Shown here in pieces: positions 1-64,000 of a stretch of DNA of 64,000 nucleotides. Numbering within the stretch: the first letter of the stretch is position 1; the number at the start of each line of letters is the position of its first letter. Under the pieces are notes generated by a model, which was not told the origin of the DNA, did not search any database, and saw nothing but the letters and a program-made list of their open reading frames with translations. The stretch is from a virus: positions 1 to 64,000 of the IMG/VR virus record IMGVR_UViG_3300042562_001157, one strand, 5' to 3'. Both the position numbers and the translations under genes were made by a program.

Positions 1-9177: not shown

Positions 9178-9603
9178 ATGGCAAAATTTGAAGAAGTTTA
9201 CGAAGACACATTATCGTTATTTCAAAAACACATTGATCAGACATCTATTCCTAGAATGGTGAAAATTAAAATTTTATCTAACGATGCAATTAAGAAGGAG
9301 TTTGGTAAAGTTTCTAAAACTAATGACATTGTTAAGTTTATGACGGATTACGATGTAGTGATTCAAGTCAATGAACCGATTTTCGATCAGTTAGATGACA
9401 AACAAAAAGAATATGTTGTGAGGGATTTGTTAGCACAAATTGTTTATGATATGGAAAAAGACAAAATCAGCATTGTGTCACACGATATCACTACGTTTAG
9501 TGGGGTTTTAAGAAACTTTGACATCGACACATACCTTTCTATCAAAGAAAGTATAATAACTCTATTAGAGCAAAAACAAATAGAAGAAGATTCAAAAAAA
9601 TAA
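9178..9603 (+). CDS. Conserved phage-like protein, unknown function
   Basis: 141 aa. The central region (KFMTDYDVVIQVNEPIFDQL, then VVRDLLAQIVYDMEKDKI) resembles a phage family sometimes described as metallopeptidase-like, but I see no HExxH-type motif here. Function is left open. It precedes a 63-aa gene by 3 nt. Confidence 0.8.
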   Translation: MAKFEEVYEDTLSLFQKHIDQTSIPRMVKIKILSNDAIKKEFGKVSKTNDIVKFMTDYDVVIQVNEPIFDQLDDKQKEYVVRDLLAQIVYDMEKDKISIVSHDITTFSGVLRNFDIDTYLSIKESIITLLEQKQIEEDSKK

Positions 9604-9606
9604 AAT

Positions 9607-9798
9607 ATGAGTATTAACAAAAACGCAACGGACCCAAACCTAACTGAACAAGAAAAGAATTGGGAGTTGATGAGTGTTTTAGGAATGAAATGGTCAGAAA
9701 CTAATGAACTTTCAGAAGAAGATAAAACTTTTCTTCTGAGTAAGGTAGAACAGATTAAAGAACAGATGAGGTCACAATCCTTATCGATGAATTCTTAA
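9607..9798 (+). CDS. Small hypothetical protein
   Basis: 63 aa, charged and probably helical (LTEQEKNWELMSVLGMKW, LLSKVEQIKEQMRSQ). Starts 3 nt after the previous gene and is followed by a strong hairpin, so the two form a short operon. Confidence 0.75.
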   Translation: MSINKNATDPNLTEQEKNWELMSVLGMKWSETNELSEEDKTFLLSKVEQIKEQMRSQSLSMNS

Positions 9799-9809
9799 TC
9801 TTAAATTAA

Positions 9810-9833
9810 AAGGGGTATCAGCTGATACCCCTT
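9810..9833 (+). terminator. Perfect inverted repeat, probable terminator
   Basis: A 24-nt perfect palindrome (AAGGGGTATCAG and its complement). There is only a short T-rich tail, so it may act as a bidirectional stop or processing hairpin. Confidence 0.65.
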
Positions 9834-9852
9834 AATTTCTAAAACAATAGTT

Positions 9853-10440
9853 ATGAATGGACGCATACGAGTTAATGCGGGCTATAGTTTTGAAAAGGAA
9901 GTACGAAAAAAATACAATTTCGATAGGTATATAAAATCTCCCCGCATAAAATGGACTGGTAACGGAAGAAACAATGTGGAAAAGATATTAAGTCTAAATA
10001 AAGATCCTGAACTCTTTAAACCAATTATGGAAGAGTCAAGATTCATAAAGGCAGACGCTAAAGATAAAGAGGGTAATCTTTATGAAATAAAGAAATATTC
10101 TAAAAAAGATTTGAAAAAATTTAGACTTTATTCTGAACCTATTATAAAAGTATCCCCAACTAGAAGTAAGTGGGGTAAAGGAAATTCTTTTTTTGACAAT
10201 TTTAATGGCTCAGAAGAATATAATAATTTTATTGTTAGTATTTTTAACTCTAAATGGTGGAAGAAATACAATAAAAAGATTTTAGAGAATATATGTAAAT
10301 CCAATTGTGGGTTATTTACTAAAGACGGTGCAATCCCAAATGATATGTTAGAATATAAATGGGTAATAAATAAAGGTGAATATGGGACTATATTCGATAA
10401 TTATCATAGAATAAGTATTATAGTTAAACTTAAAGGGTGA
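9853..10440 (+). CDS. Putative PD-(D/E)xK nuclease-like protein
   Basis: 195 aa, basic. A possible nuclease core is FEKEVRKKY (helix Glu), then FIKADAKDKEGNLYEIKKY, giving D-x8-E-I-K. The rest is not recognised. It lies just before two DNA methyltransferase genes, which could hint at a modification-related role, but no restriction partner is proven. Confidence 0.72.
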   Translation: MNGRIRVNAGYSFEKEVRKKYNFDRYIKSPRIKWTGNGRNNVEKILSLNKDPELFKPIMEESRFIKADAKDKEGNLYEIKKYSKKDLKKFRLYSEPIIKVSPTRSKWGKGNSFFDNFNGSEEYNNFIVSIFNSKWWKKYNKKILENICKSNCGLFTKDGAIPNDMLEYKWVINKGEYGTIFDNYHRISIIVKLKG

Positions 10441-10484
10441 GTTGACAATTCAAAAAAAAATAATTATTATTAAAGAAAAAATAG

Positions 10485-11396
10485 ATGATTAGTTATATTG
10501 GTGGTAAGGCTAGAATATCTAAATGGATAGTTCCGTACATACCGAGAGATATAGAAACATACGTTGAACCATTCAGTGGTATGTTTTGGGTATTTTTTAA
10601 AATGGATTTAAATCATTACCCTAATTTAAAGACGGTAGTGTATAACGATTTTAACGGACTTAATGCAAACTTATTTAGTTGTTGTAAAGATTATGATAGA
10701 ATGTGGGACGAAATGTCCAAATACCCCTGTCAACAATTAGGTGTTGAGGATACACCAACTACATATGAAGAAATGTTCAATGAATATCAGAAAGAAGTTT
10801 TTCATAGTGGTGTTACAATTACCGATGATAATAGATTTGAGGTTGCGGCAAAATATGTATATGTATTAACTCAAATATTCTCAGGTTCTAAACCTGAAAC
10901 ATCGTCCTATATGGACTATAAAGGTAAATATAGATGTAAGGTTTTAATTTTTATGGATAAACTGAAGGATAAAAAATATCGTTCTCATTTTGATAAAATT
11001 ACATTTGTAGAAAATATGGATTTTCAGGAAGTCATAGAAAAATATGATTCTGAGAAAACATATTTTTATGTGGATCCCCCATATTGGAAAACAGAAAATT
11101 ATTATTCTAATCACGACTTCGATAGAAATGATCACGAAAGATTGGCTGATTCATTAAAATCTATTAGTGGTAAATTTTCACTTAGTTATTATGACTTTCC
11201 TTTATTAAGGGTTTGGTTTCCTAAACACGAATATGTGTGGGAAATGAAAGAATTCGCTAAAGCCGCGGCAGCAAAAAGTGGTGTAAAACAAAATATGGGG
11301 GAAGAACTGTTAGTTATGAACTACGGAGAAAACCAAAATATATTACCTGTGTTCGGTGAACAGTTAGATTTATTTAAACATTCATTTTTATTATAA
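10485..11396 (+). CDS. D12-class DNA adenine methyltransferase (Dam-like)
   Basis: 303 aa. N-terminal MISYIGGKARISKWIVPYI and YVEPFSGMFWVFF form the SAM-binding motif. The catalytic motif DPPYWKTENYY is intact. This is the D12/Dam arrangement for N6-adenine methylation. Likely role: protecting phage DNA from host restriction or regulating it. Separated by 1 nt from a second methyltransferase. The recognition site is unknown. Confidence 0.92.
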   Translation: MISYIGGKARISKWIVPYIPRDIETYVEPFSGMFWVFFKMDLNHYPNLKTVVYNDFNGLNANLFSCCKDYDRMWDEMSKYPCQQLGVEDTPTTYEEMFNEYQKEVFHSGVTITDDNRFEVAAKYVYVLTQIFSGSKPETSSYMDYKGKYRCKVLIFMDKLKDKKYRSHFDKITFVENMDFQEVIEKYDSEKTYFYVDPPYWKTENYYSNHDFDRNDHERLADSLKSISGKFSLSYYDFPLLRVWFPKHEYVWEMKEFAKAAAAKSGVKQNMGEELLVMNYGENQNILPVFGEQLDLFKHSFLL

Positions 11397-11397
11397 T

Positions 11398-12312
11398 ATG
11401 GCAAAAAGACCAAAAAGAAAATTAGATGTCGTACAAGGAGTTTTGTTCGATGTTAAAGAGTATACTACTGGTAGTACTGAAGTTGAGGTATATGATGAAG
11501 TTTTTAATGACTTAGAAGATATATATGATCCCACAAGTCCTACAGATGTAGGGATACTTACAAATGATATATATTGTGGGGATACAGTTGAGACTATGAA
11601 GTTGATTAATGATAAATCAATTAACCTTATTCTAACTTCACCACCATACTTAGCGTCTATTAGGAAAGATAATCATAAATATCCTGGTGCAAAAGATGTC
11701 ATTAAAGATAATCAACCTGTTAAGGAGTATTTAAGTTGGTTGGTGGACGTATTTAAACAATATGAGAGAATATTAACTGATGATGGTGTCATTGTATTCA
11801 ATTATAGTTATACCACCTTTAATCCTTCGTTACCTTACATTTTGATTAATGAAGTTTTTGAAAATACGGGATTAGAGATATATGATACTGCATCTTGGAA
11901 AAAGAAATCCTGTGTACCATTAAGTGGTCACCCAAATAGAATGACTAGAATTGTTGAGATGGTGTACATATTCGCTAAGACACCCAACTTCAATGCAAAT
12001 AAAAAAGTTATGTCTATTTCTAAAACAGGACAAAGATATTTCAAAACCTACTATAACTTCATTGAGGCAAAAAATAATGATGGAAAGGTTGAGGGTCATG
12101 AGGCAACATTCTCATCTGAATTTGCTAAGTACTTTATTGACTTATACTCTGAACCAAACGATATTGTTCTCGATAATTTTTCAGGTACTGGTACCACACC
12201 ATATGCGTCTTCTAAAATGGGTAGACAGTATATTGGTATTGATTTAGTTGAGGACTACTGCGATTACGCCAGAAATCGTATGTTAAAACTTTATGAAGAA
12301 AGAAATAAATAA
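11398..12312 (+). CDS. DNA methyltransferase, TSPPY type (N4-C/N6-A)
   Basis: 304 aa. Catalytic motif TSPPYLASIRKD comes before the SAM-binding motif LDNFSGTGTTPYASSKMG near the C-terminus. This is the beta-class order, common in N4-cytosine methyltransferases. Together with the preceding D12 enzyme it forms a two-gene modification operon with no obvious endonuclease. The target sequence cannot be read from the protein. Confidence 0.92.
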   Translation: MAKRPKRKLDVVQGVLFDVKEYTTGSTEVEVYDEVFNDLEDIYDPTSPTDVGILTNDIYCGDTVETMKLINDKSINLILTSPPYLASIRKDNHKYPGAKDVIKDNQPVKEYLSWLVDVFKQYERILTDDGVIVFNYSYTTFNPSLPYILINEVFENTGLEIYDTASWKKKSCVPLSGHPNRMTRIVEMVYIFAKTPNFNANKKVMSISKTGQRYFKTYYNFIEAKNNDGKVEGHEATFSSEFAKYFIDLYSEPNDIVLDNFSGTGTTPYASSKMGRQYIGIDLVEDYCDYARNRMLKLYEERNK

Positions 12313-12314
12313 AT

Positions 12315-12345
12315 TTTGTTTTTCAATATTTTTATTTTAACTTTG
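12315..12345 (+). promoter_or_regulatory. Promoter
   Basis: TTTG at 12315-12318, 19-nt spacer, TAACTTTG at 12338-12345, 16 nt before the ATG at 12362. Confidence 0.6.
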
Positions 12346-12361
12346 TAACAAATCATAATAA

Positions 12362-12757
12362 ATGAGTGAGACGTTAATTAAGAAACTTAAAGATTATTTA
12401 GATGAAAAGCCAAACTACGAAAAGTTTGATATTCTTTACAATGAGATGTCTTATGAATTAGATTTTATTAAAAATCTTTACCCAAACGAACTTAAAACGT
12501 TTCAAGATTTAAAATTTAATCCACACAAAATCAATTTTTTTGATACCGACAAAGGGGTACAAGCCCTACTTAATTTTGATAACGGACATTATGTATCTGT
12601 TATTGGGGGAAGTGTTGGGTTTTATGGTGATGGCGTAAATACCTTTGAGGTAGGTTATCCTTTACCTGATGATAGTATTGATGTTGCTGGTTGGTTGTCA
12701 CCTGAAGAGGTGACTGAAATGATGTTTAAAATACAAATGAAAAAACCATTTAAATAA
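12362..12757 (+). CDS. Hypothetical phage protein
   Basis: 131 aa. N-terminal helical part, then a beta-rich part (YVSVIGGSVGFYGDGVNTFE) and a C-terminal WLSPEEVTEMMFKIQ. It looks like a conserved phage protein, but no function is known to me. First gene of a three-gene run with 1-nt gaps or overlaps. Confidence 0.82.
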   Translation: MSETLIKKLKDYLDEKPNYEKFDILYNEMSYELDFIKNLYPNELKTFQDLKFNPHKINFFDTDKGVQALLNFDNGHYVSVIGGSVGFYGDGVNTFEVGYPLPDDSIDVAGWLSPEEVTEMMFKIQMKKPFK

Positions 12758-12758
12758 T

Positions 12759-13163
12759 ATGGAAAATTTATCAATCATAAATTGGGAGTTACATCAAAAA
12801 ATAATGTCCAAAGATCGAAAAATTCTAACTATCTATAATACATTTAATGATAAAGAGAACATTTTGGAAAATGATTATTTAAGTAGACATAAAAAACCTT
12901 TTAGTTTACAATACATCAATACTGTTATAGGTAAAGATATTATTGTATTAGAGTGTCATCTACAAGATAGAGAAAAATATTTTATTGATTCAAACACATT
13001 TTTAATTCATACTGAATCCGAACCAAACGATAGTAATAGAGTTACTGATGAATCTACAATATATTGGATTATTAAATCTTTTATAGAGTACCTTCAAAAA
13101 GAAGAAGAAAGGATAAATACGCATAAAGAAACTATTAAAAAAATAATTAAAAACAACATATAA
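12759..13163 (+). CDS. Hypothetical protein
   Basis: 134 aa, mixed alpha/beta, Lys-rich helical C-terminus. No domain recognised. Starts 1 nt after its neighbour and overlaps the next ATG by one base. Confidence 0.78.
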   Translation: MENLSIINWELHQKIMSKDRKILTIYNTFNDKENILENDYLSRHKKPFSLQYINTVIGKDIIVLECHLQDREKYFIDSNTFLIHTESEPNDSNRVTDESTIYWIIKSFIEYLQKEEERINTHKETIKKIIKNNI

Positions 13164-13603
13164 TGGGTACTAAAAAGAAAGAATTTCAACAGAGATTAAA
13201 GTTCATCAATGAAGATGTTAAACGTTTAATTGAAAGTTTACCAAATGACGTTTTAAATATGTCTGTTTATGGTAATTATGAAAATGTTAATACTTTATTG
13301 AGTAATATTGAGATTGCCTCTGATTTAAAAGATGATGAATCATTAGGTTGGGTAGTAAATGAGAGTGAGAAAATTGAAGTTGATACTAATTTAGTTATCG
13401 ATGTACCACCGAGATATGTGAGAGAAGATTTTAAAAAAATTGATATCGATAAAATGCCTAACCAAAAATGGCATCAAATAGTATCTTTCATTAAAAGTGG
13501 TGTAAGGATTATTGGATATTGTTTTATACCGTTTAATTTAATTATTGCCACAATACTTTTAGTATTAAGTGAAATTATTGGTATTTTAGAGGAGATGGTT
13601 TAA
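13163..13603 (+). CDS. Hypothetical membrane-anchored protein
   Basis: 146 aa. Soluble acidic N-terminal part and one or two hydrophobic segments at the C-terminus (IIGYCFIPFNLIIATILLVL), suggesting a tail anchor. Its 3' end overlaps the converging minus-strand gene by 29 nt. Confidence 0.78.
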   Translation: MGTKKKEFQQRLKFINEDVKRLIESLPNDVLNMSVYGNYENVNTLLSNIEIASDLKDDESLGWVVNESEKIEVDTNLVIDVPPRYVREDFKKIDIDKMPNQKWHQIVSFIKSGVRIIGYCFIPFNLIIATILLVLSEIIGILEEMV

Positions 13604-13922
13604 TAACTATAGCATCTCCTTCCACTTCGATTTTATAATTATCTGGAGATAAGTTAGTATAATAGATTTTTAAATCTTCTAACTTGTCTCCTTTTTTTTG
13701 TGGAACATTTAGTTGTCTTATTTTAGATTTTTTATCTTTTGGTTTTTCCCACTCTTCAGTGTTAGATTTTTTTGAATTTTTTAAGAAATCTATTTCATCA
13801 GTAAATAACCATTTTTTACCCTTACCACATTTTTTGTAGTATACGGAACCACCGATATCTCTAACTTGATATTCACATCTTTCTTTTTCTTCGTTTAAAA
13901 TATCTAATAATTTTAATGACAT
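13575..13922 (-). CDS. Leader-motif protein, unknown function
   Basis: 115 aa from the ATG at 13922, which gives the N-terminus MSLKLLDILNEEKERCEY. That start is chosen because it matches the short leader ending in L-x-E seen in other genes of the window. A longer reading from 13958 is open. Body: CEYQVRDIGGSVYYKKCGKG, then a Lys-rich linker and a short beta-rich C-terminus. Possibly a virion protein (inference). Confidence 0.72.
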   Translation of the reverse strand: MSLKLLDILNEEKERCEYQVRDIGGSVYYKKCGKGKKWLFTDEIDFLKNSKKSNTEEWEKPKDKKSKIRQLNVPQKKGDKLEDLKIYYTNLSPDNYKIEVEGDAIVIKPSPLKYQ

Positions 13923-14081
13923 ATGTAATAAATATTTGATTTTATAAATAAATATCACTATACTTATATATGAGTTTAACGAAACAGTTATTTGAGAAGA
14001 GTAAGATGTACGATGATCATGAAATTGATTGTTATGATATTATTTCTTATAACAAAGGTTACGATAAATCATTAAAGAAAA

Positions 14082-14090
14082 GTTCTTTGA
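14082..14090 (+). promoter_or_regulatory. boxA-like signal before tmRNA
   Basis: GTTCTTTGA ends 5 nt before the tmRNA 5' end, the same motif as at the other stable-RNA genes. Confidence 0.6.
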
Positions 14091-14095
14091 AAAAT

Positions 14096-14463
14096 GGGGG
14101 TGTATTGGATTTGACTTCGCGTAAGAAGAGTAGGCGTAAGCGTGTCGTGGTAGAGCGTTAATCTAAAAAAAACAATAGTCGGCAACGATACAAACATGGG
14201 CTTAGCCCTAAACGAAAACATTCTTTTGAATGGTACTGTAGGTACAATTGCAAAAGAAGAGGTTGTATTCGCCTAATCGAGTAATACATACAGGTTATTA
14301 TCTTTTTGAACCTTTATAAATAAGAAGACTGAGGATTAGTTGTCAGTAAACCGAACAGTGTAATAAGGGAACTGTCTATTTTGTTAGTTTAGAAAAACTG
14401 ACTACACACGTAGAAATCCATTTGGACATGGGAAGGACGAGGGTTCGAAACCCTCCACCTCCA
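14096..14463 (+). ncRNA. ssrA: tmRNA (transfer-messenger RNA)
   Basis: 368 nt. The acceptor stem GGGGGTG 14096-14102 pairs with CACCTCC 14456-14462, with discriminator A at 14463. The 5' segment TATTGGATTTGAC is typical of tmRNA. The T arm is GAGGG-TTCGAAA-CCCTC at 14439-14455. The resume region is AATAGTC then GGC at 14181. The tag frame runs to TAA at 14274-14276 and encodes 31 residues, starting GNDTNMGLAL and ending EEVVFA. It would rescue stalled ribosomes and tag the nascent chain. The tag is far longer than the usual one and lacks a terminal LAA. CCA is not encoded (CTA follows). Confidence 0.93.
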
Positions 14464-14473
14464 CTAAAGGTTT

Positions 14474-14523
14474 CTTTGTTCCTTAAAAACAAAGTGGTGG
14501 ATTCGCCAGATAGAGATCCTATC
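14474..14523 (+). other. Structured 3' trailer of tmRNA
   Basis: Two hairpins, CTTTGTT 14474/AACAAAG 14488 and GATAG 14509/CTATC 14519, lie between the tmRNA 3' end and the terminator. They may be processing signals or a separate small RNA. Confidence 0.5.
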
Positions 14524-14540
14524 GGCCCCAATTTTATAAG

Positions 14541-14565
14541 ACCCCCATTTATTTGGGGGTTTTTA
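14541..14565 (+). terminator. Intrinsic terminator of the tmRNA unit
   Basis: ACCCCCA / TGGGGGT hairpin with a T run. Confidence 0.9.
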
Positions 14566-14590
14566 TTTTAATAAAATATTTATAAATGAT

Positions 14591-15085
14591 ATGGAAAAGG
14601 TACTAGTTCTAAATAATGACTACACCCCATTGAATGTTACAACACTGAAAAGGGGGTTTAAATTAGTCTACAAGGGTAAGGCAGAAATTATTTTTTCTGA
14701 CGATAATAACCCTATTGTATCTACCGTAAAAACTTTTAAGAGACCAACAATTATTAGATTAATGAGATACATTTTCTTACCTTATAAAAAAGTACCATTA
14801 AGTAGGTATAACATATTTAGGAGGGATGGTCATAAGTGTGTCTATTGTGGTACAAATAAGAATCTGACATTAGATCACGTACTACCAAAATCAAGAGGTG
14901 GTGGGAATAGTTGGAAAAATTTAGTAACTTGTTGTGGTGAGTGTAATCTTAATAAAGGTGATAAAACACCTGAAGAGTCTAATATGGAAATGATTAGGAA
15001 ACCATATGCACCAACATATATAGAATTCATAGAAAGAATGAACGGAAACATCAATGAAGAATGGAAACCTTATCTAATGATTTGA
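14591..15085 (+). CDS. HNH endonuclease
   Basis: 164 aa. The C-terminal HNH/zinc domain is complete: CVYCGTNKNLTLDHVLPKSR (CxxC, then DH), the N of NLVTCC, and CGECNLNKG (second CxxC). The N-terminal part matches the family of stand-alone HNH proteins common in bacteria and phages. It could act in packaging, homing or repair. It sits just behind the tmRNA unit. Confidence 0.93.
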   Translation: MEKVLVLNNDYTPLNVTTLKRGFKLVYKGKAEIIFSDDNNPIVSTVKTFKRPTIIRLMRYIFLPYKKVPLSRYNIFRRDGHKCVYCGTNKNLTLDHVLPKSRGGGNSWKNLVTCCGECNLNKGDKTPEESNMEMIRKPYAPTYIEFIERMNGNINEEWKPYLMI

Positions 15086-15111
15086 CTTTCAGTTTAAAAA
15101 CGTTATAATTG
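15081..15111 (+). promoter_or_regulatory. Promoter, leaderless spacing
   Basis: TTTGAC at 15081-15086, 17-nt spacer, TATAATTG at 15104-15111, only 4 nt before the ATG at 15116. Confidence 0.7.
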
Positions 15112-15115
15112 TAAT

Positions 15116-15286
15116 ATGGGTAAGTTTTTTTATTGTCATAAAAGTAAAGATATTTTTTGGTTTAGGTTATTCGGTTACGGAATATCCTTCACAAAAAGAT
15201 TCACATTTAGTCAAAAATATGGCTTTAAAAAATATATTTATTTTTTTGGGTATGTGATAAGTTTTCTAAAACCATATAAGTATTAA
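15116..15286 (+). CDS. Small basic aromatic protein
   Basis: 56 aa, starting MGKFFYCHKSKDIFWFRLFG and ending in FLKPYKY. Rich in Phe, Tyr and Lys. Similar short proteins occur in many phages, function unknown. Its promoter suggests a leaderless message. The next gene begins 1 nt later. Confidence 0.7.
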   Translation: MGKFFYCHKSKDIFWFRLFGYGISFTKRFTFSQKYGFKKYIYFFGYVISFLKPYKY

Positions 15287-15287
15287 A

Positions 15288-15626
15288 ATGAGAAGACATT
15301 TAGAAAAAATAAGTTGGGAAACTAGAAAGTTTCATTTGATTTTTAATTTAATCACATTAAAGATAAATGATTATCATAGTAATTGGGGTGTTAATTTTTT
15401 TACTATTAGTAAAAATCATAATGCTTACTCATTACTTTCTTTTGAGTTTAAATTACCCAACAAAACTAACATTCCTAAGTTCAGAATATCTAAGTGGGAT
15501 TTTTTATTTTTAAGAACTCCCTTATTTTCATTATATGAGGACTTGTGTGAAAAAAATATTTGGGGTGATGACTTATCCCTTATAGATAAATTAAATTTGA
15601 ATATATTAGAAAGACTATTTAGGTAA
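15288..15626 (+). CDS. Hypothetical protein
   Basis: 112 aa, rich in aromatic and basic residues (FRISKWDFLFLRTPLFSLY). No domain recognised. Tightly packed between neighbours with 1-nt gaps. Confidence 0.78.
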   Translation: MRRHLEKISWETRKFHLIFNLITLKINDYHSNWGVNFFTISKNHNAYSLLSFEFKLPNKTNIPKFRISKWDFLFLRTPLFSLYEDLCEKNIWGDDLSLIDKLNLNILERLFR

Positions 15627-15627
15627 T

Positions 15628-16263
15628 ATGGAAATAAAATTTGCGGACACTTTTGCGGAAAGTTTAAAAAAATTATCGTGGCATCAGAGTAAGATTTATA
15701 AATTTTATTCTTTTTTTAGGTATGATATAATGCGTTTCATAAAAAACGTATGGAGATTTAGGAAACCATTGGCAAACCACTATTGGTGGGATCATCACGG
15801 AACTTTAATGTTTCTGGAGGTTGGTTTAACTCATATGTCAGAAAACTTAGAAAAAAAAGGGTTGGAGATTGACATATCAAGATTGAAAAAAGTTGCCGCA
15901 ATGAAACGTGCAGTAGAAATCATTAAAAATTATAATGAGAGTAACTACATTGAAATGGCTGAATCTGAGTTAGGACCGTTACACCTTCATGATTGGGAGT
16001 TTGAGGAAGTACCTGATAAACCAGGATATTCTAGATTAGTAGAAAAGAATACTGAAGAAGAAGAGAATCATAATAGTAAAGTTTTTGAACTGTCCCGTAA
16101 AATTGAGGAAAAAGAATGGAAAGAACTATTCAAAATTTTAAAAGGTCAGGATTATAAAGATTATAAAAAGTTTAAGAAGACTTTAACTGAGGAAGAGAAA
16201 AAAGAAACTGATCAATATTATAAATGGTTTGATGGTTCAGGACTTAAGGGTTGGTGGGACTAA
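15628..16263 (+). CDS. Conserved phage protein
   Basis: 211 aa. The segment FRYDIMRFIKNVWRFRKPLA followed by WWDHHGTLMFLEVGL is characteristic of a phage family of unknown function. The rest is a long charged helical region ending in WFDGSGLKGWWD. Confidence 0.82.
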   Translation: MEIKFADTFAESLKKLSWHQSKIYKFYSFFRYDIMRFIKNVWRFRKPLANHYWWDHHGTLMFLEVGLTHMSENLEKKGLEIDISRLKKVAAMKRAVEIIKNYNESNYIEMAESELGPLHLHDWEFEEVPDKPGYSRLVEKNTEEEENHNSKVFELSRKIEEKEWKELFKILKGQDYKDYKKFKKTLTEEEKKETDQYYKWFDGSGLKGWWD

Positions 16264-16282
16264 AATTTTTAAAAATAATAAT

Positions 16283-16375
16283 ATGAGAAATATTAAAGAA
16301 GATTACAAATGGACTATTATCGTAATAGGTTGGTTTATTTTTATCGGAATTATTGCATATTTTGTGACTAATTAA
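16283..16375 (+). CDS. Very small membrane protein
   Basis: 30 aa with one transmembrane helix (WTIIVIGWFIFIGIIAYFV) after a short charged N-terminus. A-rich leader, close spacing to neighbours. Confidence 0.6.
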   Translation: MRNIKEDYKWTIIVIGWFIFIGIIAYFVTN

Positions 16376-16394
16376 AAAATATTTACTATATTTG
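16361..16394 (+). promoter_or_regulatory. Possible promoter
   Basis: TATATTTG at 16387-16394, 16 nt before the ATG at 16411. A TTTG at 16361 is a loose -33 candidate (22-nt spacer). Confidence 0.5.
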
Positions 16395-16410
16395 TAAAAA
16401 AAATAATTAT

Positions 16411-16572
16411 ATGCCACCTGAAGATTATTACAAAAGAAAGTTTGATAAGATTGTTGAGTCTTATTTAGAGATGATGTCAGATTTAGGAAAAGTTAAAAAA
16501 TTAGATAACGAAAGGTTAATTAAATATTTATCATTATCTGCATTAGACTATGTTAATAAATACCCCAACTAA
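16411..16572 (+). CDS. Small helical protein
   Basis: 53 aa, MPPEDYYKRKFDKIVESYLE..., predicted all helical. No family recognised. The following gene starts directly after its stop codon. Confidence 0.65.
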   Translation: MPPEDYYKRKFDKIVESYLEMMSDLGKVKKLDNERLIKYLSLSALDYVNKYPN

Positions 16573-16755
16573 ATGGTTAGAGTAATTTTTCCAAATGAAA
16601 CATATTATGACGTAATACCGAATTTCAATTGGGATGAATTTATACCAGTTAAATTTTCAGGTGAATGTGTTTTTGGGTGGTTTCAAGAAGTTTATGTATG
16701 TGTAAATAAAAATGATTATGAATCAAAAAACGATAGGACAAATGACGATAAGTGA
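16573..16755 (+). CDS. Small hypothetical protein
   Basis: 60 aa, beta-rich start (VRVIFPNETYYDVIPNF), charged end. The ATG directly follows the previous stop. Its 3' end overlaps the next small ORF by 38 nt in another frame. Confidence 0.65.
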   Translation: MVRVIFPNETYYDVIPNFNWDEFIPVKFSGECVFGWFQEVYVCVNKNDYESKNDRTNDDK

Positions 16756-16873
16756 GGCATACCCTCATTTAAATGTTATTGCTCGCGCATATGGTTTGCG
16801 TTTAAATAGGTCTAAAGAATTAAAATTTGCTAGATTAATTTTGGCAAACTTATACTGTAGAGATTTATGTTAA
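16718..16873 (+). CDS. Small hypothetical protein
   Basis: 51 aa, MNQKTIGQMTISEAYPHLNV..., basic, probably helical. Overlaps its upstream neighbour by 38 nt and its downstream neighbour by 7 nt, a layout typical of this genome. Confidence 0.55.
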   Translation: MNQKTIGQMTISEAYPHLNVIARAYGLRLNRSKELKFARLILANLYCRDLC

Positions 16874-16977
16874 AAATAATTAAAATAAAATTAAAGAGTT
16901 GGTGGAGAAAACACATTATTGATGTTTGCCCACCAGAATTAGAGGATACTGAGTTTTCCGAAAAATTTAGAAAATAA
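16867..16977 (+). CDS. Very small hypothetical protein
   Basis: 36 aa, basic N-terminus (MLKIIKIKLKSWWRKHII) followed by an acidic tail. Fills the space between two overlapping small genes. Coding status is supported only by position. Confidence 0.45.
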   Translation: MLKIIKIKLKSWWRKHIIDVCPPELEDTEFSEKFRK

Positions 16978-16981
16978 AAAA

Positions 16982-17404
16982 ATGGGAATTAAAAAAAGTT
17001 TTATTGAGATGATTAAAAGTGGGTACCCTGATTTTGATCCACAAAATGACACAGTTGAAATTGAATTTGAGGGAGGAGGAGATTCCTTCGGTTCATTTTC
17101 ATATGTAGGGATATACCCGCAAAGAGAAGGTGTTTTAAATTTAGATGATCATTGGAGTTTTCTATTTCAGATATTAGATGAATCAGGTGTAGAGTATAAT
17201 TGGAATAATGCTGGTACATCGGGTAAAATAGAATATAATATGAATTCTGAACAAGAGATTACTGTTAGTACAATTGTTAGTGAGGAGTATTGGGGTGAAA
17301 TCTATGAAGAGGATGTAGAGGAATCTAAAATTTGGGATGTAACGGTTGGTGATGGTTTAGATGATGAAACTAATGATTCTAATATAGAAGAAACTAATGG
17401 CTAA
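16982..17404 (+). CDS. Hypothetical acidic protein
   Basis: 140 aa with an acidic C-terminus. The core (VEIEFEGGGDSFGSFSYVGI) looks beta-rich. No recognised family. Overlaps the next gene by 8 nt. Confidence 0.78.
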   Translation: MGIKKSFIEMIKSGYPDFDPQNDTVEIEFEGGGDSFGSFSYVGIYPQREGVLNLDDHWSFLFQILDESGVEYNWNNAGTSGKIEYNMNSEQEITVSTIVSEEYWGEIYEEDVEESKIWDVTVGDGLDDETNDSNIEETNG

Positions 17405-17801
17405 TCCTTTAGTACATTCCAAATCTTCCATAAAACTGTGGGGTGGTAATGTAGAAGATTACTTACCACTTCATAATAAAATGGATGTCTCTAAAAAATA
17501 CTTTAGTGATAATAGACATAGGGCGTTAACCCATAATATGTTTTTCATATTTGAAGTAATGATACCTATATTTGGGGAATATATAACAAACTCTGATGGT
17601 AAAACTGTATCAGTTAAAGATATATGTGAATACCATATATTAGAGGATTATGGTAAAAAGTTTATACCTAATGTATCTGATTTTTTACAGGAAATGGAGA
17701 TTAAATCTTGGATGGCAAATGGTTTAGGCGAATCACCATCATCGCAGAAAAAAATTAAAGAGGTATCCACTAAGACACATAAAAGAATAATAAAAGATTA
17801 A
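17397..17801 (+). CDS. DUF6915-like protein
   Basis: 134 aa. MANPLVHSKSSIKLWGG, YLPLHNKMD, DNRHRALTHN and ITNSDGKTVSVKDICEYHI follow the pattern of a family (DUF6915-like) with conserved His and Asp residues, found in phages and bacteria and of unknown activity. The conserved histidines suggest a metal site. Confidence 0.82.
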   Translation: MANPLVHSKSSIKLWGGNVEDYLPLHNKMDVSKKYFSDNRHRALTHNMFFIFEVMIPIFGEYITNSDGKTVSVKDICEYHILEDYGKKFIPNVSDFLQEMEIKSWMANGLGESPSSQKKIKEVSTKTHKRIIKD

Positions 17802-17804
17802 GTT

Positions 17805-18110
17805 ATGTTTGAGATTATAGGTAAATTTACAGTATTTTTTGTGATTACGTTCACACTATTCGTTCAATATTTTTTAATGTGTGCTGGTGTGGTTAGAAAA
17901 GACATATCTAAATTTCAAAATTTTATGGGTTGGGTACCTTTTGCACCGATAATAATAGTTTTTTTTATTACAATTTTTTTCATTATAAGAAATATATTAT
18001 ACAGTTTTAATAAATGGTTTGAGATTAATTTGGGTTGGTTTTTTATTAATGGTAGGAAGCAAGAAGAGTGGGTAAAGTATTTGAAGGAAAAATATGGTGA
18101 CAATAAATAA
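17805..18110 (+). CDS. Membrane protein
   Basis: 101 aa with two hydrophobic helices (FTVFFVITFTLFVQYFLMCA, and FAPIIIVFFITIFFIIRNIL) and a charged C-terminus. No family assigned. Could affect the envelope at lysis, but nothing specific supports that. Confidence 0.75.
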   Translation: MFEIIGKFTVFFVITFTLFVQYFLMCAGVVRKDISKFQNFMGWVPFAPIIIVFFITIFFIIRNILYSFNKWFEINLGWFFINGRKQEEWVKYLKEKYGDNK

Positions 18111-18131
18111 ATTGTTATCAAATGTTAAAAA

Positions 18132-18164
18132 GTTTTACTTTCACATATTTTTTTTATAATTTTG
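18132..18164 (+). promoter_or_regulatory. Promoter of the lipoprotein gene
   Basis: TTTTAC at 18132-18137, 19-nt spacer, TAATTTTG at 18157-18164. The transcript would begin with the hairpin at 18173. Confidence 0.5.
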
Positions 18165-18172
18165 TTTTGTAT

Positions 18173-18215
18173 AGTTAGAGACACTTATAATCTCCGATGG
18201 GTGAAAAGCCTAACT
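18173..18215 (+). promoter_or_regulatory. Hairpin leader before lipoprotein gene
   Basis: AGTTAG 18173/CTAACT 18210 with an inner AGA/TCT pairing, located in a ~70-nt 5' leader. Leaders this long are rare in this window. It might be a regulatory or stability element; no riboswitch class is recognised. Confidence 0.4.
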
Positions 18216-18239
18216 AATAATTAAATAATTTTTTTAAAA

Positions 18240-18422
18240 ATGAAAAAAGTTTTTTTGGTATTGACAGTTATGACACTTTTAGTGTCTTGTGGTGGAAACA
18301 CACAATCAGATTCAACAACTAATGATGCAACTACAAATGGTGTGGCAACAGATGCAGGTACTGCTTCTGATGATACCGCAGGAACCGAAAATGTAGATAG
18401 CACATCGGTGGAGGTGAAGTAA
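18240..18422 (+). CDS. Small lipoprotein
   Basis: 60 aa. Signal peptide MKKVFLVLTVMTLLVSC ends in a lipobox with Cys17, followed by GGN and a Ser/Thr/Asp-rich tail with no domain. Predicted exported and lipidated. Phage lipoproteins often act in superinfection exclusion, which is only a possibility here. Confidence 0.8.
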   Translation: MKKVFLVLTVMTLLVSCGGNTQSDSTTNDATTNGVATDAGTASDDTAGTENVDSTSVEVK

Positions 18423-18449
18423 AAAACAAAAAATAAATTTTTGTTAAGC

Positions 18450-18472
18450 CCCTATTTTTAGGGGTTTTTTAT
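18450..18472 (+). terminator. Intrinsic terminator
   Basis: CCCCTA, T-rich loop, AGGGG and T run after the lipoprotein gene. Confidence 0.9.
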
Positions 18473-18499
18473 TTTAAAAAAAATAATTTTAAAAATATA

Positions 18500-18531
18500 T
18501 TTGACTTTTTAATTAAACTTTTGTATATTTG
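18500..18531 (+). promoter_or_regulatory. Promoter of small RNA unit 1 / tRNA array A
   Basis: TTTGAC at 18500-18505, 18-nt spacer, TATATTTG at 18524-18531. Nearly identical to the promoter at 20343. Confidence 0.78.
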
Positions 18532-18558
18532 TGTATATTTAATTAAAAACAGTAAAAA

Positions 18559-18657
18559 ATGATAATGAATAACATACATAGTAATCCGATACAGTGGTGT
18601 CAACCGTTTTATATTTACGGAAGGATGGGGTATGTTATGTCGTTATTTAAATTTTGA
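18559..18657 (+). ncRNA. Small hairpin RNA (unit 1), with a 32-codon ORF
   Basis: Lies between a strong promoter and an intrinsic terminator. ATAACATAC near 18568 pairs with GTATGTTAT near 18629, forming a long stem. The same 99 nt can be read as a 32-aa ORF (MIMNNIHSNPIQWCQPF...) that resembles no known protein. A parallel unit of the same size lies at 20407. RNA is favoured over peptide. Confidence 0.55.
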
Positions 18658-18683
18658 TAGATAAATAAATAAAGGATTAAAGT

Positions 18684-18714
18684 ACCCCAATTCAGAAATG
18701 AGTTGGGGTTTTTT
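18684..18714 (+). terminator. Intrinsic terminator of small RNA unit 1
   Basis: ACCCCAA / TTGGGGT hairpin with T6. tRNAs follow 10 nt later, so antitermination or read-through is needed if they share this promoter. Confidence 0.88.
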
Positions 18715-18723
18715 AATTTATTA

Positions 18724-18799
18724 CGGTATGTGGCCAAGTAGGTTTAAGGCATCTCGCTGATATCGAGAAGATTCGTAGGTTCGATCCCTACCATACCGA
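18724..18799 (+). tRNA. tRNA-Ile(GAT)
   Basis: Acceptor CGGTATG/CATACCG, anticodon arm TCTCG-CTGATAT-CGAGA (anticodon GAT), T arm GTAGG-TTCGATC-CCTAC, discriminator A. First tRNA of array A. CCA not encoded. Confidence 0.92.
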
Positions 18800-18809
18800 C
18801 AGAACATAA

Positions 18810-18820
18810 GTTCTTTGATA
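18810..18820 (+). promoter_or_regulatory. boxA-like signal in array A
   Basis: GTTCTTTGATA, 16 nt before tRNA-Asn. Same motif as at the other stable-RNA units. Confidence 0.6.
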
Positions 18821-18836
18821 TAATGTAAAATTAAAT

Positions 18837-18910
18837 GATTCAGTAGCTCAGTTGGTTAGAGCCCTTGACTGTTAATCAAGTTGTCGCAGGTTCGAGTCCT
18901 GCCTGAATCG
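18837..18910 (+). tRNA. tRNA-Asn(GTT)
   Basis: Acceptor GATTCAG/CTGAATC, anticodon arm CTTGA-CTGTTAA-TCAAG, discriminator G. Canonical cloverleaf, CCA not encoded. Confidence 0.95.
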
Positions 18911-18922
18911 CAAATAATTAAT

Positions 18923-19005
18923 GGGGGTACGCCAAAGTTGGAGAGTTGGGGCAGACTGTAAATCTGTTGTCTATGACTGAGTAGGTTCGAATCCTACTAC
19001 CCTCA
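18923..19005 (+). tRNA. tRNA-Tyr(GTA)
   Basis: Acceptor GGGGGTA/TACCCTC, anticodon loop CTGTAAA, long variable arm as expected for bacterial Tyr, T arm GTAGG-TTCGAAT-CCTAC. CCA not encoded. Confidence 0.94.
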
Positions 19006-19083
19006 CAAATGTTAAAAGGAAGATTTCAGCAAATAAAAAACTACTAATTTGGAAATGTAAAAAAAGTCTTCCTGAACATTTAT

Positions 19084-19156
19084 ACACATCTCTAGTGTAA
19101 CGGTAGCATAAACGGCTCCAACCCGTTTGGTCAGAGTTCGAATCTTTGGGGGTGTG
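19084..19156 (+). tRNA. tRNA-Trp(CCA)
   Basis: Acceptor ACACATC/GGGGTGT (one A-G mismatch), anticodon arm AACGG-CTCCAAC-CCGTT, T arm CAGAG-TTCGAAT-CTTTG, discriminator G. The tail CCA is not encoded. Confidence 0.88.
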
Positions 19157-19161
19157 CAAAT

Positions 19162-19234
19162 GGAATAGTTGCCAAGTTGGTCAAGGCATCGGACTGAAAA
19201 TCCGACAATGTAGGTTCGATTCCTACCTGTTCCA
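19162..19234 (+). tRNA. tRNA-Phe(GAA)
   Basis: Acceptor GGAATAG/CTGTTCC, anticodon arm TCGGA-CTGAAAA-TCCGA, T arm GTAGG-TTCGATT-CCTAC, discriminator A. Confidence 0.95.
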
Positions 19235-19240
19235 CAATAA

Positions 19241-19329
19241 CTAGGTGTGTAGGCAATTGGTCGCCGACCTGATTTGGGATCAGGAATGAATGTAACAGTT
19301 CTATGTGGGTTCGAGTCCCATCACTTAGA
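19241..19329 (+). tRNA. tRNA-Pro(TGG) with an extended variable region
   Basis: Acceptor CTAGGTG/CACTTAG, anticodon arm CCTGA-TTTGGGA-TCAGG, T arm GTGGG-TTCGAGT-CCCAT, discriminator A. The variable region is about 20 nt, whereas proline tRNAs normally have 4-5 nt there. The D stem is only 3 bp (GGC/GCC). Confidence 0.85.
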
Positions 19330-19336
19330 CAAATAA

Positions 19337-19407
19337 TGTCTCCTCGTCTAATGGCAGGACAAGTGGTTTTGGTCCACTTAATCGAGGTTCGAATCCTTGG
19401 GAGACAA
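19337..19407 (+). tRNA. tRNA-Gln(TTG)
   Basis: Acceptor TGTCTCC/GGAGACA, anticodon arm AGTGG-TTTTGGT-CCACT, T arm CGAGG-TTCGAAT-CCTTG, discriminator A. Confidence 0.93.
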
Positions 19408-19409
19408 CT

Positions 19410-19483
19410 GTGTATGAAGCCAAAGTGGTCGAGGCGTCGGGTTGTGATTCCGTCAATAGTGGGTTCGAGTCCCATCGTACACC
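19410..19483 (+). tRNA. tRNA-His(GTG)
   Basis: Acceptor GTGTATG/CGTACAC, anticodon loop TTGTGAT, T arm GTGGG-TTCGAGT-CCCAT, discriminator C as expected for His. The base before position 1 is T, so G-1 does not appear to be encoded in this alignment. The outer anticodon-stem pair is T-T. Confidence 0.9.
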
Positions 19484-19487
19484 TAAT

Positions 19488-19574
19488 GGAAAGATGACAG
19501 AGCGGTTTATTGTGGCACCCTGCTAAGGTGTTGTACTTGAAAGGGTACCGTAGGTTCGAATCCTATTCTTTCCG
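19488..19574 (+). tRNA. tRNA-Ser(GCT)
   Basis: Acceptor GGAAAGA/TCTTTCC, anticodon arm CACC-CTGCTAA-GGTG, long variable arm, discriminator G. Confidence 0.94.
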
Positions 19575-19582
19575 CAAAATAT

Positions 19583-19654
19583 GGGGATGTGATGTAACGG
19601 TGAACATGCTACTCTTATACAGTAGTCTCGGTGGTTCGACTCCACCCATCCCTA
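19583..19654 (+). tRNA. tRNA-Ile(TAT)
   Basis: Acceptor GGGGATG/CATCCCT, anticodon arm CTACT-CTTATAC-AGTAG, T arm GGTGG-TTCGACT-CCACC, discriminator A, followed by an encoded CCA (19655-19657). Reads AUA directly. Most bacteria use a CAT anticodon with lysidine instead. Confidence 0.92.
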
Positions 19655-19659
19655 CCAAT

Positions 19660-19732
19660 ACACTCTTAGTTCAATGGATCAGAACCTATGACTACGGATC
19701 ATAAGATGGGAGTTCGAATCTCTCAGAGTGTA
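19660..19732 (+). tRNA. tRNA-Arg(ACG)
   Basis: Acceptor ACACTCT/AGAGTGT, anticodon arm TATGA-CTACGGA-TCATA, discriminator A. A34 would need deamination to inosine by host TadA for full CGN reading. Confidence 0.94.
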
Positions 19733-19801
19733 CGATAAACTTATTTTTGCAACAATAAACAAATGTAATTTATTAAGCAAAATATAGTTTAGTGAACTAA
19801 C

Positions 19802-19875
19802 GGTCAGATGCCTGAGTGGTTTAAAGGGGTAGTCTGCAAAACTACTTTTCGTGAGTTCGAATCTCACTCTGACCT
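19802..19875 (+). tRNA. tRNA-Cys(GCA)
   Basis: Acceptor GGTCAGA/TCTGACC, anticodon arm GTAGT-CTGCAAA-ACTAC, T arm GTGAG-TTCGAAT-CTCAC, discriminator T as usual for Cys. Last tRNA of array A. Confidence 0.95.
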
Positions 19876-19898
19876 CAAATAAAAATAACGTTAAAAAA

Positions 19899-19929
19899 TT
19901 TGGTAGAATGAAAATTATTCATATCTTTG
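19899..19929 (+). promoter_or_regulatory. Promoter
   Basis: TTTGG at 19899-19903, 18-nt spacer, TATCTTTG at 19922-19929, 19 nt before the ATG at 19949. Almost the same as the promoter at 27364. Confidence 0.72.
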
Positions 19930-19948
19930 TCTAAATAAATCAAAAACT

Positions 19949-20323
19949 ATGGGAAAAGATATGGTAATTACAGAAAAAAAAATTGGTGAGGATACATTTA
20001 ATTCTTTATTTAAAGAAGTTAGGTTTAAAAAGGAAAAAAATGTGATACATGTTTTTAACGGTAAATCGATTAGAAAAAGAATTTGGACAAAACCTAATTC
20101 AATTGAATTAACACTACCTAATGTTATTATGACATATTTTGCGTTTGGGGGTTTTCTTGAAATAAGATATGAAGTTTATAAAAACTTTATTAAAGAATCA
20201 CCAGAATTTGAATCTAACAAATCATTCCTTTATTTTTTTAAGGAGTGGTTCGAAAATAAATTCAAAATGGAATTAAAACACGTTTATATTGCAGATAAAC
20301 TTACTATGGATAATATGAAATAA
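19949..20323 (+). CDS. Hypothetical protein between tRNA arrays
   Basis: 124 aa, Lys-rich, no recognised family. Central ELTLPNVIMTYFAFGGFLEI is hydrophobic but not clearly a membrane span. Own promoter, isolated between two tRNA arrays. Confidence 0.78.
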   Translation: MGKDMVITEKKIGEDTFNSLFKEVRFKKEKNVIHVFNGKSIRKRIWTKPNSIELTLPNVIMTYFAFGGFLEIRYEVYKNFIKESPEFESNKSFLYFFKEWFENKFKMELKHVYIADKLTMDNMK

Positions 20324-20342
20324 AAATATTTTTTTAAAAATA

Positions 20343-20374
20343 TTTGACTTTTTGTTTAAACTTTTGTATATTTG
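20343..20374 (+). promoter_or_regulatory. Promoter of small RNA unit 2 / tRNA array B
   Basis: TTTGAC at 20343-20348, 18-nt spacer, TATATTTG at 20367-20374. The sequence around it is nearly identical to that at 18500. Confidence 0.78.
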
Positions 20375-20406
20375 TGTATATTTAATTAAAAACAAATAAA
20401 AATTCA

Positions 20407-20505
20407 ATGTTAACTACATTCACATACAGACTAGAGGTCGTTAAGACGAAAATGGAAGGGGCGGATTCGCTTCATCCAATACTTAGGGTATGTCACATTA
20501 GTTAA
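20407..20505 (+). ncRNA. Small hairpin RNA (unit 2), with a 32-codon ORF
   Basis: Same architecture as 18559-18657: strong promoter, outer stem TTAACTA/TAGTTAA and inner ACATAC/GTATGT, then an intrinsic terminator. It also reads as an ORF of exactly 32 codons, but its peptide is unrelated to that of unit 1, so conserved RNA structure is the likelier common element. Confidence 0.55.
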
Positions 20506-20532
20506 TCGTAAAATTTTAATACTATAAATGGG

Positions 20533-20561
20533 AACCCTAAGTGAAAACTTAGGGTTTTTTG
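20533..20561 (+). terminator. Intrinsic terminator of small RNA unit 2
   Basis: AACCCTAAG / CTTAGGGTT hairpin and T run, followed within 7 nt by a boxA-like motif. Confidence 0.9.
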
Positions 20562-20567
20562 TTTTTA

Positions 20568-20580
20568 GTTCTTTGACGTA
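20568..20580 (+). promoter_or_regulatory. boxA-like signal before array B
   Basis: GTTCTTTGACGTA followed by TTGAAAAAAA, very close to Bacteroidota 16S rRNA leader sequence, 12 nt before tRNA-Ser(TGA). Confidence 0.7.
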
Positions 20581-20592
20581 TTGAAAAAAACT

Positions 20593-20676
20593 GGAAGAGT
20601 AATTCAGCTGGCGCTGGACCTAGTCTTGAAAACTAGTGGTACCTTCGGGTATGGGGATCGATACCTCACTCTTCCG
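20593..20676 (+). tRNA. tRNA-Ser(TGA)
   Basis: Acceptor GGAAGAG/CTCTTCC, anticodon arm CTAGT-CTTGAAA-ACTAG, long variable arm, discriminator G. The T loop is ATCGATA instead of TTCGAAT. Confidence 0.9.
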
Positions 20677-20680
20677 CAAC

Positions 20681-20753
20681 AGTCTCTTAACTCAGTTGGT
20701 AGAGTGCTTGTTTTACATGCAAGATGTCGTAGGTTCGAACCCTACAGAGACTA
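20681..20753 (+). tRNA. tRNA-Val(TAC)
   Basis: Acceptor AGTCTCT/AGAGACT, anticodon arm CTTGT-TTTACAT-GCAAG, T arm GTAGG-TTCGAAC-CCTAC, discriminator A. Confidence 0.94.
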
Positions 20754-20761
20754 CTATTTTT

Positions 20762-20793
20762 CGCCCGTTAATCAAGCGGTTACCATACGGGTG
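20762..20793 (+). pseudogene. Possible tRNA remnant (acceptor stem plus D arm)
   Basis: CGCCCGT pairs with ACGGGTG over 7 bp around a D-loop-like segment (ATCAAGCGGTTACCAT). There is no anticodon or T arm. It may be a collapsed tRNA or a processing hairpin between Val and Thr. Confidence 0.4.
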
Positions 20794-20800
20794 ATAATAA

Positions 20801-20872
20801 GGTTCTGTAGTTTAGTTGGTAAAACGCTTGATTTGTAATCATGTGTCCTCAGTTCGAATCTGAGCGGAACCT
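20801..20872 (+). tRNA. tRNA-Thr(TGT)
   Basis: Acceptor GGTTCTG/CGGAACC, anticodon arm CTTGA-TTTGTAA-TCATG (one T-T mismatch), T arm CTCAG-TTCGAAT-CTGAG, discriminator T. Confidence 0.92.
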
Positions 20873-20878
20873 CAACAA

Positions 20879-20953
20879 TCTCTCGTAGCTCAGTTGGTTT
20901 AGAGCACCTCACTTTTAATGAGGGAGTCACAGGTTCGAATCCTGTCGGGAGAA
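20879..20953 (+). tRNA. tRNA-Lys(TTT)
   Basis: Acceptor TCTCTCG/CGGGAGA, anticodon arm CCTCA-CTTTTAA-TGAGG, T arm ACAGG-TTCGAAT-CCTGT, discriminator A. Confidence 0.94.
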
Positions 20954-20985
20954 CTAAATATACCGAATTCGGTGTAATTAAAAAT

Positions 20986-21060
20986 TGCGGGGTAGACTGG
21001 AGGTGGTTCCAGCTCGGTCTCATAAGCCGAACTACGTGGGTTCGAGTCCCTCCCCCGCAA
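20986..21060 (+). tRNA. tRNA-Met(CAT), initiator-like body
   Basis: Acceptor TGCGGGG/CCCCGCA, anticodon arm TCGGT-CTCATAA-GCCGA, discriminator A. The GCGGGG/CCCCGC body resembles initiator tRNA, but position 1-72 is a T-A pair rather than the C-A mismatch, so initiator or elongator status is open. The T stem has one T-T mismatch. Confidence 0.88.
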
Positions 21061-21065
21061 CTAAT

Positions 21066-21139
21066 GGGTCATTGATGAAGCTGGCTATCATACCTGATTT
21101 GCACTCAGGAGTCCTCGGTTCGAAGCCGAGATGTATCCA
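21066..21139 (+). tRNA. tRNA-Ala(TGC)
   Basis: Anticodon arm CCTGA-TTTGCAC-TCAGG, T arm CTCGG-TTCGAAG-CCGAG. The acceptor GGGTCAT pairs with ATG-ATCC only if one T in the 3' strand is bulged. It keeps the G3-U70 identity pair for alanine. Confidence 0.85.
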
Positions 21140-21154
21140 CAAAAAATAAATAAT

Positions 21155-21280
21155 ATGAAAGTAGTAGTAAAAGGAACGTTTAAATCATCAAAAGAAAATG
21201 TGAACTTTCTTTTGAGTAGGAGAAGTAATCTCAATCTCAAAAAGATAATCAATATCTTTAAAAAATTAAAAATTAGGTAA
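21155..21280 (+). CDS. Small basic protein inside tRNA array B
   Basis: 41 aa, starting MKVVVKGTFKSSKENVNFLL and ending in Lys/Ile-rich KKLKIR, pI very high. It begins 15 nt after tRNA-Ala and ends 9 nt before tRNA-Gly. Whether it is translated or is a processed spacer is unclear. Confidence 0.5.
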   Translation: MKVVVKGTFKSSKENVNFLLSRRSNLNLKKIINIFKKLKIR

Positions 21281-21289
21281 ACTAATTAT

Positions 21290-21362
21290 GCAGGTGTCGT
21301 ATAGTGGCTTATTATGTCTGACTTCCAATCAGAGGACGAGAGTTCGATTCTCTCCACCTGCT
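21290..21362 (+). tRNA. tRNA-Gly(TCC)
   Basis: Acceptor GCAGGTG/CACCTGC, anticodon arm TCTGA-CTTCCAA-TCAGA, T arm GAGAG-TTCGATT-CTCTC, discriminator T. Confidence 0.94.
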
Positions 21363-21368
21363 CAAAAT

Positions 21369-21443
21369 ACCAAAGTGACGGGAATAGGTATACCTCTTTG
21401 TCTTAGAAACAAAGGTTTGTGAGTTCGAATCTCACCTTTGGTA
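21369..21443 (+). tRNA. tRNA-Leu(TAG) with a short variable loop
   Basis: Acceptor ACCAAAG/CTTTGGT, anticodon arm TTTGT-CTTAGAA-ACAAA, T arm GTGAG-TTCGAAT-CTCAC, discriminator A. The D-arm sequence (TGACGGGAATAGGTATACC) is leucine-like, but the variable region is only about 5 nt, whereas leucine tRNAs carry a long arm. Confidence 0.85.
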
Positions 21444-21462
21444 CTATAAAAATGTTAAAACA

Positions 21463-21494
21463 TTTGTTTTTATGGGAAATAATAACTATATTTG
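21463..21494 (+). promoter_or_regulatory. Promoter
   Basis: TTTG at 21463-21466, 20-nt spacer, TATATTTG at 21487-21494. It rules out an upstream start at 21492 for the next gene. Confidence 0.65.
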
Positions 21495-21512
21495 TTTACT
21501 AAATTATATATT

Positions 21513-21677
21513 ATGGGGGTTCCACAAATTATCTTACTAAGTCTTATTGGACTTAACTTAATGATTTCTTCTTATTTACACGGTAAACCAAAAGAAGGGA
21601 ATCACAGTGTCTTTGTTACTATGATAGGTGTAACAATACATCTAACATTATTATATTTTGGTGGTTTTTTTGATTAA
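21513..21677 (+). CDS. Small conserved phage membrane protein
   Basis: 54 aa. MGVPQIILLSLIGLNLMISS, a short HGKPKEGNHS loop and a second hydrophobic helix ending LYFGGFFD follow a small two-helix family found in many tailed phages. Function unknown; holin-like size and topology. Confidence 0.82.
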   Translation: MGVPQIILLSLIGLNLMISSYLHGKPKEGNHSVFVTMIGVTIHLTLLYFGGFFD

Positions 21678-21679
21678 TT

Positions 21680-22372
21680 ATGAAAAAGAAAATAACATTT
21701 ATAAGTGATACACACACCAAACACGAAAAACTAAACAGTTTTTTAACTGGTGGAGATATTCTTATTTGTGCGGGTGACATATCTAGTCGAGGGTATATTA
21801 CTGAGATTGAAAACTTTTTAAAGTGGTTTGATAGTATAGACAATTACGACTTTAAAGTTTTTATTGCGGGGAATCACGATTTTGGGTTTGAGAACGATTA
21901 TGAAAAACTAATAGGTTTATTAACAGGATATAAGAACGTTGAATATCTTCAGGACGAAAGAATGGATCTTTGGGACGATGAAGATCAACAGTTAGTAATT
22001 TATGGTACACCTTGGCAACCAGAGTTTTTTAATTGGGCATTTAATTTACCTAGAGGTGAAAAGTTAAAAGAGAAATGGGATATGATTCCTGTGGATACGG
22101 ATATTCTTATCACTCACGGTCCACCTTTTGGGAAGTTAGATTATGTCCGTTATGGAAATGAGAACGTTGGGTGTGAAGAACTTATGAAACGTGTTGAAGA
22201 AATAAAACCAAAAATTCACGTATTTGGGCACATACATGAGGGTTATGGGTATGTGTTTGATGGTAATACGCATTATATTAATGCGTCAGTGTTAAATGAT
22301 AGATACGAATATCGAAACAAACCTGTTAATGTGATTTGGGATACTGAAACAAATGAAATGGAATTCGTATGA
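21680..22372 (+). CDS. Calcineurin-like metallophosphatase
   Basis: 230 aa with all metal motifs in order: ISDTHTKH, CAGDIS, IAGNHDFG, ITHGPPFG, VFGHIHEGYG. The ITHGPP-HIH layout resembles the MPPED/239-type branch. It may be a phosphodiesterase or nucleotide/RNA phosphatase; the substrate is unknown. Starts 2 nt after its neighbour and overlaps the next gene by 4 nt. Confidence 0.92.
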   Translation: MKKKITFISDTHTKHEKLNSFLTGGDILICAGDISSRGYITEIENFLKWFDSIDNYDFKVFIAGNHDFGFENDYEKLIGLLTGYKNVEYLQDERMDLWDDEDQQLVIYGTPWQPEFFNWAFNLPRGEKLKEKWDMIPVDTDILITHGPPFGKLDYVRYGNENVGCEELMKRVEEIKPKIHVFGHIHEGYGYVFDGNTHYINASVLNDRYEYRNKPVNVIWDTETNEMEFV

Positions 22373-22677
22373 AGTCAATCAACCAAATATTCAAAAATAA
22401 CACCACACTAATGGATGAACCTGAAGTTATGGAGTTAGTTGAGTATTGTAGAGAATTGGAAGATTTGGTTATTGAGAATAATCAAGTAGTTGATCAGACT
22501 GTAGCACTTAAACAACTTATTTCTGAGATTAGTAAAAGTTGTTCCGATTTATTACAAGAGGATAATGAAGGTGAAAGATGGGAGAATGAATTCAAAAGAG
22601 TGGATTTTAAAGAAACAATAATCAATTTAAAAAACTATATTGTAAAATATTGTTTAGATAATAAAATTTATATATGA
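22369..22677 (+). CDS. Hypothetical helical protein
   Basis: 102 aa, acidic, likely coiled coil (ELVEYCRELEDLVIENNQVV). ATG overlaps the upstream stop (ATGA) and the downstream start overlaps its stop, so it belongs to the same operon as the phosphatase and HAD genes. Confidence 0.75.
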   Translation: MKSINQIFKNNTTLMDEPEVMELVEYCRELEDLVIENNQVVDQTVALKQLISEISKSCSDLLQEDNEGERWENEFKRVDFKETIINLKNYIVKYCLDNKIYI

Positions 22678-23246
22678 AAGTTATATTTTTAGATCATGAT
22701 GGGGTAATTTGTTTATCTTCAGAATGGGGTGGGAGACGTAAGAAACAAGAAAAATGGGATGGTCGTAAGTTATCTATGTCTATGGGGGATTTCCCTTTGG
22801 AGTACCGATTTGATAACTTCAATCAAAAAGCAATTAAGATTCTTAATAAAATTATAGAAGAAACTGGTACTGAGATTGTCACCTCATCCGATTGGAAACG
22901 ATGGGCAAACTTAGAAGAGATGGGTGAGTATTACGAATCTCAGGGTATTATTAAAAAGCCAATAGATTTAACACCAAACTTAGGACAGTGTAATTGGTAC
23001 AATGATATGGTTTGGATATGGTCACCGAGATGGGATTTAGAAATGACTAGAGTTATTGAGATAAAACAATATCTACACGATCATCCTGAGATTACACATT
23101 GGGTTGCGGTTGATGATCTAGATATGGGTAAGAATGGTGAAGATTGGAAAGATTGGGGATTGGATAATTTTGTTTTAACGCCAAGAGGACATGAAGGTAT
23201 TAAACAATCAGGGATTAAAGATAAAATACTTAAATTTTTAAAATAA
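22674..23246 (+). CDS. HAD-family hydrolase (RNA-repair HAD type)
   Basis: 190 aa. Motif I FLDHDGVI, motif II TSSDWKRW, and AVDDLDMG with FVLTPRGHEGI near the end. This pattern matches the HAD domains found in Swiss-army-knife RNA repair proteins and in phage 5'-nucleotidase-like proteins. A role in RNA end repair would fit the CCA enzyme and RNA ligase nearby, but this is inference. Confidence 0.85.
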   Translation: MKVIFLDHDGVICLSSEWGGRRKKQEKWDGRKLSMSMGDFPLEYRFDNFNQKAIKILNKIIEETGTEIVTSSDWKRWANLEEMGEYYESQGIIKKPIDLTPNLGQCNWYNDMVWIWSPRWDLEMTRVIEIKQYLHDHPEITHWVAVDDLDMGKNGEDWKDWGLDNFVLTPRGHEGIKQSGIKDKILKFLK

Positions 23247-23247
23247 T

Positions 23248-23454
23248 ATGATAGGTGTATTTAATATGGTGGATCAGGGAATTGCACAAGAGTTGGGTGT
23301 TCCTGTTGAGGAGTATATAAATGTAATTGAAAATTGTAGTTATTGGGAGGCTTATTATATTGTTACTGTGATTTGGAATGAAAGAGTGGATAAGTATGAT
23401 AGGGCTAAAGAAATTTATAATTATTGTAAAGAAAAATTATTAAAGGGTGAATAA
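23248..23454 (+). CDS. Small hypothetical protein
   Basis: 68 aa, helical (LGVPVEEYINVIENCSYWEA...). No family recognised. Starts 1 nt after the HAD gene. Confidence 0.72.
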   Translation: MIGVFNMVDQGIAQELGVPVEEYINVIENCSYWEAYYIVTVIWNERVDKYDRAKEIYNYCKEKLLKGE

Positions 23455-23599
23455 AATTAAACTAATATATGACTTTTTTAGGTTGTGGATAAAATGGGGT
23501 GATATTAAAGAGGCGTGGGAAGATTCTAAATTCATTAACGATAAAAAGATACAAAAAGAATTAGACGATGAATTTGAAAAACATAATATTTTTAAATAA
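23447..23599 (+). CDS. Small charged protein, GTG start
   Basis: 50 aa from a GTG at 23447 that overlaps the previous stop. Reads NKIKLIYDFFRLWIKWGDIK and then a Lys/Glu-rich helix ending HNIFK. Compact overlap and absence of another ORF in the gap support coding. Confidence 0.6.
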   Translation: MNKIKLIYDFFRLWIKWGDIKEAWEDSKFINDKKIQKELDDEFEKHNIFK

Positions 23600-23610
23600 T
23601 AAAAAAATAA

Positions 23611-23961
23611 ATGATAAATAAAAATAATCTTTTAGTTGGTATGTTGGTTGGGTTTTTTGCGCAAATATTAACTTTCTTCCAACTACAAGGACAACTTAAA
23701 TATAATTGGATTAGAGATAATTACTGGTTAACAGTATTGGCAGGTATCCCAATTTCAATGTTATTTATGTATTCAGTAAAAAATATGATAACCGCATTTA
23801 ATGGTGAAATGTGGCCGTCCAGATTGATAGGGTTCAGTATTGGGGCAATGGTATTTACATTATTAAGTTGGAAAGTATTTGATGAGCCTTTGACAACAAA
23901 AACATATGTCTGTTTATTTTTATCATTTTTAATATTAATGATACAATTATTTTGGAAATAA
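23611..23961 (+). CDS. Conserved four-helix membrane protein
   Basis: 116 aa with about four transmembrane helices (NLLVGMLVGFFAQILTFFQL, WLTVLAGIPISMLFMYS, WPSRLIGFSIGAMVFTLLSW, TYVCLFLSFLILMIQLFWK). The LQGQLKYNWIRDN and WPSRLIGF stretches recur in a phage/bacterial membrane family of unknown function. Confidence 0.84.
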   Translation: MINKNNLLVGMLVGFFAQILTFFQLQGQLKYNWIRDNYWLTVLAGIPISMLFMYSVKNMITAFNGEMWPSRLIGFSIGAMVFTLLSWKVFDEPLTTKTYVCLFLSFLILMIQLFWK

Positions 23962-23974
23962 AAATTAAATTATT

Positions 23975-24235
23975 ATGAGTAAAGCAAAATTGGAATTTGA
24001 TTTAACAGATTTTGACGATAAAATGGAATTCGAAAGATGTACTAAGTCTACTGATATGTCTTTGGTCCTATTTGAAATGGTTTATAATATTAAAAAAAGA
24101 TTATATTATGAATTCGAAGGGAGAGAAGAAAAAGGTGAGGAACTTACAGTATATGATGGAATAGATTCAGTTTTTGAAAAATTGAATGAACAATTATCTG
24201 AAAGAGGTATTGATATCGATAGACTTATAGTTTAA
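23975..24235 (+). CDS. Conserved phage protein
   Basis: 86 aa, acidic. The FDLTDFDDKMEFERC segment followed by KSTDMSLVLFEMVYN is a recurrent pattern in small phage proteins, function unknown. Confidence 0.8.
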   Translation: MSKAKLEFDLTDFDDKMEFERCTKSTDMSLVLFEMVYNIKKRLYYEFEGREEKGEELTVYDGIDSVFEKLNEQLSERGIDIDRLIV

Positions 24236-24245
24236 AATAAAATAT

Positions 24246-24635
24246 ATGACAGAAGAAGAAATGAATGATTTTCTAATTTCTATAGGTGGATTAGAAAACG
24301 GTTGGAGAACTGAAAAACCACCAATTAAAGATTGTGGTTATTTTGAAGTGGACAATGGGTGGTTAAAACTCATCAAAGAACTTATAGAAGATTTAATTAA
24401 ATTGGGTTGGGATAAACAAGTAACTCAAGTTAAAGAAAAGTTCGGAGGACTAAGGTTCTATATTAATGGTGGTAGTGATGAAATATTCAAAAGAATAACA
24501 GAGGCAGAAAATAAGAGTTATGAAATTTGTGAAGTAACTGGCGAACCAGGAACTTTAAGAACTGACATAGGTTGGTATAGAACTCTTTGTGATGGGGAAT
24601 ATATGAAAATAAAAAATAAGAAAGATGGAATATAA
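24246..24635 (+). CDS. Conserved phage protein (KEKFGGLRFY family)
   Basis: 129 aa. Core VTQVKEKFGGLRFYINGG, then AENKSYEICEVTGEPG and a C near the end. Matches a widespread phage/bacterial family of unknown function with paired cysteines, possibly a degenerate zinc site. Confidence 0.82.
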   Translation: MTEEEMNDFLISIGGLENGWRTEKPPIKDCGYFEVDNGWLKLIKELIEDLIKLGWDKQVTQVKEKFGGLRFYINGGSDEIFKRITEAENKSYEICEVTGEPGTLRTDIGWYRTLCDGEYMKIKNKKDGI

Positions 24636-24897
24636 TTTTAAAAATAGACATGATGAAACTATTAGTTTCATTGGTGAAGGTGAATCATTTGAAATGAAAG
24701 GTGGGGATTTTTACAGATCTCTATTTAATTTAGATGAAAATGGTAATCCAAAATATACTGCAGTTGATCCTATGGGTGGACCATATATTGGACTAGGTAT
24801 GGATATGGGTTATATACATGATGACTTAAAAGGTTTAATTGTAGAGTCTATTGAAAAAATAGACGATAAAATAATTTTAAATACTAAAAGATTATGA
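24625..24897 (+). CDS. Hypothetical protein
   Basis: 90 aa, beta-rich with Gly/Met-rich MGGPYIGLGMDMGYIHDDL. No family recognised. Overlaps its neighbours by 11 and 4 nt. Confidence 0.75.
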   Translation: MEYNFKNRHDETISFIGEGESFEMKGGDFYRSLFNLDENGNPKYTAVDPMGGPYIGLGMDMGYIHDDLKGLIVESIEKIDDKIILNTKRL

Positions 24898-25280
24898 CTT
24901 ACGAAGAATTTTTAAAAATATTAATGTCATATAAAAAAATTAGTGAGGACATTAGTGAATTATATGATATTGGTTTCGATCTTTTAGAGGGTAAGTACCG
25001 TATGTCGGATAACGTATATATTATGTTTGAGTCCTGTTTAGAATCACATTATACTGAAGAAGGGATTGATTGGATAAATTGGTTTATTTTTGAAAATGAT
25101 TGGGGACAAAAAGATTGGTCTAAATACCCAACAATAGATAGTGTGTCTGGTAAAGTAATCGAAAGTGATCCTGTGAAATCTTATGGTGCACACGATGAAA
25201 ATGGTAACCCTATTTGTTTCTCATTTGAATCAACGTATGAATATGTAAAACAATATTTAAAAGACAAAACAAATGAATAA
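24894..25280 (+). CDS. Conserved phage protein
   Basis: 128 aa, acidic. EEGIDWINWFIFENDWGQKD and the C-terminal CFSFESTYEYVKQYL are seen in a phage protein family without known function. Overlaps upstream by 4 nt and downstream by 8 nt. Confidence 0.8.
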   Translation: MTYEEFLKILMSYKKISEDISELYDIGFDLLEGKYRMSDNVYIMFESCLESHYTEEGIDWINWFIFENDWGQKDWSKYPTIDSVSGKVIESDPVKSYGAHDENGNPICFSFESTYEYVKQYLKDKTNE

Positions 25281-25899
25281 TTTAGAATTAACTGACGAAC
25301 AACTTTGGTTAGTAGAAAAGGCATTAGACTTTTACTCTAGAGTAGGTATTGGGCAATTTGAGGTTATCAAAGATCACCCAACCTTTGAAGTATATTTAGA
25401 GGAAGTTTGTAGACCTAAAAGACAACCAGAGGTTGGGGATAGAACTCCACAAGGTGAAATATTAGAGATTAAAGATGGTAAGGCGTTAATAAATGGTTCT
25501 GTTAGTAAAGAAACTGGACATTGGTGTAAGGAAAAGGAATGGAAGAAACTAAAAGATGTGAAATTGAGTACTGATTATGGTAGGTATCATAATATTAGAG
25601 ATAATGTTGATGAGATGTTAGTGCAACCTCGTAACATGTTGATTAATGATCCATTAATGACTAGAAATGGTTCTTGGGGTATCTATAATGAAAATGTGGA
25701 TGATAGTTGTAGAATGTCATTTGATATTGTACAAGTAATACGAAATGAAAGGTGGAAAAGAAATCCGCATAGATCAGATATGACTGTTGATTCTCATATT
25801 CATTTTTCACATAGAAAAGATGACTCATCCACAAAAATTAAATGTGTGATGGATAAACCAGAAGTTGAAAAGATTGAAAAGTTAGACAAAGAATTTTAA
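25273..25899 (+). CDS. Conserved phage protein
   Basis: 208 aa. The N-terminal LWLVEKALDFYSRVGIGQF resembles a domain present in several phage proteins, followed by a linker and a second part with VDSHIHFSHRKDD. No known activity; the histidines may bind metal. Confidence 0.8.
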   Translation: MNNLELTDEQLWLVEKALDFYSRVGIGQFEVIKDHPTFEVYLEEVCRPKRQPEVGDRTPQGEILEIKDGKALINGSVSKETGHWCKEKEWKKLKDVKLSTDYGRYHNIRDNVDEMLVQPRNMLINDPLMTRNGSWGIYNENVDDSCRMSFDIVQVIRNERWKRNPHRSDMTVDSHIHFSHRKDDSSTKIKCVMDKPEVEKIEKLDKEF

Positions 25900-25903
25900 G
25901 GTT

Positions 25904-26062
25904 ATGAAAAAGTATGATCAACATAAAATGAAAAGAACTCAAGAAAGACACCAACAAATAGAGGATGGTTTCTTTGATGGTCGTTTTGTGGCTAGATCAG
26001 AAACCCCTAAAAATTTATATAATAGAAAGAGTAAACATAAAAACAAAGACAAAGATGAGTAA
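25904..26062 (+). CDS. Small basic protein
   Basis: 52 aa, MKKYDQHKMKRTQERHQQI... with a Lys-rich tail. It ends in ATGAGTAA, overlapping the start of the next gene by 8 nt, which supports coupled translation. Confidence 0.6.
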   Translation: MKKYDQHKMKRTQERHQQIEDGFFDGRFVARSETPKNLYNRKSKHKNKDKDE

Positions 26063-26666
26063 AAACACTAATGTGGAAAATTTCATTAAGTATGTAGAGA
26101 GTGAATGTAAGAAACATGGTGTGAAAGTAAAAGAATACAAAAGGAGATATATCAAGTTAACTGACAATATTAAATGTGCAGGTTTTTTTGATGATAATAC
26201 CAAACCGCCAACACTGGCGTATGCCAAAGGTAGGGAAGATTATTTAGAACTTTTAGTTCACGAGTTCTGTCATATGACACAGTGGTTAGATAAAATAGAG
26301 TTGTGGGATAGGGCAAGTGTTTCCTTAGAAAAAATGTGGGAATGGTTAGGTAACAAAGATAAAAAAATTGTGGGTATTAGATCACACATTGATATTGCCA
26401 GAGATTTGGAATTGGATAATGAGAAGAGGAGTGTGGAGATGATTAAAAAATGGAATCTACCCATTGATGTACCCACATATACTAAAAAGGCAAATGCATA
26501 TGTATTATTTTATAACCATTTAAAGACTAGTAGGAATTGGTCAGTTCCTGGAAATTCACCATACGGTAATAAAAGAATACTTAACTCTATGTCAGATAAA
26601 TTTGATATGGATTATGACAAACTATCTGATGAAATAAAAAAAATGTTTAAAGAAGAAAAAATATAA
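26055..26666 (+). CDS. Zinc metallopeptidase-like protein
   Basis: 203 aa. HEFCH in LLVHEFCHMTQW gives an HExxH zinc motif. A downstream LELDNEKRSVEMIKKW offers a third ligand (Glu), as in gluzincins. The ATG at 26055 is chosen because the upstream extension overlaps another gene. The substrate is unknown; similar proteins occur in phages. Confidence 0.8.
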   Translation: MSKNTNVENFIKYVESECKKHGVKVKEYKRRYIKLTDNIKCAGFFDDNTKPPTLAYAKGREDYLELLVHEFCHMTQWLDKIELWDRASVSLEKMWEWLGNKDKKIVGIRSHIDIARDLELDNEKRSVEMIKKWNLPIDVPTYTKKANAYVLFYNHLKTSRNWSVPGNSPYGNKRILNSMSDKFDMDYDKLSDEIKKMFKEEKI

Positions 26667-27334
26667 TGGATAAAATTTTTAATTGGGGTAAAACGAATGA
26701 AGTGTTTAAAGAACACATCACTAATGAATTGTTTGATAGAAGTATCTACACTAGAGTATTTGATGTTGAAGAAGGAGATGTCGTGTTTGACATTGGTGCC
26801 AGTATCGGACCGTTCACATTTAATATAATTGAAAAGAACCCATCACATATTTTTTGTTTTGAACCTAGTTTATCCGAATTCCCTTATTTAGTTTTAAATA
26901 CTAATCACGGTCCTGTAACCTACATCAATAAAGGTATAACGGACAAAGTTGGTAAGATGGAATTTGAATATCTGTTTGAGGACACCACTAATAATAAATC
27001 ATATTCCACAACATTCTCTAAAGTCATTAAGGATCATAATATTAAACAAATAGATTTTCTTAAGACAGACTGTGAAGGTGGTGAATATGATATATTTACT
27101 GTAGAGAATTTATTTTGGATTAAAGAAAATGTAAGAAAAATATCTGGTGAGTGGCACTTAAATACACAAGACTTAAAAGATAAGTTTAAAGTGTTTAGAG
27201 ACGTATACCTAAGAGTGTTTACAGACTTTAAAATATATAGTTTAGATGATATAGACATCACCAATTATTGTTGGAGTGATGATTTTATTAACTATTATAG
27301 TGAGATATTAATTTTTATTGATAATAGGGGATAA
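26666..27334 (+). CDS. FkbM-type SAM-dependent methyltransferase
   Basis: 222 aa. SAM-binding motif VVFDIGASIGPFTFNI and the FkbM hallmark IDFLKTDCEGGEYDIF are intact. FkbM enzymes O-methylate sugars or other small groups. In phages they may modify capsid or host glycans. Its ATG overlaps the previous stop by one base. Confidence 0.88.
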   Translation: MDKIFNWGKTNEVFKEHITNELFDRSIYTRVFDVEEGDVVFDIGASIGPFTFNIIEKNPSHIFCFEPSLSEFPYLVLNTNHGPVTYINKGITDKVGKMEFEYLFEDTTNNKSYSTTFSKVIKDHNIKQIDFLKTDCEGGEYDIFTVENLFWIKENVRKISGEWHLNTQDLKDKFKVFRDVYLRVFTDFKIYSLDDIDITNYCWSDDFINYYSEILIFIDNRG

Positions 27335-27363
27335 CGTACTAAACTAAAAAAAATAAAAAAAAA

Positions 27364-27394
27364 TTTGGTAGATTGAAAATTATTTGTATCTTTG
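27364..27394 (+). promoter_or_regulatory. Promoter
   Basis: TTTGG at 27364-27368, 18-nt spacer, TATCTTTG at 27387-27394. The stretch TTTGGTAGA...TATCTTTGTCTAAATAAA is shared with 19899. Confidence 0.75.
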
Positions 27395-27414
27395 TCTAAA
27401 TAAAACAAATAACT

Positions 27415-27831
27415 ATGAAAAATTTTTTTAAAAGACTTTGGAAAAGAATGTATGTGAAGTATACTTTATGGATACATTACAGAGCCCTAAAACCTAAAGA
27501 GGAAAAAACTCAGAATGAGGCTATTTGTAATGCCATCTGTAGAAAGATGATATCTCACAAAGATTCTAAATTTATGATTGCACCTCTATCTGAAAAAAGG
27601 TACATCAAAAACGCAACACTTAATTTGTTTGTCGTTTTAGAGGATCGTCAGGTTAGTATCACTAATCATGTTTACCATTATGATGTCAAATTATCTGACA
27701 GAGATTGGAATAAACTTATTCGTAGTTATAACGAAAAGACTGAAGATCTTAGAATGGGTTATGAGAATGAGATTAAATCTCAGATAGTCCATTCTTTGTC
27801 TAAAATCTTAGATAAAATATCTGAAAAATAA
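27415..27831 (+). CDS. Hypothetical protein
   Basis: 138 aa, basic N-terminus (MKNFFKRLWKRMYVKYTLWI), then an alpha/beta region (ATLNLFVVLEDRQVSITNHV). No family assigned. Monocistronic, directly before the second large RNA. Confidence 0.78.
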   Translation: MKNFFKRLWKRMYVKYTLWIHYRALKPKEEKTQNEAICNAICRKMISHKDSKFMIAPLSEKRYIKNATLNLFVVLEDRQVSITNHVYHYDVKLSDRDWNKLIRSYNEKTEDLRMGYENEIKSQIVHSLSKILDKISEK

Positions 27832-27843
27832 TTGTCATATCTA

Positions 27844-27874
27844 TTGTTTTTTTAAAAAATAGTAGTTATAATTG
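27844..27874 (+). promoter_or_regulatory. Promoter of the second large RNA / array C
   Basis: TTG at 27844-27846, 20-nt spacer, TATAATTG at 27867-27874, about 20 nt before the boxA-like motif. Confidence 0.65.
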
Positions 27875-27893
27875 TAAAAGAAAAAAAGAAAGC

Positions 27894-27910
27894 GTTCTTT
27901 GAAACATATT
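27894..27910 (+). promoter_or_regulatory. boxA-like signal before RNA 2
   Basis: GTTCTTTGAAACATATT, nearly the same as the motif in front of the first large RNA (6331). Confidence 0.65.
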
Positions 27911-28282
27911 TAAACCAACAGTGTTCTATCAAATAAGATGACTAATTTTTCATCACTAAAGGACCTGACCCTTTGAACTTCGGATAGGTTTGCGCAAAGA
28001 ATACGAAGTCTGGGAGGAAAGGTATAATCGATAAGGATTAAAAGTCTAATCGAAAAGAATCGAGTACAGATCTCTTAAAGTCGATAAAATACTAAGACTA
28101 CGGAGTAAAGGTGTTTGATAGTCCTGTTGGTTTTATAATACTAGTCCCCCTAACTCCTCACTGTGGATGCCTAAGTCACTAGGGTAATATGATAGTGGTG
28201 TCAGACAATACGATAAGGACTACATTAGTAACGTCTGATTGTAGTATAAAGATAATCAGAATGGGGTTAATAAAGGGGGTAT
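27911..28282 (+). ncRNA. Second large structured noncoding RNA
   Basis: About 370 nt. A 10-bp perfect long-range helix AAACCAACAG 27912/CTGTTGGTTT 28124 is followed by an 8-bp perfect helix CTATCAAA 27926/TTTGATAG 28114, closing a 222-nt domain. Inside are GATG/CATC, AAAGG/CCTTT and ACTTCG 27977/CGAAGT 28003 hairpins. GGAGT 28102 can pair with ACTCC 28153 outside the closed domain (pseudoknot), and TCAGAC/GTCTGA pairs near 28201-28240. It ends at tRNA-Asp with no terminator, so it is co-transcribed with array C. No known class is recognised. Confidence 0.75.
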
Positions 28283-28357
28283 GGTGCGTTAGTTTAGCCT
28301 GGTTAGAATGCTGCCCTGTCACGGCAGAGGTCATGGGTTCGAATCCCATACGCACCG
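28283..28357 (+). tRNA. tRNA-Asp(GTC)
   Basis: Acceptor GGTGCGT/ACGCACC, anticodon arm CTGCC-CTGTCAC-GGCAG, discriminator G. Confidence 0.95.
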
Positions 28358-28363
28358 CAAACC

Positions 28364-28435
28364 GCTGCCATCGTCTATCGGTTAGGACCTATGGTTTTCA
28401 TCCATAAAAGCGGGGTTCGATTCCCCGTGGCAGTA
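28364..28435 (+). tRNA. tRNA-Glu(TTC)
   Basis: Acceptor GCTGCCA/TGGCAGT, anticodon arm TATGG-TTTTCAT-CCATA, T arm CGGGG-TTCGATT-CCCCG, discriminator A. Confidence 0.94.
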
Positions 28436-28442
28436 CTAGAAT

Positions 28443-28459
28443 GTTCTTTAATTTATTGG
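28443..28459 (+). promoter_or_regulatory. boxA-like signal in array C
   Basis: GTTCTTTAATTTATTGG, 11 nt before tRNA-Leu(TAA). Variant with TTTAA instead of TTTGA. Confidence 0.5.
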
Positions 28460-28470
28460 TTAATACTTTT

Positions 28471-28555
28471 GGTCGGGTGGTGGAATAGGTAGACACGTTG
28501 GACTTAAAATCCAATGGACATTGCGTCCGTGCGGGTTCGATTCCCGCCCCGACTA
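28471..28555 (+). tRNA. tRNA-Leu(TAA)
   Basis: Acceptor GGTCGGG/CCCGACT, anticodon arm TTGGA-CTTAAAA-TCCAA, proper long variable arm, T arm GCGGG-TTCGATT-CCCGC, discriminator A. Confidence 0.95.
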
Positions 28556-28560
28556 CAAAA

Positions 28561-28716
28561 GGTGATACAAAGCGTAGAATGATAAGCGTGGAGAGACGTG
28601 ACGCAAGGGTACACACTAAGGATAGGTTGACATTCTTAATTGTATTGTCGTAATTCCCGACTCTCTAATGGTGTGTGAAGTCGAAGGCGAGATTCCTGAT
28701 AAAGTCATTCATCATC
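28561..28716 (+). ncRNA. Structured spacer RNA 1 (pseudoknot-capable)
   Basis: A 156-nt element closed by GGTGAT 28561/ATCATC 28711 and GAATGA 28577/TCATTC 28705. GAGAG 28591/CTCTC 28661 and ACACAC 28611/GTGTGT 28671 cross each other, which would form a pseudoknot. Not a tRNA. Class unknown. Confidence 0.55.
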
Positions 28717-28726
28717 TTTTAAAATT

Positions 28727-28800
28727 GGTCCCGTAGCTCAGCTGGATAGAGCAACTGCCTTCTAAGCAGTAGGTCAATGGTTCGAATCCATTCGGGATCA
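28727..28800 (+). tRNA. tRNA-Arg(TCT)
   Basis: Acceptor GGTCCCG/CGGGATC, anticodon arm ACTGC-CTTCTAA-GCAGT, T arm AATGG-TTCGAAT-CCATT, discriminator A. Confidence 0.95.
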
Positions 28801-28809
28801 CTAATAGTG

Positions 28810-28874
28810 TCTTGTTCCGCTCTGACGAAAGTTAACGACAAGGTCTCGGTAGACAGAACGCGTCTGATTCTACC
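28810..28874 (+). ncRNA. Structured spacer RNA 2
   Basis: Contains a CTTGT/ACAAG stem-loop and a hairpin GGTAGA-CAGA-loop-TCTG-TCTACC at its 3' end. About 65 nt, between Arg and Met tRNAs. It may be a processing spacer or small RNA. Confidence 0.4.
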
Positions 28875-28879
28875 CATTA

Positions 28880-28953
28880 GGTCCCTTAGCTCATTCGGTT
28901 AGAGCAACTGACTCATAATCAGTAGGTGGTTGGTTCGATCCCAACAGGGACCA
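28880..28953 (+). tRNA. tRNA-Met(CAT), elongator-like
   Basis: Acceptor GGTCCCT/AGGGACC, anticodon arm ACTGA-CTCATAA-TCAGT, T arm GTTGG-TTCGATC-CCAAC, discriminator A. Its body is similar to the neighbouring tRNA-Arg(TCT). Confidence 0.93.
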
Positions 28954-28965
28954 CATAGTAAGATA

Positions 28966-29102
28966 ATGATAGTGGTTTTCCCCATTCAACGGATGTCGAC
29001 AATTCAGAATGGATTCGGAATTCAGCACCCCCTGCCGATGCATCGTAAAACTAGGGTTAAGCAGTTAAGATTGGGACGAGATGGGTATCCCAACACTATC
29101 AT
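28966..29102 (+). ncRNA. Structured spacer RNA 3
   Basis: 137 nt closed by a perfect 9-bp helix ATGATAGTG 28966/CACTATCAT 29094. Inside are CCATTC 28982/GAATGG 29007 and TTGGG/CCCAA 29071-29093. It lies directly before the aberrant tRNA-like element. Confidence 0.55.
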
Positions 29103-29110
29103 CATAATTT

Positions 29111-29188
29111 AGTCAGGAGTGTAATGAGGCGCGGTGCCGAATCCCGTAAAAAGGTTGCTCATTGTAGGTTCGAATCCTACCCTGACTA
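29111..29188 (+). tRNA. tRNA-like element, identity unclear
   Basis: Acceptor AGTCAGG/CCTGACT and T arm GTAGG-TTCGAAT-CCTAC with discriminator A are perfect. The middle does not give normal D and anticodon arms: a GGC-loop-GCC mini-hairpin and an AATC-loop-GGTT stem, or alternatively AATGAG/CTCATT, can form. No anticodon with T33 is evident. It could be a decoy, a tRNA-like domain or a diverged tRNA. Confidence 0.6.
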
Positions 29189-29234
29189 CTAAAAATAAAG
29201 TATTAACCTGATAACAAAAAATAAAAATAAAAAA

Positions 29235-29390
29235 ATGAGTAATAACAAAAAATTTGTAGAAGTTTGTGTGGGTATCGGTATGAATCAGTTTTTTCCTGAA
29301 TACGCATTAATAGAAATACCTAATGATGAGATAGAGGAAGTTAAGGAAAAAAAGGTGAGGAAAACCAAAAAGAAAGAAGAAACTAAATAA
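29235..29390 (+). CDS. Small charged protein
   Basis: 51 aa. N-terminal half FVEVCVGIGMNQFFPEYALI, C-terminal half strongly Lys/Glu-rich. No family recognised. Followed by a terminator. Confidence 0.65.
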   Translation: MSNNKKFVEVCVGIGMNQFFPEYALIEIPNDEIEEVKEKKVRKTKKKEETK

Positions 29391-29400
29391 TTTCGATATA

Positions 29401-29428
29401 AGGTGATTTTTAATCACCTTTTTTTTGT
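29401..29428 (+). terminator. Intrinsic terminator
   Basis: AGGTGAT/ATCACCT hairpin with eight T. Confidence 0.9.
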
Positions 29429-29455
29429 TTATATAAAACATTTTTACTATATTTG
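29424..29455 (+). promoter_or_regulatory. Promoter of the RNA-repair operon
   Basis: TTTG at 29424-29427, 20-nt spacer, TATATTTG at 29448-29455, 17 nt before the ATG at 29473. Confidence 0.65.
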
Positions 29456-29472
29456 TTCTTCAATAATAACAT

Positions 29473-29709
29473 ATGAGAAAGTCAAACTATAGTTTCACCA
29501 TTGATGGTAATGAATTAAAGATTGTTGATGAGTGGTATGGTAATTTTATGTCGGTGACGAATAACTTTGAAAATGTCCTAACTGAGATAAGGGAAGTAAT
29601 TGGTGAAAGTATTGTTGGAATGGATATAATTTATAGAGATACTGAGGGTATATGGGATAGAGTTACTGCCGATTGGAATGGTGAGGAATGTGTAAATGTA
29701 AATTTTTAA
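29473..29709 (+). CDS. Hypothetical protein
   Basis: 78 aa, beta-rich start and GMDIIYRDTEGIWDRVTADW near the end. No family recognised. First gene of an operon leading into the CCA-adding enzyme. Confidence 0.75.
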   Translation: MRKSNYSFTIDGNELKIVDEWYGNFMSVTNNFENVLTEIREVIGESIVGMDIIYRDTEGIWDRVTADWNGEECVNVNF

Positions 29710-29711
29710 TT

Positions 29712-30446
29712 ATGCCAAAAATATATGAAGTAGGTGGTTGTGTTAGAGATGAATTGATGGGTGTGGAAACAAACGACATCGATTTTACATTTGTCTTAGA
29801 CAATTTGAATCGAACCGTAGAGGAGGGATTCCAAATAATGACTGATTGGCTATTACATAAGGAATTTACTATTTTCTTAAGTACACCCGACTGTTTTACT
29901 ATTAGGGCAAAGTTCCCTAAAGATCACTTCCATTATGGTTTGGTTGCAGATTTTGTTCTCGCAAGAAAAGAGGTGGGATATGTTGAAGGTACAAGAAAAC
30001 CTATTTTAGAATTGGGTAGGTTGGAAGATGATTTGGTTCGTAGAGACTTTACGTTGAACGCATTGGCGAAAGATGAGAACGGTGCAATTATAGATTTGTT
30101 CGATGGTATTTGGGCATTAGAAAATAAACTACTGTTAACTCCATTAGATGCAAGAGTAACTATGTTAGATGATCCATTAAGATTGATTAGGGCATTTAGA
30201 TTCTCAATCACCAAAGGTTTTGAGATATCACCTACGATTTGGGAGACTTGTTTAATGGATAGTGTTGTAGATAAATTAGAGCTGGTAGTATCAAAGGAAA
30301 GAATCAGAGAAGAACTTTTAAAGATGTTAAAACACGATACGTTAAAGTCTTTGGAATTGTTTTCTAGAATAAAAACAGTTAACCCTAAAATTTTGGACAT
30401 TATGTTTGGTGGGGATATGTGGTTAAAACCAACATTTGAAAAATAA
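29712..30446 (+). CDS. CCA-adding tRNA nucleotidyltransferase / poly(A) polymerase family
   Basis: 244 aa from the ATG at 29712. Class II nucleotidyltransferase head: EVGGCVRDELMG, then NDIDFTF (catalytic D-x-D), ending in RRDFTLNALA and DDPLRLIRAFRF. It would add or repair 3' CCA. That fits, because 24 of the 25 clear tRNAs here lack an encoded CCA. Shorter than bacterial enzymes (about 400 aa), so part of the C-terminal helical tail is missing. Confidence 0.9.
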   Translation: MPKIYEVGGCVRDELMGVETNDIDFTFVLDNLNRTVEEGFQIMTDWLLHKEFTIFLSTPDCFTIRAKFPKDHFHYGLVADFVLARKEVGYVEGTRKPILELGRLEDDLVRRDFTLNALAKDENGAIIDLFDGIWALENKLLLTPLDARVTMLDDPLRLIRAFRFSITKGFEISPTIWETCLMDSVVDKLELVVSKERIREELLKMLKHDTLKSLELFSRIKTVNPKILDIMFGGDMWLKPTFEK

Positions 30447-30450
30447 GGAT

Positions 30451-31506
30451 ATGAAAGAGATACTTAAAAAATATGAAGAGGATGGATTGTTATACAGACA
30501 ATCCCATCAGACATTGGATTTAGATATTTGGAATTATTCTGAAAAGGTTCAGTACGAAGGACTATGGGATGACATCACATTAATGTGTCGTGGATTAGTT
30601 ACAAACTCTAATGGGGATATTGTGGCAAGACCATTCCGTAAATTCTTTAACATAGAAGAGGGTAGACATACACCTACAGAACAATTTAGTGTCTACGAAA
30701 AGATGGATGGTTCTTTGGGTATTCTATTTTCTTATAATGATGTTTGGGTTTTGGCGACTAGAGGTTCCTTTACTTCTGATCAGGCAGTTAAAGGGTTTGA
30801 GATGTTGAAGAACTATGGCTATGAGAAACTTCATAAAGATTATACATATCTGTTTGAGATAATATATGATGAGAATCGTATTGTGGTAAAATACTCATTT
30901 GAGGATTTGGTTTTATTGGGTATGATAGAAACTAAAACTGGTTATGAAGTTGATTTATGTAATGAAGAGAATGATATCAGATTAAAAAATTTAATAACTA
31001 ATATTGGTTTTAAGGTAGTAAAACAATACGATGGTATAAAAGACTATTCATTATTGAAGGGAATGATAGGAGACGATGAAGAAGGTTTCGTTGTTCAGTT
31101 CTCTAACGGTGATAGGATGAAAGTTAAGGGTGAGGAGTATCTTCGTCTACATAAGATAATGACTAACGTATCTACCACTGCAATATGGGAAATGTTAAGT
31201 GAGGGTAAAGATGTGTTGGAGTTATTAAAAGATGTACCAGATGAATTCTACAATAAAATTAAATTATATGTTAGTTCTTTAAACTATGGGTATTACCAAT
31301 ACTGGAATCAATTAGGTAAAACATATGATTACTTTAGGTTTGGTAAATATGGTGACATAGAAGTGGAACCGACTAAGAAAGAGTTTGCGGAATTTATTAA
31401 AGATAAACACCCAATCGTTAAGGCAATAATGTTTGCGATGTGGGATGGAAAAGATTATGATAAGATTATTTGGAAGGCACTTAAACCAGAATTTAAAAAG
31501 TTATGA
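30451..31506 (+). CDS. RNA ligase
   Basis: 351 aa. Nucleotidyltransferase motifs in order: YEKMDGSLGIL (motif I with Lys84 as the adenylation site), ATRGSF (motif Ia/III region), YLFEIIY (motif III/IIIa), EEGFVVQF (IV) and MKVKGEEY (V). The pattern is of the T4 Rnl1-like group, which seals broken tRNAs after host anticodon nucleases. Next to the CCA enzyme and a P-loop kinase-like gene, this suggests a tRNA repair module. The ATG at 30451 is preferred over an upstream TTG. Confidence 0.9.
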   Translation: MKEILKKYEEDGLLYRQSHQTLDLDIWNYSEKVQYEGLWDDITLMCRGLVTNSNGDIVARPFRKFFNIEEGRHTPTEQFSVYEKMDGSLGILFSYNDVWVLATRGSFTSDQAVKGFEMLKNYGYEKLHKDYTYLFEIIYDENRIVVKYSFEDLVLLGMIETKTGYEVDLCNEENDIRLKNLITNIGFKVVKQYDGIKDYSLLKGMIGDDEEGFVVQFSNGDRMKVKGEEYLRLHKIMTNVSTTAIWEMLSEGKDVLELLKDVPDEFYNKIKLYVSSLNYGYYQYWNQLGKTYDYFRFGKYGDIEVEPTKKEFAEFIKDKHPIVKAIMFAMWDGKDYDKIIWKALKPEFKKL

Positions 31507-32153
31507 TAGATAATATAGAATTAATTAAACCGTTATTAAATTTCACAGAAAAAGGTGACTTTTATATGTTGTATGTCTTTAAAAGAAAGAAGGATCAACC
31601 AGAAGGTGAAAGAGATAACCACCAATCAGTTCGTACTATCAAAACTTATTGTATTGATTCGGTAGAACATTTAGAAAGAAGATACGATGAGGTAAAACAA
31701 TTATGTGAGATGTTTAAGGCTAGGGCATACATTCACGTTCAGAAACAAAATCATAATGATGTTTCTTTGAATATGTTGTCATTACTTGCGGAACGTATTA
31801 GAGACGGTGTGACAAATCAGAAAGGTTTGTTTGATTCTGTTGTTGGACAAATTAAAACACAGGAGAAGAGATGGATTGTAGATGTAGATGGTGAACACCT
31901 TTATAGTCCTGTGATGATAGCATTTATTGAATATAAATGTGATCCAATTACCAAAGTTAAATTTGACGAGGTAGGAATGCCAATTGGACATGAAGTTGGA
32001 CCCAAAATAGAGGCAATTATACCAACTAAAAATGGACACCATTTAATCACAAAAAAGTTCGATGTAAAGAAGTTCAAAGATAAGTATCCTGACGTAGACA
32101 TACAAAAAAAGAACCCAACATTACTTTTTTTACCTGATTGTTTGGATAATTAA
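31503..32153 (+). CDS. Conserved phage protein in the RNA-repair operon
   Basis: 216 aa. Notable segments: RRYDEVKQLCEMFKARAYIH, KRWIVDVDGEH and IPTKNGHHLITKKFD. The last two look vaguely like a D-x-D/H-x-H metal site, as in primase-like folds, but this is weak. Overlaps the ligase by 4 nt. Confidence 0.82.
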   Translation: MIDNIELIKPLLNFTEKGDFYMLYVFKRKKDQPEGERDNHQSVRTIKTYCIDSVEHLERRYDEVKQLCEMFKARAYIHVQKQNHNDVSLNMLSLLAERIRDGVTNQKGLFDSVVGQIKTQEKRWIVDVDGEHLYSPVMIAFIEYKCDPITKVKFDEVGMPIGHEVGPKIEAIIPTKNGHHLITKKFDVKKFKDKYPDVDIQKKNPTLLFLPDCLDN

Positions 32154-32176
32154 AAATTAATCATTACTTTTACAAT

Positions 32177-32833
32177 ATGAAATTAGTTTTAGAAAAAGGT
32201 CAACGTATATTTTTTACAAGTGACACACATTACAATCACGCTAATATTTGTTCTGCGACTACAACTTGGGTTGGTGCGGAGAATCTAACTCGTAAGTTTA
32301 AGTCTCTTAGTCAGATGAATGATGCATTGGTGAATAATATTAATGAAGTTGTTGGTGAAAATGATGTGTTAGTCCATTTAGGCGATTGGAGTTTTGGTGG
32401 GTTTGAAAAAATTTCTGAATTCCGTAATCGTATTGTCTGTAAGAACATTCATTTAACGTATGGTAATCACGATCACCATATTCGTAATAATAAAGAAGAC
32501 ATAAAGGATATCTTCAGTTCTACACACGATTATTTGTTTTTAGATATTCGTCGCCCATCTATTGTTGGTAAAGGACAAATGGATAAATACTCTTTTGTGT
32601 GTATGCACTATCCAATTGCGTCTTGGGATAGTATGAATGACGGTGTAATTCATTTACACGGTCACGTACATTTACCACCTAATTTACGATTGGGTGAGGG
32701 TAAATCATTAGATGTTGGAGTAGACGGTAACAACTTACACCCAATATCTTTGGACGAGGTTTTATCTATCGTTAAAAACCAACCTATTAGAAAATTATCC
32801 TTACCAAAGGATCATCACGAAAAAAGAATTTAA
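32177..32833 (+). CDS. Calcineurin-like phosphoesterase
   Basis: 218 aa. FTSDTHYNHANI, LGDWSFGG, TYGNHDHH, CMHYPIASWD and LHGHVHLPP give the full metal site. This subfamily is common in phages and bacteria; the substrate is unknown. Second phosphoesterase in the window (see 21680), placed between the RNA ligase and kinase-like genes. Confidence 0.92.
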   Translation: MKLVLEKGQRIFFTSDTHYNHANICSATTTWVGAENLTRKFKSLSQMNDALVNNINEVVGENDVLVHLGDWSFGGFEKISEFRNRIVCKNIHLTYGNHDHHIRNNKEDIKDIFSSTHDYLFLDIRRPSIVGKGQMDKYSFVCMHYPIASWDSMNDGVIHLHGHVHLPPNLRLGEGKSLDVGVDGNNLHPISLDEVLSIVKNQPIRKLSLPKDHHEKRI

Positions 32834-32848
32834 ATTAAATTAATATAT

Positions 32849-33031
32849 ATGAGTAGAGAAAGTAGTTCTAGTGGAATTGGAATCGGGATGGTTCTTTTCC
32901 TTATTTTTATGGTTTTAAAATTGACAAACCATATTGATTGGAGTTGGTGGTGGATCACAAGTCCTTTGTGGATACCATTCTTATTATTCATTATCTTTTT
33001 GGTGATAGGTTATTTAATTTTAAAACGATGA
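32849..33031 (+). CDS. Small two-helix membrane protein
   Basis: 60 aa. MSRESSSSGIGIGMVLFLIF, then LTNHIDWSWWWITSPLWIPF and a final hydrophobic helix. Matches a short phage membrane protein family (Fragile-X-F-like), function unknown. Overlaps the next ATG by 4 nt. Confidence 0.82.
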   Translation: MSRESSSSGIGIGMVLFLIFMVLKLTNHIDWSWWWITSPLWIPFLLFIIFLVIGYLILKR

Positions 33032-33450
33032 GTGAAAAAATTTTATATATTGTAAGAGGTGTACCTGGTTCAGGTAAATCTACATTCGCTAAAAGATTAG
33101 TGGGAGACGATTTCTTAGTTTGTGAGGCAGACAAATATTTTGTCGATAAAGAAACTGGGGAGTATAATTTTGATTTTACCAAAATCAAAGATGCCCATAA
33201 ATTTTGTCAGGATACTGTCGAAACATATATGAAGGATTCGTTGGTTAATGATAACTTCTACAGAGAGATTGCCGTTTCGAATACCTTCACACAAGAATGG
33301 GAAATGGATCGTTATTATGAGTTGGCGAAACAATATGAATATAAAGTGTTTTCAATAATCGTAGAGAACAGACATAATGGTATAAATGAACACGGTGTAC
33401 CTGAAGACAAAATTCAGATAATGAAAGACAGATTTGAAATAAGTCTATAA
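33028..33450 (+). CDS. P-loop kinase-like protein
   Basis: 140 aa. Walker A GVPGSGKST near the N-terminus, then FLVCEADKYF as a Walker-B-like strand. Resembles phage AAA/polynucleotide kinase-type ATP-binding proteins. With the RNA ligase three genes upstream, an RNA 5'-kinase role is plausible but unproven. The start at 33028 overlaps the membrane protein stop (ATGA). Confidence 0.85.
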   Translation: MSEKILYIVRGVPGSGKSTFAKRLVGDDFLVCEADKYFVDKETGEYNFDFTKIKDAHKFCQDTVETYMKDSLVNDNFYREIAVSNTFTQEWEMDRYYELAKQYEYKVFSIIVENRHNGINEHGVPEDKIQIMKDRFEISL

Positions 33451-33499
33451 AATACTTTACTATGTGGTGGAGTATTATATAATTAAATAAAAAAATATT

Positions 33500-33925
33500 A
33501 TGAGTAAAGTTGAACTAAATAAGAGTGTAACAGTCCATTACACAGGAAGATTAGAGGACGGAACAGTATTCGATTCATCACTAAGTGAAGGAAGAGAACC
33601 ATTAAGAACTATTTTAGGTCAAGGTAATTTAATTCCTGGTTTTGAAAAAGGTATTTTAGATAAAAGTGTTGGTGATAAAGTCACCGTAGAAATTGAACCT
33701 TCAGATGCGTATGGAGAATACTTAGATGGTTTAGTGACTACGTTAGAGAAAGGTAGATTCCCTATGGGTGTCAGTGTTGGTGACGTTTTACAATCTGAGA
33801 GTGAAAGAGGTACTATGGTGGTAACTGTTACAGAAATTACTGATGATGGTGTTACAATAGACGCTAATCACCCTATGGCTGGTAAAAAACTAATTTTTGA
33901 TATTGAAATTCTAGAGGTAGAATAA
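33500..33925 (+). CDS. FKBP-type peptidyl-prolyl isomerase (SlyD-like)
   Basis: 141 aa. VTVHYTGRLEDGTVFDSS, LIPGFEKGILDKSVGDK and the inserted-in-flap region ending in DANHPMAGKKLIFDIEI match SlyD-type FKBPs. It would catalyse proline isomerisation and may assist folding of phage proteins alongside DnaJ. The His-rich SlyD tail is absent. Confidence 0.94.
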   Translation: MSKVELNKSVTVHYTGRLEDGTVFDSSLSEGREPLRTILGQGNLIPGFEKGILDKSVGDKVTVEIEPSDAYGEYLDGLVTTLEKGRFPMGVSVGDVLQSESERGTMVVTVTEITDDGVTIDANHPMAGKKLIFDIEILEVE

Positions 33926-33991
33926 TTTTATTAGGGGTATTGACATTGTAGATTTTTTTCATTAACATTATAAAAAATTAATAATCACATT

Positions 33992-34192
33992 ATGAAAAAC
34001 GTCAAAAAAGTGTCTCAAAAGGCAGTTAAAAACAGAGAAGAGGAATTACTTTCTCTATTCGGACCCTCTAAAACAAATGTCCCTACAGAATCATTAAGTT
34101 ACATTAGAAAAAATCCTAAAAGATTTGTTCAAAAGATAACTCAAATTTATGGACTTAATTCTGTAGTTAAGTGGGTAGGTGAGAAAGCCTAA
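33992..34192 (+). CDS. Small basic protein
   Basis: 66 aa, Lys-rich (MKNVKKVSQKAVKNREEELL...). Central SYIRKNPKRFVQKITQIYGL could bind nucleic acid. No family recognised. Confidence 0.72.
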   Translation: MKNVKKVSQKAVKNREEELLSLFGPSKTNVPTESLSYIRKNPKRFVQKITQIYGLNSVVKWVGEKA

Positions 34193-34214
34193 TTCTCTAA
34201 AGTTTTTGTTTGAA

Positions 34215-34242
34215 GGGGGGGTACATTTTGTACCCCCCTTTT
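34215..34242 (+). terminator. Intrinsic terminator
   Basis: GGGGGGGTAC/GTACCCCCC hairpin with T run, one of the strongest in the window. Confidence 0.92.
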
Positions 34243-34280
34243 ATATTTATATAATAATAAAAAGATAAAAAATAAAAAAA

Positions 34281-34571
34281 ATGAATTTAGATGAAATTTT
34301 AAAATCCGATAAACCAGTTTTGGTTGATTTTTGGGCGGCTTGGTGTGGTCCATGTAAAATGATGAACCCAGTGATAGAACAAGTGAAAAGTAAAAATGAA
34401 AACTTAGAGGTTGTTAAAGTTAATGTTGACGAGGAAAGGGAATTGGCAGTTAAATACCAAATAAGAAGTATACCAACATTAGTATTATTTAAAGAAGGTA
34501 AACCAATATGGAGAAATAGTGGTGTACTTAATGAACAAATGTTAACAGATAGAATAAAAGAAGTACTTTAA
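34281..34571 (+). CDS. Thioredoxin
   Basis: 96 aa, whole thioredoxin fold. Active site WCGPC within DFWAAWCGPCKMM, cis-Pro in SIPTLVLFKEGK. May supply reducing power, for example to ribonucleotide reductase, or act as a polymerase processivity factor as in T7. Neither partner is in the window. Confidence 0.96.
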   Translation: MNLDEILKSDKPVLVDFWAAWCGPCKMMNPVIEQVKSKNENLEVVKVNVDEERELAVKYQIRSIPTLVLFKEGKPIWRNSGVLNEQMLTDRIKEVL

Positions 34572-34577
34572 AATAAA

Positions 34578-34599
34578 ACCCACTGATGTGGGTTTTTTT
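34578..34599 (+). terminator. Intrinsic terminator
   Basis: ACCCAC/GTGGGT hairpin with T run after the thioredoxin gene. Confidence 0.9.
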
Positions 34600-34670
34600 A
34601 TTTTATAGAATATTTATAGATAATAACAATAATAAAGTTTTTTTGTGTGAGAAAATTAATACAAAAAATT

Positions 34671-34961
34671 ATGAAAATCTTTAAAGATATTCTAACAGAA
34701 AAAGGAATATATTCTCAAAGTAGAATATATCTGTTATGGGCGATTATTGCTTACTATGTTACATTAGGTGTATTATTGGTTGCTGGTATGAATAAAACTA
34801 CTCAGTTAGATATTGAAAAATTTAAAATTATTATTGATGCACTTGAATATGCAATGGTTCTTTTTGCAGGATATACCTTCGGTGGTAAATTCTTAGGGGT
34901 TATTAAAACTATTGGTACTCATAGAAAAGACAATAAAAAAGAAGAAGAAGAAGGTAATTAA
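34671..34961 (+). CDS. Membrane protein with leader-like N-terminus
   Basis: 96 aa from the ATG at 34671 (a GTG at 34647 is also in frame). N-terminus MKIFKDILTEKGIYSQSRIY, then two transmembrane helices (LLWAIIAYYVTLGVLLVAGM and ALEYAMVLFAGYTFGGKFLG) and a charged tail. The ILTE stretch echoes the leader of neighbouring genes. Holin-like topology, unproven. Confidence 0.78.
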   Translation: MKIFKDILTEKGIYSQSRIYLLWAIIAYYVTLGVLLVAGMNKTTQLDIEKFKIIIDALEYAMVLFAGYTFGGKFLGVIKTIGTHRKDNKKEEEEGN

Positions 34962-34962
34962 A

Positions 34963-35577
34963 ATGAAAATTAGGTTAACAGAGAATCAATATAAAAGACT
35001 ACTTAAAGAAAATGATAAAGAATTTTTGAGTGGTGACGTTGATTTTACCAATATTGATAATAAAGTTACACCTGTTATTGCAAAAATATTCATAGTATTA
35101 AAAAATAAAAACTTTGAACCTAGTGGTGATTACCTCAGAATGAAAAATCCTATAGAGTCCCAATCATTCAGAAAGATTGCAGAAGAGTTAAGAACTTTGA
35201 CTGGATATGAAAACGATGAAGTTATATTACTAACACATAATTATAGTACTGTTATATGGGAAAATATTAATAATACTGATGATTGGAAATCTTTGGTGGG
35301 AATACCTTTAGAATATTACGGTAAAATGAATCTCCCACATTCAGTAAGTTGGACAGGATATTTAACTGGTTACGGTAGTGGTAGTATATCTGCATACGCA
35401 TCTAGTTATGAAAATTTTCAAGAAAAGATAGATGGTGGGGATGTTGAGATAGATTATGAAAATGGTGAAATCGATTATGATGATCGAGACATACATTGGG
35501 AGAGAAATTATGATTGGGACTATGAGAATCTAAGTGAAATAGATTTTGATTTAGATAGTATATACTTTAATGGGTAA
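34963..35577 (+). CDS. Leader-motif protein, paralogous family
   Basis: 204 aa from the ATG at 34963, which gives MKIRLTENQYKRLLKENDKE. After the leader comes a helical domain (VTPVIAKIFIVLKNKNF...) similar in layout to the proteins at 35580, 41908 and 48256, and an acidic Tyr/Asp-rich C-terminus. Candidate virion-internal protein (inference). Next gene starts 2 nt after. Confidence 0.82.
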   Translation: MKIRLTENQYKRLLKENDKEFLSGDVDFTNIDNKVTPVIAKIFIVLKNKNFEPSGDYLRMKNPIESQSFRKIAEELRTLTGYENDEVILLTHNYSTVIWENINNTDDWKSLVGIPLEYYGKMNLPHSVSWTGYLTGYGSGSISAYASSYENFQEKIDGGDVEIDYENGEIDYDDRDIHWERNYDWDYENLSEIDFDLDSIYFNG

Positions 35578-35579
35578 TT

Positions 35580-36152
35580 ATGAAAATAAAATTAACCGAA
35601 ACACAATACAACAGATTACTTACTGAAGATAAAAACTACGGTAGGTTAGGGGACACCTTCCAACAATATATGGTTAGGGTATTTAAATTATTAGGTAAGA
35701 AAAACTTATCTGACGAGGGAATGAAAAAAATAATTAAAGGGGATTTAGGTTTGTCTGATCATGAAACTAATATCCTTTTATATAACTATAAAAATAAATT
35801 CCGACCATTACCTATCACAGAATATGATAGTCTAATTGGGGAACCAATAGAATTTGTAGGTACATATAAAATTGCAGTTAATATGCCAACAGTAGTATCT
35901 TGTAGGACATATATAGATGGATTTGTTGAAGTTACTGCCAATTCAAAAGAAGATGCAATAAATAAGGTAGAAAATGGTACTTATGAAAGAATGTATTTAG
36001 ATACGAATTCTTTAGATTTTATGAATCCTGAATTAGATTTTGATTTACCTGATGATGGAGAAATAATGGAGGAGATGACATTAGATAATTTTAGAGATGT
36101 GGATTGGAGTGATGAAGATGAGGTTGATTGGAGAGTAAATTTAAAAATATGA
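35580..36152 (+). CDS. Leader-motif protein, paralogous family
   Basis: 190 aa. MKIKLTETQYNRLLTEDKNY, then FQQYMVRVFKLLGKKNLSDE and a DLGLSDHETNILLYNYKNKF segment like its paralogs, followed by a beta-rich acidic part. Function unknown. Confidence 0.84.
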   Translation: MKIKLTETQYNRLLTEDKNYGRLGDTFQQYMVRVFKLLGKKNLSDEGMKKIIKGDLGLSDHETNILLYNYKNKFRPLPITEYDSLIGEPIEFVGTYKIAVNMPTVVSCRTYIDGFVEVTANSKEDAINKVENGTYERMYLDTNSLDFMNPELDFDLPDDGEIMEEMTLDNFRDVDWSDEDEVDWRVNLKI

Positions 36153-36571
36153 AAATAATAATAACTGAAAGTCAATATAAAAAAGTTTTACTAAGAGAAT
36201 TTGGTGAAACCGTAAGTGATCCTAAGAAATGGTATAGAATGATACTTAAGTGGGTAGGTAATGATCCTAAAAGGTTAAGTTTTGATAGTAAGGAATATGA
36301 AACTATTGCCTACGATGATAAAGGTATATACTTAGGTTATTACGATAAAGAAGGTGGGTATGGTTTCGTTGTTACCGAATATGGTATCGGTGTAGATGAT
36401 TATACTGAAGAGATATTAGACGAAGAAGATGCGGCTGGTGGAGATGCACCTGCAGGTGGATCTTCTACAGTTTGGCCACTTACCGATGTTGGTAGAGGAC
36501 CTGCGAACCCTATAGATAGTACACCGTGGGGTGTAAGTCCGACTAGAGGGCCCGCAAATCAATTAACGTAA
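36149..36571 (+). CDS. Leader-motif protein
   Basis: 140 aa from the ATG at 36149 (overlapping the previous stop by 4 nt), which gives MKIIITESQYKKVLLREFGE. The middle is beta-rich with Tyr/Gly. The C-terminus is Gly/Pro/Ala-rich (GGDAPAGGSSTVWPL, RGPANPI, RGPANQLT), looking unstructured. Confidence 0.8.
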   Translation: MKIIITESQYKKVLLREFGETVSDPKKWYRMILKWVGNDPKRLSFDSKEYETIAYDDKGIYLGYYDKEGGYGFVVTEYGIGVDDYTEEILDEEDAAGGDAPAGGSSTVWPLTDVGRGPANPIDSTPWGVSPTRGPANQLT

Positions 36572-36578
36572 TTAAACG

Positions 36579-36683
36579 TTATTTACCGTTATTGTTTTGT
36601 GTGGTTTGTTGTGTAGTGGTTTGATTACTACTTTGTGCTGCTGGTTTAGCAACTGGTTTTTTGTTTTTACATCCGCATCCCAT
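36579..36683 (-). CDS. Small MGCGC protein
   Basis: 34 aa, MGCGCKNKKPVAKPAAQSSN and a Gln/Thr/Asn-rich tail. Short MGCGCK... proteins with paired cysteines near the start recur in large phages; function unknown. Minus strand in a plus-strand block. Confidence 0.65.
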   Translation of the reverse strand: MGCGCKNKKPVAKPAAQSSNQTTTQQTTQNNNGK

Positions 36684-36763
36684 AATTTCTAATGTTTTTT
36701 ATAGTATTATTTTAATATAAATATCATCTATTTTTTTTAATTGTAAATATTTCACACTAAAAA

Positions 36764-36795
36764 TTTGGTAGTTTGCGAAACATTGCCTATATTTG
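36764..36795 (+). promoter_or_regulatory. Promoter
   Basis: TTTGG at 36764-36768, 19-nt spacer, TATATTTG at 36788-36795, 15 nt before the ATG at 36811. Confidence 0.72.
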
Positions 36796-36810
36796 TAGAA
36801 AATATAACAT

Positions 36811-37821
36811 ATGAATTTAGATTTTTTGAAAGAAGTTTTGTCCCTACCATCAATATCTGGTGATGAAAGTATGGTTAGAGATTACATTATAGAGTTTGCA
36901 AAAACTAACGGCATAGAGTATTACACCGATAAAAAAGGTAATCTCTATCTCACTAAGGGTATGTTAGATTCTACGGACGAATATTTTCCTTGTGTCGTTT
37001 CCCATATGGACACCGTACATAGAACACATAGAAATCTAATTGAAAATAAAGTTAGGTTAACCATTAAAGAAGATAATCTAGGTGTGTTAACTGCACATCA
37101 CCCAGAAACGGATAAACAAACTGGTATTGGTGGTGATGATAAATGTGGTGTCTATGTTTGTTTAGAGTTATTCAACAACTTTGATAAATTAAAGGGTGCC
37201 TTTTTTGTTGAGGAAGAAATAGGGATGTTAGGTTCTAAGGAATCTGATGATAGATTCTTTGAGAATGTGGGATATGCAATCCAATTCGACGCACCATCAT
37301 CAAACTGGATAACGGAAGTATGTAGTGGTGTTAAATTATTCGATGAAGACTTTAAAACTGAGATTAAAGGTGTCTTAAATGAATCGGGTTACCATAAATT
37401 TAGTATTGACCCATTTACCGATGTTAATCAATTGGCTAAGAAATATGACTTTAACTGTTTGAATTTAGGTTGTGGTTATTACAGACAACACAGTGATTTG
37501 GAATTTGTAGTGATTAGTGAGGTTGAGGATTCTTTGGTTGCAGGTGTAAACCTTATTTCTAAATTAAGTAGCAAAAAATATATCCATAAAAAAGTTGAGG
37601 TTAAACCTATATTAAATGAAAGTTATGGTAATGGGTATTACAGTAATGTAGATTACGATAAATTTGGTGACTTCGATGACGATGTTTTTAAAGATGAGTT
37701 TGATGAGATGGGTGCAGAAGTCAGTGAAATGGTTATAACTATGTTTATTGGTGGTATTGGTGAGAAAGATATTTACGAAGAAGTTTCAAAGTACCTAAGA
37801 GACTATTATACTAATTATTAA
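36811..37821 (+). CDS. M20-like peptidase (PepT-like) with C-terminal extension
   Basis: 336 aa. Zinc motifs VVSHMDTVHR, TGIGGDDKCGVYV and FFVEEEIGMLGS mark an M20 aminopeptidase/tripeptidase-like enzyme. The dimerisation domain is short. After residue 267 the chain has LNES (268-271), then a Tyr/Asp-rich 65-residue tail not typical of M20 enzymes. The LNES may be a prohead-protease-type site (inference). Substrate unknown. Confidence 0.86.
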   Translation: MNLDFLKEVLSLPSISGDESMVRDYIIEFAKTNGIEYYTDKKGNLYLTKGMLDSTDEYFPCVVSHMDTVHRTHRNLIENKVRLTIKEDNLGVLTAHHPETDKQTGIGGDDKCGVYVCLELFNNFDKLKGAFFVEEEIGMLGSKESDDRFFENVGYAIQFDAPSSNWITEVCSGVKLFDEDFKTEIKGVLNESGYHKFSIDPFTDVNQLAKKYDFNCLNLGCGYYRQHSDLEFVVISEVEDSLVAGVNLISKLSSKKYIHKKVEVKPILNESYGNGYYSNVDYDKFGDFDDDVFKDEFDEMGAEVSEMVITMFIGGIGEKDIYEEVSKYLRDYYTNY

Positions 37822-37825
37822 TATT

Positions 37826-38011
37826 ATGTTTAATTTTGATTTTGACGAATTGGATAGAAGTCAAATTAGAACATTTGTTTTAATTGCAGTTTTAGTTTTT
37901 TTTAGTATTGTTGCAATACTTTTGATTTTCCCAATAATTTTTTATATAATTGTATTCTTAGGTATAGTAATACCATCTTATTTCCTTTATAAAAACTATA
38001 AAAATAAATAA
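37826..38011 (+). CDS. Small two-helix membrane protein
   Basis: 61 aa. Acidic start MFNFDFDELDRSQIRTFV, two adjoining hydrophobic helices, basic tail. Starts 4 nt after the peptidase and ends 1 nt before the next gene. Confidence 0.72.
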   Translation: MFNFDFDELDRSQIRTFVLIAVLVFFSIVAILLIFPIIFYIIVFLGIVIPSYFLYKNYKNK

Positions 38012-38012
38012 T

Positions 38013-40079
38013 ATGAATAGTGACATCTTAAAAGAAAAAAACATTGTAGATAGAATCCTTAATGATTTATCTAAGTACGGTGAGATACCCAATAAAGGAT
38101 TTTTATCTGGTGGGGCAGTTGCGAATACACTAATGGGTTATGTGTGGGACGGAGAATACCCTATTAATGACTTAGATATTTTTATTGACGATACTGATAA
38201 TATGTTATTCCGTACCGTAACTACACCATTGAGATCAAATAAATTAATCATTGAGGGTGATGGTTATATGGTTACTAAATTATCCTACGATCACGGAAGT
38301 AACTATCAAATAGCGTCTGTGGAAAGAGAAGGGTTTTTGAATACGATATTTATACATTCGGCTCGACAAAATGTTGGTTATTCATATATCCTTAACGGAT
38401 TCGATTTTAATTGTTGTCAAGTTGGGATTGATTTAGATAATAACACTATGTGTTATACAGAATCTTTTGAGAATTTCCTTAATAACAAACAGTTAGAGGT
38501 TACTGCAATTTATACGCCAGCACACACTGCCATTAGATTGTTTAAAAAATTAGATGAACTTAAATGTTATTGTAATGTTGAGGAGTCAATGAATCTGTTA
38601 TCTCAACCGTTATTAATGGAAAACATAATCAATTTAAGTCCTAGACATTTTGGTTTATATTTTAGTACAAAGTATAAAGAAATGTATTTCACATATTACA
38701 ATAAAATAAGAGAATATTTTAAATTAACTAAATTCTTCGATCATAAGAAGAGTATGTGGAATTTAAGAAATGGTGTTAGTCAGGTTGATAACTCTAATCA
38801 TGTGGCAAATTGGTTGAACCCAAATGCGAATATACCAACAGAGGTATTAAGTAATTGGGCTAAAAACAATGATATAATGTGGACACTTACACCCAAAAAA
38901 TATGTTGATGTAGATCCTGAGATCAGAAAAGTTTTATTCGGTATCAGTTTCAACCCTTTAACATTCATGAACGCATATAACATAGTTAAGGGTAAAACTA
39001 ATAAAAAGTTAAAGTCTAAGGCGGAGAAAGTTGTTATGGGTGATTACTACCTATGTAAGGTTATCTCTTTGGTGGATAATAATTTCTACAACTGTGATTT
39101 CGATTCTTCACACGTTAAAGAATTAGAATCTTTTATGGATAAGGATAGATGGGTAGTACCATATATCGCAAAGAATAGATTAAACCTACAAGAATCATTA
39201 AATTTAAGTAGAGAGATTAAACGGGTTTATAACAACGAAGGTGAGTGGGTTTCAGAATTAGTATCAGGATACTTAACTACCGTTAATAAATTTTATAAAG
39301 TTACATATGAAAGTATTGTTGAGGGTATTAGGAAAGATAAAGAGAAATTCTGCGTCAACCTTTATGAACCATTAGATTTTAGTGATTTAACTTTACCTGA
39401 AGGTGTAAAAATAAAAGAGTTGAGTACTGAGTTAGATTTACAATGGGCGGGTAAAAAACTAAAAAATTGTATGAACAATCCTGGACAAAATTATAAAGAT
39501 AAAATTATAAAGGGTGATACTAAACTATTTGTAATTATAACACCGAACAATATGTCAGGTTTAGAACTAAGGTTAGTCGAAGACTCAGTTTATAAAGAAG
39601 TACAATTATTATCATATTGTAATAGAGTGAGTAGTGAGTATCACAGAATTATTTCTACTATTTTTACAAACTATGTCAATATGATACATTTGAGAAAAAC
39701 TTATGAAAGTAAGATTAATAATTTCATAACTATTGATATGTTGAATAGAGGTATTCTCGTTAATGTAAAAGATGAAGACACCTCAAAAAATAGACAGTCG
39801 TTTGGTTTGGGGATGATAGATGAATTTGAGGGGTTTGAAGAACCAGTACCAATGGATGAACCTATAATGGAACAGGAACAAGTGCCAGTAGTACATATGG
39901 TACGAGATGACAATGGATTTCTTAGAAGGGCACATAATCAAAATGAAGAGTATTACCCACACAATAGAAATATTAGAATGGAACTGGAGGCACTTTTACC
40001 AAATATAGGTCCTGATAATGAAGTACGTGATAATGAGGTAGATGGGTATGGGTACGAATATCCTGATCACAGGGCTTAG
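38013..40079 (+). CDS. Nucleotidyltransferase-like / PcfJ-like fusion protein
   Basis: 688 aa. N-terminal FLSGGAVANTLMGYVW followed by PINDLDIFIDD gives the GG...DxD signature of polymerase-beta-type nucleotidyltransferases. The C-terminal half carries LQWAGKKLKNCMNNPGQNYK and KLFVIITPNNMSG, similar to the PcfJ-like domain of mobile elements. The end is Glu/Pro-rich and probably disordered. Possible RNA or protein nucleotidylation; unknown. Largest plus-strand gene after the lysin. Confidence 0.8.
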   Translation: MNSDILKEKNIVDRILNDLSKYGEIPNKGFLSGGAVANTLMGYVWDGEYPINDLDIFIDDTDNMLFRTVTTPLRSNKLIIEGDGYMVTKLSYDHGSNYQIASVEREGFLNTIFIHSARQNVGYSYILNGFDFNCCQVGIDLDNNTMCYTESFENFLNNKQLEVTAIYTPAHTAIRLFKKLDELKCYCNVEESMNLLSQPLLMENIINLSPRHFGLYFSTKYKEMYFTYYNKIREYFKLTKFFDHKKSMWNLRNGVSQVDNSNHVANWLNPNANIPTEVLSNWAKNNDIMWTLTPKKYVDVDPEIRKVLFGISFNPLTFMNAYNIVKGKTNKKLKSKAEKVVMGDYYLCKVISLVDNNFYNCDFDSSHVKELESFMDKDRWVVPYIAKNRLNLQESLNLSREIKRVYNNEGEWVSELVSGYLTTVNKFYKVTYESIVEGIRKDKEKFCVNLYEPLDFSDLTLPEGVKIKELSTELDLQWAGKKLKNCMNNPGQNYKDKIIKGDTKLFVIITPNNMSGLELRLVEDSVYKEVQLLSYCNRVSSEYHRIISTIFTNYVNMIHLRKTYESKINNFITIDMLNRGILVNVKDEDTSKNRQSFGLGMIDEFEGFEEPVPMDEPIMEQEQVPVVHMVRDDNGFLRRAHNQNEEYYPHNRNIRMELEALLPNIGPDNEVRDNEVDGYGYEYPDHRA

Positions 40080-40145
40080 AAATTTATGTATAAAATATAA
40101 CAATATTCCCATTCTCCCAGATATTTATTATTAAAATATGGGGAG

Positions 40146-40334
40146 ATGGGAACAAAGGAAAATAAGGGGTGTGTCCTATTCTATCTTGGTAAAACCAAAG
40201 AAGAAGAACTTATGTCAAATTTTGATCGAATATATGACATCTACAAATTTTTAGCAATAAAAAAGGGATTCTTAGGTGAAATTAAATTCGTAGAATCCCT
40301 TGAAACTATCTATATATATGTTAAAATTTCTTAG
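40146..40334 (+). CDS. Small hypothetical protein
   Basis: 62 aa, mixed charge, VLFYLGKTKEEELMSNFDRI. Converges on the ferritin gene with a 4-nt overlap. No family recognised. Confidence 0.65.
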   Translation: MGTKENKGCVLFYLGKTKEEELMSNFDRIYDIYKFLAIKKGFLGEIKFVESLETIYIYVKIS

Positions 40335-40828
40335 ATTGTTTTAGAAACGTTTAATGATTTGTTTATCTCATACAATCCAACCTTATCGTTACCGACAATC
40401 TTTAAGTTGTCAATAATCTCTTTAAATTTATTTTCTTCTTCTCTTTGTTCAGTAACAAACCACTGTAAGAAGTTTTCTGTTGTGTAATCACCAACTTCTT
40501 TACATTTACTAATAATCTTATTAATTGAATTAGTAACCTTTCTTTCGTTGGATAATGACATCTGAAAAAGATAGAGGATATTAAATTCTAATTCTTCGTC
40601 ATCCATATAGTTATAATTTGGTACTATTGGATTTCCTTCTTGTTCTAAAACATACTCAAACAATTTAACCATATGTTCTCTTTCTTCATTTGATTGATTT
40701 AGGAAAAATTTAGATATACCGTAATAATGATTTTCACTAAATTTTTTAGATAGGTTTAGGTAAAAATACGATGCCGTATTCTCTAACCATATTTGTTCGT
40801 TTAATAACGATAAAACTTCTTCATTCAT
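40331..40828 (-). CDS. Ferritin
   Basis: 165 aa four-helix ferritin of the bacterial FtnA type. Ferroxidase ligands are visible: Glu in LNEQIWLENTASYFYL, the E-x-x-H of NEEREHM, and Glu residues in VTEQREEE. Expected to store iron as a 24-mer. It is the second gene of a minus-strand pair, starting 1 nt after the bS21 stop. Phage ferritins are uncommon. Confidence 0.92.
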   Translation of the reverse strand: MNEEVLSLLNEQIWLENTASYFYLNLSKKFSENHYYGISKFFLNQSNEEREHMVKLFEYVLEQEGNPIVPNYNYMDDEELEFNILYLFQMSLSNERKVTNSINKIISKCKEVGDYTTENFLQWFVTEQREEENKFKEIIDNLKIVGNDKVGLYEINKSLNVSKTI

Positions 40829-40829
40829 G

Positions 40830-41018
40830 TTAATTGTTTTGTTCTTTTTTTTTCTGATTATATATTGCCTTAATTTTCTCTTCTCTTTTTCTGACAGATT
40901 CTTTTAAATATTCCTCTCTGTCTTTACATTCTTTCACAATTTTGGTTTTTACGAATTTACCTTTCAACTCCTTTAAACCTCTTTCGATGTTACCGTTTTT
41001 AATTTGTACTATTAACAT
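40830..41018 (-). CDS. rpsU: Ribosomal protein bS21
   Basis: 62 aa. MLIVQIKNGNIERGLKELKG, KFVKTKIVKE and SVRKREEKIKAIYNQKKK align with bacterial bS21 over its whole length. It could replace host bS21 in the 30S subunit. In Flavobacterium, bS21 with bS18 and bS6 hides the anti-Shine-Dalgarno sequence (established knowledge), so a phage version may keep or alter that state. No Shine-Dalgarno is seen in its own leader. Confidence 0.92.
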   Translation of the reverse strand: MLIVQIKNGNIERGLKELKGKFVKTKIVKECKDREEYLKESVRKREEKIKAIYNQKKKEQNN

Positions 41019-41092
41019 TTATTTATTTTTATTATTAAATATGGTTATTTACTCAAAAATTAATATTTATTAGTAAAATGTAAAGGTTAATA

Positions 41093-41458
41093 ATGAAATT
41101 TAGTGAAATATTAAGTGAGGAGTTAGATAGAAACGGAATTAGGAGAGTACTCAATACAATTCAGAGACGTTTTATAGATAAATTAGAAAAAAAACCTAAT
41201 TCATTGTACCCGTTTGATGGGTCTATGGTAAAGGTAGATTCTGTATATATACCATTATTTGATTTCATCAAAGAATTCATAACGACAGAATATTCTGATA
41301 TGATGAATATATTTTACACTTTCATAGTAGAGTACAATACTGAAGGTAACTATGAAAATGTTGATTCATTAGTAAAAATAAGTGAAAGTGAATTGGAGTC
41401 TATGTTTTCCGATGAAGTTATTATCTTATCTAAATATTTAGAACATCACCATTTTTAA
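41093..41458 (+). CDS. Leader-motif protein, paralogous family
   Basis: 121 aa. N-terminus MKFSEILSEELDRNGIRRVL ends its leader in LSEE. The helical body ends with FYTFIVEYNTEGNYENVDSL, matching the NHYDELGNYDNL segment in the gene at 41908. Function unknown. Confidence 0.8.
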   Translation: MKFSEILSEELDRNGIRRVLNTIQRRFIDKLEKKPNSLYPFDGSMVKVDSVYIPLFDFIKEFITTEYSDMMNIFYTFIVEYNTEGNYENVDSLVKISESELESMFSDEVIILSKYLEHHHF

Positions 41459-41487
41459 TTAGTAAAGAATCTTCATTATATTATGGT

Positions 41488-41907
41488 TTGCCTATATATT
41501 ATGTTTATGAAGAAGAAAATTTCTTTTGTTTTGGGGATTTCCATCAAATGGTTGACGCAACAAAGGAATTTCTTAAAGATCGTTATTGGGATAGAAATGA
41601 AATTATACAAAGTATTGGTATAGAAAATTACATAGGTTACCTTTATGTTGAAGATAAAGATATAATACCTAAAGAAATGGATATTTTCGAATATTTATTA
41701 GAAAATGAGTTTATAGAAGTTAATGAAAAGGGTAGAATTGTTATAAATGAAATACCACCTTATTTTAAATTCGATTGGGATGAATTTATTGATGACGAAT
41801 CAAAACACGTTCATTTCGATCAACTTAGTGATTATGGGCAAGTTTATAAGTATGGTGGTGGTTATGACAATGATGGTACATATTATATGATTAAAATAGA
41901 TTATTAG
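41488..41907 (+). CDS. Hypothetical acidic protein
   Basis: 139 aa if the TTG at 41488 is used; the first in-frame ATG is at 41548. Acidic, rich in Tyr/Asp/Phe, with FDQLSDYGQVYKYGGGYDND near the end. No domain recognised. Next gene abuts directly. Confidence 0.7.
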   Translation: MPIYYVYEEENFFCFGDFHQMVDATKEFLKDRYWDRNEIIQSIGIENYIGYLYVEDKDIIPKEMDIFEYLLENEFIEVNEKGRIVINEIPPYFKFDWDEFIDDESKHVHFDQLSDYGQVYKYGGGYDNDGTYYMIKIDY

Positions 41908-42990
41908 ATGAGAAGATTAATATTAGAAAATGAAATAACTCCCTTTTATAAAAGGGTTTTAAAGTTACTTAATAAAAAGTTGGGTGAAGGTGAGGATGCC
42001 AGCGTAGTTTGGGATATACTATCTAATGAATTATCGATAGATGATACAGATACTAAAATAGAAATATTACATCTTTATACTAATCATTATGATGAATTAG
42101 GTAATTACGATAATTTAACTGATGCAGATTTAGAAGGTGTGAACGATACTTCTTCATATAATAATGAATTAGTTGCTTTGTCAATGTTTTTAGATATACC
42201 ACCGATTTTAATAGAACACGAAGGTAGTCATCATGGTTTAGATACTTATAGGGATTTAACTTCAGATGAGGTTTATGCGGTAGGTGATGACGATGAGGTT
42301 AGTAGTGCGATGGAAGACTATTTTGATGGGTATGTTGATGAAGTTGGTGGGGTAGATAATATAGATAGATATACCGTTGATGACTTTATAGAGTTAGACC
42401 AATATAGTGTTGATCAATACGCAGAAGAAACTGCAGATTATAGGCTCGATGATATGACTGAAGAAGATGTAATATCAGAGGCAGGATATGACAGTAGAGA
42501 AGAGTATGAAGAAAGGATGGTAATATTAGAGGAAAGAATTGATGAGTTAAATAACCTTTTAGAAGAAAAAGAAAGTGAATTAGAAGAGAGGTTAGATGAC
42601 GATGAAGATTTTTTTGGTACTGAAGAATATGAAGAATTGAAAGAAGAGATTAATGACTTAGAAATAGAACTTTCGGATAAACAAACTACATATGAAGGAT
42701 TGGGAGATGAGTTAAGAGAACTATTTGACACTGCGAGAGAAGAGTTACGTGACACAATGGTGAGTGAGATAATTAGTGAAATTGATAATGATGGTGTAGA
42801 TTATTTTGTAAATAATTTAGGGTTAAGTTTTAAGGAGGCAGTAGAATATTATTGTACATTCGATGAGTCTGGTTTAGAGAGATATCTCGCAGAAAATGAA
42901 GACAGAGGTAATACTTTATCTGGTTATGATGGTAGTGAAAATGAAGAATATTATAATGGGGTAACTTATTATATTTATAGAACAGATTAA
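41908..42990 (+). CDS. Acidic coiled-coil protein, paralogous family
   Basis: 360 aa. Leader-like start MRRLILENEITPFYKRVLKL, the shared N-terminal helical domain (to GNYDNL near residue 70), then acidic repeats and a long coiled coil (about 205-275: ERIDELNNLLEEKESELEER). C-terminal NLGLSFKEAVEYYC and GVTYYIYRTD are mirrored in the gene at 46097. Candidate structural or virion-internal protein. Confidence 0.82.
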   Translation: MRRLILENEITPFYKRVLKLLNKKLGEGEDASVVWDILSNELSIDDTDTKIEILHLYTNHYDELGNYDNLTDADLEGVNDTSSYNNELVALSMFLDIPPILIEHEGSHHGLDTYRDLTSDEVYAVGDDDEVSSAMEDYFDGYVDEVGGVDNIDRYTVDDFIELDQYSVDQYAEETADYRLDDMTEEDVISEAGYDSREEYEERMVILEERIDELNNLLEEKESELEERLDDDEDFFGTEEYEELKEEINDLEIELSDKQTTYEGLGDELRELFDTAREELRDTMVSEIISEIDNDGVDYFVNNLGLSFKEAVEYYCTFDESGLERYLAENEDRGNTLSGYDGSENEEYYNGVTYYIYRTD

Positions 42991-43002
42991 ATATATAAAA
43001 AA

Positions 43003-44568
43003 ATGAAGATAAAATTAAACGTAAGTCAATATAAAAGATTACTATCAGAAATGAGACATGATGGTAAGTCCACTGGTTTATTTGCGGATGAAGAACCTAA
43101 AGTGGTTAATGAATTCGGTAAAAAAATGAAATCGTATGTTAATGATAAAAGTGATGAATTAAAAAATTCTTGGAAAACTTTTGTTAGTGTGGCGAAAAGA
43201 GAAAAGGGTGAAACAATTGAGTTACTTAAAGTATTACAAAAACTTGTAAGTGGTAAAGAAGTAACTGAAAATGAAATAAAACTATTGAAGGCACAGTCTA
43301 AAGATATTGTAAAGATAGTTGCGGTTATGGGTATGGGAGCAGTATCAATGGCAATACCACTATTGTTGGAAAAGGTTTTAAATAAATACGGTATATCTAT
43401 AATGCCTAGTAGTCATAAAGAATTGGGTAGTGAAGAAAGTACTGAAGAAATTAATGAAGGTAAAAAGAAAAAGAAAAATACATTGTGTGCTAGAGGTGTA
43501 AGTGCTGCAAAATCTAAATACGATGTTTATCCTTCTGCATACGCTAATGGTTATGCAGTTCAGGTATGTAAAGGTAAGATTAAAGGATTGGATGGTCAAA
43601 AAAGATGTAGTGGAAGTTACTGCAGTGGTAAAAGAAATGAATCATATAATTTTGACGATATAGAAGTTGCGGAAAGATTAGATGAAGATTTGGCAGTTTG
43701 GTTTGGTACTAAAAAAAAGGGTAAAGGTACTAAACAACCACAAGGACCTTGGGTTAACATATGTAGAAAAAAAGAAGGTGGTGGACATCCTGAGTGTGGT
43801 AGAAGTGATTCCGATAAAGGTGGATATCCAGTTTGTAGGGCAAAGAGTGTTGCTGCGAATATGAGTCAGGAGGCTAAAGATTCTGCGTGTAGACGTAAGA
43901 GAGAAAAAGAAAAAAATGATGGTAAATCAGGAAAAGGACAATCACCAAGTCCTATTAAAGTTAAAAACTATAAACCTAAAAAGAATGAATCATTAAACTA
44001 CGATAGAATGTTAATTACTGAAAACAGGACTATCATTAGTGAAGGTTTAAGATATCATATAGATAATGAAATACCATTAACTGAATCAGTTTATAGATAT
44101 GGTAGTGAATCTTTCTTTAACTTAATAAACGAAGTTAGAGAATTATATACAAACGGTAAAATTGATTTATCATTTAATGATGAGGAGATTATAAGAACCG
44201 ATATTGGTAAACAAGGTATCTATGAGGGTAGAAAGGTTTGGTTGGACATACCAAATGAGTATATGGAAATAAATGAGGCAGAATATAAAGGTAAGACAGT
44301 TGAGTTGAGTAAACCTAAAAGAGGTGGTAGTAAAAAGTTTTATGTTTATGTGATGTGTAATGGTAAGGTTAGAAAAGTTTCCTTTGGGGCAAAATCTGGT
44401 GGATCAAATTTGTCAGTAAAACTTAGAGACCCTAAGGCTAAAAAGGCGTTTTCAGATAGACACAATTGTCCACAGAAAAATGATAAATGTAGTGCTGGTT
44501 ATTGGAGTTGTAGATTACCGAGATATGCAAAACAATTAGGATTATCAGGTGGAGGTACTTGGTGGTAA
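43003..44568 (+). CDS. Multi-module leader-motif protein (DUF5872/DUF6321-like modules)
   Basis: 521 aa, apparently a string of small domains. Leader MKIKLNVSQYKRLLSEMRHD; helical domain to about 150; NTLCARGVSAAKSKYDVYPS (DUF5872-like) at about 158-205; GPWVNICRKKEGGGHPECGR with CRAKSVAANMSQEAKDSACR (DUF6321-like) at about 245-305; a C-terminal FYVYVMCNGKVRKVSFGAKS module ending WSCRLPRYAK. Module borders carry INEG (150), ITEN (338), ISEG (345), LTES (359) and INEA (423), suggesting proteolytic maturation. The modules usually occur singly in phage proteins of unknown function. Confidence 0.82.
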   Translation: MKIKLNVSQYKRLLSEMRHDGKSTGLFADEEPKVVNEFGKKMKSYVNDKSDELKNSWKTFVSVAKREKGETIELLKVLQKLVSGKEVTENEIKLLKAQSKDIVKIVAVMGMGAVSMAIPLLLEKVLNKYGISIMPSSHKELGSEESTEEINEGKKKKKNTLCARGVSAAKSKYDVYPSAYANGYAVQVCKGKIKGLDGQKRCSGSYCSGKRNESYNFDDIEVAERLDEDLAVWFGTKKKGKGTKQPQGPWVNICRKKEGGGHPECGRSDSDKGGYPVCRAKSVAANMSQEAKDSACRRKREKEKNDGKSGKGQSPSPIKVKNYKPKKNESLNYDRMLITENRTIISEGLRYHIDNEIPLTESVYRYGSESFFNLINEVRELYTNGKIDLSFNDEEIIRTDIGKQGIYEGRKVWLDIPNEYMEINEAEYKGKTVELSKPKRGGSKKFYVYVMCNGKVRKVSFGAKSGGSNLSVKLRDPKAKKAFSDRHNCPQKNDKCSAGYWSCRLPRYAKQLGLSGGGTWW

Positions 44569-44590
44569 ATAAAAATAAAAAATTAATGAT

Positions 44591-45022
44591 ATGAAAAGAA
44601 TAGTTAAATTAACGGAAGAAGACATTAAAAACATGGTTAGAAAAACTATGGACCAAATTAATGTACAAGGTAATGAACATCACGATAGAGGAAATAGATA
44701 TATGTTCTTCTCAAACTTACAACAAATGAGAAGACAATGTGATATATTATTAGATATGGATCCAGAAATGGTTGAGGGTGTTTTAGAAAATGGACACGAT
44801 TGGGCTCAAGATCACATTGCGGAAGCAAAAAACAATATGGATCAAGTATTTGATTTCTTAATGAATGAAAGTAAAAAGTATGGTATGGAGTTATCTATGA
44901 ATATAGATGATAGTGATATGATGAATGAAAAGTGGAGTAAAGAATATAAAAATTCCATAGATTGTAATAACCCAAAAGGGTTCTCTCAGAGAGCACATTG
45001 TCAAGGTCGTAAGAAAAGATAG
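44591..45022 (+). CDS. Leader-motif protein with KNSIDCNNPKGFS tail
   Basis: 143 aa. N-terminus MKRIVKLTEEDIKNMVRKTM. The C-terminus WSKEYKNSIDCNNPKGFSQR followed by AHCQGRKKR is a tail motif found on several phage proteins. Helical in between. Possibly virion-associated. Confidence 0.82.
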   Translation: MKRIVKLTEEDIKNMVRKTMDQINVQGNEHHDRGNRYMFFSNLQQMRRQCDILLDMDPEMVEGVLENGHDWAQDHIAEAKNNMDQVFDFLMNESKKYGMELSMNIDDSDMMNEKWSKEYKNSIDCNNPKGFSQRAHCQGRKKR

Positions 45023-45023
45023 T

Positions 45024-45290
45024 ATGGATTTTCCGTTTGAAGAAAATAAAATAAATGGTTTTTATGTTCGTAAATTTTCTGATAATGTAGAGAATAGTGA
45101 ATTGGTTTGGCATAGAGATAAAGAAGATAGGATTGTTGAGAGTGTTGGACATACGGATTGGATGGTTCAATTAGATAACCAACTACCTATCCCATTAACA
45201 GAAACAGTACTTATACCAAAAGAAGTATATCACAGAGTAATTAAAGGTACTGGTGAATTAACAGTTAGAATAAAAAAATTAAATGATTAA
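45024..45290 (+). CDS. Small cupin-like protein
   Basis: 88 aa. VWHRDKEDRIVESVG and the C-terminal LIPKEVYHRVIKGTGELTVR resemble a small cupin-type beta barrel with conserved histidines seen in phages. Activity unknown. Starts 1 nt after its neighbour and overlaps the next gene by 8 nt. Confidence 0.75.
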   Translation: MDFPFEENKINGFYVRKFSDNVENSELVWHRDKEDRIVESVGHTDWMVQLDNQLPIPLTETVLIPKEVYHRVIKGTGELTVRIKKLND

Positions 45291-46095
45291 GTTAACTAAC
45301 ATATTAAAAGAATCTGAGAGTAATTTATCTTATTTAGATAATAAAGTTTATAGGAAATACTTAAATGTCCTTAATAAAAAATATCCAGAAATACAAAACG
45401 AAGTTAAGAAATATGTTTACCCTAATAATGAGTGGGGTGTAGAATTTAATGATAGTAAACCATATAAAAAAATGTTTGATTTCTTTGGTGCAGACTTTTT
45501 TAATTTGGATGTTGAAGAAAAAAGTGATTTAATATTTCTTTTTATCATTAATTTAAATGTTAATGATTTTTTAACTGAAAAATTAAATGTTGGGGATGGG
45601 TTGTATTTTGTTACTTTAGAAGTTGCGCAAGAAGGTAGTGAATATGAAACAGAAACAAATCGTGTAACCTGTGATGAATGTAATGGAAGAGGTAGTGAAA
45701 CATATGAATGTCCTTATTGTGAAGGTACTGGTGAAATTAGTAATGAAGAAGATGAAACATTTGCCTGTGATGACTGCAATGGTTCGGGAGAAAATGAGGA
45801 AGAATGTTCATATTGTGGGGGTGATGGTGAGTATGATGAGGAAGAAGAAAGATACACTAAACATATAGAAAAGTGGAATATGATTATGACTGAAAAACCT
45901 AATCTTAGTCAAATAGATTATGGTACTTATTTTATTGAAAATTATAAAGACAAAGTATATATGATGACTGAAATGAATTCTTTCTGGGATACTAAGACTG
46001 AAAATTATGAATCCCAACTACCAGAAGATTCAGAAATTTTAGATTATGATGTCAGTGAGGCAAATAGGTTTGGAATAAGATATATTGTATTGTGA
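45283..46095 (+). CDS. DnaJ-type zinc-finger protein without J domain
   Basis: 270 aa. Leader-like MIKLTNILKESESNLSYLDN, a helical N-terminal domain of the paralogous kind, then four CxxCxGxG zinc motifs at about residues 130-185: CDECNGRG, CPYCEGTG, CDDCNGSG, CSYCGGDG. There is no J domain and no DnaJ C-terminal domain. It may bind unfolded or partner proteins; how it relates to the full DnaJ at 8131 is open. Confidence 0.85.
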   Translation: MIKLTNILKESESNLSYLDNKVYRKYLNVLNKKYPEIQNEVKKYVYPNNEWGVEFNDSKPYKKMFDFFGADFFNLDVEEKSDLIFLFIINLNVNDFLTEKLNVGDGLYFVTLEVAQEGSEYETETNRVTCDECNGRGSETYECPYCEGTGEISNEEDETFACDDCNGSGENEEECSYCGGDGEYDEEEERYTKHIEKWNMIMTEKPNLSQIDYGTYFIENYKDKVYMMTEMNSFWDTKTENYESQLPEDSEILDYDVSEANRFGIRYIVL

Positions 46096-46096
46096 T

Positions 46097-47311
46097 ATGG
46101 AAATAGATTTCAGTAACATAACACCATTAGATTTAAGGATATTAAATCATTTAAGAAAGAATTCGGTAACAGATGAGTGGGAACCACTTTATAACTATTT
46201 GATCAATAATTTTAATACTGATCCTGAGGACACACAAAAAATTATCCTAATTTATAGTGATGTAAAAAATGAAAATATAGATTTTAAGAACGTTAACGAT
46301 ATACACACACCAAACATCGATTACTCATCCTATGATGAAAAAAGATTGGCGTTTGCGGAATTTATTAACGTTGATCCTGTTTTTGTAAAACCATTCGCAA
46401 CATATCTTTCTAATCTTTCTTCTTTTAAAGTATTAATACCTTCGATTAGTTATAGTACTAGATATGTTTATTATATAGGTGACTTTTATGCGGTATATAG
46501 AGAATCGGAAATGAAAATTCGTGAAAAATTAGATGAGGAAGGATGGGATTTTTTTAGTCATAGTTTTTTAATTGATTATGTCGAAATTAATCGTCAATAT
46601 TTAGATTATAACGTAACTGAAATTGCTAAAGAAGAATATGAACGTGAAATAGGTAGTTCTAAATTTAATGTGGAATCAAAAGAAAATCTTTTAAAAAATA
46701 TTGATAAATATGATGAATACGAAGATTTAAAGTATACGTTTGATGAATTGACTGAAACTAAAAAAGAAATAGATAAAACTTTTTTAGGGTTAGATAATAA
46801 CATCAATAAATTAGAGAAAGAAAAAAGAATTATTGAGATAGAAATAGAAAGGTTATCTGATATTACAGATTATGGTGATGATGAAGATAGTTACTCAACA
46901 GAATTTGAGGGAGAAATAGAGGATTTAGAAAATAAACTAAATAAAATTGAAAACAGATTAGAAGAGGCTGAGTATGAATATAACCAACATTATAAAGATT
47001 ATGATTCATTAGTAGATGAATTAGAAGATGTAACCGAAGATTTATCCAAATATGAGGGAGATAATTTCGAAAAGTTATATATGACTATTAGGAAAGAAAA
47101 ATTAAAAGAAGATTATAGTTATGATATTGAAGGGTATGTAGATGAATTAGGTTTAACTTTAGGTGAGGCAATATCCGATAACATTTTAATTGTAGATGAA
47201 GAGTACATAATAAGTGAGGCAATAGAAAAAGATGGTCCTGAATATTTCATTGGTGACTTAACAAAAGATGTTTTTATTTATAACGGTGAGGAATATTACG
47301 TTCTTTGGTAA
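46097..47311 (+). CDS. Acidic coiled-coil protein, paralog of 41908
   Basis: 404 aa from the ATG at 46097. ITPLDLRILNHLRKNSVTDE matches the N-terminal domain of 41908 and 48256. A long coiled coil follows (about 215-330), then a C-terminal GLTLGEAISDN...EEYYVLW segment like that of 41908. No catalytic motif. Function unknown. Confidence 0.82.
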   Translation: MEIDFSNITPLDLRILNHLRKNSVTDEWEPLYNYLINNFNTDPEDTQKIILIYSDVKNENIDFKNVNDIHTPNIDYSSYDEKRLAFAEFINVDPVFVKPFATYLSNLSSFKVLIPSISYSTRYVYYIGDFYAVYRESEMKIREKLDEEGWDFFSHSFLIDYVEINRQYLDYNVTEIAKEEYEREIGSSKFNVESKENLLKNIDKYDEYEDLKYTFDELTETKKEIDKTFLGLDNNINKLEKEKRIIEIEIERLSDITDYGDDEDSYSTEFEGEIEDLENKLNKIENRLEEAEYEYNQHYKDYDSLVDELEDVTEDLSKYEGDNFEKLYMTIRKEKLKEDYSYDIEGYVDELGLTLGEAISDNILIVDEEYIISEAIEKDGPEYFIGDLTKDVFIYNGEEYYVLW

Positions 47312-47313
47312 TA

Positions 47314-47344
47314 TTGACATTTTAAGAAAAAATCCTTATTTTTG
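47314..47344 (+). promoter_or_regulatory. Promoter
   Basis: TTGACA at 47314-47319, 17-nt spacer, TATTTTTG at 47337-47344, 11 nt before the ATG at 47356. Confidence 0.65.
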
Positions 47345-47355
47345 TATAAAAAGAT

Positions 47356-47583
47356 ATGGATAAACCAATTAACCCAAACGAAAGGGTAGTTCACCCGACT
47401 CATTATAACAGAGGTATTGAAATGTGGGATTATGCACATTCACATAATTTAGATTTTTTTGAGGGCAACATTGTTAAATATGTTACTAGATGGAAACAGA
47501 AAAACGGTATCGAAGATTTAAAAAAGGCAAAACAATATTTAGATAAACTTATCGAATTAAATGAGAGTAATAATTGCAGGTAG
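47356..47583 (+). CDS. DUF3310 protein (SaV-like)
   Basis: 75 aa. HPTHYNRGIEMWDYAHSHNL, FEGNIVKYVTRWKQKNGIED and LKKAKQYLDKLI match DUF3310 throughout. These small phage proteins are sometimes linked to nucleotide metabolism; the activity is uncertain. The C-terminus overlaps the next gene by 23 nt. Confidence 0.9.
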   Translation: MDKPINPNERVVHPTHYNRGIEMWDYAHSHNLDFFEGNIVKYVTRWKQKNGIEDLKKAKQYLDKLIELNESNNCR

Positions 47584-47908
47584 TAGGGACTTTAATGACT
47601 ACGAAAAACTAAAGAAAAAATTAAATGCAATTCTCGAAAATCAAAAAGATGTTACTATAATATCTGGTACTGCAAATGGTGCAGATAAGATGGGTGAATG
47701 GTATGCAAATGAAAATCACCTTAAGTTAGAACAGTATCCTGCGATGTGGGATTTATTCGGTAAGAAGGCTGGGTATATGAGAAACGAAGAGATGGCTAAA
47801 GTCGCAGATGCGGCTATAATATTTTGGGACGGTAAGAGTAAAGGGTCCAAACATATGATAGATATCTCAAAAAAATATAATTTAAAATTGCGCATTGTGA
47901 TGTTTTAG
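47561..47908 (+). CDS. SLOG-family protein (DUF2493/YspA-like)
   Basis: 115 aa. VIIAGSRDFNDY, IISGTANGADKMGEWYA and AAIIFWDGKSKGSKHMID fit the DprA/YspA-like SLOG fold. These bind nucleotides or nucleotide-derived ligands. In phages they often sit with DUF3310, as here. Confidence 0.88.
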   Translation: MRVIIAGSRDFNDYEKLKKKLNAILENQKDVTIISGTANGADKMGEWYANENHLKLEQYPAMWDLFGKKAGYMRNEEMAKVADAAIIFWDGKSKGSKHMIDISKKYNLKLRIVMF

Positions 47909-47932
47909 CATATTTATTTTCAAAAATATGTT

Positions 47933-48259
47933 ATGGATTATATTATAGATGAAATTTATGAAATTTTTTGTGATACAGACAAACTACTTACAGTAACCTT
48001 TAAGGTTGAGGGTGACATTGAAGATTCTTATAGGGAATTAATTGACAGTGAATATTATAATTGGTGTAACGAACATTACATTACCGAAGGTGAAAACTTA
48101 GTAGACTATGATCGTTACGATGATGAAGATGAATATATGTCAGACTTCTTTAATCACGACAAATGGAATATGTATTACTCCAATGAGGATATGATTATTG
48201 AATACTTATATGAGAACTATTCAGATTTGAGAACCTTACCTTCACCAAAGGTAGATTAG
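47933..48259 (+). CDS. Hypothetical acidic protein
   Basis: 108 aa, very acidic, rich in Tyr and Asp. No domain recognised. Converges with the 802-aa gene on the minus strand with a 4-nt overlap. Confidence 0.75.
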   Translation: MDYIIDEIYEIFCDTDKLLTVTFKVEGDIEDSYRELIDSEYYNWCNEHYITEGENLVDYDRYDDEDEYMSDFFNHDKWNMYYSNEDMIIEYLYENYSDLRTLPSPKVD

Positions 48260-50664
48260 TATCTCCAATCTATCCAATCTATAGAGTCACCTTTATAGTA
48301 TTCTACATATAGTACATCGTCAGTCTCAATATCCTGAACTCTAGATTCTGTTGGTTTACTAACAGAATTTGTGGAAGAATTATATACACTGTCATCATAT
48401 ATATGAACCATTTTACCAAATAGTTTAGACAGTATTTTTTCAGAATCTGTTGAGTCAAACCCCATAGAATATAAATTGTATATGTAAGGTGGTTCTAATT
48501 TGGGTACTACTTTATCTATTAAGTCATTGGTAACTGATTCGTTTATATCACCCATCGTATGAATCTGTAAATTCTCAACACCTTTATCGAAATCTGCCCA
48601 ATCACCGTTAGGCCATTCCCTATAGGTTAGTCTACCATTATTTCTATCCCTAACTTCAATGAATTGTTGGTAAAAATCCAAATGTACTTCTTTACTAAAA
48701 ACAACACTAAGTATTGTATCCCATTCAGATTGTGGTATACCTAAAGATTCTAAATCAGAAAAATAAGGTGGATTGATTAATTTTGAAATTTTATCGAATA
48801 AAATTTTTTTTTTATCGATAGACTCGTTGACTAAATCATTTACACCACCTTTTATAATTTGCCCATCACTAGTGACTAAATTAACTTTTAAGTTTACTCC
48901 ATTTTCTTTTCCCCACTGTTTAAACTCAATGGCGTGTGGTTCTCTATCTTCCCACATTTCTATCTGATTAACATTAGGGAATCTATTCAGTAGACTTTTA
49001 ATGGTATTAAATTTACTAGTCAAAGTATCGCCATTACCTTTATAGTGATATTCATCAAAAGATATGTTATGTAATAGTAATAATTCTTCTATTTGTTCTG
49101 ACTGATGTGGTATTCTACCTGTTAACATTATTACTAAAGTACTAGGATTAGATTTCTCTCTTAGGTAATCTGCAACAGTATTTTCTATAGGTTGTATGTC
49201 GAATACTGCATCATCTAAAGACTCTGGTTTACTCCACCATCCTATATGTGGATATTCTTTACCAGTAAATTCCTCCCACTGTTTCTTACCTTCTTCAGGG
49301 TGTGGTGTCTTCATTAATGTACCATCGAAATCAAATATTGAAATTTTGTTGATTAGATTATAACTTTCTACTAGTAATTTTACTTTCTTATTGTATCTAA
49401 CACTTTCGTTTAAATCTAAAACACTACCTGAAACCCAATTAGTTAATTCTTCTATGGGTGTTATATGTGTTTGATCATCGTATGTGAATTTAACTTTATT
49501 ATTTTTAAAGTCGATATCGTTACTATATAGTGTTAATATACCATTTCTAGCCATATAATATTCACCCTGCGAAGTGTCTGTTATTTTTTTAAAACCTAAT
49601 TTATTTAATAAATCTAAAACATACTTTCTATTTAATATTAACTCCTCTAAGTCAATATCTTCTGATTCAGTAATTTTTTCTATTGTGGATTTTAATGATC
49701 TGTTTAGTTCGGTAACCACCTCATCTACACCATCACTATCAATCCACTCACCGTAGTAAGCATCCTCCAAATCAACATCAGGTTGTATTTCCGCATCTTT
49801 TAATTCAGAAAGATTAAGTAGATTCCTTTCTTTTACTATTTCTATTAATTCAACATACGGTATTTCTATACAATAATCACCGAATCTACATCTAGTTTTA
49901 TTAGTATCGTATTTAATTTCATTTGTATAAGTTTTTCTTACACTATCTTGTCTAGCCCTAGTTATGACAATACTCATCTCACCTATATAATCATCAACTA
50001 TCCTTTCGTAATATTCTTTAGGTAATACTTCACCTAAAAAATCGTTAACTTCTTGTTCCCCAATCTTTTTACCATCTTTACCAGGCCATTCAGATAACCC
50101 TGACAGTATCGCCAAAGTTTCTAAGTGTTCTACTGTCTCATCATTAGTATATACATAATCAAACTCTGATGTTTCTATTTCTTCATAGTAATCACCATAA
50201 GAACTAAATGCCTCATAATATTTCCATAAATCATCATCACCTAACCCAGAAAAATATTTTTCCCATTCATCTCTATCTAAAGTTATTGTCACTGACTCAT
50301 TTCCAAAGTCTAAACAGGGTGTATTGTAGTTATTACATAAAACAAACCAGTCACCGATTAAAGAGTCTAATTTTTCACGATTGTTATCATATAACTCATC
50401 TATATATTCATTTACGTTTGAATTTAATAAAGATATATTATTCAAAAAATTGAGAAGAGGTCCTTCTCTATCTACTTCTATTGTATCGTAATCACCAGTA
50501 CCCTTATTATAGTACCAAAGTCTATATAAATCTAGTACCTCAGATTTATCCAACCCAAATTCATCTTTAAGTATTTTAAACACTTGATCCTTATTGGAGG
50601 TGTTATCAATCTTTTTATCTAAATAGGATAGTATTTTTATCTCAAATTTCGTAAGTTTGTCCAT
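48256..50664 (-). CDS. Large multidomain protein with internal HAD domain, possible polyprotein
   Basis: 802 aa. N-terminal LTKFEIKILSYLDKK and LYRLWYYNKGTGDYDTI belong to the paralogous helical family. At about 441-600 there is a HAD phosphatase-like domain: IFDFDGTLMKTPHPEEGK (motif I), VIMLTGRIP (motif II), MWEDREPHAIEF (motif IV). Sites LNES 418-421, VNES 612-615 and INES 707-710 flank the HAD domain and separate two short, mutually similar C-terminal segments (LINPPYFSDLESLGI and LEPPYIYNLYSMGF). This layout suggests cleavage into parts (inference). Confidence 0.83.
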   Translation of the reverse strand: MDKLTKFEIKILSYLDKKIDNTSNKDQVFKILKDEFGLDKSEVLDLYRLWYYNKGTGDYDTIEVDREGPLLNFLNNISLLNSNVNEYIDELYDNNREKLDSLIGDWFVLCNNYNTPCLDFGNESVTITLDRDEWEKYFSGLGDDDLWKYYEAFSSYGDYYEEIETSEFDYVYTNDETVEHLETLAILSGLSEWPGKDGKKIGEQEVNDFLGEVLPKEYYERIVDDYIGEMSIVITRARQDSVRKTYTNEIKYDTNKTRCRFGDYCIEIPYVELIEIVKERNLLNLSELKDAEIQPDVDLEDAYYGEWIDSDGVDEVVTELNRSLKSTIEKITESEDIDLEELILNRKYVLDLLNKLGFKKITDTSQGEYYMARNGILTLYSNDIDFKNNKVKFTYDDQTHITPIEELTNWVSGSVLDLNESVRYNKKVKLLVESYNLINKISIFDFDGTLMKTPHPEEGKKQWEEFTGKEYPHIGWWSKPESLDDAVFDIQPIENTVADYLREKSNPSTLVIMLTGRIPHQSEQIEELLLLHNISFDEYHYKGNGDTLTSKFNTIKSLLNRFPNVNQIEMWEDREPHAIEFKQWGKENGVNLKVNLVTSDGQIIKGGVNDLVNESIDKKKILFDKISKLINPPYFSDLESLGIPQSEWDTILSVVFSKEVHLDFYQQFIEVRDRNNGRLTYREWPNGDWADFDKGVENLQIHTMGDINESVTNDLIDKVVPKLEPPYIYNLYSMGFDSTDSEKILSKLFGKMVHIYDDSVYNSSTNSVSKPTESRVQDIETDDVLYVEYYKGDSIDWIDWRY

Positions 50665-50709
50665 ATTAATAAATATATGAAATAAATATTAAAAAAAAAG
50701 TATAAAATG

Positions 50710-50741
50710 TTTGGCAGAATGAAAAAAGGTCCTTACATTTG
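50710..50741 (+). promoter_or_regulatory. Promoter
   Basis: TTTGG at 50710-50714, 19-nt spacer, TACATTTG at 50734-50741, 20 nt before the ATG at 50762. Confidence 0.7.
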
Positions 50742-50761
50742 TAGATATAAAACTAAAAGAT

Positions 50762-51556
50762 ATGAGTTACTTAAATTTTAATGAGATTGGACAACGTTGT
50801 CCTTCGGCTTTGACACAAGAACCGTCAAACCATTTGTCGAACATTTATCGATTCATTCCGACTACGGAAGTGATTGATTTATTGGGGGAACAAGGTTGGT
50901 TACCTACACAGGCGATGCAAACTCGTTCTCGTAAGGGACATGAGTCAAAGATGCCGTTTAAGAAACATATGTTACGTTTCAGAAATGAAAATAACATTAA
51001 CATCGCCAGAGAGATTGGGGACACACACCCAGAAATCCTTTTGACGAATTCACACGATGGTTCATCATCGTTTAAGTTTCACGTTGGTTTATTCCGTTTG
51101 GTGTGTTCTAATGGATTGGTGATTGCGGATAAGACTTTCGATGAGTTCCGTGTAATGCATAAAGGGTTTCAGAAAGAAGATATCCTTAAAGTTGTTAATA
51201 TGACAACGGAAAAAATCCCTATGGTTGTTGGTAGAGTTCAGGATATGATGTCTAAAGAACTGTCTATGGCACAACAGTATGATTTCGCTAAGATGGTTGC
51301 GGACAACTATTGGGGTGAAGATAAAATGATTGATGTGAATCAGATGCTTAAGATTCGTAGAGAAGAGGACGCTGGTACCGATTTATGGAGTGTATTCAAT
51401 AGAGTACAAGAGAATGTACTTCAAGGTGGTATCATAACCATTACACCGAAAGATAATGGTAATCTTCGTAGATCTCGTAGTAGAGCGATTCGATCAATCG
51501 ATCAGAACATTGAGGTTAACAAAATGTTGTGGGAAATGTCGGAATTAGTTTTGTAA
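50762..51556 (+). CDS. DUF932 protein
   Basis: 264 aa. FKFHVGLFRLVCSNGLVIAD is the core of the DUF932 phage/plasmid-like family, with the usual helical C-terminus. Function unknown; related proteins are strongly expressed in phages and plasmids. Codon use is less AT-biased than its neighbours, with own promoter and terminator, suggesting high expression. Confidence 0.9.
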   Translation: MSYLNFNEIGQRCPSALTQEPSNHLSNIYRFIPTTEVIDLLGEQGWLPTQAMQTRSRKGHESKMPFKKHMLRFRNENNINIAREIGDTHPEILLTNSHDGSSSFKFHVGLFRLVCSNGLVIADKTFDEFRVMHKGFQKEDILKVVNMTTEKIPMVVGRVQDMMSKELSMAQQYDFAKMVADNYWGEDKMIDVNQMLKIRREEDAGTDLWSVFNRVQENVLQGGIITITPKDNGNLRRSRSRAIRSIDQNIEVNKMLWEMSELVL

Positions 51557-51581
51557 TTCATAGTTGTTTGTTTGTGAAAGG

Positions 51582-51609
51582 TGGGGGATTTATCCCCCAT
51601 TTTTTTTTA
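51582..51609 (+). terminator. Intrinsic terminator
   Basis: TGGGGGA/TCCCCCA hairpin with a long T run. Confidence 0.92.
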
Positions 51610-51664
51610 TATTTTTTTCACTTTTATGATTGAACTTATATTTATAATATAAAAGTTTAAAATT

Positions 51665-52264
51665 ATGATGGAGTTAATTATTGCTTTCATAACAGGTGTT
51701 ATAAGTCCGATTACAATACTACTGTTTAAGAATTGGTTAGAGAAGAAAAAGAAACCTGATATGGTGGCGGATACATTAGAATTAGGTGAGGTTGTAACAC
51801 ATAAAATAGAGGAAATTAGAGAAGAAATAAGTGCAGATAGAGTTTGGTTGATACAGTTCCACAACGGAGGACATTTTTATCCAACAGGTAAATCGATGGC
51901 AAAATTCTCAATGATATATGAAACAGTTAACATCAAAGTAAATTCTATACAAAATAATTTTCAAAATATACCTGTTAGTCTATTCTCAAAATCAATAAAT
52001 GAATTATTAAAGAATGATGTAATAGAGATAATTGATTTCAAAGACGAAACAATTGCAACTTTTGGGTTAAAGTATATAGCAGAAGAATCTGGTTGTAAAT
52101 CAGGTTATTTATTCTCAATAAAAAGTATTGATGATAAGTTTATAGGTATATTAGGTGTAGACTATACGGGAAAGAAAACAAAACTTAATGATGACACCAT
52201 CAATAGGTTGTCAATTAAAGCAACATCAATTGGTGGTGTTTTAATGAATCATCTGAAAGTCTAA
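51665..52264 (+). CDS. Membrane-anchored protein with GAF-like region
   Basis: 199 aa. N-terminal membrane helix (MMELIIAFITGVISPITILL), charged linker, then RVWLIQFHNGGHFYPTGKSM and GYLFSIKSIDDKFIGILGVD, a layout like a small GAF-type sensor. The ligand is unknown. A start one codon later (51668) is equally possible. Overlaps the converging minus-strand gene by 50 nt. Confidence 0.78.
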   Translation: MMELIIAFITGVISPITILLFKNWLEKKKKPDMVADTLELGEVVTHKIEEIREEISADRVWLIQFHNGGHFYPTGKSMAKFSMIYETVNIKVNSIQNNFQNIPVSLFSKSINELLKNDVIEIIDFKDETIATFGLKYIAEESGCKSGYLFSIKSIDDKFIGILGVDYTGKKTKLNDDTINRLSIKATSIGGVLMNHLKV

Positions 52265-52733
52265 ACCAGTTTGGGACATCCCTATTTTTCCATTTAGCAA
52301 AATCCTTTTTAAAATCAATGTAGTACTTCCTATATGAAAGTATAGGGTTATTATCTATTTTACATTCATCAGGCATCGCCAACTTAAAATCTGTAACAGT
52401 ACCATTCTCTTTAATTTTTGGTAGGTTTAAAAGACACCATTCAATTATTTCCTGTGACTTATGTCTCTTACCATAACGGTATGTATATTCCTCACATAAC
52501 TCTAAACCTAAATCACATAACCAAACATAGTTTTCAATACACTCTCTAGTCCAAATGGAACATGGGTGATTTTTATGTGATAACTTATACGGTACATGTT
52601 CGGTTTCTTGATTTGTCATATGATGAACACCACAAAGAAGTTGTGCCGTCTCCAAAATCATTTTTACTACGTGTTTATCACAATGCATTTGTGCACACGA
52701 CTTAGGATCGTAATCCAAAACAAAAATATTCAT
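52215..52733 (-). CDS. Conserved phage protein (MNIFVLDxDP family)
   Basis: 172 aa. MNIFVLDYDPKSCAQMHCDK followed by HVVKMILETAQLL, then KNHPCSIWTRECIENYVWLC and the end PNWFR. The pattern is shared with many phage and marine viral proteins. The conserved His and Asp suggest a metal or nuclease-like site, but none is established to my knowledge. Confidence 0.84.
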   Translation of the reverse strand: MNIFVLDYDPKSCAQMHCDKHVVKMILETAQLLCGVHHMTNQETEHVPYKLSHKNHPCSIWTRECIENYVWLCDLGLELCEEYTYRYGKRHKSQEIIEWCLLNLPKIKENGTVTDFKLAMPDECKIDNNPILSYRKYYIDFKKDFAKWKNRDVPNWFRLSDDSLKHHQLMLL

Positions 52734-52735
52734 AG

Positions 52736-52945
52736 TTAAAAATTTACGTGTTCTTCTTCTACTACACCATCATTAATTCTGTAGTAATTTCCAGTTTTTC
52801 TACTGGCACCTTCTTTAATACCAATTAGGGCTTCCCATTTTCCATCAGGAAATTTACAGAGATAAAATTTAGTAAATTGTTCACCGTGCGTTTTTTCTAA
52901 AACAGTCTTTAATTCTAAAATTAATTCACTTATTGTCTTTTCCAT
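52736..52945 (-). CDS. Small hypothetical protein
   Basis: 69 aa, helical start (MEKTISELILELKTVLEKTH), then a beta-rich part. Placed 2 nt upstream of the MNIFVLD gene in the same operon. Confidence 0.72.
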   Translation of the reverse strand: MEKTISELILELKTVLEKTHGEQFTKFYLCKFPDGKWEALIGIKEGASRKTGNYYRINDGVVEEEHVNF

Positions 52946-53007
52946 AAAACATTTATCTTATAAATATCGCCAAATATACTAAATTTTTTTATTAATACAA
53001 ACGATTG

Positions 53008-53038
53008 TTGATTTTTTTATTAAAAATCCATATAATTG
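53008..53038 (+). promoter_or_regulatory. Promoter, leaderless spacing
   Basis: TTGA at 53008-53011, 19-nt spacer, TATAATTG at 53031-53038, 4 nt before the ATG at 53043. Confidence 0.6.
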
Positions 53039-53042
53039 TTTT

Positions 53043-53462
53043 ATGGAAAATGAAGGAGTAACTAATTCAGTGATTAGATTCATCAATAAAAATGGTGAAC
53101 TAACACCACAATACTTATCTGATATGAAAGAAAAAATATCTGTGTTGTGGGATTTAAGAGAAAGGATTGATAGTACACTAGATAGATTAAAAATTAACAT
53201 AATAAAAAGTAGTACACACTTATTAATTGATAAAGTTCATAGGGGTGATAACGAAACTAGTTTGAAGATTTTGGAGAACACTAGAGACAGATCAGTTTTC
53301 TATGATTTCATCACAATATTTGATGAGTTAATAGTATTGAATGAACAGTATCTACAAAAGTATGAGAATGAATATTCAGATATTAAAGACATTAAAGATA
53401 ATTTGGGGTTGAATGATTATAAATTATTCAAAATTATTAATGACATAAATTTGGATAAGTAA
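53043..53462 (+). CDS. Hypothetical helical protein
   Basis: 139 aa, strongly helical and charged (MKEKISVLWDLRERIDSTLD...). No family recognised. Promoter spacing predicts a leaderless mRNA. Confidence 0.76.
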   Translation: MENEGVTNSVIRFINKNGELTPQYLSDMKEKISVLWDLRERIDSTLDRLKINIIKSSTHLLIDKVHRGDNETSLKILENTRDRSVFYDFITIFDELIVLNEQYLQKYENEYSDIKDIKDNLGLNDYKLFKIINDINLDK

Positions 53463-53481
53463 AATATTATTTCTATATTTG
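53451..53481 (+). promoter_or_regulatory. Promoter
   Basis: TTTGG at 53451-53455 (inside the previous gene), 18-nt spacer, TATATTTG at 53474-53481, before the ATG at 53499. Confidence 0.6.
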
Positions 53482-53498
53482 TTTCAAATAAGACAACT

Positions 53499-53774
53499 AT
53501 GGAAAACAACCCTTTGAAAAGTGAAAGAGTGATGAAGTTCTTAGAGAAGTTTTATCCTACTAAAGTAGATAGATTAGGGTTACCTTCATTAATTACTGTT
53601 AATGATAAGGATCATTCATTGACTTGTTCTATCGACAGAGTTCATTTGGTTAAGGTTATACTTAATGAACTAAAATCAAATTTTGGTTACGACAACGATC
53701 AATCTAAAACTATTGCAGAATTTTATTGTAATGAAAAATACGGTGTCTATAAAAAAATAATACTATCGATATGA
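53499..53774 (+). CDS. Hypothetical protein
   Basis: 91 aa, MENNPLKSERVMKFLEKFYP... helical with a central beta segment. No domain recognised. Overlaps the next gene by 4 nt. Confidence 0.74.
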   Translation: MENNPLKSERVMKFLEKFYPTKVDRLGLPSLITVNDKDHSLTCSIDRVHLVKVILNELKSNFGYDNDQSKTIAEFYCNEKYGVYKKIILSI

Positions 53775-54094
53775 AAGATTTCTATTTTTCAAATGAAGAG
53801 GAGGAAAAAGATTTTTTAAAAAATCAAAAGTGGTTGATACATAGTTTGATTATAGAAGGAGTTAAAAAGTCGATGAAAGATGGGTTAGATGAAATTGTAT
53901 TGTTCAGGATCATAAACCCATTAAGTAATTTTATAATGATTTCGGAATTAAGAAAGGAAGATTGGTTTTCTAGTCTGAGTAAAAGTTTAGAATATTTTGA
54001 GTCTGTTGAGGAGTATGAGATATGTTCTGATGTTAAAAAACTATTAAAAAAAATAAAAAATGGAAATAGTAAATCAAATGATGGCAAAAAGTAA
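53771..54094 (+). CDS. Hypothetical protein
   Basis: 107 aa, charged, helical, Lys-rich tail. Overlaps upstream by 4 nt and downstream by 35 nt. No family recognised. Confidence 0.74.
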   Translation: MKDFYFSNEEEEKDFLKNQKWLIHSLIIEGVKKSMKDGLDEIVLFRIINPLSNFIMISELRKEDWFSSLSKSLEYFESVEEYEICSDVKKLLKKIKNGNSKSNDGKK

Positions 54095-54251
54095 ATGTGT
54101 TGCAGTTATTGAAAGTTGTAAAACCTTAGAACAACTGAAAGTTGCTAAGAGGTTCATAGAACTATATAATAAAAAGTATGAAGACTTTTTGGGTTATAAT
54201 ATGTTAAATAGAAAAATAAATGAAAATGAAGAGAGCATTAACTTACGATGA
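54060..54251 (+). CDS. Small conserved phage protein
   Basis: 63 aa. CVAVIESCKTLEQLKVAKRF and IELYNKKYED follow a helical pattern found in small phage proteins. A later ATG at 54078 is possible. Overlaps the IMPDH/GMPR-like gene by 32 nt. Confidence 0.72.
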   Translation: MEIVNQMMAKSKCVAVIESCKTLEQLKVAKRFIELYNKKYEDFLGYNMLNRKINENEESINLR

Positions 54252-55296
54252 TATTCTGTTAGTACCTAAGTACTCGGAAATAGAAACAAGAAACAGTATT
54301 GATTTATCAACATTAGTCAGTAGAAGATATGGTATCTTAAAACCTTATGTTGCATCTTGTATGGACACTGTATGTGAATATAGGATGGCAATCAAAATGG
54401 TTGAGTTTGGTGGTGTTGGATGTATACACCGTTTTATGACTGTTGAGGAGCAATGTGAACAAGTAGGGAAGGTTATGGAATACATAACTACAAACCATAT
54501 GCATGAAAATTGGGGTGTTATGTACGATAATTGGCACGCAGAGATACAGGACATACCTGTTATGGCTGCCGTAGGTGTTAGTGAATCAGATGTTAGTAGG
54601 GCGGAGAGTTTGGTTAAGTGTGGTGCAAATATAATTTTAATTGATGTTGCACACGGACACCACAAAAATGTTAAAAATATGATTCAAAAACTTAGGGAGG
54701 TTTTACCTGAAAGAATAGACATTATTGCTGGAAACATATCAACGGAGGAGTCCGCAATTGATTTATGTGAATGGGGTGCGGATGGATTAAGAGTTGGTAT
54801 TGGTGGTGGTAGTTTGTGTACCACCAGAATTCAAACAGGACACGGAGTACCAAATGTAACGTCTATCATTGATTGTGTAAAAGGTTCTAAAGTTCCTGTT
54901 ATGGCGGATGGTGGTATTAGAAGTAGTGGTGATATTGCAAAGGCATTATCAATCGGTGCAGATTGTGTAATGTTAGGTTCACTATTGGCTGGTACCAAAG
55001 AATCGCCAGGTAAAATTATTACAAAGGGTGATGGACTTTTATGTAAAAAATATAGAGGTTCTGCTAGTTTAGAAACTAAATCATCTCACGGTCAATCAAC
55101 AAAACACGTAGAGGGTGAGTCAACATTAATACCTTATAAAGGTAGTGTCGATATCATAATAGAGAAATTAACTGATGGTATTAAATCAGCGTTGTCCTAT
55201 AGTGGTTCTAACAACATAAAGAATTTCCATTTAAAATCGGAAACTGTGGAAATCACACCTTCGGGTATGGCTGAATCTAAAGCACATTTATTGTGA
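54220..55296 (+). CDS. IMP dehydrogenase / GMP reductase family protein
   Basis: 358 aa TIM barrel without CBS domains. LTYDDILLVPKYSEI at the start, GANIILIDVAHGHH, the catalytic loop GIGGGSLCTTRIQTGHG with Cys200, and VPVMADGGIRSSGDIAKAL. The C-terminal EGESTLIPYKGSVDIIIEKL and SALSYSGSNNIK look closer to GMP reductase than to IMPDH. It would shift purine pools during infection. Which reaction it catalyses is not settled by sequence. Confidence 0.9.
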   Translation: MKMKRALTYDDILLVPKYSEIETRNSIDLSTLVSRRYGILKPYVASCMDTVCEYRMAIKMVEFGGVGCIHRFMTVEEQCEQVGKVMEYITTNHMHENWGVMYDNWHAEIQDIPVMAAVGVSESDVSRAESLVKCGANIILIDVAHGHHKNVKNMIQKLREVLPERIDIIAGNISTEESAIDLCEWGADGLRVGIGGGSLCTTRIQTGHGVPNVTSIIDCVKGSKVPVMADGGIRSSGDIAKALSIGADCVMLGSLLAGTKESPGKIITKGDGLLCKKYRGSASLETKSSHGQSTKHVEGESTLIPYKGSVDIIIEKLTDGIKSALSYSGSNNIKNFHLKSETVEITPSGMAESKAHLL

Positions 55297-55682
55297 TAAA
55301 AAAATATCCTGACAATATAGTTTATAATGAAGAGACTGGTAAATTCGACGCCAATTTAAAGAACTATCCGACAACAGTGGGATCACAAAAGTTTGATCCC
55401 ATTATTGTCGATAAAAGTGAAGGGGTAAAGGCTGATAAATATTTTAATAGTAGACTAAACGAATTAAAAAAAGAATACGAAACATTAGTCAGTAAATATG
55501 TTGATACAAAATTAGTCTATGAATCAGATTACAACTTCCAACCAATAGTTGGGGAAACTTATCATCTATACGAAAGAAAAAATGGGAGTAAATTTTTAAG
55601 TATTATACCACCTAGTGAATGGAAACAAAGTTATGTCGGTTCCTATTTATTATTAAATAACGGTACTTGGGAAAAATTATAA
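55293..55682 (+). CDS. DUF2452-like protein
   Basis: 129 aa, GTG start overlapping the previous TGA. YFNSRLNELKKEYETLVSKY and FQPIVGETYHLYERKNGSKF with IPPSEW match DUF2452, a family best known from Bacteroidota. Function unknown. Supports a Bacteroidota host. Confidence 0.82.
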   Translation: MIKKYPDNIVYNEETGKFDANLKNYPTTVGSQKFDPIIVDKSEGVKADKYFNSRLNELKKEYETLVSKYVDTKLVYESDYNFQPIVGETYHLYERKNGSKFLSIIPPSEWKQSYVGSYLLLNNGTWEKL

Positions 55683-56504
55683 CTCCTCTACCTTAATTAT
55701 TTTCACACCCATACCTTTATTTTTAAGGGTAATCTCTTCTTCATGTGGGTACAATATATTGTTTGATAATGTTTCCATAACATTTACCATTAATTTTTCT
55801 GCAGATACAGTTAATAAGAAAACCTTTTCCCCTCTACAGTCACCTGCGATACTACCTTTTCTATAATGATTATTCTTAAGATTGTTTTTATTTAAAGAAT
55901 AGTGTGAACCCACCTTTGACAAATTTATTTCTTCTTCAGAATCGGAACAAATTATCCTATATAAGATTAAAGGGGATTTTAAATTATTTAGATAAGAAAC
56001 TAATTCTATTAATTCATCAATAGCGTAATCTACATCATAACCCATATAGTCATAATCTTTCATTAGTTTACTAATATCATTTTTAGATAATTTATATTTA
56101 CTAACATTAGATTCCATAGTTTCATTTATTGGGCTATCACTAATAAAAGGTTCATAATATTTTTTATATAATTTAGGGAAAAAATAGTATATCATAAAAA
56201 TAGTTAACAATTCCCCATTATTATCGTTAGGTACATTATATTCTTTTCTTAAACTATCAAACACCAATGAGGGTAATTTATGAGATGCGGTTATCAACCT
56301 CTTCGAATCGTACCTTAATATATTTTGTAAATAATTCTGACTAACGTTTATAGATGTTCTGTGACAACTACCATCACGAAAACAAAAATTTATAAAATCT
56401 TCACCATCTAAAGAAGTATACCTATCTACCAATAAATCAGATAATTTTTCAAACAGTCTTTCGAACCCACTTTTTTTTACTATATCTATATAATCTATTC
56501 CCAA
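55677..56504 (-). CDS. ADP-ribosyltransferase-like protein with internal cleavage-like site
   Basis: 275 aa. The C-terminal half fits an R-S-E ADP-ribosyltransferase: LILYRIIC (Arg), GSHYSLNK (Ser in an S-x-S-like strand) and YPHEEEITLKN (E-x-E catalytic region). An N-terminal helical domain (1-125) is joined through PINETMES, with INET at 126-129. This resembles T4 head proteins that enter with the DNA and modify host targets. Packaging, cleavage and target are inference; sequence is too diverged to be sure of activity. Confidence 0.72.
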   Translation of the reverse strand: MGIDYIDIVKKSGFERLFEKLSDLLVDRYTSLDGEDFINFCFRDGSCHRTSINVSQNYLQNILRYDSKRLITASHKLPSLVFDSLRKEYNVPNDNNGELLTIFMIYYFFPKLYKKYYEPFISDSPINETMESNVSKYKLSKNDISKLMKDYDYMGYDVDYAIDELIELVSYLNNLKSPLILYRIICSDSEEEINLSKVGSHYSLNKNNLKNNHYRKGSIAGDCRGEKVFLLTVSAEKLMVNVMETLSNNILYPHEEEITLKNKGMGVKIIKVEEL

Positions 56505-56532
56505 AATACTTTATTTTATAAAAATAAATATC

Positions 56533-56540
56533 TATAATTG
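56533..56540 (+). promoter_or_regulatory. -7 promoter element
   Basis: TATAATTG, 14 nt before the thymidine kinase ATG. -33 element not clear in the T/A-rich upstream sequence. Confidence 0.45.
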
Positions 56541-56554
56541 TAATAAAATTGTAG

Positions 56555-57136
56555 ATGGCAAAATTATATTTTAGGTACTCAACAATGGGTGCTGGTAAAT
56601 CATTAGACTTATTGAAAACTGCATATAACTATGATGAGAGAGAAAAAAATGTAATTCTTTTCACGTCTTGTTTAGATAATAGACATGGAACTAAAAAAGT
56701 TGCGTCTCGTGTAGGAATAAGTAGAGAGGCACACGTTTTTGATGAGACTACTAACATATTCCAATTTGTAACAGAAAACTGTTATGGTTGTGATTGTGTG
56801 TTGATTGACGAATCACAGTTCTTAACTAAAGATCAGGTGTGGCAATTAACTAAAATTGTGGATGAGTTGGAGTGTGATGTTATCACATACGGTTTGAGGT
56901 CAGATTTTAAAGCGGAGCCATTCGAAGGATCAATTTATCTTATGACTTGGGCAGATGAAATTGAGGAATTAAAAACAGTATGCAAATATGGTAGTAAAGC
57001 CTCTATGAATATGAGACTTAATAATGACATACCTGTTTTTGATGGTAATAAAGTTATGATAGGTGGTAATGATTCTTACTTACCAGTTTGTAGAACACAT
57101 TATAAAAAAATGAAAGAAAAATATGGAAATTCTTAA
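56555..57136 (+). CDS. tdk: Thymidine kinase
   Basis: 193 aa, type II (TK1-like). P-loop YSTMGAGKS, VLIDESQFL (Walker B plus catalytic Glu), and YGLRSDFKAEPFEGS. The zinc-finger cysteines are partly present (CKYG, VCRTHY). Phosphorylates thymidine for phage DNA synthesis. Overlaps the thioesterase by 14 nt. Confidence 0.94.
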   Translation: MAKLYFRYSTMGAGKSLDLLKTAYNYDEREKNVILFTSCLDNRHGTKKVASRVGISREAHVFDETTNIFQFVTENCYGCDCVLIDESQFLTKDQVWQLTKIVDELECDVITYGLRSDFKAEPFEGSIYLMTWADEIEELKTVCKYGSKASMNMRLNNDIPVFDGNKVMIGGNDSYLPVCRTHYKKMKEKYGNS

Positions 57137-57530
57137 CACTCACCCAATTAAAAAATCAGATTTAGGGTTTCACGGTAATCTGTTTGGTGGTAAATTACTT
57201 GCTTGGATTGATGCTTCTGCTGCAGGTTACTCGATGCAGTTATGTGATACACCCAGAATGGTTACAGTAAGTATTGATCAATGTAATTTTGAGAGGCCTG
57301 CAAAGGAAAGTCAACTACTAAAAATATACGCTAAACCTATGAAGGTTGGTACCACATCTATGACACTATATATGGAGGCTAGAGCACATAACGTTTACAC
57401 AGGTAAACAAGATTTAGTTCTTAAAACTAACATAACATTTGTTCAAATAGATGAAGGTGGTAACCCTATACCATTAGGTGAAAAGGCTAGAAGAAGAATC
57501 GATAGTATGATAGAAACCCCAATTAAGTAA
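57123..57530 (+). CDS. Acyl-CoA thioesterase, hotdog fold (YciA-like)
   Basis: 135 aa. FHGNLFGGKLLAWIDASAAG carries the hotdog-fold Asp and helix, followed by VTVSIDQCNFERP. Typical length for YciA-like thioesterases that hydrolyse acyl-CoA. An unexpected phage gene; it may alter host lipid metabolism or have been co-opted. Confidence 0.9.
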   Translation: MEILNTHPIKKSDLGFHGNLFGGKLLAWIDASAAGYSMQLCDTPRMVTVSIDQCNFERPAKESQLLKIYAKPMKVGTTSMTLYMEARAHNVYTGKQDLVLKTNITFVQIDEGGNPIPLGEKARRRIDSMIETPIK

Positions 57531-57546
57531 TATTTTTAAAAACTCA

Positions 57547-57578
57547 TTTGTTTTTTAGAATATAATGTTGTATATTTG
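57547..57578 (+). promoter_or_regulatory. Promoter of the sigma-factor gene
   Basis: TTTG at 57547-57550, 20-nt spacer, TATATTTG at 57571-57578, 11 nt before the ATG at 57590. It looks like a host-type promoter, as expected if the sigma factor acts later. Confidence 0.65.
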
Positions 57579-57589
57579 TTAAAAAAAAT

Positions 57590-58102
57590 ATGGATAATTT
57601 AAATCTCATTAACAGTAATACTCTATCCCAATCTAAATTCTATGAATCATATAAAATTTTAGGGTACGATACTGTTAAAAGATATATTAAAGATGAATTT
57701 GATAGGGATGAAGTTGTCCAACAAGGATTTATAAAAATATTTAAATTAATTGATACACCAATAGATGTAAAAAATTTAAACGGTTATCTATATAAGATTT
57801 TTAGAAATTGTGCCTTAGATCATTTAAGAAAGAAAAAATATACTTATGAGTATGATGACAATTTACACTTTGATACTATTGATGAGGTAGATTGTAAACA
57901 AGATATGTTGACAGATATTGATGAAGAAATTGAAAAATTGAGTCCTATGTATAATTTAGTTTTTAAATGTTATCACATAGAAAATATGTCACATAAAGAC
58001 ATCTCAAAAAAATTGGGTATTTGTGAAGGTACATCTAAATCTAATTTACATAAGGCAACTAAGAGAATACAAAACAAATTAAAAACTAAAATATATGAAT
58101 AA
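57590..58102 (+). CDS. ECF-like RNA polymerase sigma factor
   Basis: 170 aa with regions 2 and 4. Region 2: DEVVQQGFIKIFKLI with GYLYKIFRNCALDHLRKKK. Region 4: LSPMYNLVFKCYHIENMSHK and DISKKLGICEGTSKSNLHKA (helix-turn-helix). It would redirect host RNA polymerase to a subset of phage promoters. No anti-sigma gene is seen next to it. Its target promoters are unknown. Confidence 0.92.
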   Translation: MDNLNLINSNTLSQSKFYESYKILGYDTVKRYIKDEFDRDEVVQQGFIKIFKLIDTPIDVKNLNGYLYKIFRNCALDHLRKKKYTYEYDDNLHFDTIDEVDCKQDMLTDIDEEIEKLSPMYNLVFKCYHIENMSHKDISKKLGICEGTSKSNLHKATKRIQNKLKTKIYE

Positions 58103-58220
58103 AATGTTAATCATTGTAGGGATACTTTTATTGTGTTCTTGCGCGTCTACAAAAAAAACTGAATGTGATGCATATGGTAAGAGTAATGTAACAGAGTTAA
58201 AGTCTAATAAAACAAAGTAA
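58095..58220 (+). CDS. Very small lipoprotein
   Basis: 41 aa. MNKMLIIVGILLLCSCAST has a lipobox (LCSC) with two candidate cysteines, then KKTECDAYGKSN. ATG overlaps the sigma-factor end by 8 nt. Similar short lipoproteins occur in flavobacteria. Confidence 0.7.
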   Translation: MNKMLIIVGILLLCSCASTKKTECDAYGKSNVTELKSNKTK

Positions 58221-58223
58221 AAT

Positions 58224-58463
58224 ATGTTAGATAAAATTTTAGAATGGTTTCCTGAAGAAGATATTCTTAAGGCGGATGGTTTCGATGAGGCAATCATAGG
58301 TATTGAAACTAATGAAATGAGGTTAATTTACTCAGTCAGTAAGTGTATACAAATACTATGTAGAGATATGAACGAAGAAGAGGCGGTAGAATTTTTTGAC
58401 TTTAATGTTAGGGGTAGTTATGTGGGTGATAAAACACCTATATGGTGTGTTGATGATCTTTAA
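58224..58463 (+). CDS. Conserved phage protein
   Basis: 79 aa. GFDEAIIGIETNEMRLIYSV, MNEEEAVEFFDFNVRGSYVG and KTPIWC form a pattern found in many phages, function unknown. Confidence 0.84.
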   Translation: MLDKILEWFPEEDILKADGFDEAIIGIETNEMRLIYSVSKCIQILCRDMNEEEAVEFFDFNVRGSYVGDKTPIWCVDDL

Positions 58464-58469
58464 ATATAT

Positions 58470-58730
58470 ATGGATTGTTATAATTGTAAATTCAGAGGTG
58501 GTGTAATTGGTAGTGCACATTCTTCTTGTAAAGTGATATCCCAAACCAACACTGAAAATTCGTCTATGTTGGAGTTGTTACTATCTACACATCAAGTTAG
58601 ATTAACTGCGGATGAAAAGGATTTAGTAGAACTTAACCCAAACGGTATTAGTAATGGTTGGGCTAATTGGCCATTAGATTTTGATCCTGTTTGGGTTGAT
58701 AGTTGTAAATTTTATAGCGAAAAACAATAG
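58470..58730 (+). CDS. Conserved phage protein with cysteine pairs
   Basis: 86 aa. MDCYNCKFRGGVIGSAHSSC and GWANWPLDFDPVWVDSCKFY. The conserved cysteines (CxxC, C, C) suggest a zinc site. Common in phages, function unknown. Confidence 0.84.
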   Translation: MDCYNCKFRGGVIGSAHSSCKVISQTNTENSSMLELLLSTHQVRLTADEKDLVELNPNGISNGWANWPLDFDPVWVDSCKFYSEKQ

Positions 58731-58776
58731 TATGTTATATTTATATTATAATAACAAACTATAAAAACTTTATATT

Positions 58777-58947
58777 ATGAGTAAAGAACAAATTTTAGGA
58801 CTTATCAGACACATATTGACATCTGTGGGTGGTGCAGTAATTATGTTGGGTTATTTCGATGAGGCGATTGTTACTGAAGTTACTGGTGGATTGATGACTG
58901 CGGTTGGTTTCGTATGGTCAGTCATAGACAAGTATAAGGCATCTTAA
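58777..58947 (+). CDS. Holin-like small protein (Pam3-gp28 type)
   Basis: 56 aa. MSKEQILGLIRHILTSVGGA, a central hydrophobic helix, then GGLMTAVGFVWSVIDKYKAS. This matches a small phage family annotated as putative holins. Topology: two hydrophobic segments. No endolysin directly adjacent; the lysin at 22 is far away. Confidence 0.78.
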   Translation: MSKEQILGLIRHILTSVGGAVIMLGYFDEAIVTEVTGGLMTAVGFVWSVIDKYKAS

Positions 58948-58970
58948 AAAAATAAAAAATAATATTTTTA

Positions 58971-59003
58971 ATCCATATAGAATTCTATATGGATTTTTTT
59001 TTG
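58971..59003 (+). terminator. Intrinsic terminator
   Basis: ATCCATATAG/CTATATGGAT hairpin with nine T. Confidence 0.92.
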
Positions 59004-59011
59004 CTTAATTA

Positions 59012-59043
59012 TTTGTTTTTATGAAAATAAAATACTATATTTG
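59012..59043 (+). promoter_or_regulatory. Promoter
   Basis: TTTG at 59012-59015, 20-nt spacer, TATATTTG at 59036-59043, 18 nt before the ATG at 59062. Confidence 0.65.
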
Positions 59044-59061
59044 TACCACTAAAAAGTTTAT

Positions 59062-59256
59062 ATGAAATATTTTAAAATTTTATTGATGTGGTTTGGGTTT
59101 ATGGTAATGACATCATTATACGGTGAGTACATCGTAAGTAGAGAGGTAAATGGGTTTATCCAACTTTTAGGTTTCGCACTGTTGGTTATTACCCTAATAT
59201 TTTTAGGAGACGAAACAATTAATGTATTATTTAAAAACAAAAAAGAAGAAAAATGA
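59062..59256 (+). CDS. Small two-helix membrane protein
   Basis: 64 aa. Two hydrophobic helices (FKILLMWFGFMVMTSLYGEY and IQLLGFALLVITLIFLG) and a Lys/Glu tail. Overlaps the SPFH gene by 4 nt, so it may be its membrane partner. Confidence 0.75.
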   Translation: MKYFKILLMWFGFMVMTSLYGEYIVSREVNGFIQLLGFALLVITLIFLGDETINVLFKNKKEEK

Positions 59257-60182
59257 TTGGACTTAGTATTTTTATTTTAGGATTATTATTTGCAGGGTTT
59301 ACTGCATACAAAACAAAAAATCAAATGACTGGTGGTAAATGGAATGAGTTTCAACTCAAATGGTTACTTAAACCAATAGGTATTTTATTACTATCCATTA
59401 TCATTGCGTTAGTACAACCTTTCACTATTGAAAGGGTTGATACAGGTTATAAAGGTTTAAAGATAAACCTAACTGGTGGACAAAGAGGTGTATCAGACTA
59501 TCAGTATAAAACAGGATGGGTAATGTATAACTCTTGGACTGAGCAAGTTAAAGAATTCCCCCTATACCAACAACACATCGAATACGATGAACAAACTGTT
59601 ATCACAAAAGGTGGGTTTGCTGCGACGATTAAACCATCCTTTAACTATTCTTTGAGAGAGGATGCTATTGGAGATATGTTTGTTAATCTAAGATTGGAAA
59701 CCAAAGCAATTGAACAAGGTTGGTTGAAAAATGCAATTGTATCTTCAGTTAATGATGTGGCAAACAGATGGGAAGTAGATGCCATTTTTAATCAGAGAGA
59801 ACAGTTTGAAGCTGCAATTGTGGCAGAGTGTAATAAGAGAGTGGAGCAGTGGTTTTTAGTGTCCCAATTAAGAACTAATATTATTCCACCAACATCTTTA
59901 CAACAGGCTATTGAGGGTAAAACTAAGGCAGTACAAGAGGCACAAGCCGCACAACAAAGAACATTAGTGGCACAAGCAGAGGCACAAGAAAAGATGGCAA
60001 TTGCTAGAGGTGACTCCGCAAAAACTATCATCAATGCAAACGCAGCAGCACTCGCAATGAAGATTAAACAAAAGGAATTGACTCCTTTATACGTTGAGTT
60101 TGTTAAGGCATCTGCTTGGAATGGTGCGCTACCGACTACTATGGCTGGTGGATCAGGAACTTTCTTAAATATAAAGAATTAA
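59253..60182 (+). CDS. SPFH/prohibitin-like membrane protein
   Basis: 309 aa. Two N-terminal membrane helices, then the SPFH region (VDTGYKGLKINLTGG, IKPSFNYSLREDA, IVSSVNDVANRWEVDAIFNQ). An Ala/Gln-rich coiled coil (QEAQAAQQRTLVAQAEAQEK) and a short tail follow. Prohibitin-type proteins form membrane rings. In phages they may protect envelope function or modulate host proteases such as FtsH. Confidence 0.9.
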   Translation: MIGLSIFILGLLFAGFTAYKTKNQMTGGKWNEFQLKWLLKPIGILLLSIIIALVQPFTIERVDTGYKGLKINLTGGQRGVSDYQYKTGWVMYNSWTEQVKEFPLYQQHIEYDEQTVITKGGFAATIKPSFNYSLREDAIGDMFVNLRLETKAIEQGWLKNAIVSSVNDVANRWEVDAIFNQREQFEAAIVAECNKRVEQWFLVSQLRTNIIPPTSLQQAIEGKTKAVQEAQAAQQRTLVAQAEAQEKMAIARGDSAKTIINANAAALAMKIKQKELTPLYVEFVKASAWNGALPTTMAGGSGTFLNIKN

Positions 60183-60213
60183 AATAAAAAATACCTCATA
60201 TAAACTTAATTAA

Positions 60214-60240
60214 ATCCATACGAAAGTGTGGATTTTTTAT
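60214..60240 (+). terminator. Intrinsic terminator
   Basis: ATCCATAC, GAAA loop, GTGTGGAT, T run. Confidence 0.9.
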
Positions 60241-60278
60241 TTTTGTGTAGTATTTATATGTAGTAAGATATTTTATAT

Positions 60279-60764
60279 ATGGAAAATTTAAATGAAGAAA
60301 TAGACAGAATCAAAAAGTTAATGTTATTTGAGTCCTCTGAAGTTAAATCTGATGTTGAAACAGATACTGAAGAAACTGAAAATGTTACTGACAATGAAGA
60401 TGAAGGTGATAAAAATTTTATGGTTTATGGTGATACCGTAATAAAAGTTTCTGGTGGTTGGTTAAAAGATAATAAAAATAGATTAGGGTGTGTTAAGGTT
60501 GAAAAACCATTTTATATGGGTGGTGGAGATTTTGCTCAGGGTATAAAAAAATTAGTCCAAAGAGTGAAAGGTAATGTGGTTGCCGAACCAGTAAATGCTA
60601 TTAGTTTATATGATGAAATTAAATTGACTAAAGATGAGAAAAATGATTTAGTAAAAAAATGGGAATCTAATAAGGTTTATAGTAAAGAACAGTCAGGTGC
60701 GGTAATTAAAATAGGTAGAACAGACGGATTAAAAAATTACTGTAAAAATGAATGGGGTGGTTAA
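60279..60764 (+). CDS. Leader-motif protein (NLNEEI type)
   Basis: 161 aa. Leader MENLNEEIDRIKKLMLFESS, nearly the same as that at 61317. Acidic linker, then a compact domain (YGDTVIKVSGGWLKDNKNRL...). No known fold recognised. Confidence 0.8.
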   Translation: MENLNEEIDRIKKLMLFESSEVKSDVETDTEETENVTDNEDEGDKNFMVYGDTVIKVSGGWLKDNKNRLGCVKVEKPFYMGGGDFAQGIKKLVQRVKGNVVAEPVNAISLYDEIKLTKDEKNDLVKKWESNKVYSKEQSGAVIKIGRTDGLKNYCKNEWGG

Positions 60765-60779
60765 TATAGCATAAAAGTT

Positions 60780-61310
60780 ATGAAAAATACAATTAAAAAA
60801 ATATTAAAGGAAACTGTTGACAATAAGAAAGATAAGTTTGATAGATATATTATCAGCACCCTTAAAAAAGAAGGTTTTGTCCCTTCTACGGATTACGTTA
60901 AAGTTATAAAATTTTTAAATAGTAATTTCACCTTAAGTGGTATGGAAGCATTTGAGATGTACCAACTATTCCTTAACAATTTTAAAAGTGACATCGAATA
61001 TGGTGATTTGAATAGAACCGTTAATACCACTAAAAAAATTAAATCTGCAAATAGTAGTGCTAGAGATTTAGTTTCTAGTAAAATACCGTTTAAAGGTAGT
61101 AATACACATGCAGAATACGTTGGTAAGACGTATGTAGTATATTCATATAATTGGTACCCAATATTTGTATTTAAGGATGGGCAATGGTTTGAAAATGAAA
61201 ATAGATACTCAATGTCAACCGCCAAACAAATGAGTCAATTGAGACCGAATGGGCAAGGTGAAATAATAAAGGCGTCTAAGTCTAAACTAAGTGATATAAT
61301 ATATAGTTAA
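60780..61310 (+). CDS. Leader-motif protein, paralogous family
   Basis: 176 aa. Leader MKNTIKKILKETVDNKKDKF. The helical domain (YIISTLKKEGFVPSTDYVKV, AFEMYQLFLNNFKSDIEYGD) matches the paralogs at 41908 and 48256. Beta-rich C-terminus (TYVVYSYNWYPIFVFKDGQW). Function unknown. Confidence 0.8.
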   Translation: MKNTIKKILKETVDNKKDKFDRYIISTLKKEGFVPSTDYVKVIKFLNSNFTLSGMEAFEMYQLFLNNFKSDIEYGDLNRTVNTTKKIKSANSSARDLVSSKIPFKGSNTHAEYVGKTYVVYSYNWYPIFVFKDGQWFENENRYSMSTAKQMSQLRPNGQGEIIKASKSKLSDIIYS

Positions 61311-61313
61311 TGT

Positions 61314-62132
61314 ATGGGTAACTTAAATGAAGAAATAAGTCGTATTAAATCTATCATGGGTGTGATTACTGAATCGGAAAAATTCGGTATGAGTGACACC
61401 TTTAAAAAATTAAAGAAGACTATTGAGGTTTTAAAAGAAAAAGATAAGGTTTTAATACTATCTTGTTCTAATAGATATCAGTTTGATCCTAAAAATATTG
61501 ATATACCTAAATCTAAATTGTTGGCAATGTACATACAGGAAGAATTAGGGGATAAGGCAACTTTTATTGATGTTACGGAATTAAAAATATTACCTTGTGA
61601 AGGTAATGTTTCCAGATCAGAAGGTAACTCTTGTGGATTATTAAAGGCATTACTTAAAGATAAAACAAAAAACCCATCAGGACATCACAGATGTTGGGTC
61701 AATATTAACGAACCGTCTGATGAACTTTGGAAAATCAGTAAGGAATTGTTTGAGTCTGACGCAGTTGTATTCTTTTCATCTGTTAGATGGGGACAAACAA
61801 ATATGTACTACCAAAATCTAATCGAAAGATTAACTTGGATTCAAAATAGACATACTACGTTAGGTGAATCAAATCTTATTAAAGACATTGAGTCTGGGTA
61901 TATATGTGTTGGACAGAATTGGAATGGTGCAAATGTAATTGAAACACAAAAGGGTGTTCACCATTATTATGGTTTTAAAGTGAATGAAGACTTATATTGG
62001 AATTGGCAATATACACAAAATGCTGATGATGAAACACAAAAATCTTATAAGGCATCACATAATAAATTTTTAAAGGACACTAAGATACCTGAAGAATTTG
62101 TTGAGGAGAATGAAAAATCAAAGAAAAAATAA
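61314..62132 (+). CDS. Flavodoxin-fold oxidoreductase-like protein with leader
   Basis: 272 aa. Leader MGNLNEEISRIKSIMGVITE, helical spacer, then a flavodoxin-like core: KVLILSCSNRYQ at the first strand, and SDAVVFFSSVRWGQTNMYYQ with NLIERLTWIQNR, as in NADPH-dependent FMN reductases. The phosphate-binding loop is atypical, so flavin binding is uncertain. The leader suggests it travels in the virion (inference). An ATG three nt later is also possible. Confidence 0.8.
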   Translation: MGNLNEEISRIKSIMGVITESEKFGMSDTFKKLKKTIEVLKEKDKVLILSCSNRYQFDPKNIDIPKSKLLAMYIQEELGDKATFIDVTELKILPCEGNVSRSEGNSCGLLKALLKDKTKNPSGHHRCWVNINEPSDELWKISKELFESDAVVFFSSVRWGQTNMYYQNLIERLTWIQNRHTTLGESNLIKDIESGYICVGQNWNGANVIETQKGVHHYYGFKVNEDLYWNWQYTQNADDETQKSYKASHNKFLKDTKIPEEFVEENEKSKKK

Positions 62133-62141
62133 ATACGAAAA

Positions 62142-62166
62142 ACCCACCAAAAGTGGGTTTTTTTAT
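62142..62166 (+). terminator. Intrinsic terminator
   Basis: ACCCAC, CAAAA loop, GTGGGT, T run. Confidence 0.92.
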
Positions 62167-62197
62167 TTGACATTGTTAAATATAATCTCTATATTTG
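62166..62197 (+). promoter_or_regulatory. Promoter, leaderless spacing
   Basis: TTTGACA at 62166-62172, 17-nt spacer, TATATTTG at 62190-62197, exactly 4 nt before the ATG at 62202. It immediately follows a terminator. Confidence 0.75.
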
Positions 62198-62201
62198 TCG
62201 T

Positions 62202-62429
62202 ATGGAAAGCAATGAGTTATATCAAGAATTAGAAGACTGGCAAATGGTTCGGTACCGAATGGATAATGAAGGTATTGATTATTGTTTTAAACATTACTCT
62301 AGTTTCGAAGAGATTAAAGACGAAAAGTTTCATGAACTTAGGAATAAGTTCTTAACATCATTAGATGAAATCCAAAATTATGTGGATAGTAAAATAAACG
62401 AATTAAATGATAAGATAAATGAATATTGA
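62202..62429 (+). CDS. Small helical protein
   Basis: 75 aa, acidic, helical (MESNELYQELEDWQMVRYRM...). No family recognised. Probably translated from a leaderless message. Overlaps the next gene by 11 nt. Confidence 0.76.
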   Translation: MESNELYQELEDWQMVRYRMDNEGIDYCFKHYSSFEEIKDEKFHELRNKFLTSLDEIQNYVDSKINELNDKINEY

Positions 62430-62682
62430 GAAATTTAATATTGCGAAGGATTTACACTCTAAAATAGAGAAATTACAACATAGGATATCTCAGTTAGAGA
62501 GGTCACAACAAACTTGTGGTATTAAGGTAACTGTAAACTATAATATCTCTAAGATGTCTACTGGAATGACAGGTGAATTATATATTTACGATAAAGACTC
62601 AATCAGCGGTATGTTAAATAAAGAAGAACTTAAACTTAAAGAGGAATTAAGTTTGTTAGAAAAAGAATTTAAAAAAATATAG
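62419..62682 (+). CDS. Coiled-coil protein
   Basis: 87 aa with two helical stretches (KDLHSKIEKLQHRISQLERS and EELKLKEELSLLEKEFKKI) around a short beta segment. No family recognised. Confidence 0.75.
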   Translation: MNIEKFNIAKDLHSKIEKLQHRISQLERSQQTCGIKVTVNYNISKMSTGMTGELYIYDKDSISGMLNKEELKLKEELSLLEKEFKKI

Positions 62683-62684
62683 TA

Positions 62685-63221
62685 ATGAAATATAGAAAAA
62701 AACCTGTAATAATAGATGCAGTCCAATGGACTGGTACGAATCATAGGGAAATGTTTGATTTCCTAACATCGGATACATTTGTTAATGAAACTATGTCAGT
62801 AAATGGTGATCATTTTTACATTGATCATAGTAGAATTGATGGTGGACTAATCATCAAAACAATGGAAGGTGAACACGTTGCAACTATTGGGGATTACATT
62901 ATAAAAGGTGTGAAAGGTGAATACTATCCTTGTAAAGAAGACGTGTTCCACCAAACATACGAAAAGGTAAATGAGACACAAACACCAAAGTACCCTTTTG
63001 GTGATATATTAACAATACCTTGTGGCACTAAACCTATTGAGGATCATTTGGGTAGGTTACCTGACGAAGTACCGTATGGGACTATCTGTTCTTGTAACCC
63101 ATCAAACGGAGGTAGTGGCATATGTGGATGTGTTATGGGTAATAAAATGGTACCTAACCCTAAAAAACAAGGTACGGGTAACATCAATTATACTACTAAC
63201 ACAACAGGTACATATTCTTGA
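62685..63221 (+). CDS. Conserved phage protein (KPVxIDAVQW family)
   Basis: 178 aa. MKYRKKPVIIDAVQWTG and TIGDYIIKGVKGEYYPCKED are the two hallmarks of a very common phage family, function unknown. Here it carries an extra Cys/Gly-rich C-terminal part (ICSCNPSNGGSGICGCVMG) that is not part of the usual family and could bind metal. Confidence 0.88.
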   Translation: MKYRKKPVIIDAVQWTGTNHREMFDFLTSDTFVNETMSVNGDHFYIDHSRIDGGLIIKTMEGEHVATIGDYIIKGVKGEYYPCKEDVFHQTYEKVNETQTPKYPFGDILTIPCGTKPIEDHLGRLPDEVPYGTICSCNPSNGGSGICGCVMGNKMVPNPKKQGTGNINYTTNTTGTYS

Positions 63222-63259
63222 GATGATATTTCCCAAACTGATTAAAATAATATAAAAAT

Positions 63260-63697
63260 ATGAAAACAAAAGTTTATTCTGCGTTCCCTGGTGTTGGGAA
63301 GACAACTTATTTTAACACCACAGAAAAAAATGTATTAGACAGTGATAGTTCAAAGTTTGATAAAAAACACTTTCCTGATAACTACATTGAACATATTGAG
63401 AGAAATATTAAAGATCCAAATGTGGATAAAATTTTAGTATCTTCACATAAAGATGTAAGAGATGCTTTAGTTAAAAGGGAAATACCTTTCGTATTGGTTT
63501 ACCCTGATAGATCATTAAAAGATGAGTACATCCAACGATATAAAGAAAGAGGTAATAATGACGCATTTGTATCTTTATTGGATAAAAATTGGGATGACTG
63601 GATGGATGAGATGGATGCAATGGGATCACAAGATGGGCAAAATCTTTATAAAGTTAAATTAGGACCTGGTCAGTATTTAACCGATGTGATTGATTAA
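63260..63697 (+). CDS. P-loop NTPase, phage kinase-like
   Basis: 145 aa. Walker A AFPGVGKTTYF at the N-terminus, VLDSDSSKF, and RSLKDEYIQRYKERGNNDAF, resembling small phage kinase-like proteins. The substrate is unknown. Confidence 0.84.
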   Translation: MKTKVYSAFPGVGKTTYFNTTEKNVLDSDSSKFDKKHFPDNYIEHIERNIKDPNVDKILVSSHKDVRDALVKREIPFVLVYPDRSLKDEYIQRYKERGNNDAFVSLLDKNWDDWMDEMDAMGSQDGQNLYKVKLGPGQYLTDVID

Positions 63698-63699
63698 TT

Positions 63700-63951
63700 A
63701 TGATAAGAAAATTTAGTATTATTACAACATTAGTGATATCAATAGTATTGGTATACGGGTTATTAACGTACACAATAGGTGAGGAAGATAAAGTTTGTGA
63801 TGAATTAGTCATTATGAATGATGGTACACAAATAGAGGCAACTCAAGTGGCGTCTTATAATAATGGGATGAGTACTATAAAAATGTGTGGAGGTGAATGG
63901 TTAGATACCCCAACACTAAACATCAAAATGGTTAAACATATAGAAAAATAA
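63700..63951 (+). CDS. Small membrane-anchored protein
   Basis: 83 aa. N-terminal membrane helix (FSIITTLVISIVLVYGLL), then a short soluble domain with two cysteines (KVCDELVIMNDG, IKMCGGEW). Probably exposed on the outer side of the inner membrane. Function unknown. Confidence 0.76.
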   Translation: MIRKFSIITTLVISIVLVYGLLTYTIGEEDKVCDELVIMNDGTQIEATQVASYNNGMSTIKMCGGEWLDTPTLNIKMVKHIEK

Positions 63952-63956
63952 ATGAT

Positions 63957-64000: not shown

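Follow-up and report, generated by a model that had tools for sequence, protein, structure and literature searches.

A putative cargo polyprotein with prohead-protease-type motifs at its module borders in a large, probably T4-like phage

An 802-amino-acid protein of a large phage, which is probably T4-like and Bacteroidota-infecting, carries tetrapeptides of the form [L/I/V]-x-E-S at the borders of its modules. We consider it probable, judging from the sequence and its relatives, that this protein is a head-packaged cargo polyprotein that would be cut by a prohead protease of the gp21 family. The chain would enter the prohead during head assembly, and the protease would cut at E420, E433, E614 and E709, on the C-terminal side of the glutamate in [L/I/V]-x-E|S. 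The products would be a helical protein of 420 residues, a linker peptide of 13, a HAD phosphatase of 181 and two modules of ~95 residues. The freed pieces would remain with the DNA and be delivered into the next host. The gene lies in the window analysed here, namely 64,000 nucleotides (positions 1 to 64,000) of the IMG/VR virus record IMGVR_UViG_3300042562_001157; the full record is a fragment of 71,201 bases without head genes. The features of the gene are as follows.

48256..50664, minus strand: 802-aa polyprotein-like gene, with homologues in IMG/VR loci
49405..50664, minus strand: N-terminal mostly helical part, residues 1-420, predicted first product (AlphaFold)
49663..49674, minus strand: ITES 331-334, possible extra site (pLDDT dip)
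49402..49413, minus strand: LNES 418-421, predicted prohead-protease site, cut after E420 (conservation, pLDDT)
49363..49374, minus strand: LVES 431-434, second predicted site beside the 13-residue linker (conservation, pLDDT)
48823..49365, minus strand: HAD phosphatase, RNA-repair/PNKP-like, residues 434-614 (PF10307, PHROG 415, Foldseek)
48820..48831, minus strand: VNES 612-615, predicted site preceding the first C-module (relatives, pLDDT)
48538..48822, minus strand: C-module copy 1, residues 615-709, 95 aa (profile E about 6e-23)
48535..48546, minus strand: INES 707-710, predicted site preceding the second C-module (relatives, pLDDT)
48259..48537, minus strand: C-module copy 2, residues 710-802, 93 aa (profile E about 4e-20)

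The open reading frame called by the sequence-only reading was borne out; it starts with ATG on the minus strand, and the plus strand is stop-rich there. LNES 418-421, VNES 612-615 and INES 707-710 were found at exactly the residues claimed, together with two sites that had been missed, LVES 431-434 and ITES 331-334. LVES 431 and LNES 418 enclose the linker that precedes the HAD domain. The [L/I]-x-E motif of a gp21-type (S77) substrate is present in LNE 418, LVE 431 and INE 707, and VNE at site 612 fits it less well. Homologues in IMG/VR share about 40-100% identity across the helical part and the HAD domain.

The AlphaFold model, built with a 19-sequence alignment (mean pLDDT 80.8), contains the proposed helical domain as a mostly helical part, residues 1-420, for which no significant family match was found in Pfam or PHROGs. 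The proposed HAD domain was recovered as Pfam HAD_SAK_1 (PF10307) with an E value of 7.6e-11, above the curated cut-off, and matched the PHROG 415 polynucleotide kinase at 7e-5. In Foldseek its structure matched a viral Swiss-Army-Knife (SAK) HAD and PNKP phosphatases, with a weak match to the Pnkp1/Rnl/Hen1 complex. Searching solved structures by sequence yielded just a chance-level HAD match. The domain has the HAD fold with catalytic motifs I-IV of HAD_SAK_1 / PNKP-type phosphatases, and D445, D447, T515, R517, K551 and D573 are invariant across the family alignment. The HAD piece is probably a polynucleotide/RNA 3'-phosphatase. Because it resembles RNA-repair/PNKP phosphatases and retains the catalytic residues, our best guess is that it repairs RNA or DNA ends early on. 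The Pfam and PHROGs scans of the whole protein returned the HAD domain only, and no embedded peptidase was detected.

The predicted sites fall in low-confidence linkers of the model, which is consistent with a cargo polyprotein. The interior segments with pLDDT <50 are 414-420, 426-433, 610-615 and 760-764; block 701-710 has a mean of 54, and block 331-340 is a local minimum with a mean of 66. Because pLDDT minima coincide with every site, the sites appear as weak spots that separate better-predicted stretches. A previous model from five sequences showed low-confidence stretches at the same places, plus others.

Conservation was evaluated in a family alignment of 15 members, down to about 40% identity. 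L418 and E420 are retained in 15/15 members, and so is [LI]431-x-E433, although indels occur around the latter; these are the only sites conserved in all members. Conservation of site 418 alone cannot single out the site, because the whole block GSVLDLNES is kept throughout the family. VNES 612 is retained in relatives of 81-82% identity and is replaced by LNE|S at the equivalent place in a 51% identical relative (L065); INES 707 is also retained in relatives, and ITES 331 is not conserved (IVDS, IIEE or IEDD). L/I and E stay fixed while P1' can be S, N, C, T, V or Q.

Head genes were located in relatives, outside the 71-kb source fragment. The closest informative relative, G003, is a 166-kb contig with a copy of the 802-aa protein that is 81% identical, and G005 is more distant (43%). 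Both encode a prohead protease of the T4 gp21 type (PF03420, above cut-off with E 6.8e-26 in G003 and 1e-25 in G005) and a major capsid protein of the gp23 type (E 2e-62 and 1e-63, respectively); the gene order is portal, protease, acidic scaffold-like protein and capsid protein. The T4 gp21 protease recognises L/I-X-E and cleaves after E (PMC9026906), and the protease of the giant phage SPN3US prefers S at P1' (PMC10052503). The N-terminal region of the capsid protein reads ...YENQASALLNE-STSADSSG in G003 and ...LLNE-ATDASSSG in G005, thereby placing the predicted propeptide ends at LNE|S and LNE|A. The site tetrapeptide of the 802-aa protein is therefore identical to the one at which the capsid protein of a close relative is predicted to be matured. 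The scaffold-like protein contains IEE-A, LLE-A, IKE-S, IRE-S, INE-S and LNE-S. That relatives have a gp21-type protease and an LNE|S motif in the capsid protein argues for cleavage of the 802-aa chain by the same type of enzyme.

The motif also marks the N-termini of many other proteins. [LI]xE[SA] occurs within the first 30 residues 35 times in G003 against 5.9 expected and 26 times in G005 against 6.0, counts that are not independent since the two genomes are related; Flavobacterium phage immuto (50 kb) has 9 against 2.0, and the control, Bacteroides phage crAss001, shows no excess (2 against 3.3). N-terminal [LI]xD[SA] is at most slightly raised (9 against 4.7 in G005) and flat elsewhere. 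Tagged proteins number 31/192 in G003, and their mature parts after the tag are mutually unrelated (31/31 in G003; 24 clusters of 25 in G005). Such enrichment on unrelated proteins supports the cargo-polyprotein reading. Tag types comprise MKIxLTESQYKRLLxE, MKKIIRLTESDLxRIVxRVIxES, M[GS]RLGKLKRQLIEEANKRLLGE and MENLNEEIxRIKxLMLFES, frequently with two sites spaced 13 or 8 residues. P3 of the tags is enriched for L and I only, and VNES 612 is the weakest of the three proposed sites because V is not enriched there. In the 40-kb samples of 600-kb megaphages with distant HAD homologues, little or no motif excess was found.

Within the window proteome, [LIV]NES occurs 7 times against 1.5 expected and [LIVMF]xES 47 times against 28+-5. 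Internal [LI]NES in G003 amounts to 16 against 2.7, and internal counts alone need caution because the internal [LI]xD[SA] control is itself in excess in crAss001 (59 against 32; L078-L079). Among proteins of the window, a 747-aa protein (22-2265, plus strand) carries the tag MKRIILTESQYKRLVKKRLNE ahead of cell-wall domains (glucosaminidase, VanY-like and M23), as in a tagged wall hydrolase, and the neighbouring proteins at 35580-36571, 43003-44568 and 60279-62132 begin with the related start tags MKIKLTETQYNRLLTE, MKIIITESQYKKVLLRE and MENLNEEIDRIKKLMLFES. Just beyond the window, a small protein (L074:6695-7159, record 66695-67159) begins with MRLHESIRRILREE... and continues into a HAD-type phosphatase-like sequence (YVDMGGVLF).

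The two C-terminal segments that had been described as similar proved to be homologous, given that one module profile, made from both copies and related modules, matches both (E ~1e-17 to 1e-23). Family members carry 0, 2 or 3 copies of this C-module: two in the 802-aa protein, three in L065 and none in most members (L055-L064, L066-L068). Each family copy is directly preceded by its own LNE|S, VNE|S, INE|S, FNE|S or FTE|S. The module is also reused outside the family. In G003 it forms a separate gene behind the tag MKVTIKGIIKE-SNDNKQRYYDKV..., a second separate gene behind ...IVKKILKE-DVENNLYKKI... and a further copy straight after a start codon; in L076 the gene corresponding to the GIIKE-tagged one holds two modules, following IKE-S and then INE-S. 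The source genome itself contains a C-module at record position 64891-65280, just past the window. The observation that C-modules travel with their own site, including as standalone tagged genes, favours their release from the 802-aa chain by cleavage.

The clearest polyprotein architecture in the analysis is a 615-aa chain of G003 (111853-113700; L034:11853-13700) with six tandem modules of about 100 aa. LNE-S, IYE-S, INE-S, INE-S and INE-S stand at 5/5 of its borders and none occurs within modules, which strengthens the cargo-polyprotein reading; the modules are 25-40% identical to each other. A 50% relative of this chain retains the motif at its own borders, and according to the tandem-module profile there are seven proteins whose second or later copies follow [LI]xE, G5_109166 being the one weak exception. 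Although their motifs look alike by eye, the C-module, the tandem module and the N-terminal domain were kept as three separate types because HHalign gave a probability below 1% and thus no support for a common origin. No relative of the family was found in the bacterial genomes searched.

These lines of independent sequence evidence support the proposal that a virion protease may cut after E of the repeated aliphatic-N-E-S at module borders, and other explanations were weighed against it. An origin of the tetrapeptides by chance is hardly credible. The 802-aa protein is indeed rich in N, E and S, but composition-keeping shuffles gave a mean of 0.09 for [LIV]NES and a P of about 5e-5 for three or more; moreover, the control motifs [LIVMF]xDS, xQS, xKS, xSE and ExS showed no enrichment in the window proteome, the motif is not enriched in crAss001, and conservation across relatives also disfavours chance. 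A long targeting propeptide or scaffold-binding domain comprising residues 1-420, with cuts at 420 and 433 only and the C-modules staying on the HAD domain, is unlikely. It would agree with sites 418 and 431 alone being conserved in 15/15 members, with the absence of C-modules from most members and with the propeptides of 111-254 residues in a giant phage (PMC10052503). However, a structured propeptide of 420 residues would be unusually long, and no C-module lacks a site or start codon of its own; such modules also occur standalone behind tags and in arrays.

Also quite unlikely is an ordinary cytoplasmic enzyme with several domains, whose xES boxes stay uncut and serve as linkers or helix caps that were duplicated along with the modules. 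The N-terminus MDKLTKFEIKILSYLDKK is without an [L/I]-x-E propeptide or tag of the T4 internal-protein type, the gene stands alone on the minus strand amid plus-strand genes and away from the head genes of relatives, and in tandem arrays the motif could be copied together with the unit. Yet the motif persists between modules that have diverged to about 25-40% identity, it stands at the end of the capsid propeptide and in the tags of dozens of unrelated proteins, and its L/I and E are fixed while P1' varies. The missing tag and the isolated gene also count against a cargo polyprotein, as do V at P3 of site 612 and the fact that the protease and capsid genes come from relatives only. The 802-aa protein would have to reach the head without an N-terminal [LI]xE tag. 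Stretch 418-434 was considered as an internalised N-terminal tag, since both have two sites 13 residues apart; this idea was dropped because a profile of dual-site N-terminal tags placed the stretch outside the top 25 internal windows, which likewise speaks against the cargo-polyprotein reading. Taken together, a cargo polyprotein cut by the prohead protease is still the reading that we prefer.

On balance, we lean slightly towards a broader view, in which this phage clade uses the prohead protease as a general polyprotein processor, with dozens of tagged cargos, tandem chains cut at every border and a modular, recombining payload. If this is true, tandem chains of ~100-residue modules, up to six per open reading frame, would be processed inside the prohead, and one gene would deliver several small effectors as part of a modular and rapidly recombining payload system. 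A Bacteroidota host is suggested by the low G+C and by the similarity of the capsid protein to that of Flavobacterium phage immuto (about 41%), and is tentative because a Microcystis phage capsid scores equally well. Immuto (MW353175; L077, 100-150 kb) is a cultured relative in which the protease, scaffold and capsid genes follow the same order and tags are in excess (12/52 against 3.9 expected); for this related cultured phage the finding yields a concrete, testable protein list. The window also contains a phage-encoded tmRNA at 14096-14464 (tag AKEEVVFA) and 24 tRNA genes.

The T4 prohead protease gp21 processes gp23, gp24, Alt, IPI-III, gp22 and gp67. The present system resembles it in the protease family (in relatives), the cut motif L/I-X-E and the comparably placed capsid propeptide; the short N-terminal tags that end in the motif on many unrelated proteins resemble T4 capsid targeting sequences. 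Unlike in T4, tagged proteins are far more numerous in this group (31/192 in G003). Multi-site cutting in T4 affects the scaffold or core proteins gp22 and gp67, and we know of no T4 cargo in which folded modules are strung together with sites between them. The maturation of phiKZ (gp175) and SPN3US (gp245) is similar in that many head proteins are processed, the cut follows E and cargo is ejected into the host, the same being predicted here; S at P1' is preferred in SPN3US and found at the sites of the 802-aa protein. By contrast, the cuts reported in SPN3US remove N-terminal propeptides and the protease's own C-terminal one, and in phiKZ the motif is S/A-X-E, not L/I-X-E.

Polyvalent proteins of phages and conjugative elements are fused domains that are thought to be packaged or transferred, injected and proteolytically separated (PMC5512222). 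Like them, the 802-aa protein combines distinct domains in one chain (helical part, HAD domain and two C-modules); unlike polyvalent proteins, which often have an embedded peptidase (PMC5512222), it would rely on the prohead protease in trans. The HAD domain shares the fold, the DxDGT motif and the conserved T, K and D with HAD_SAK_1 / PNKP phosphatases, and differs from those systems in that the phosphatase stands alone, without a kinase or ligase domain, and is flanked by protease-type sites. Trimming of N-terminal propeptides and destruction of the scaffold by prohead proteases are already known. In the open literature searched, which covers few subscription papers, no description was found of the tag motif, of prohead-protease polyproteins or of a cargo chain of folded modules with the prohead-protease motif at its borders. 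To our knowledge, the injected proteins of large uncultivated phages are almost unknown; should the sites be cut, virion cargo in such phages could be predicted from sequence by means of the tag and site motif, and the head protease would also free folded modules from cargo chains, thereby resembling the proteases of RNA viruses without an embedded peptidase.
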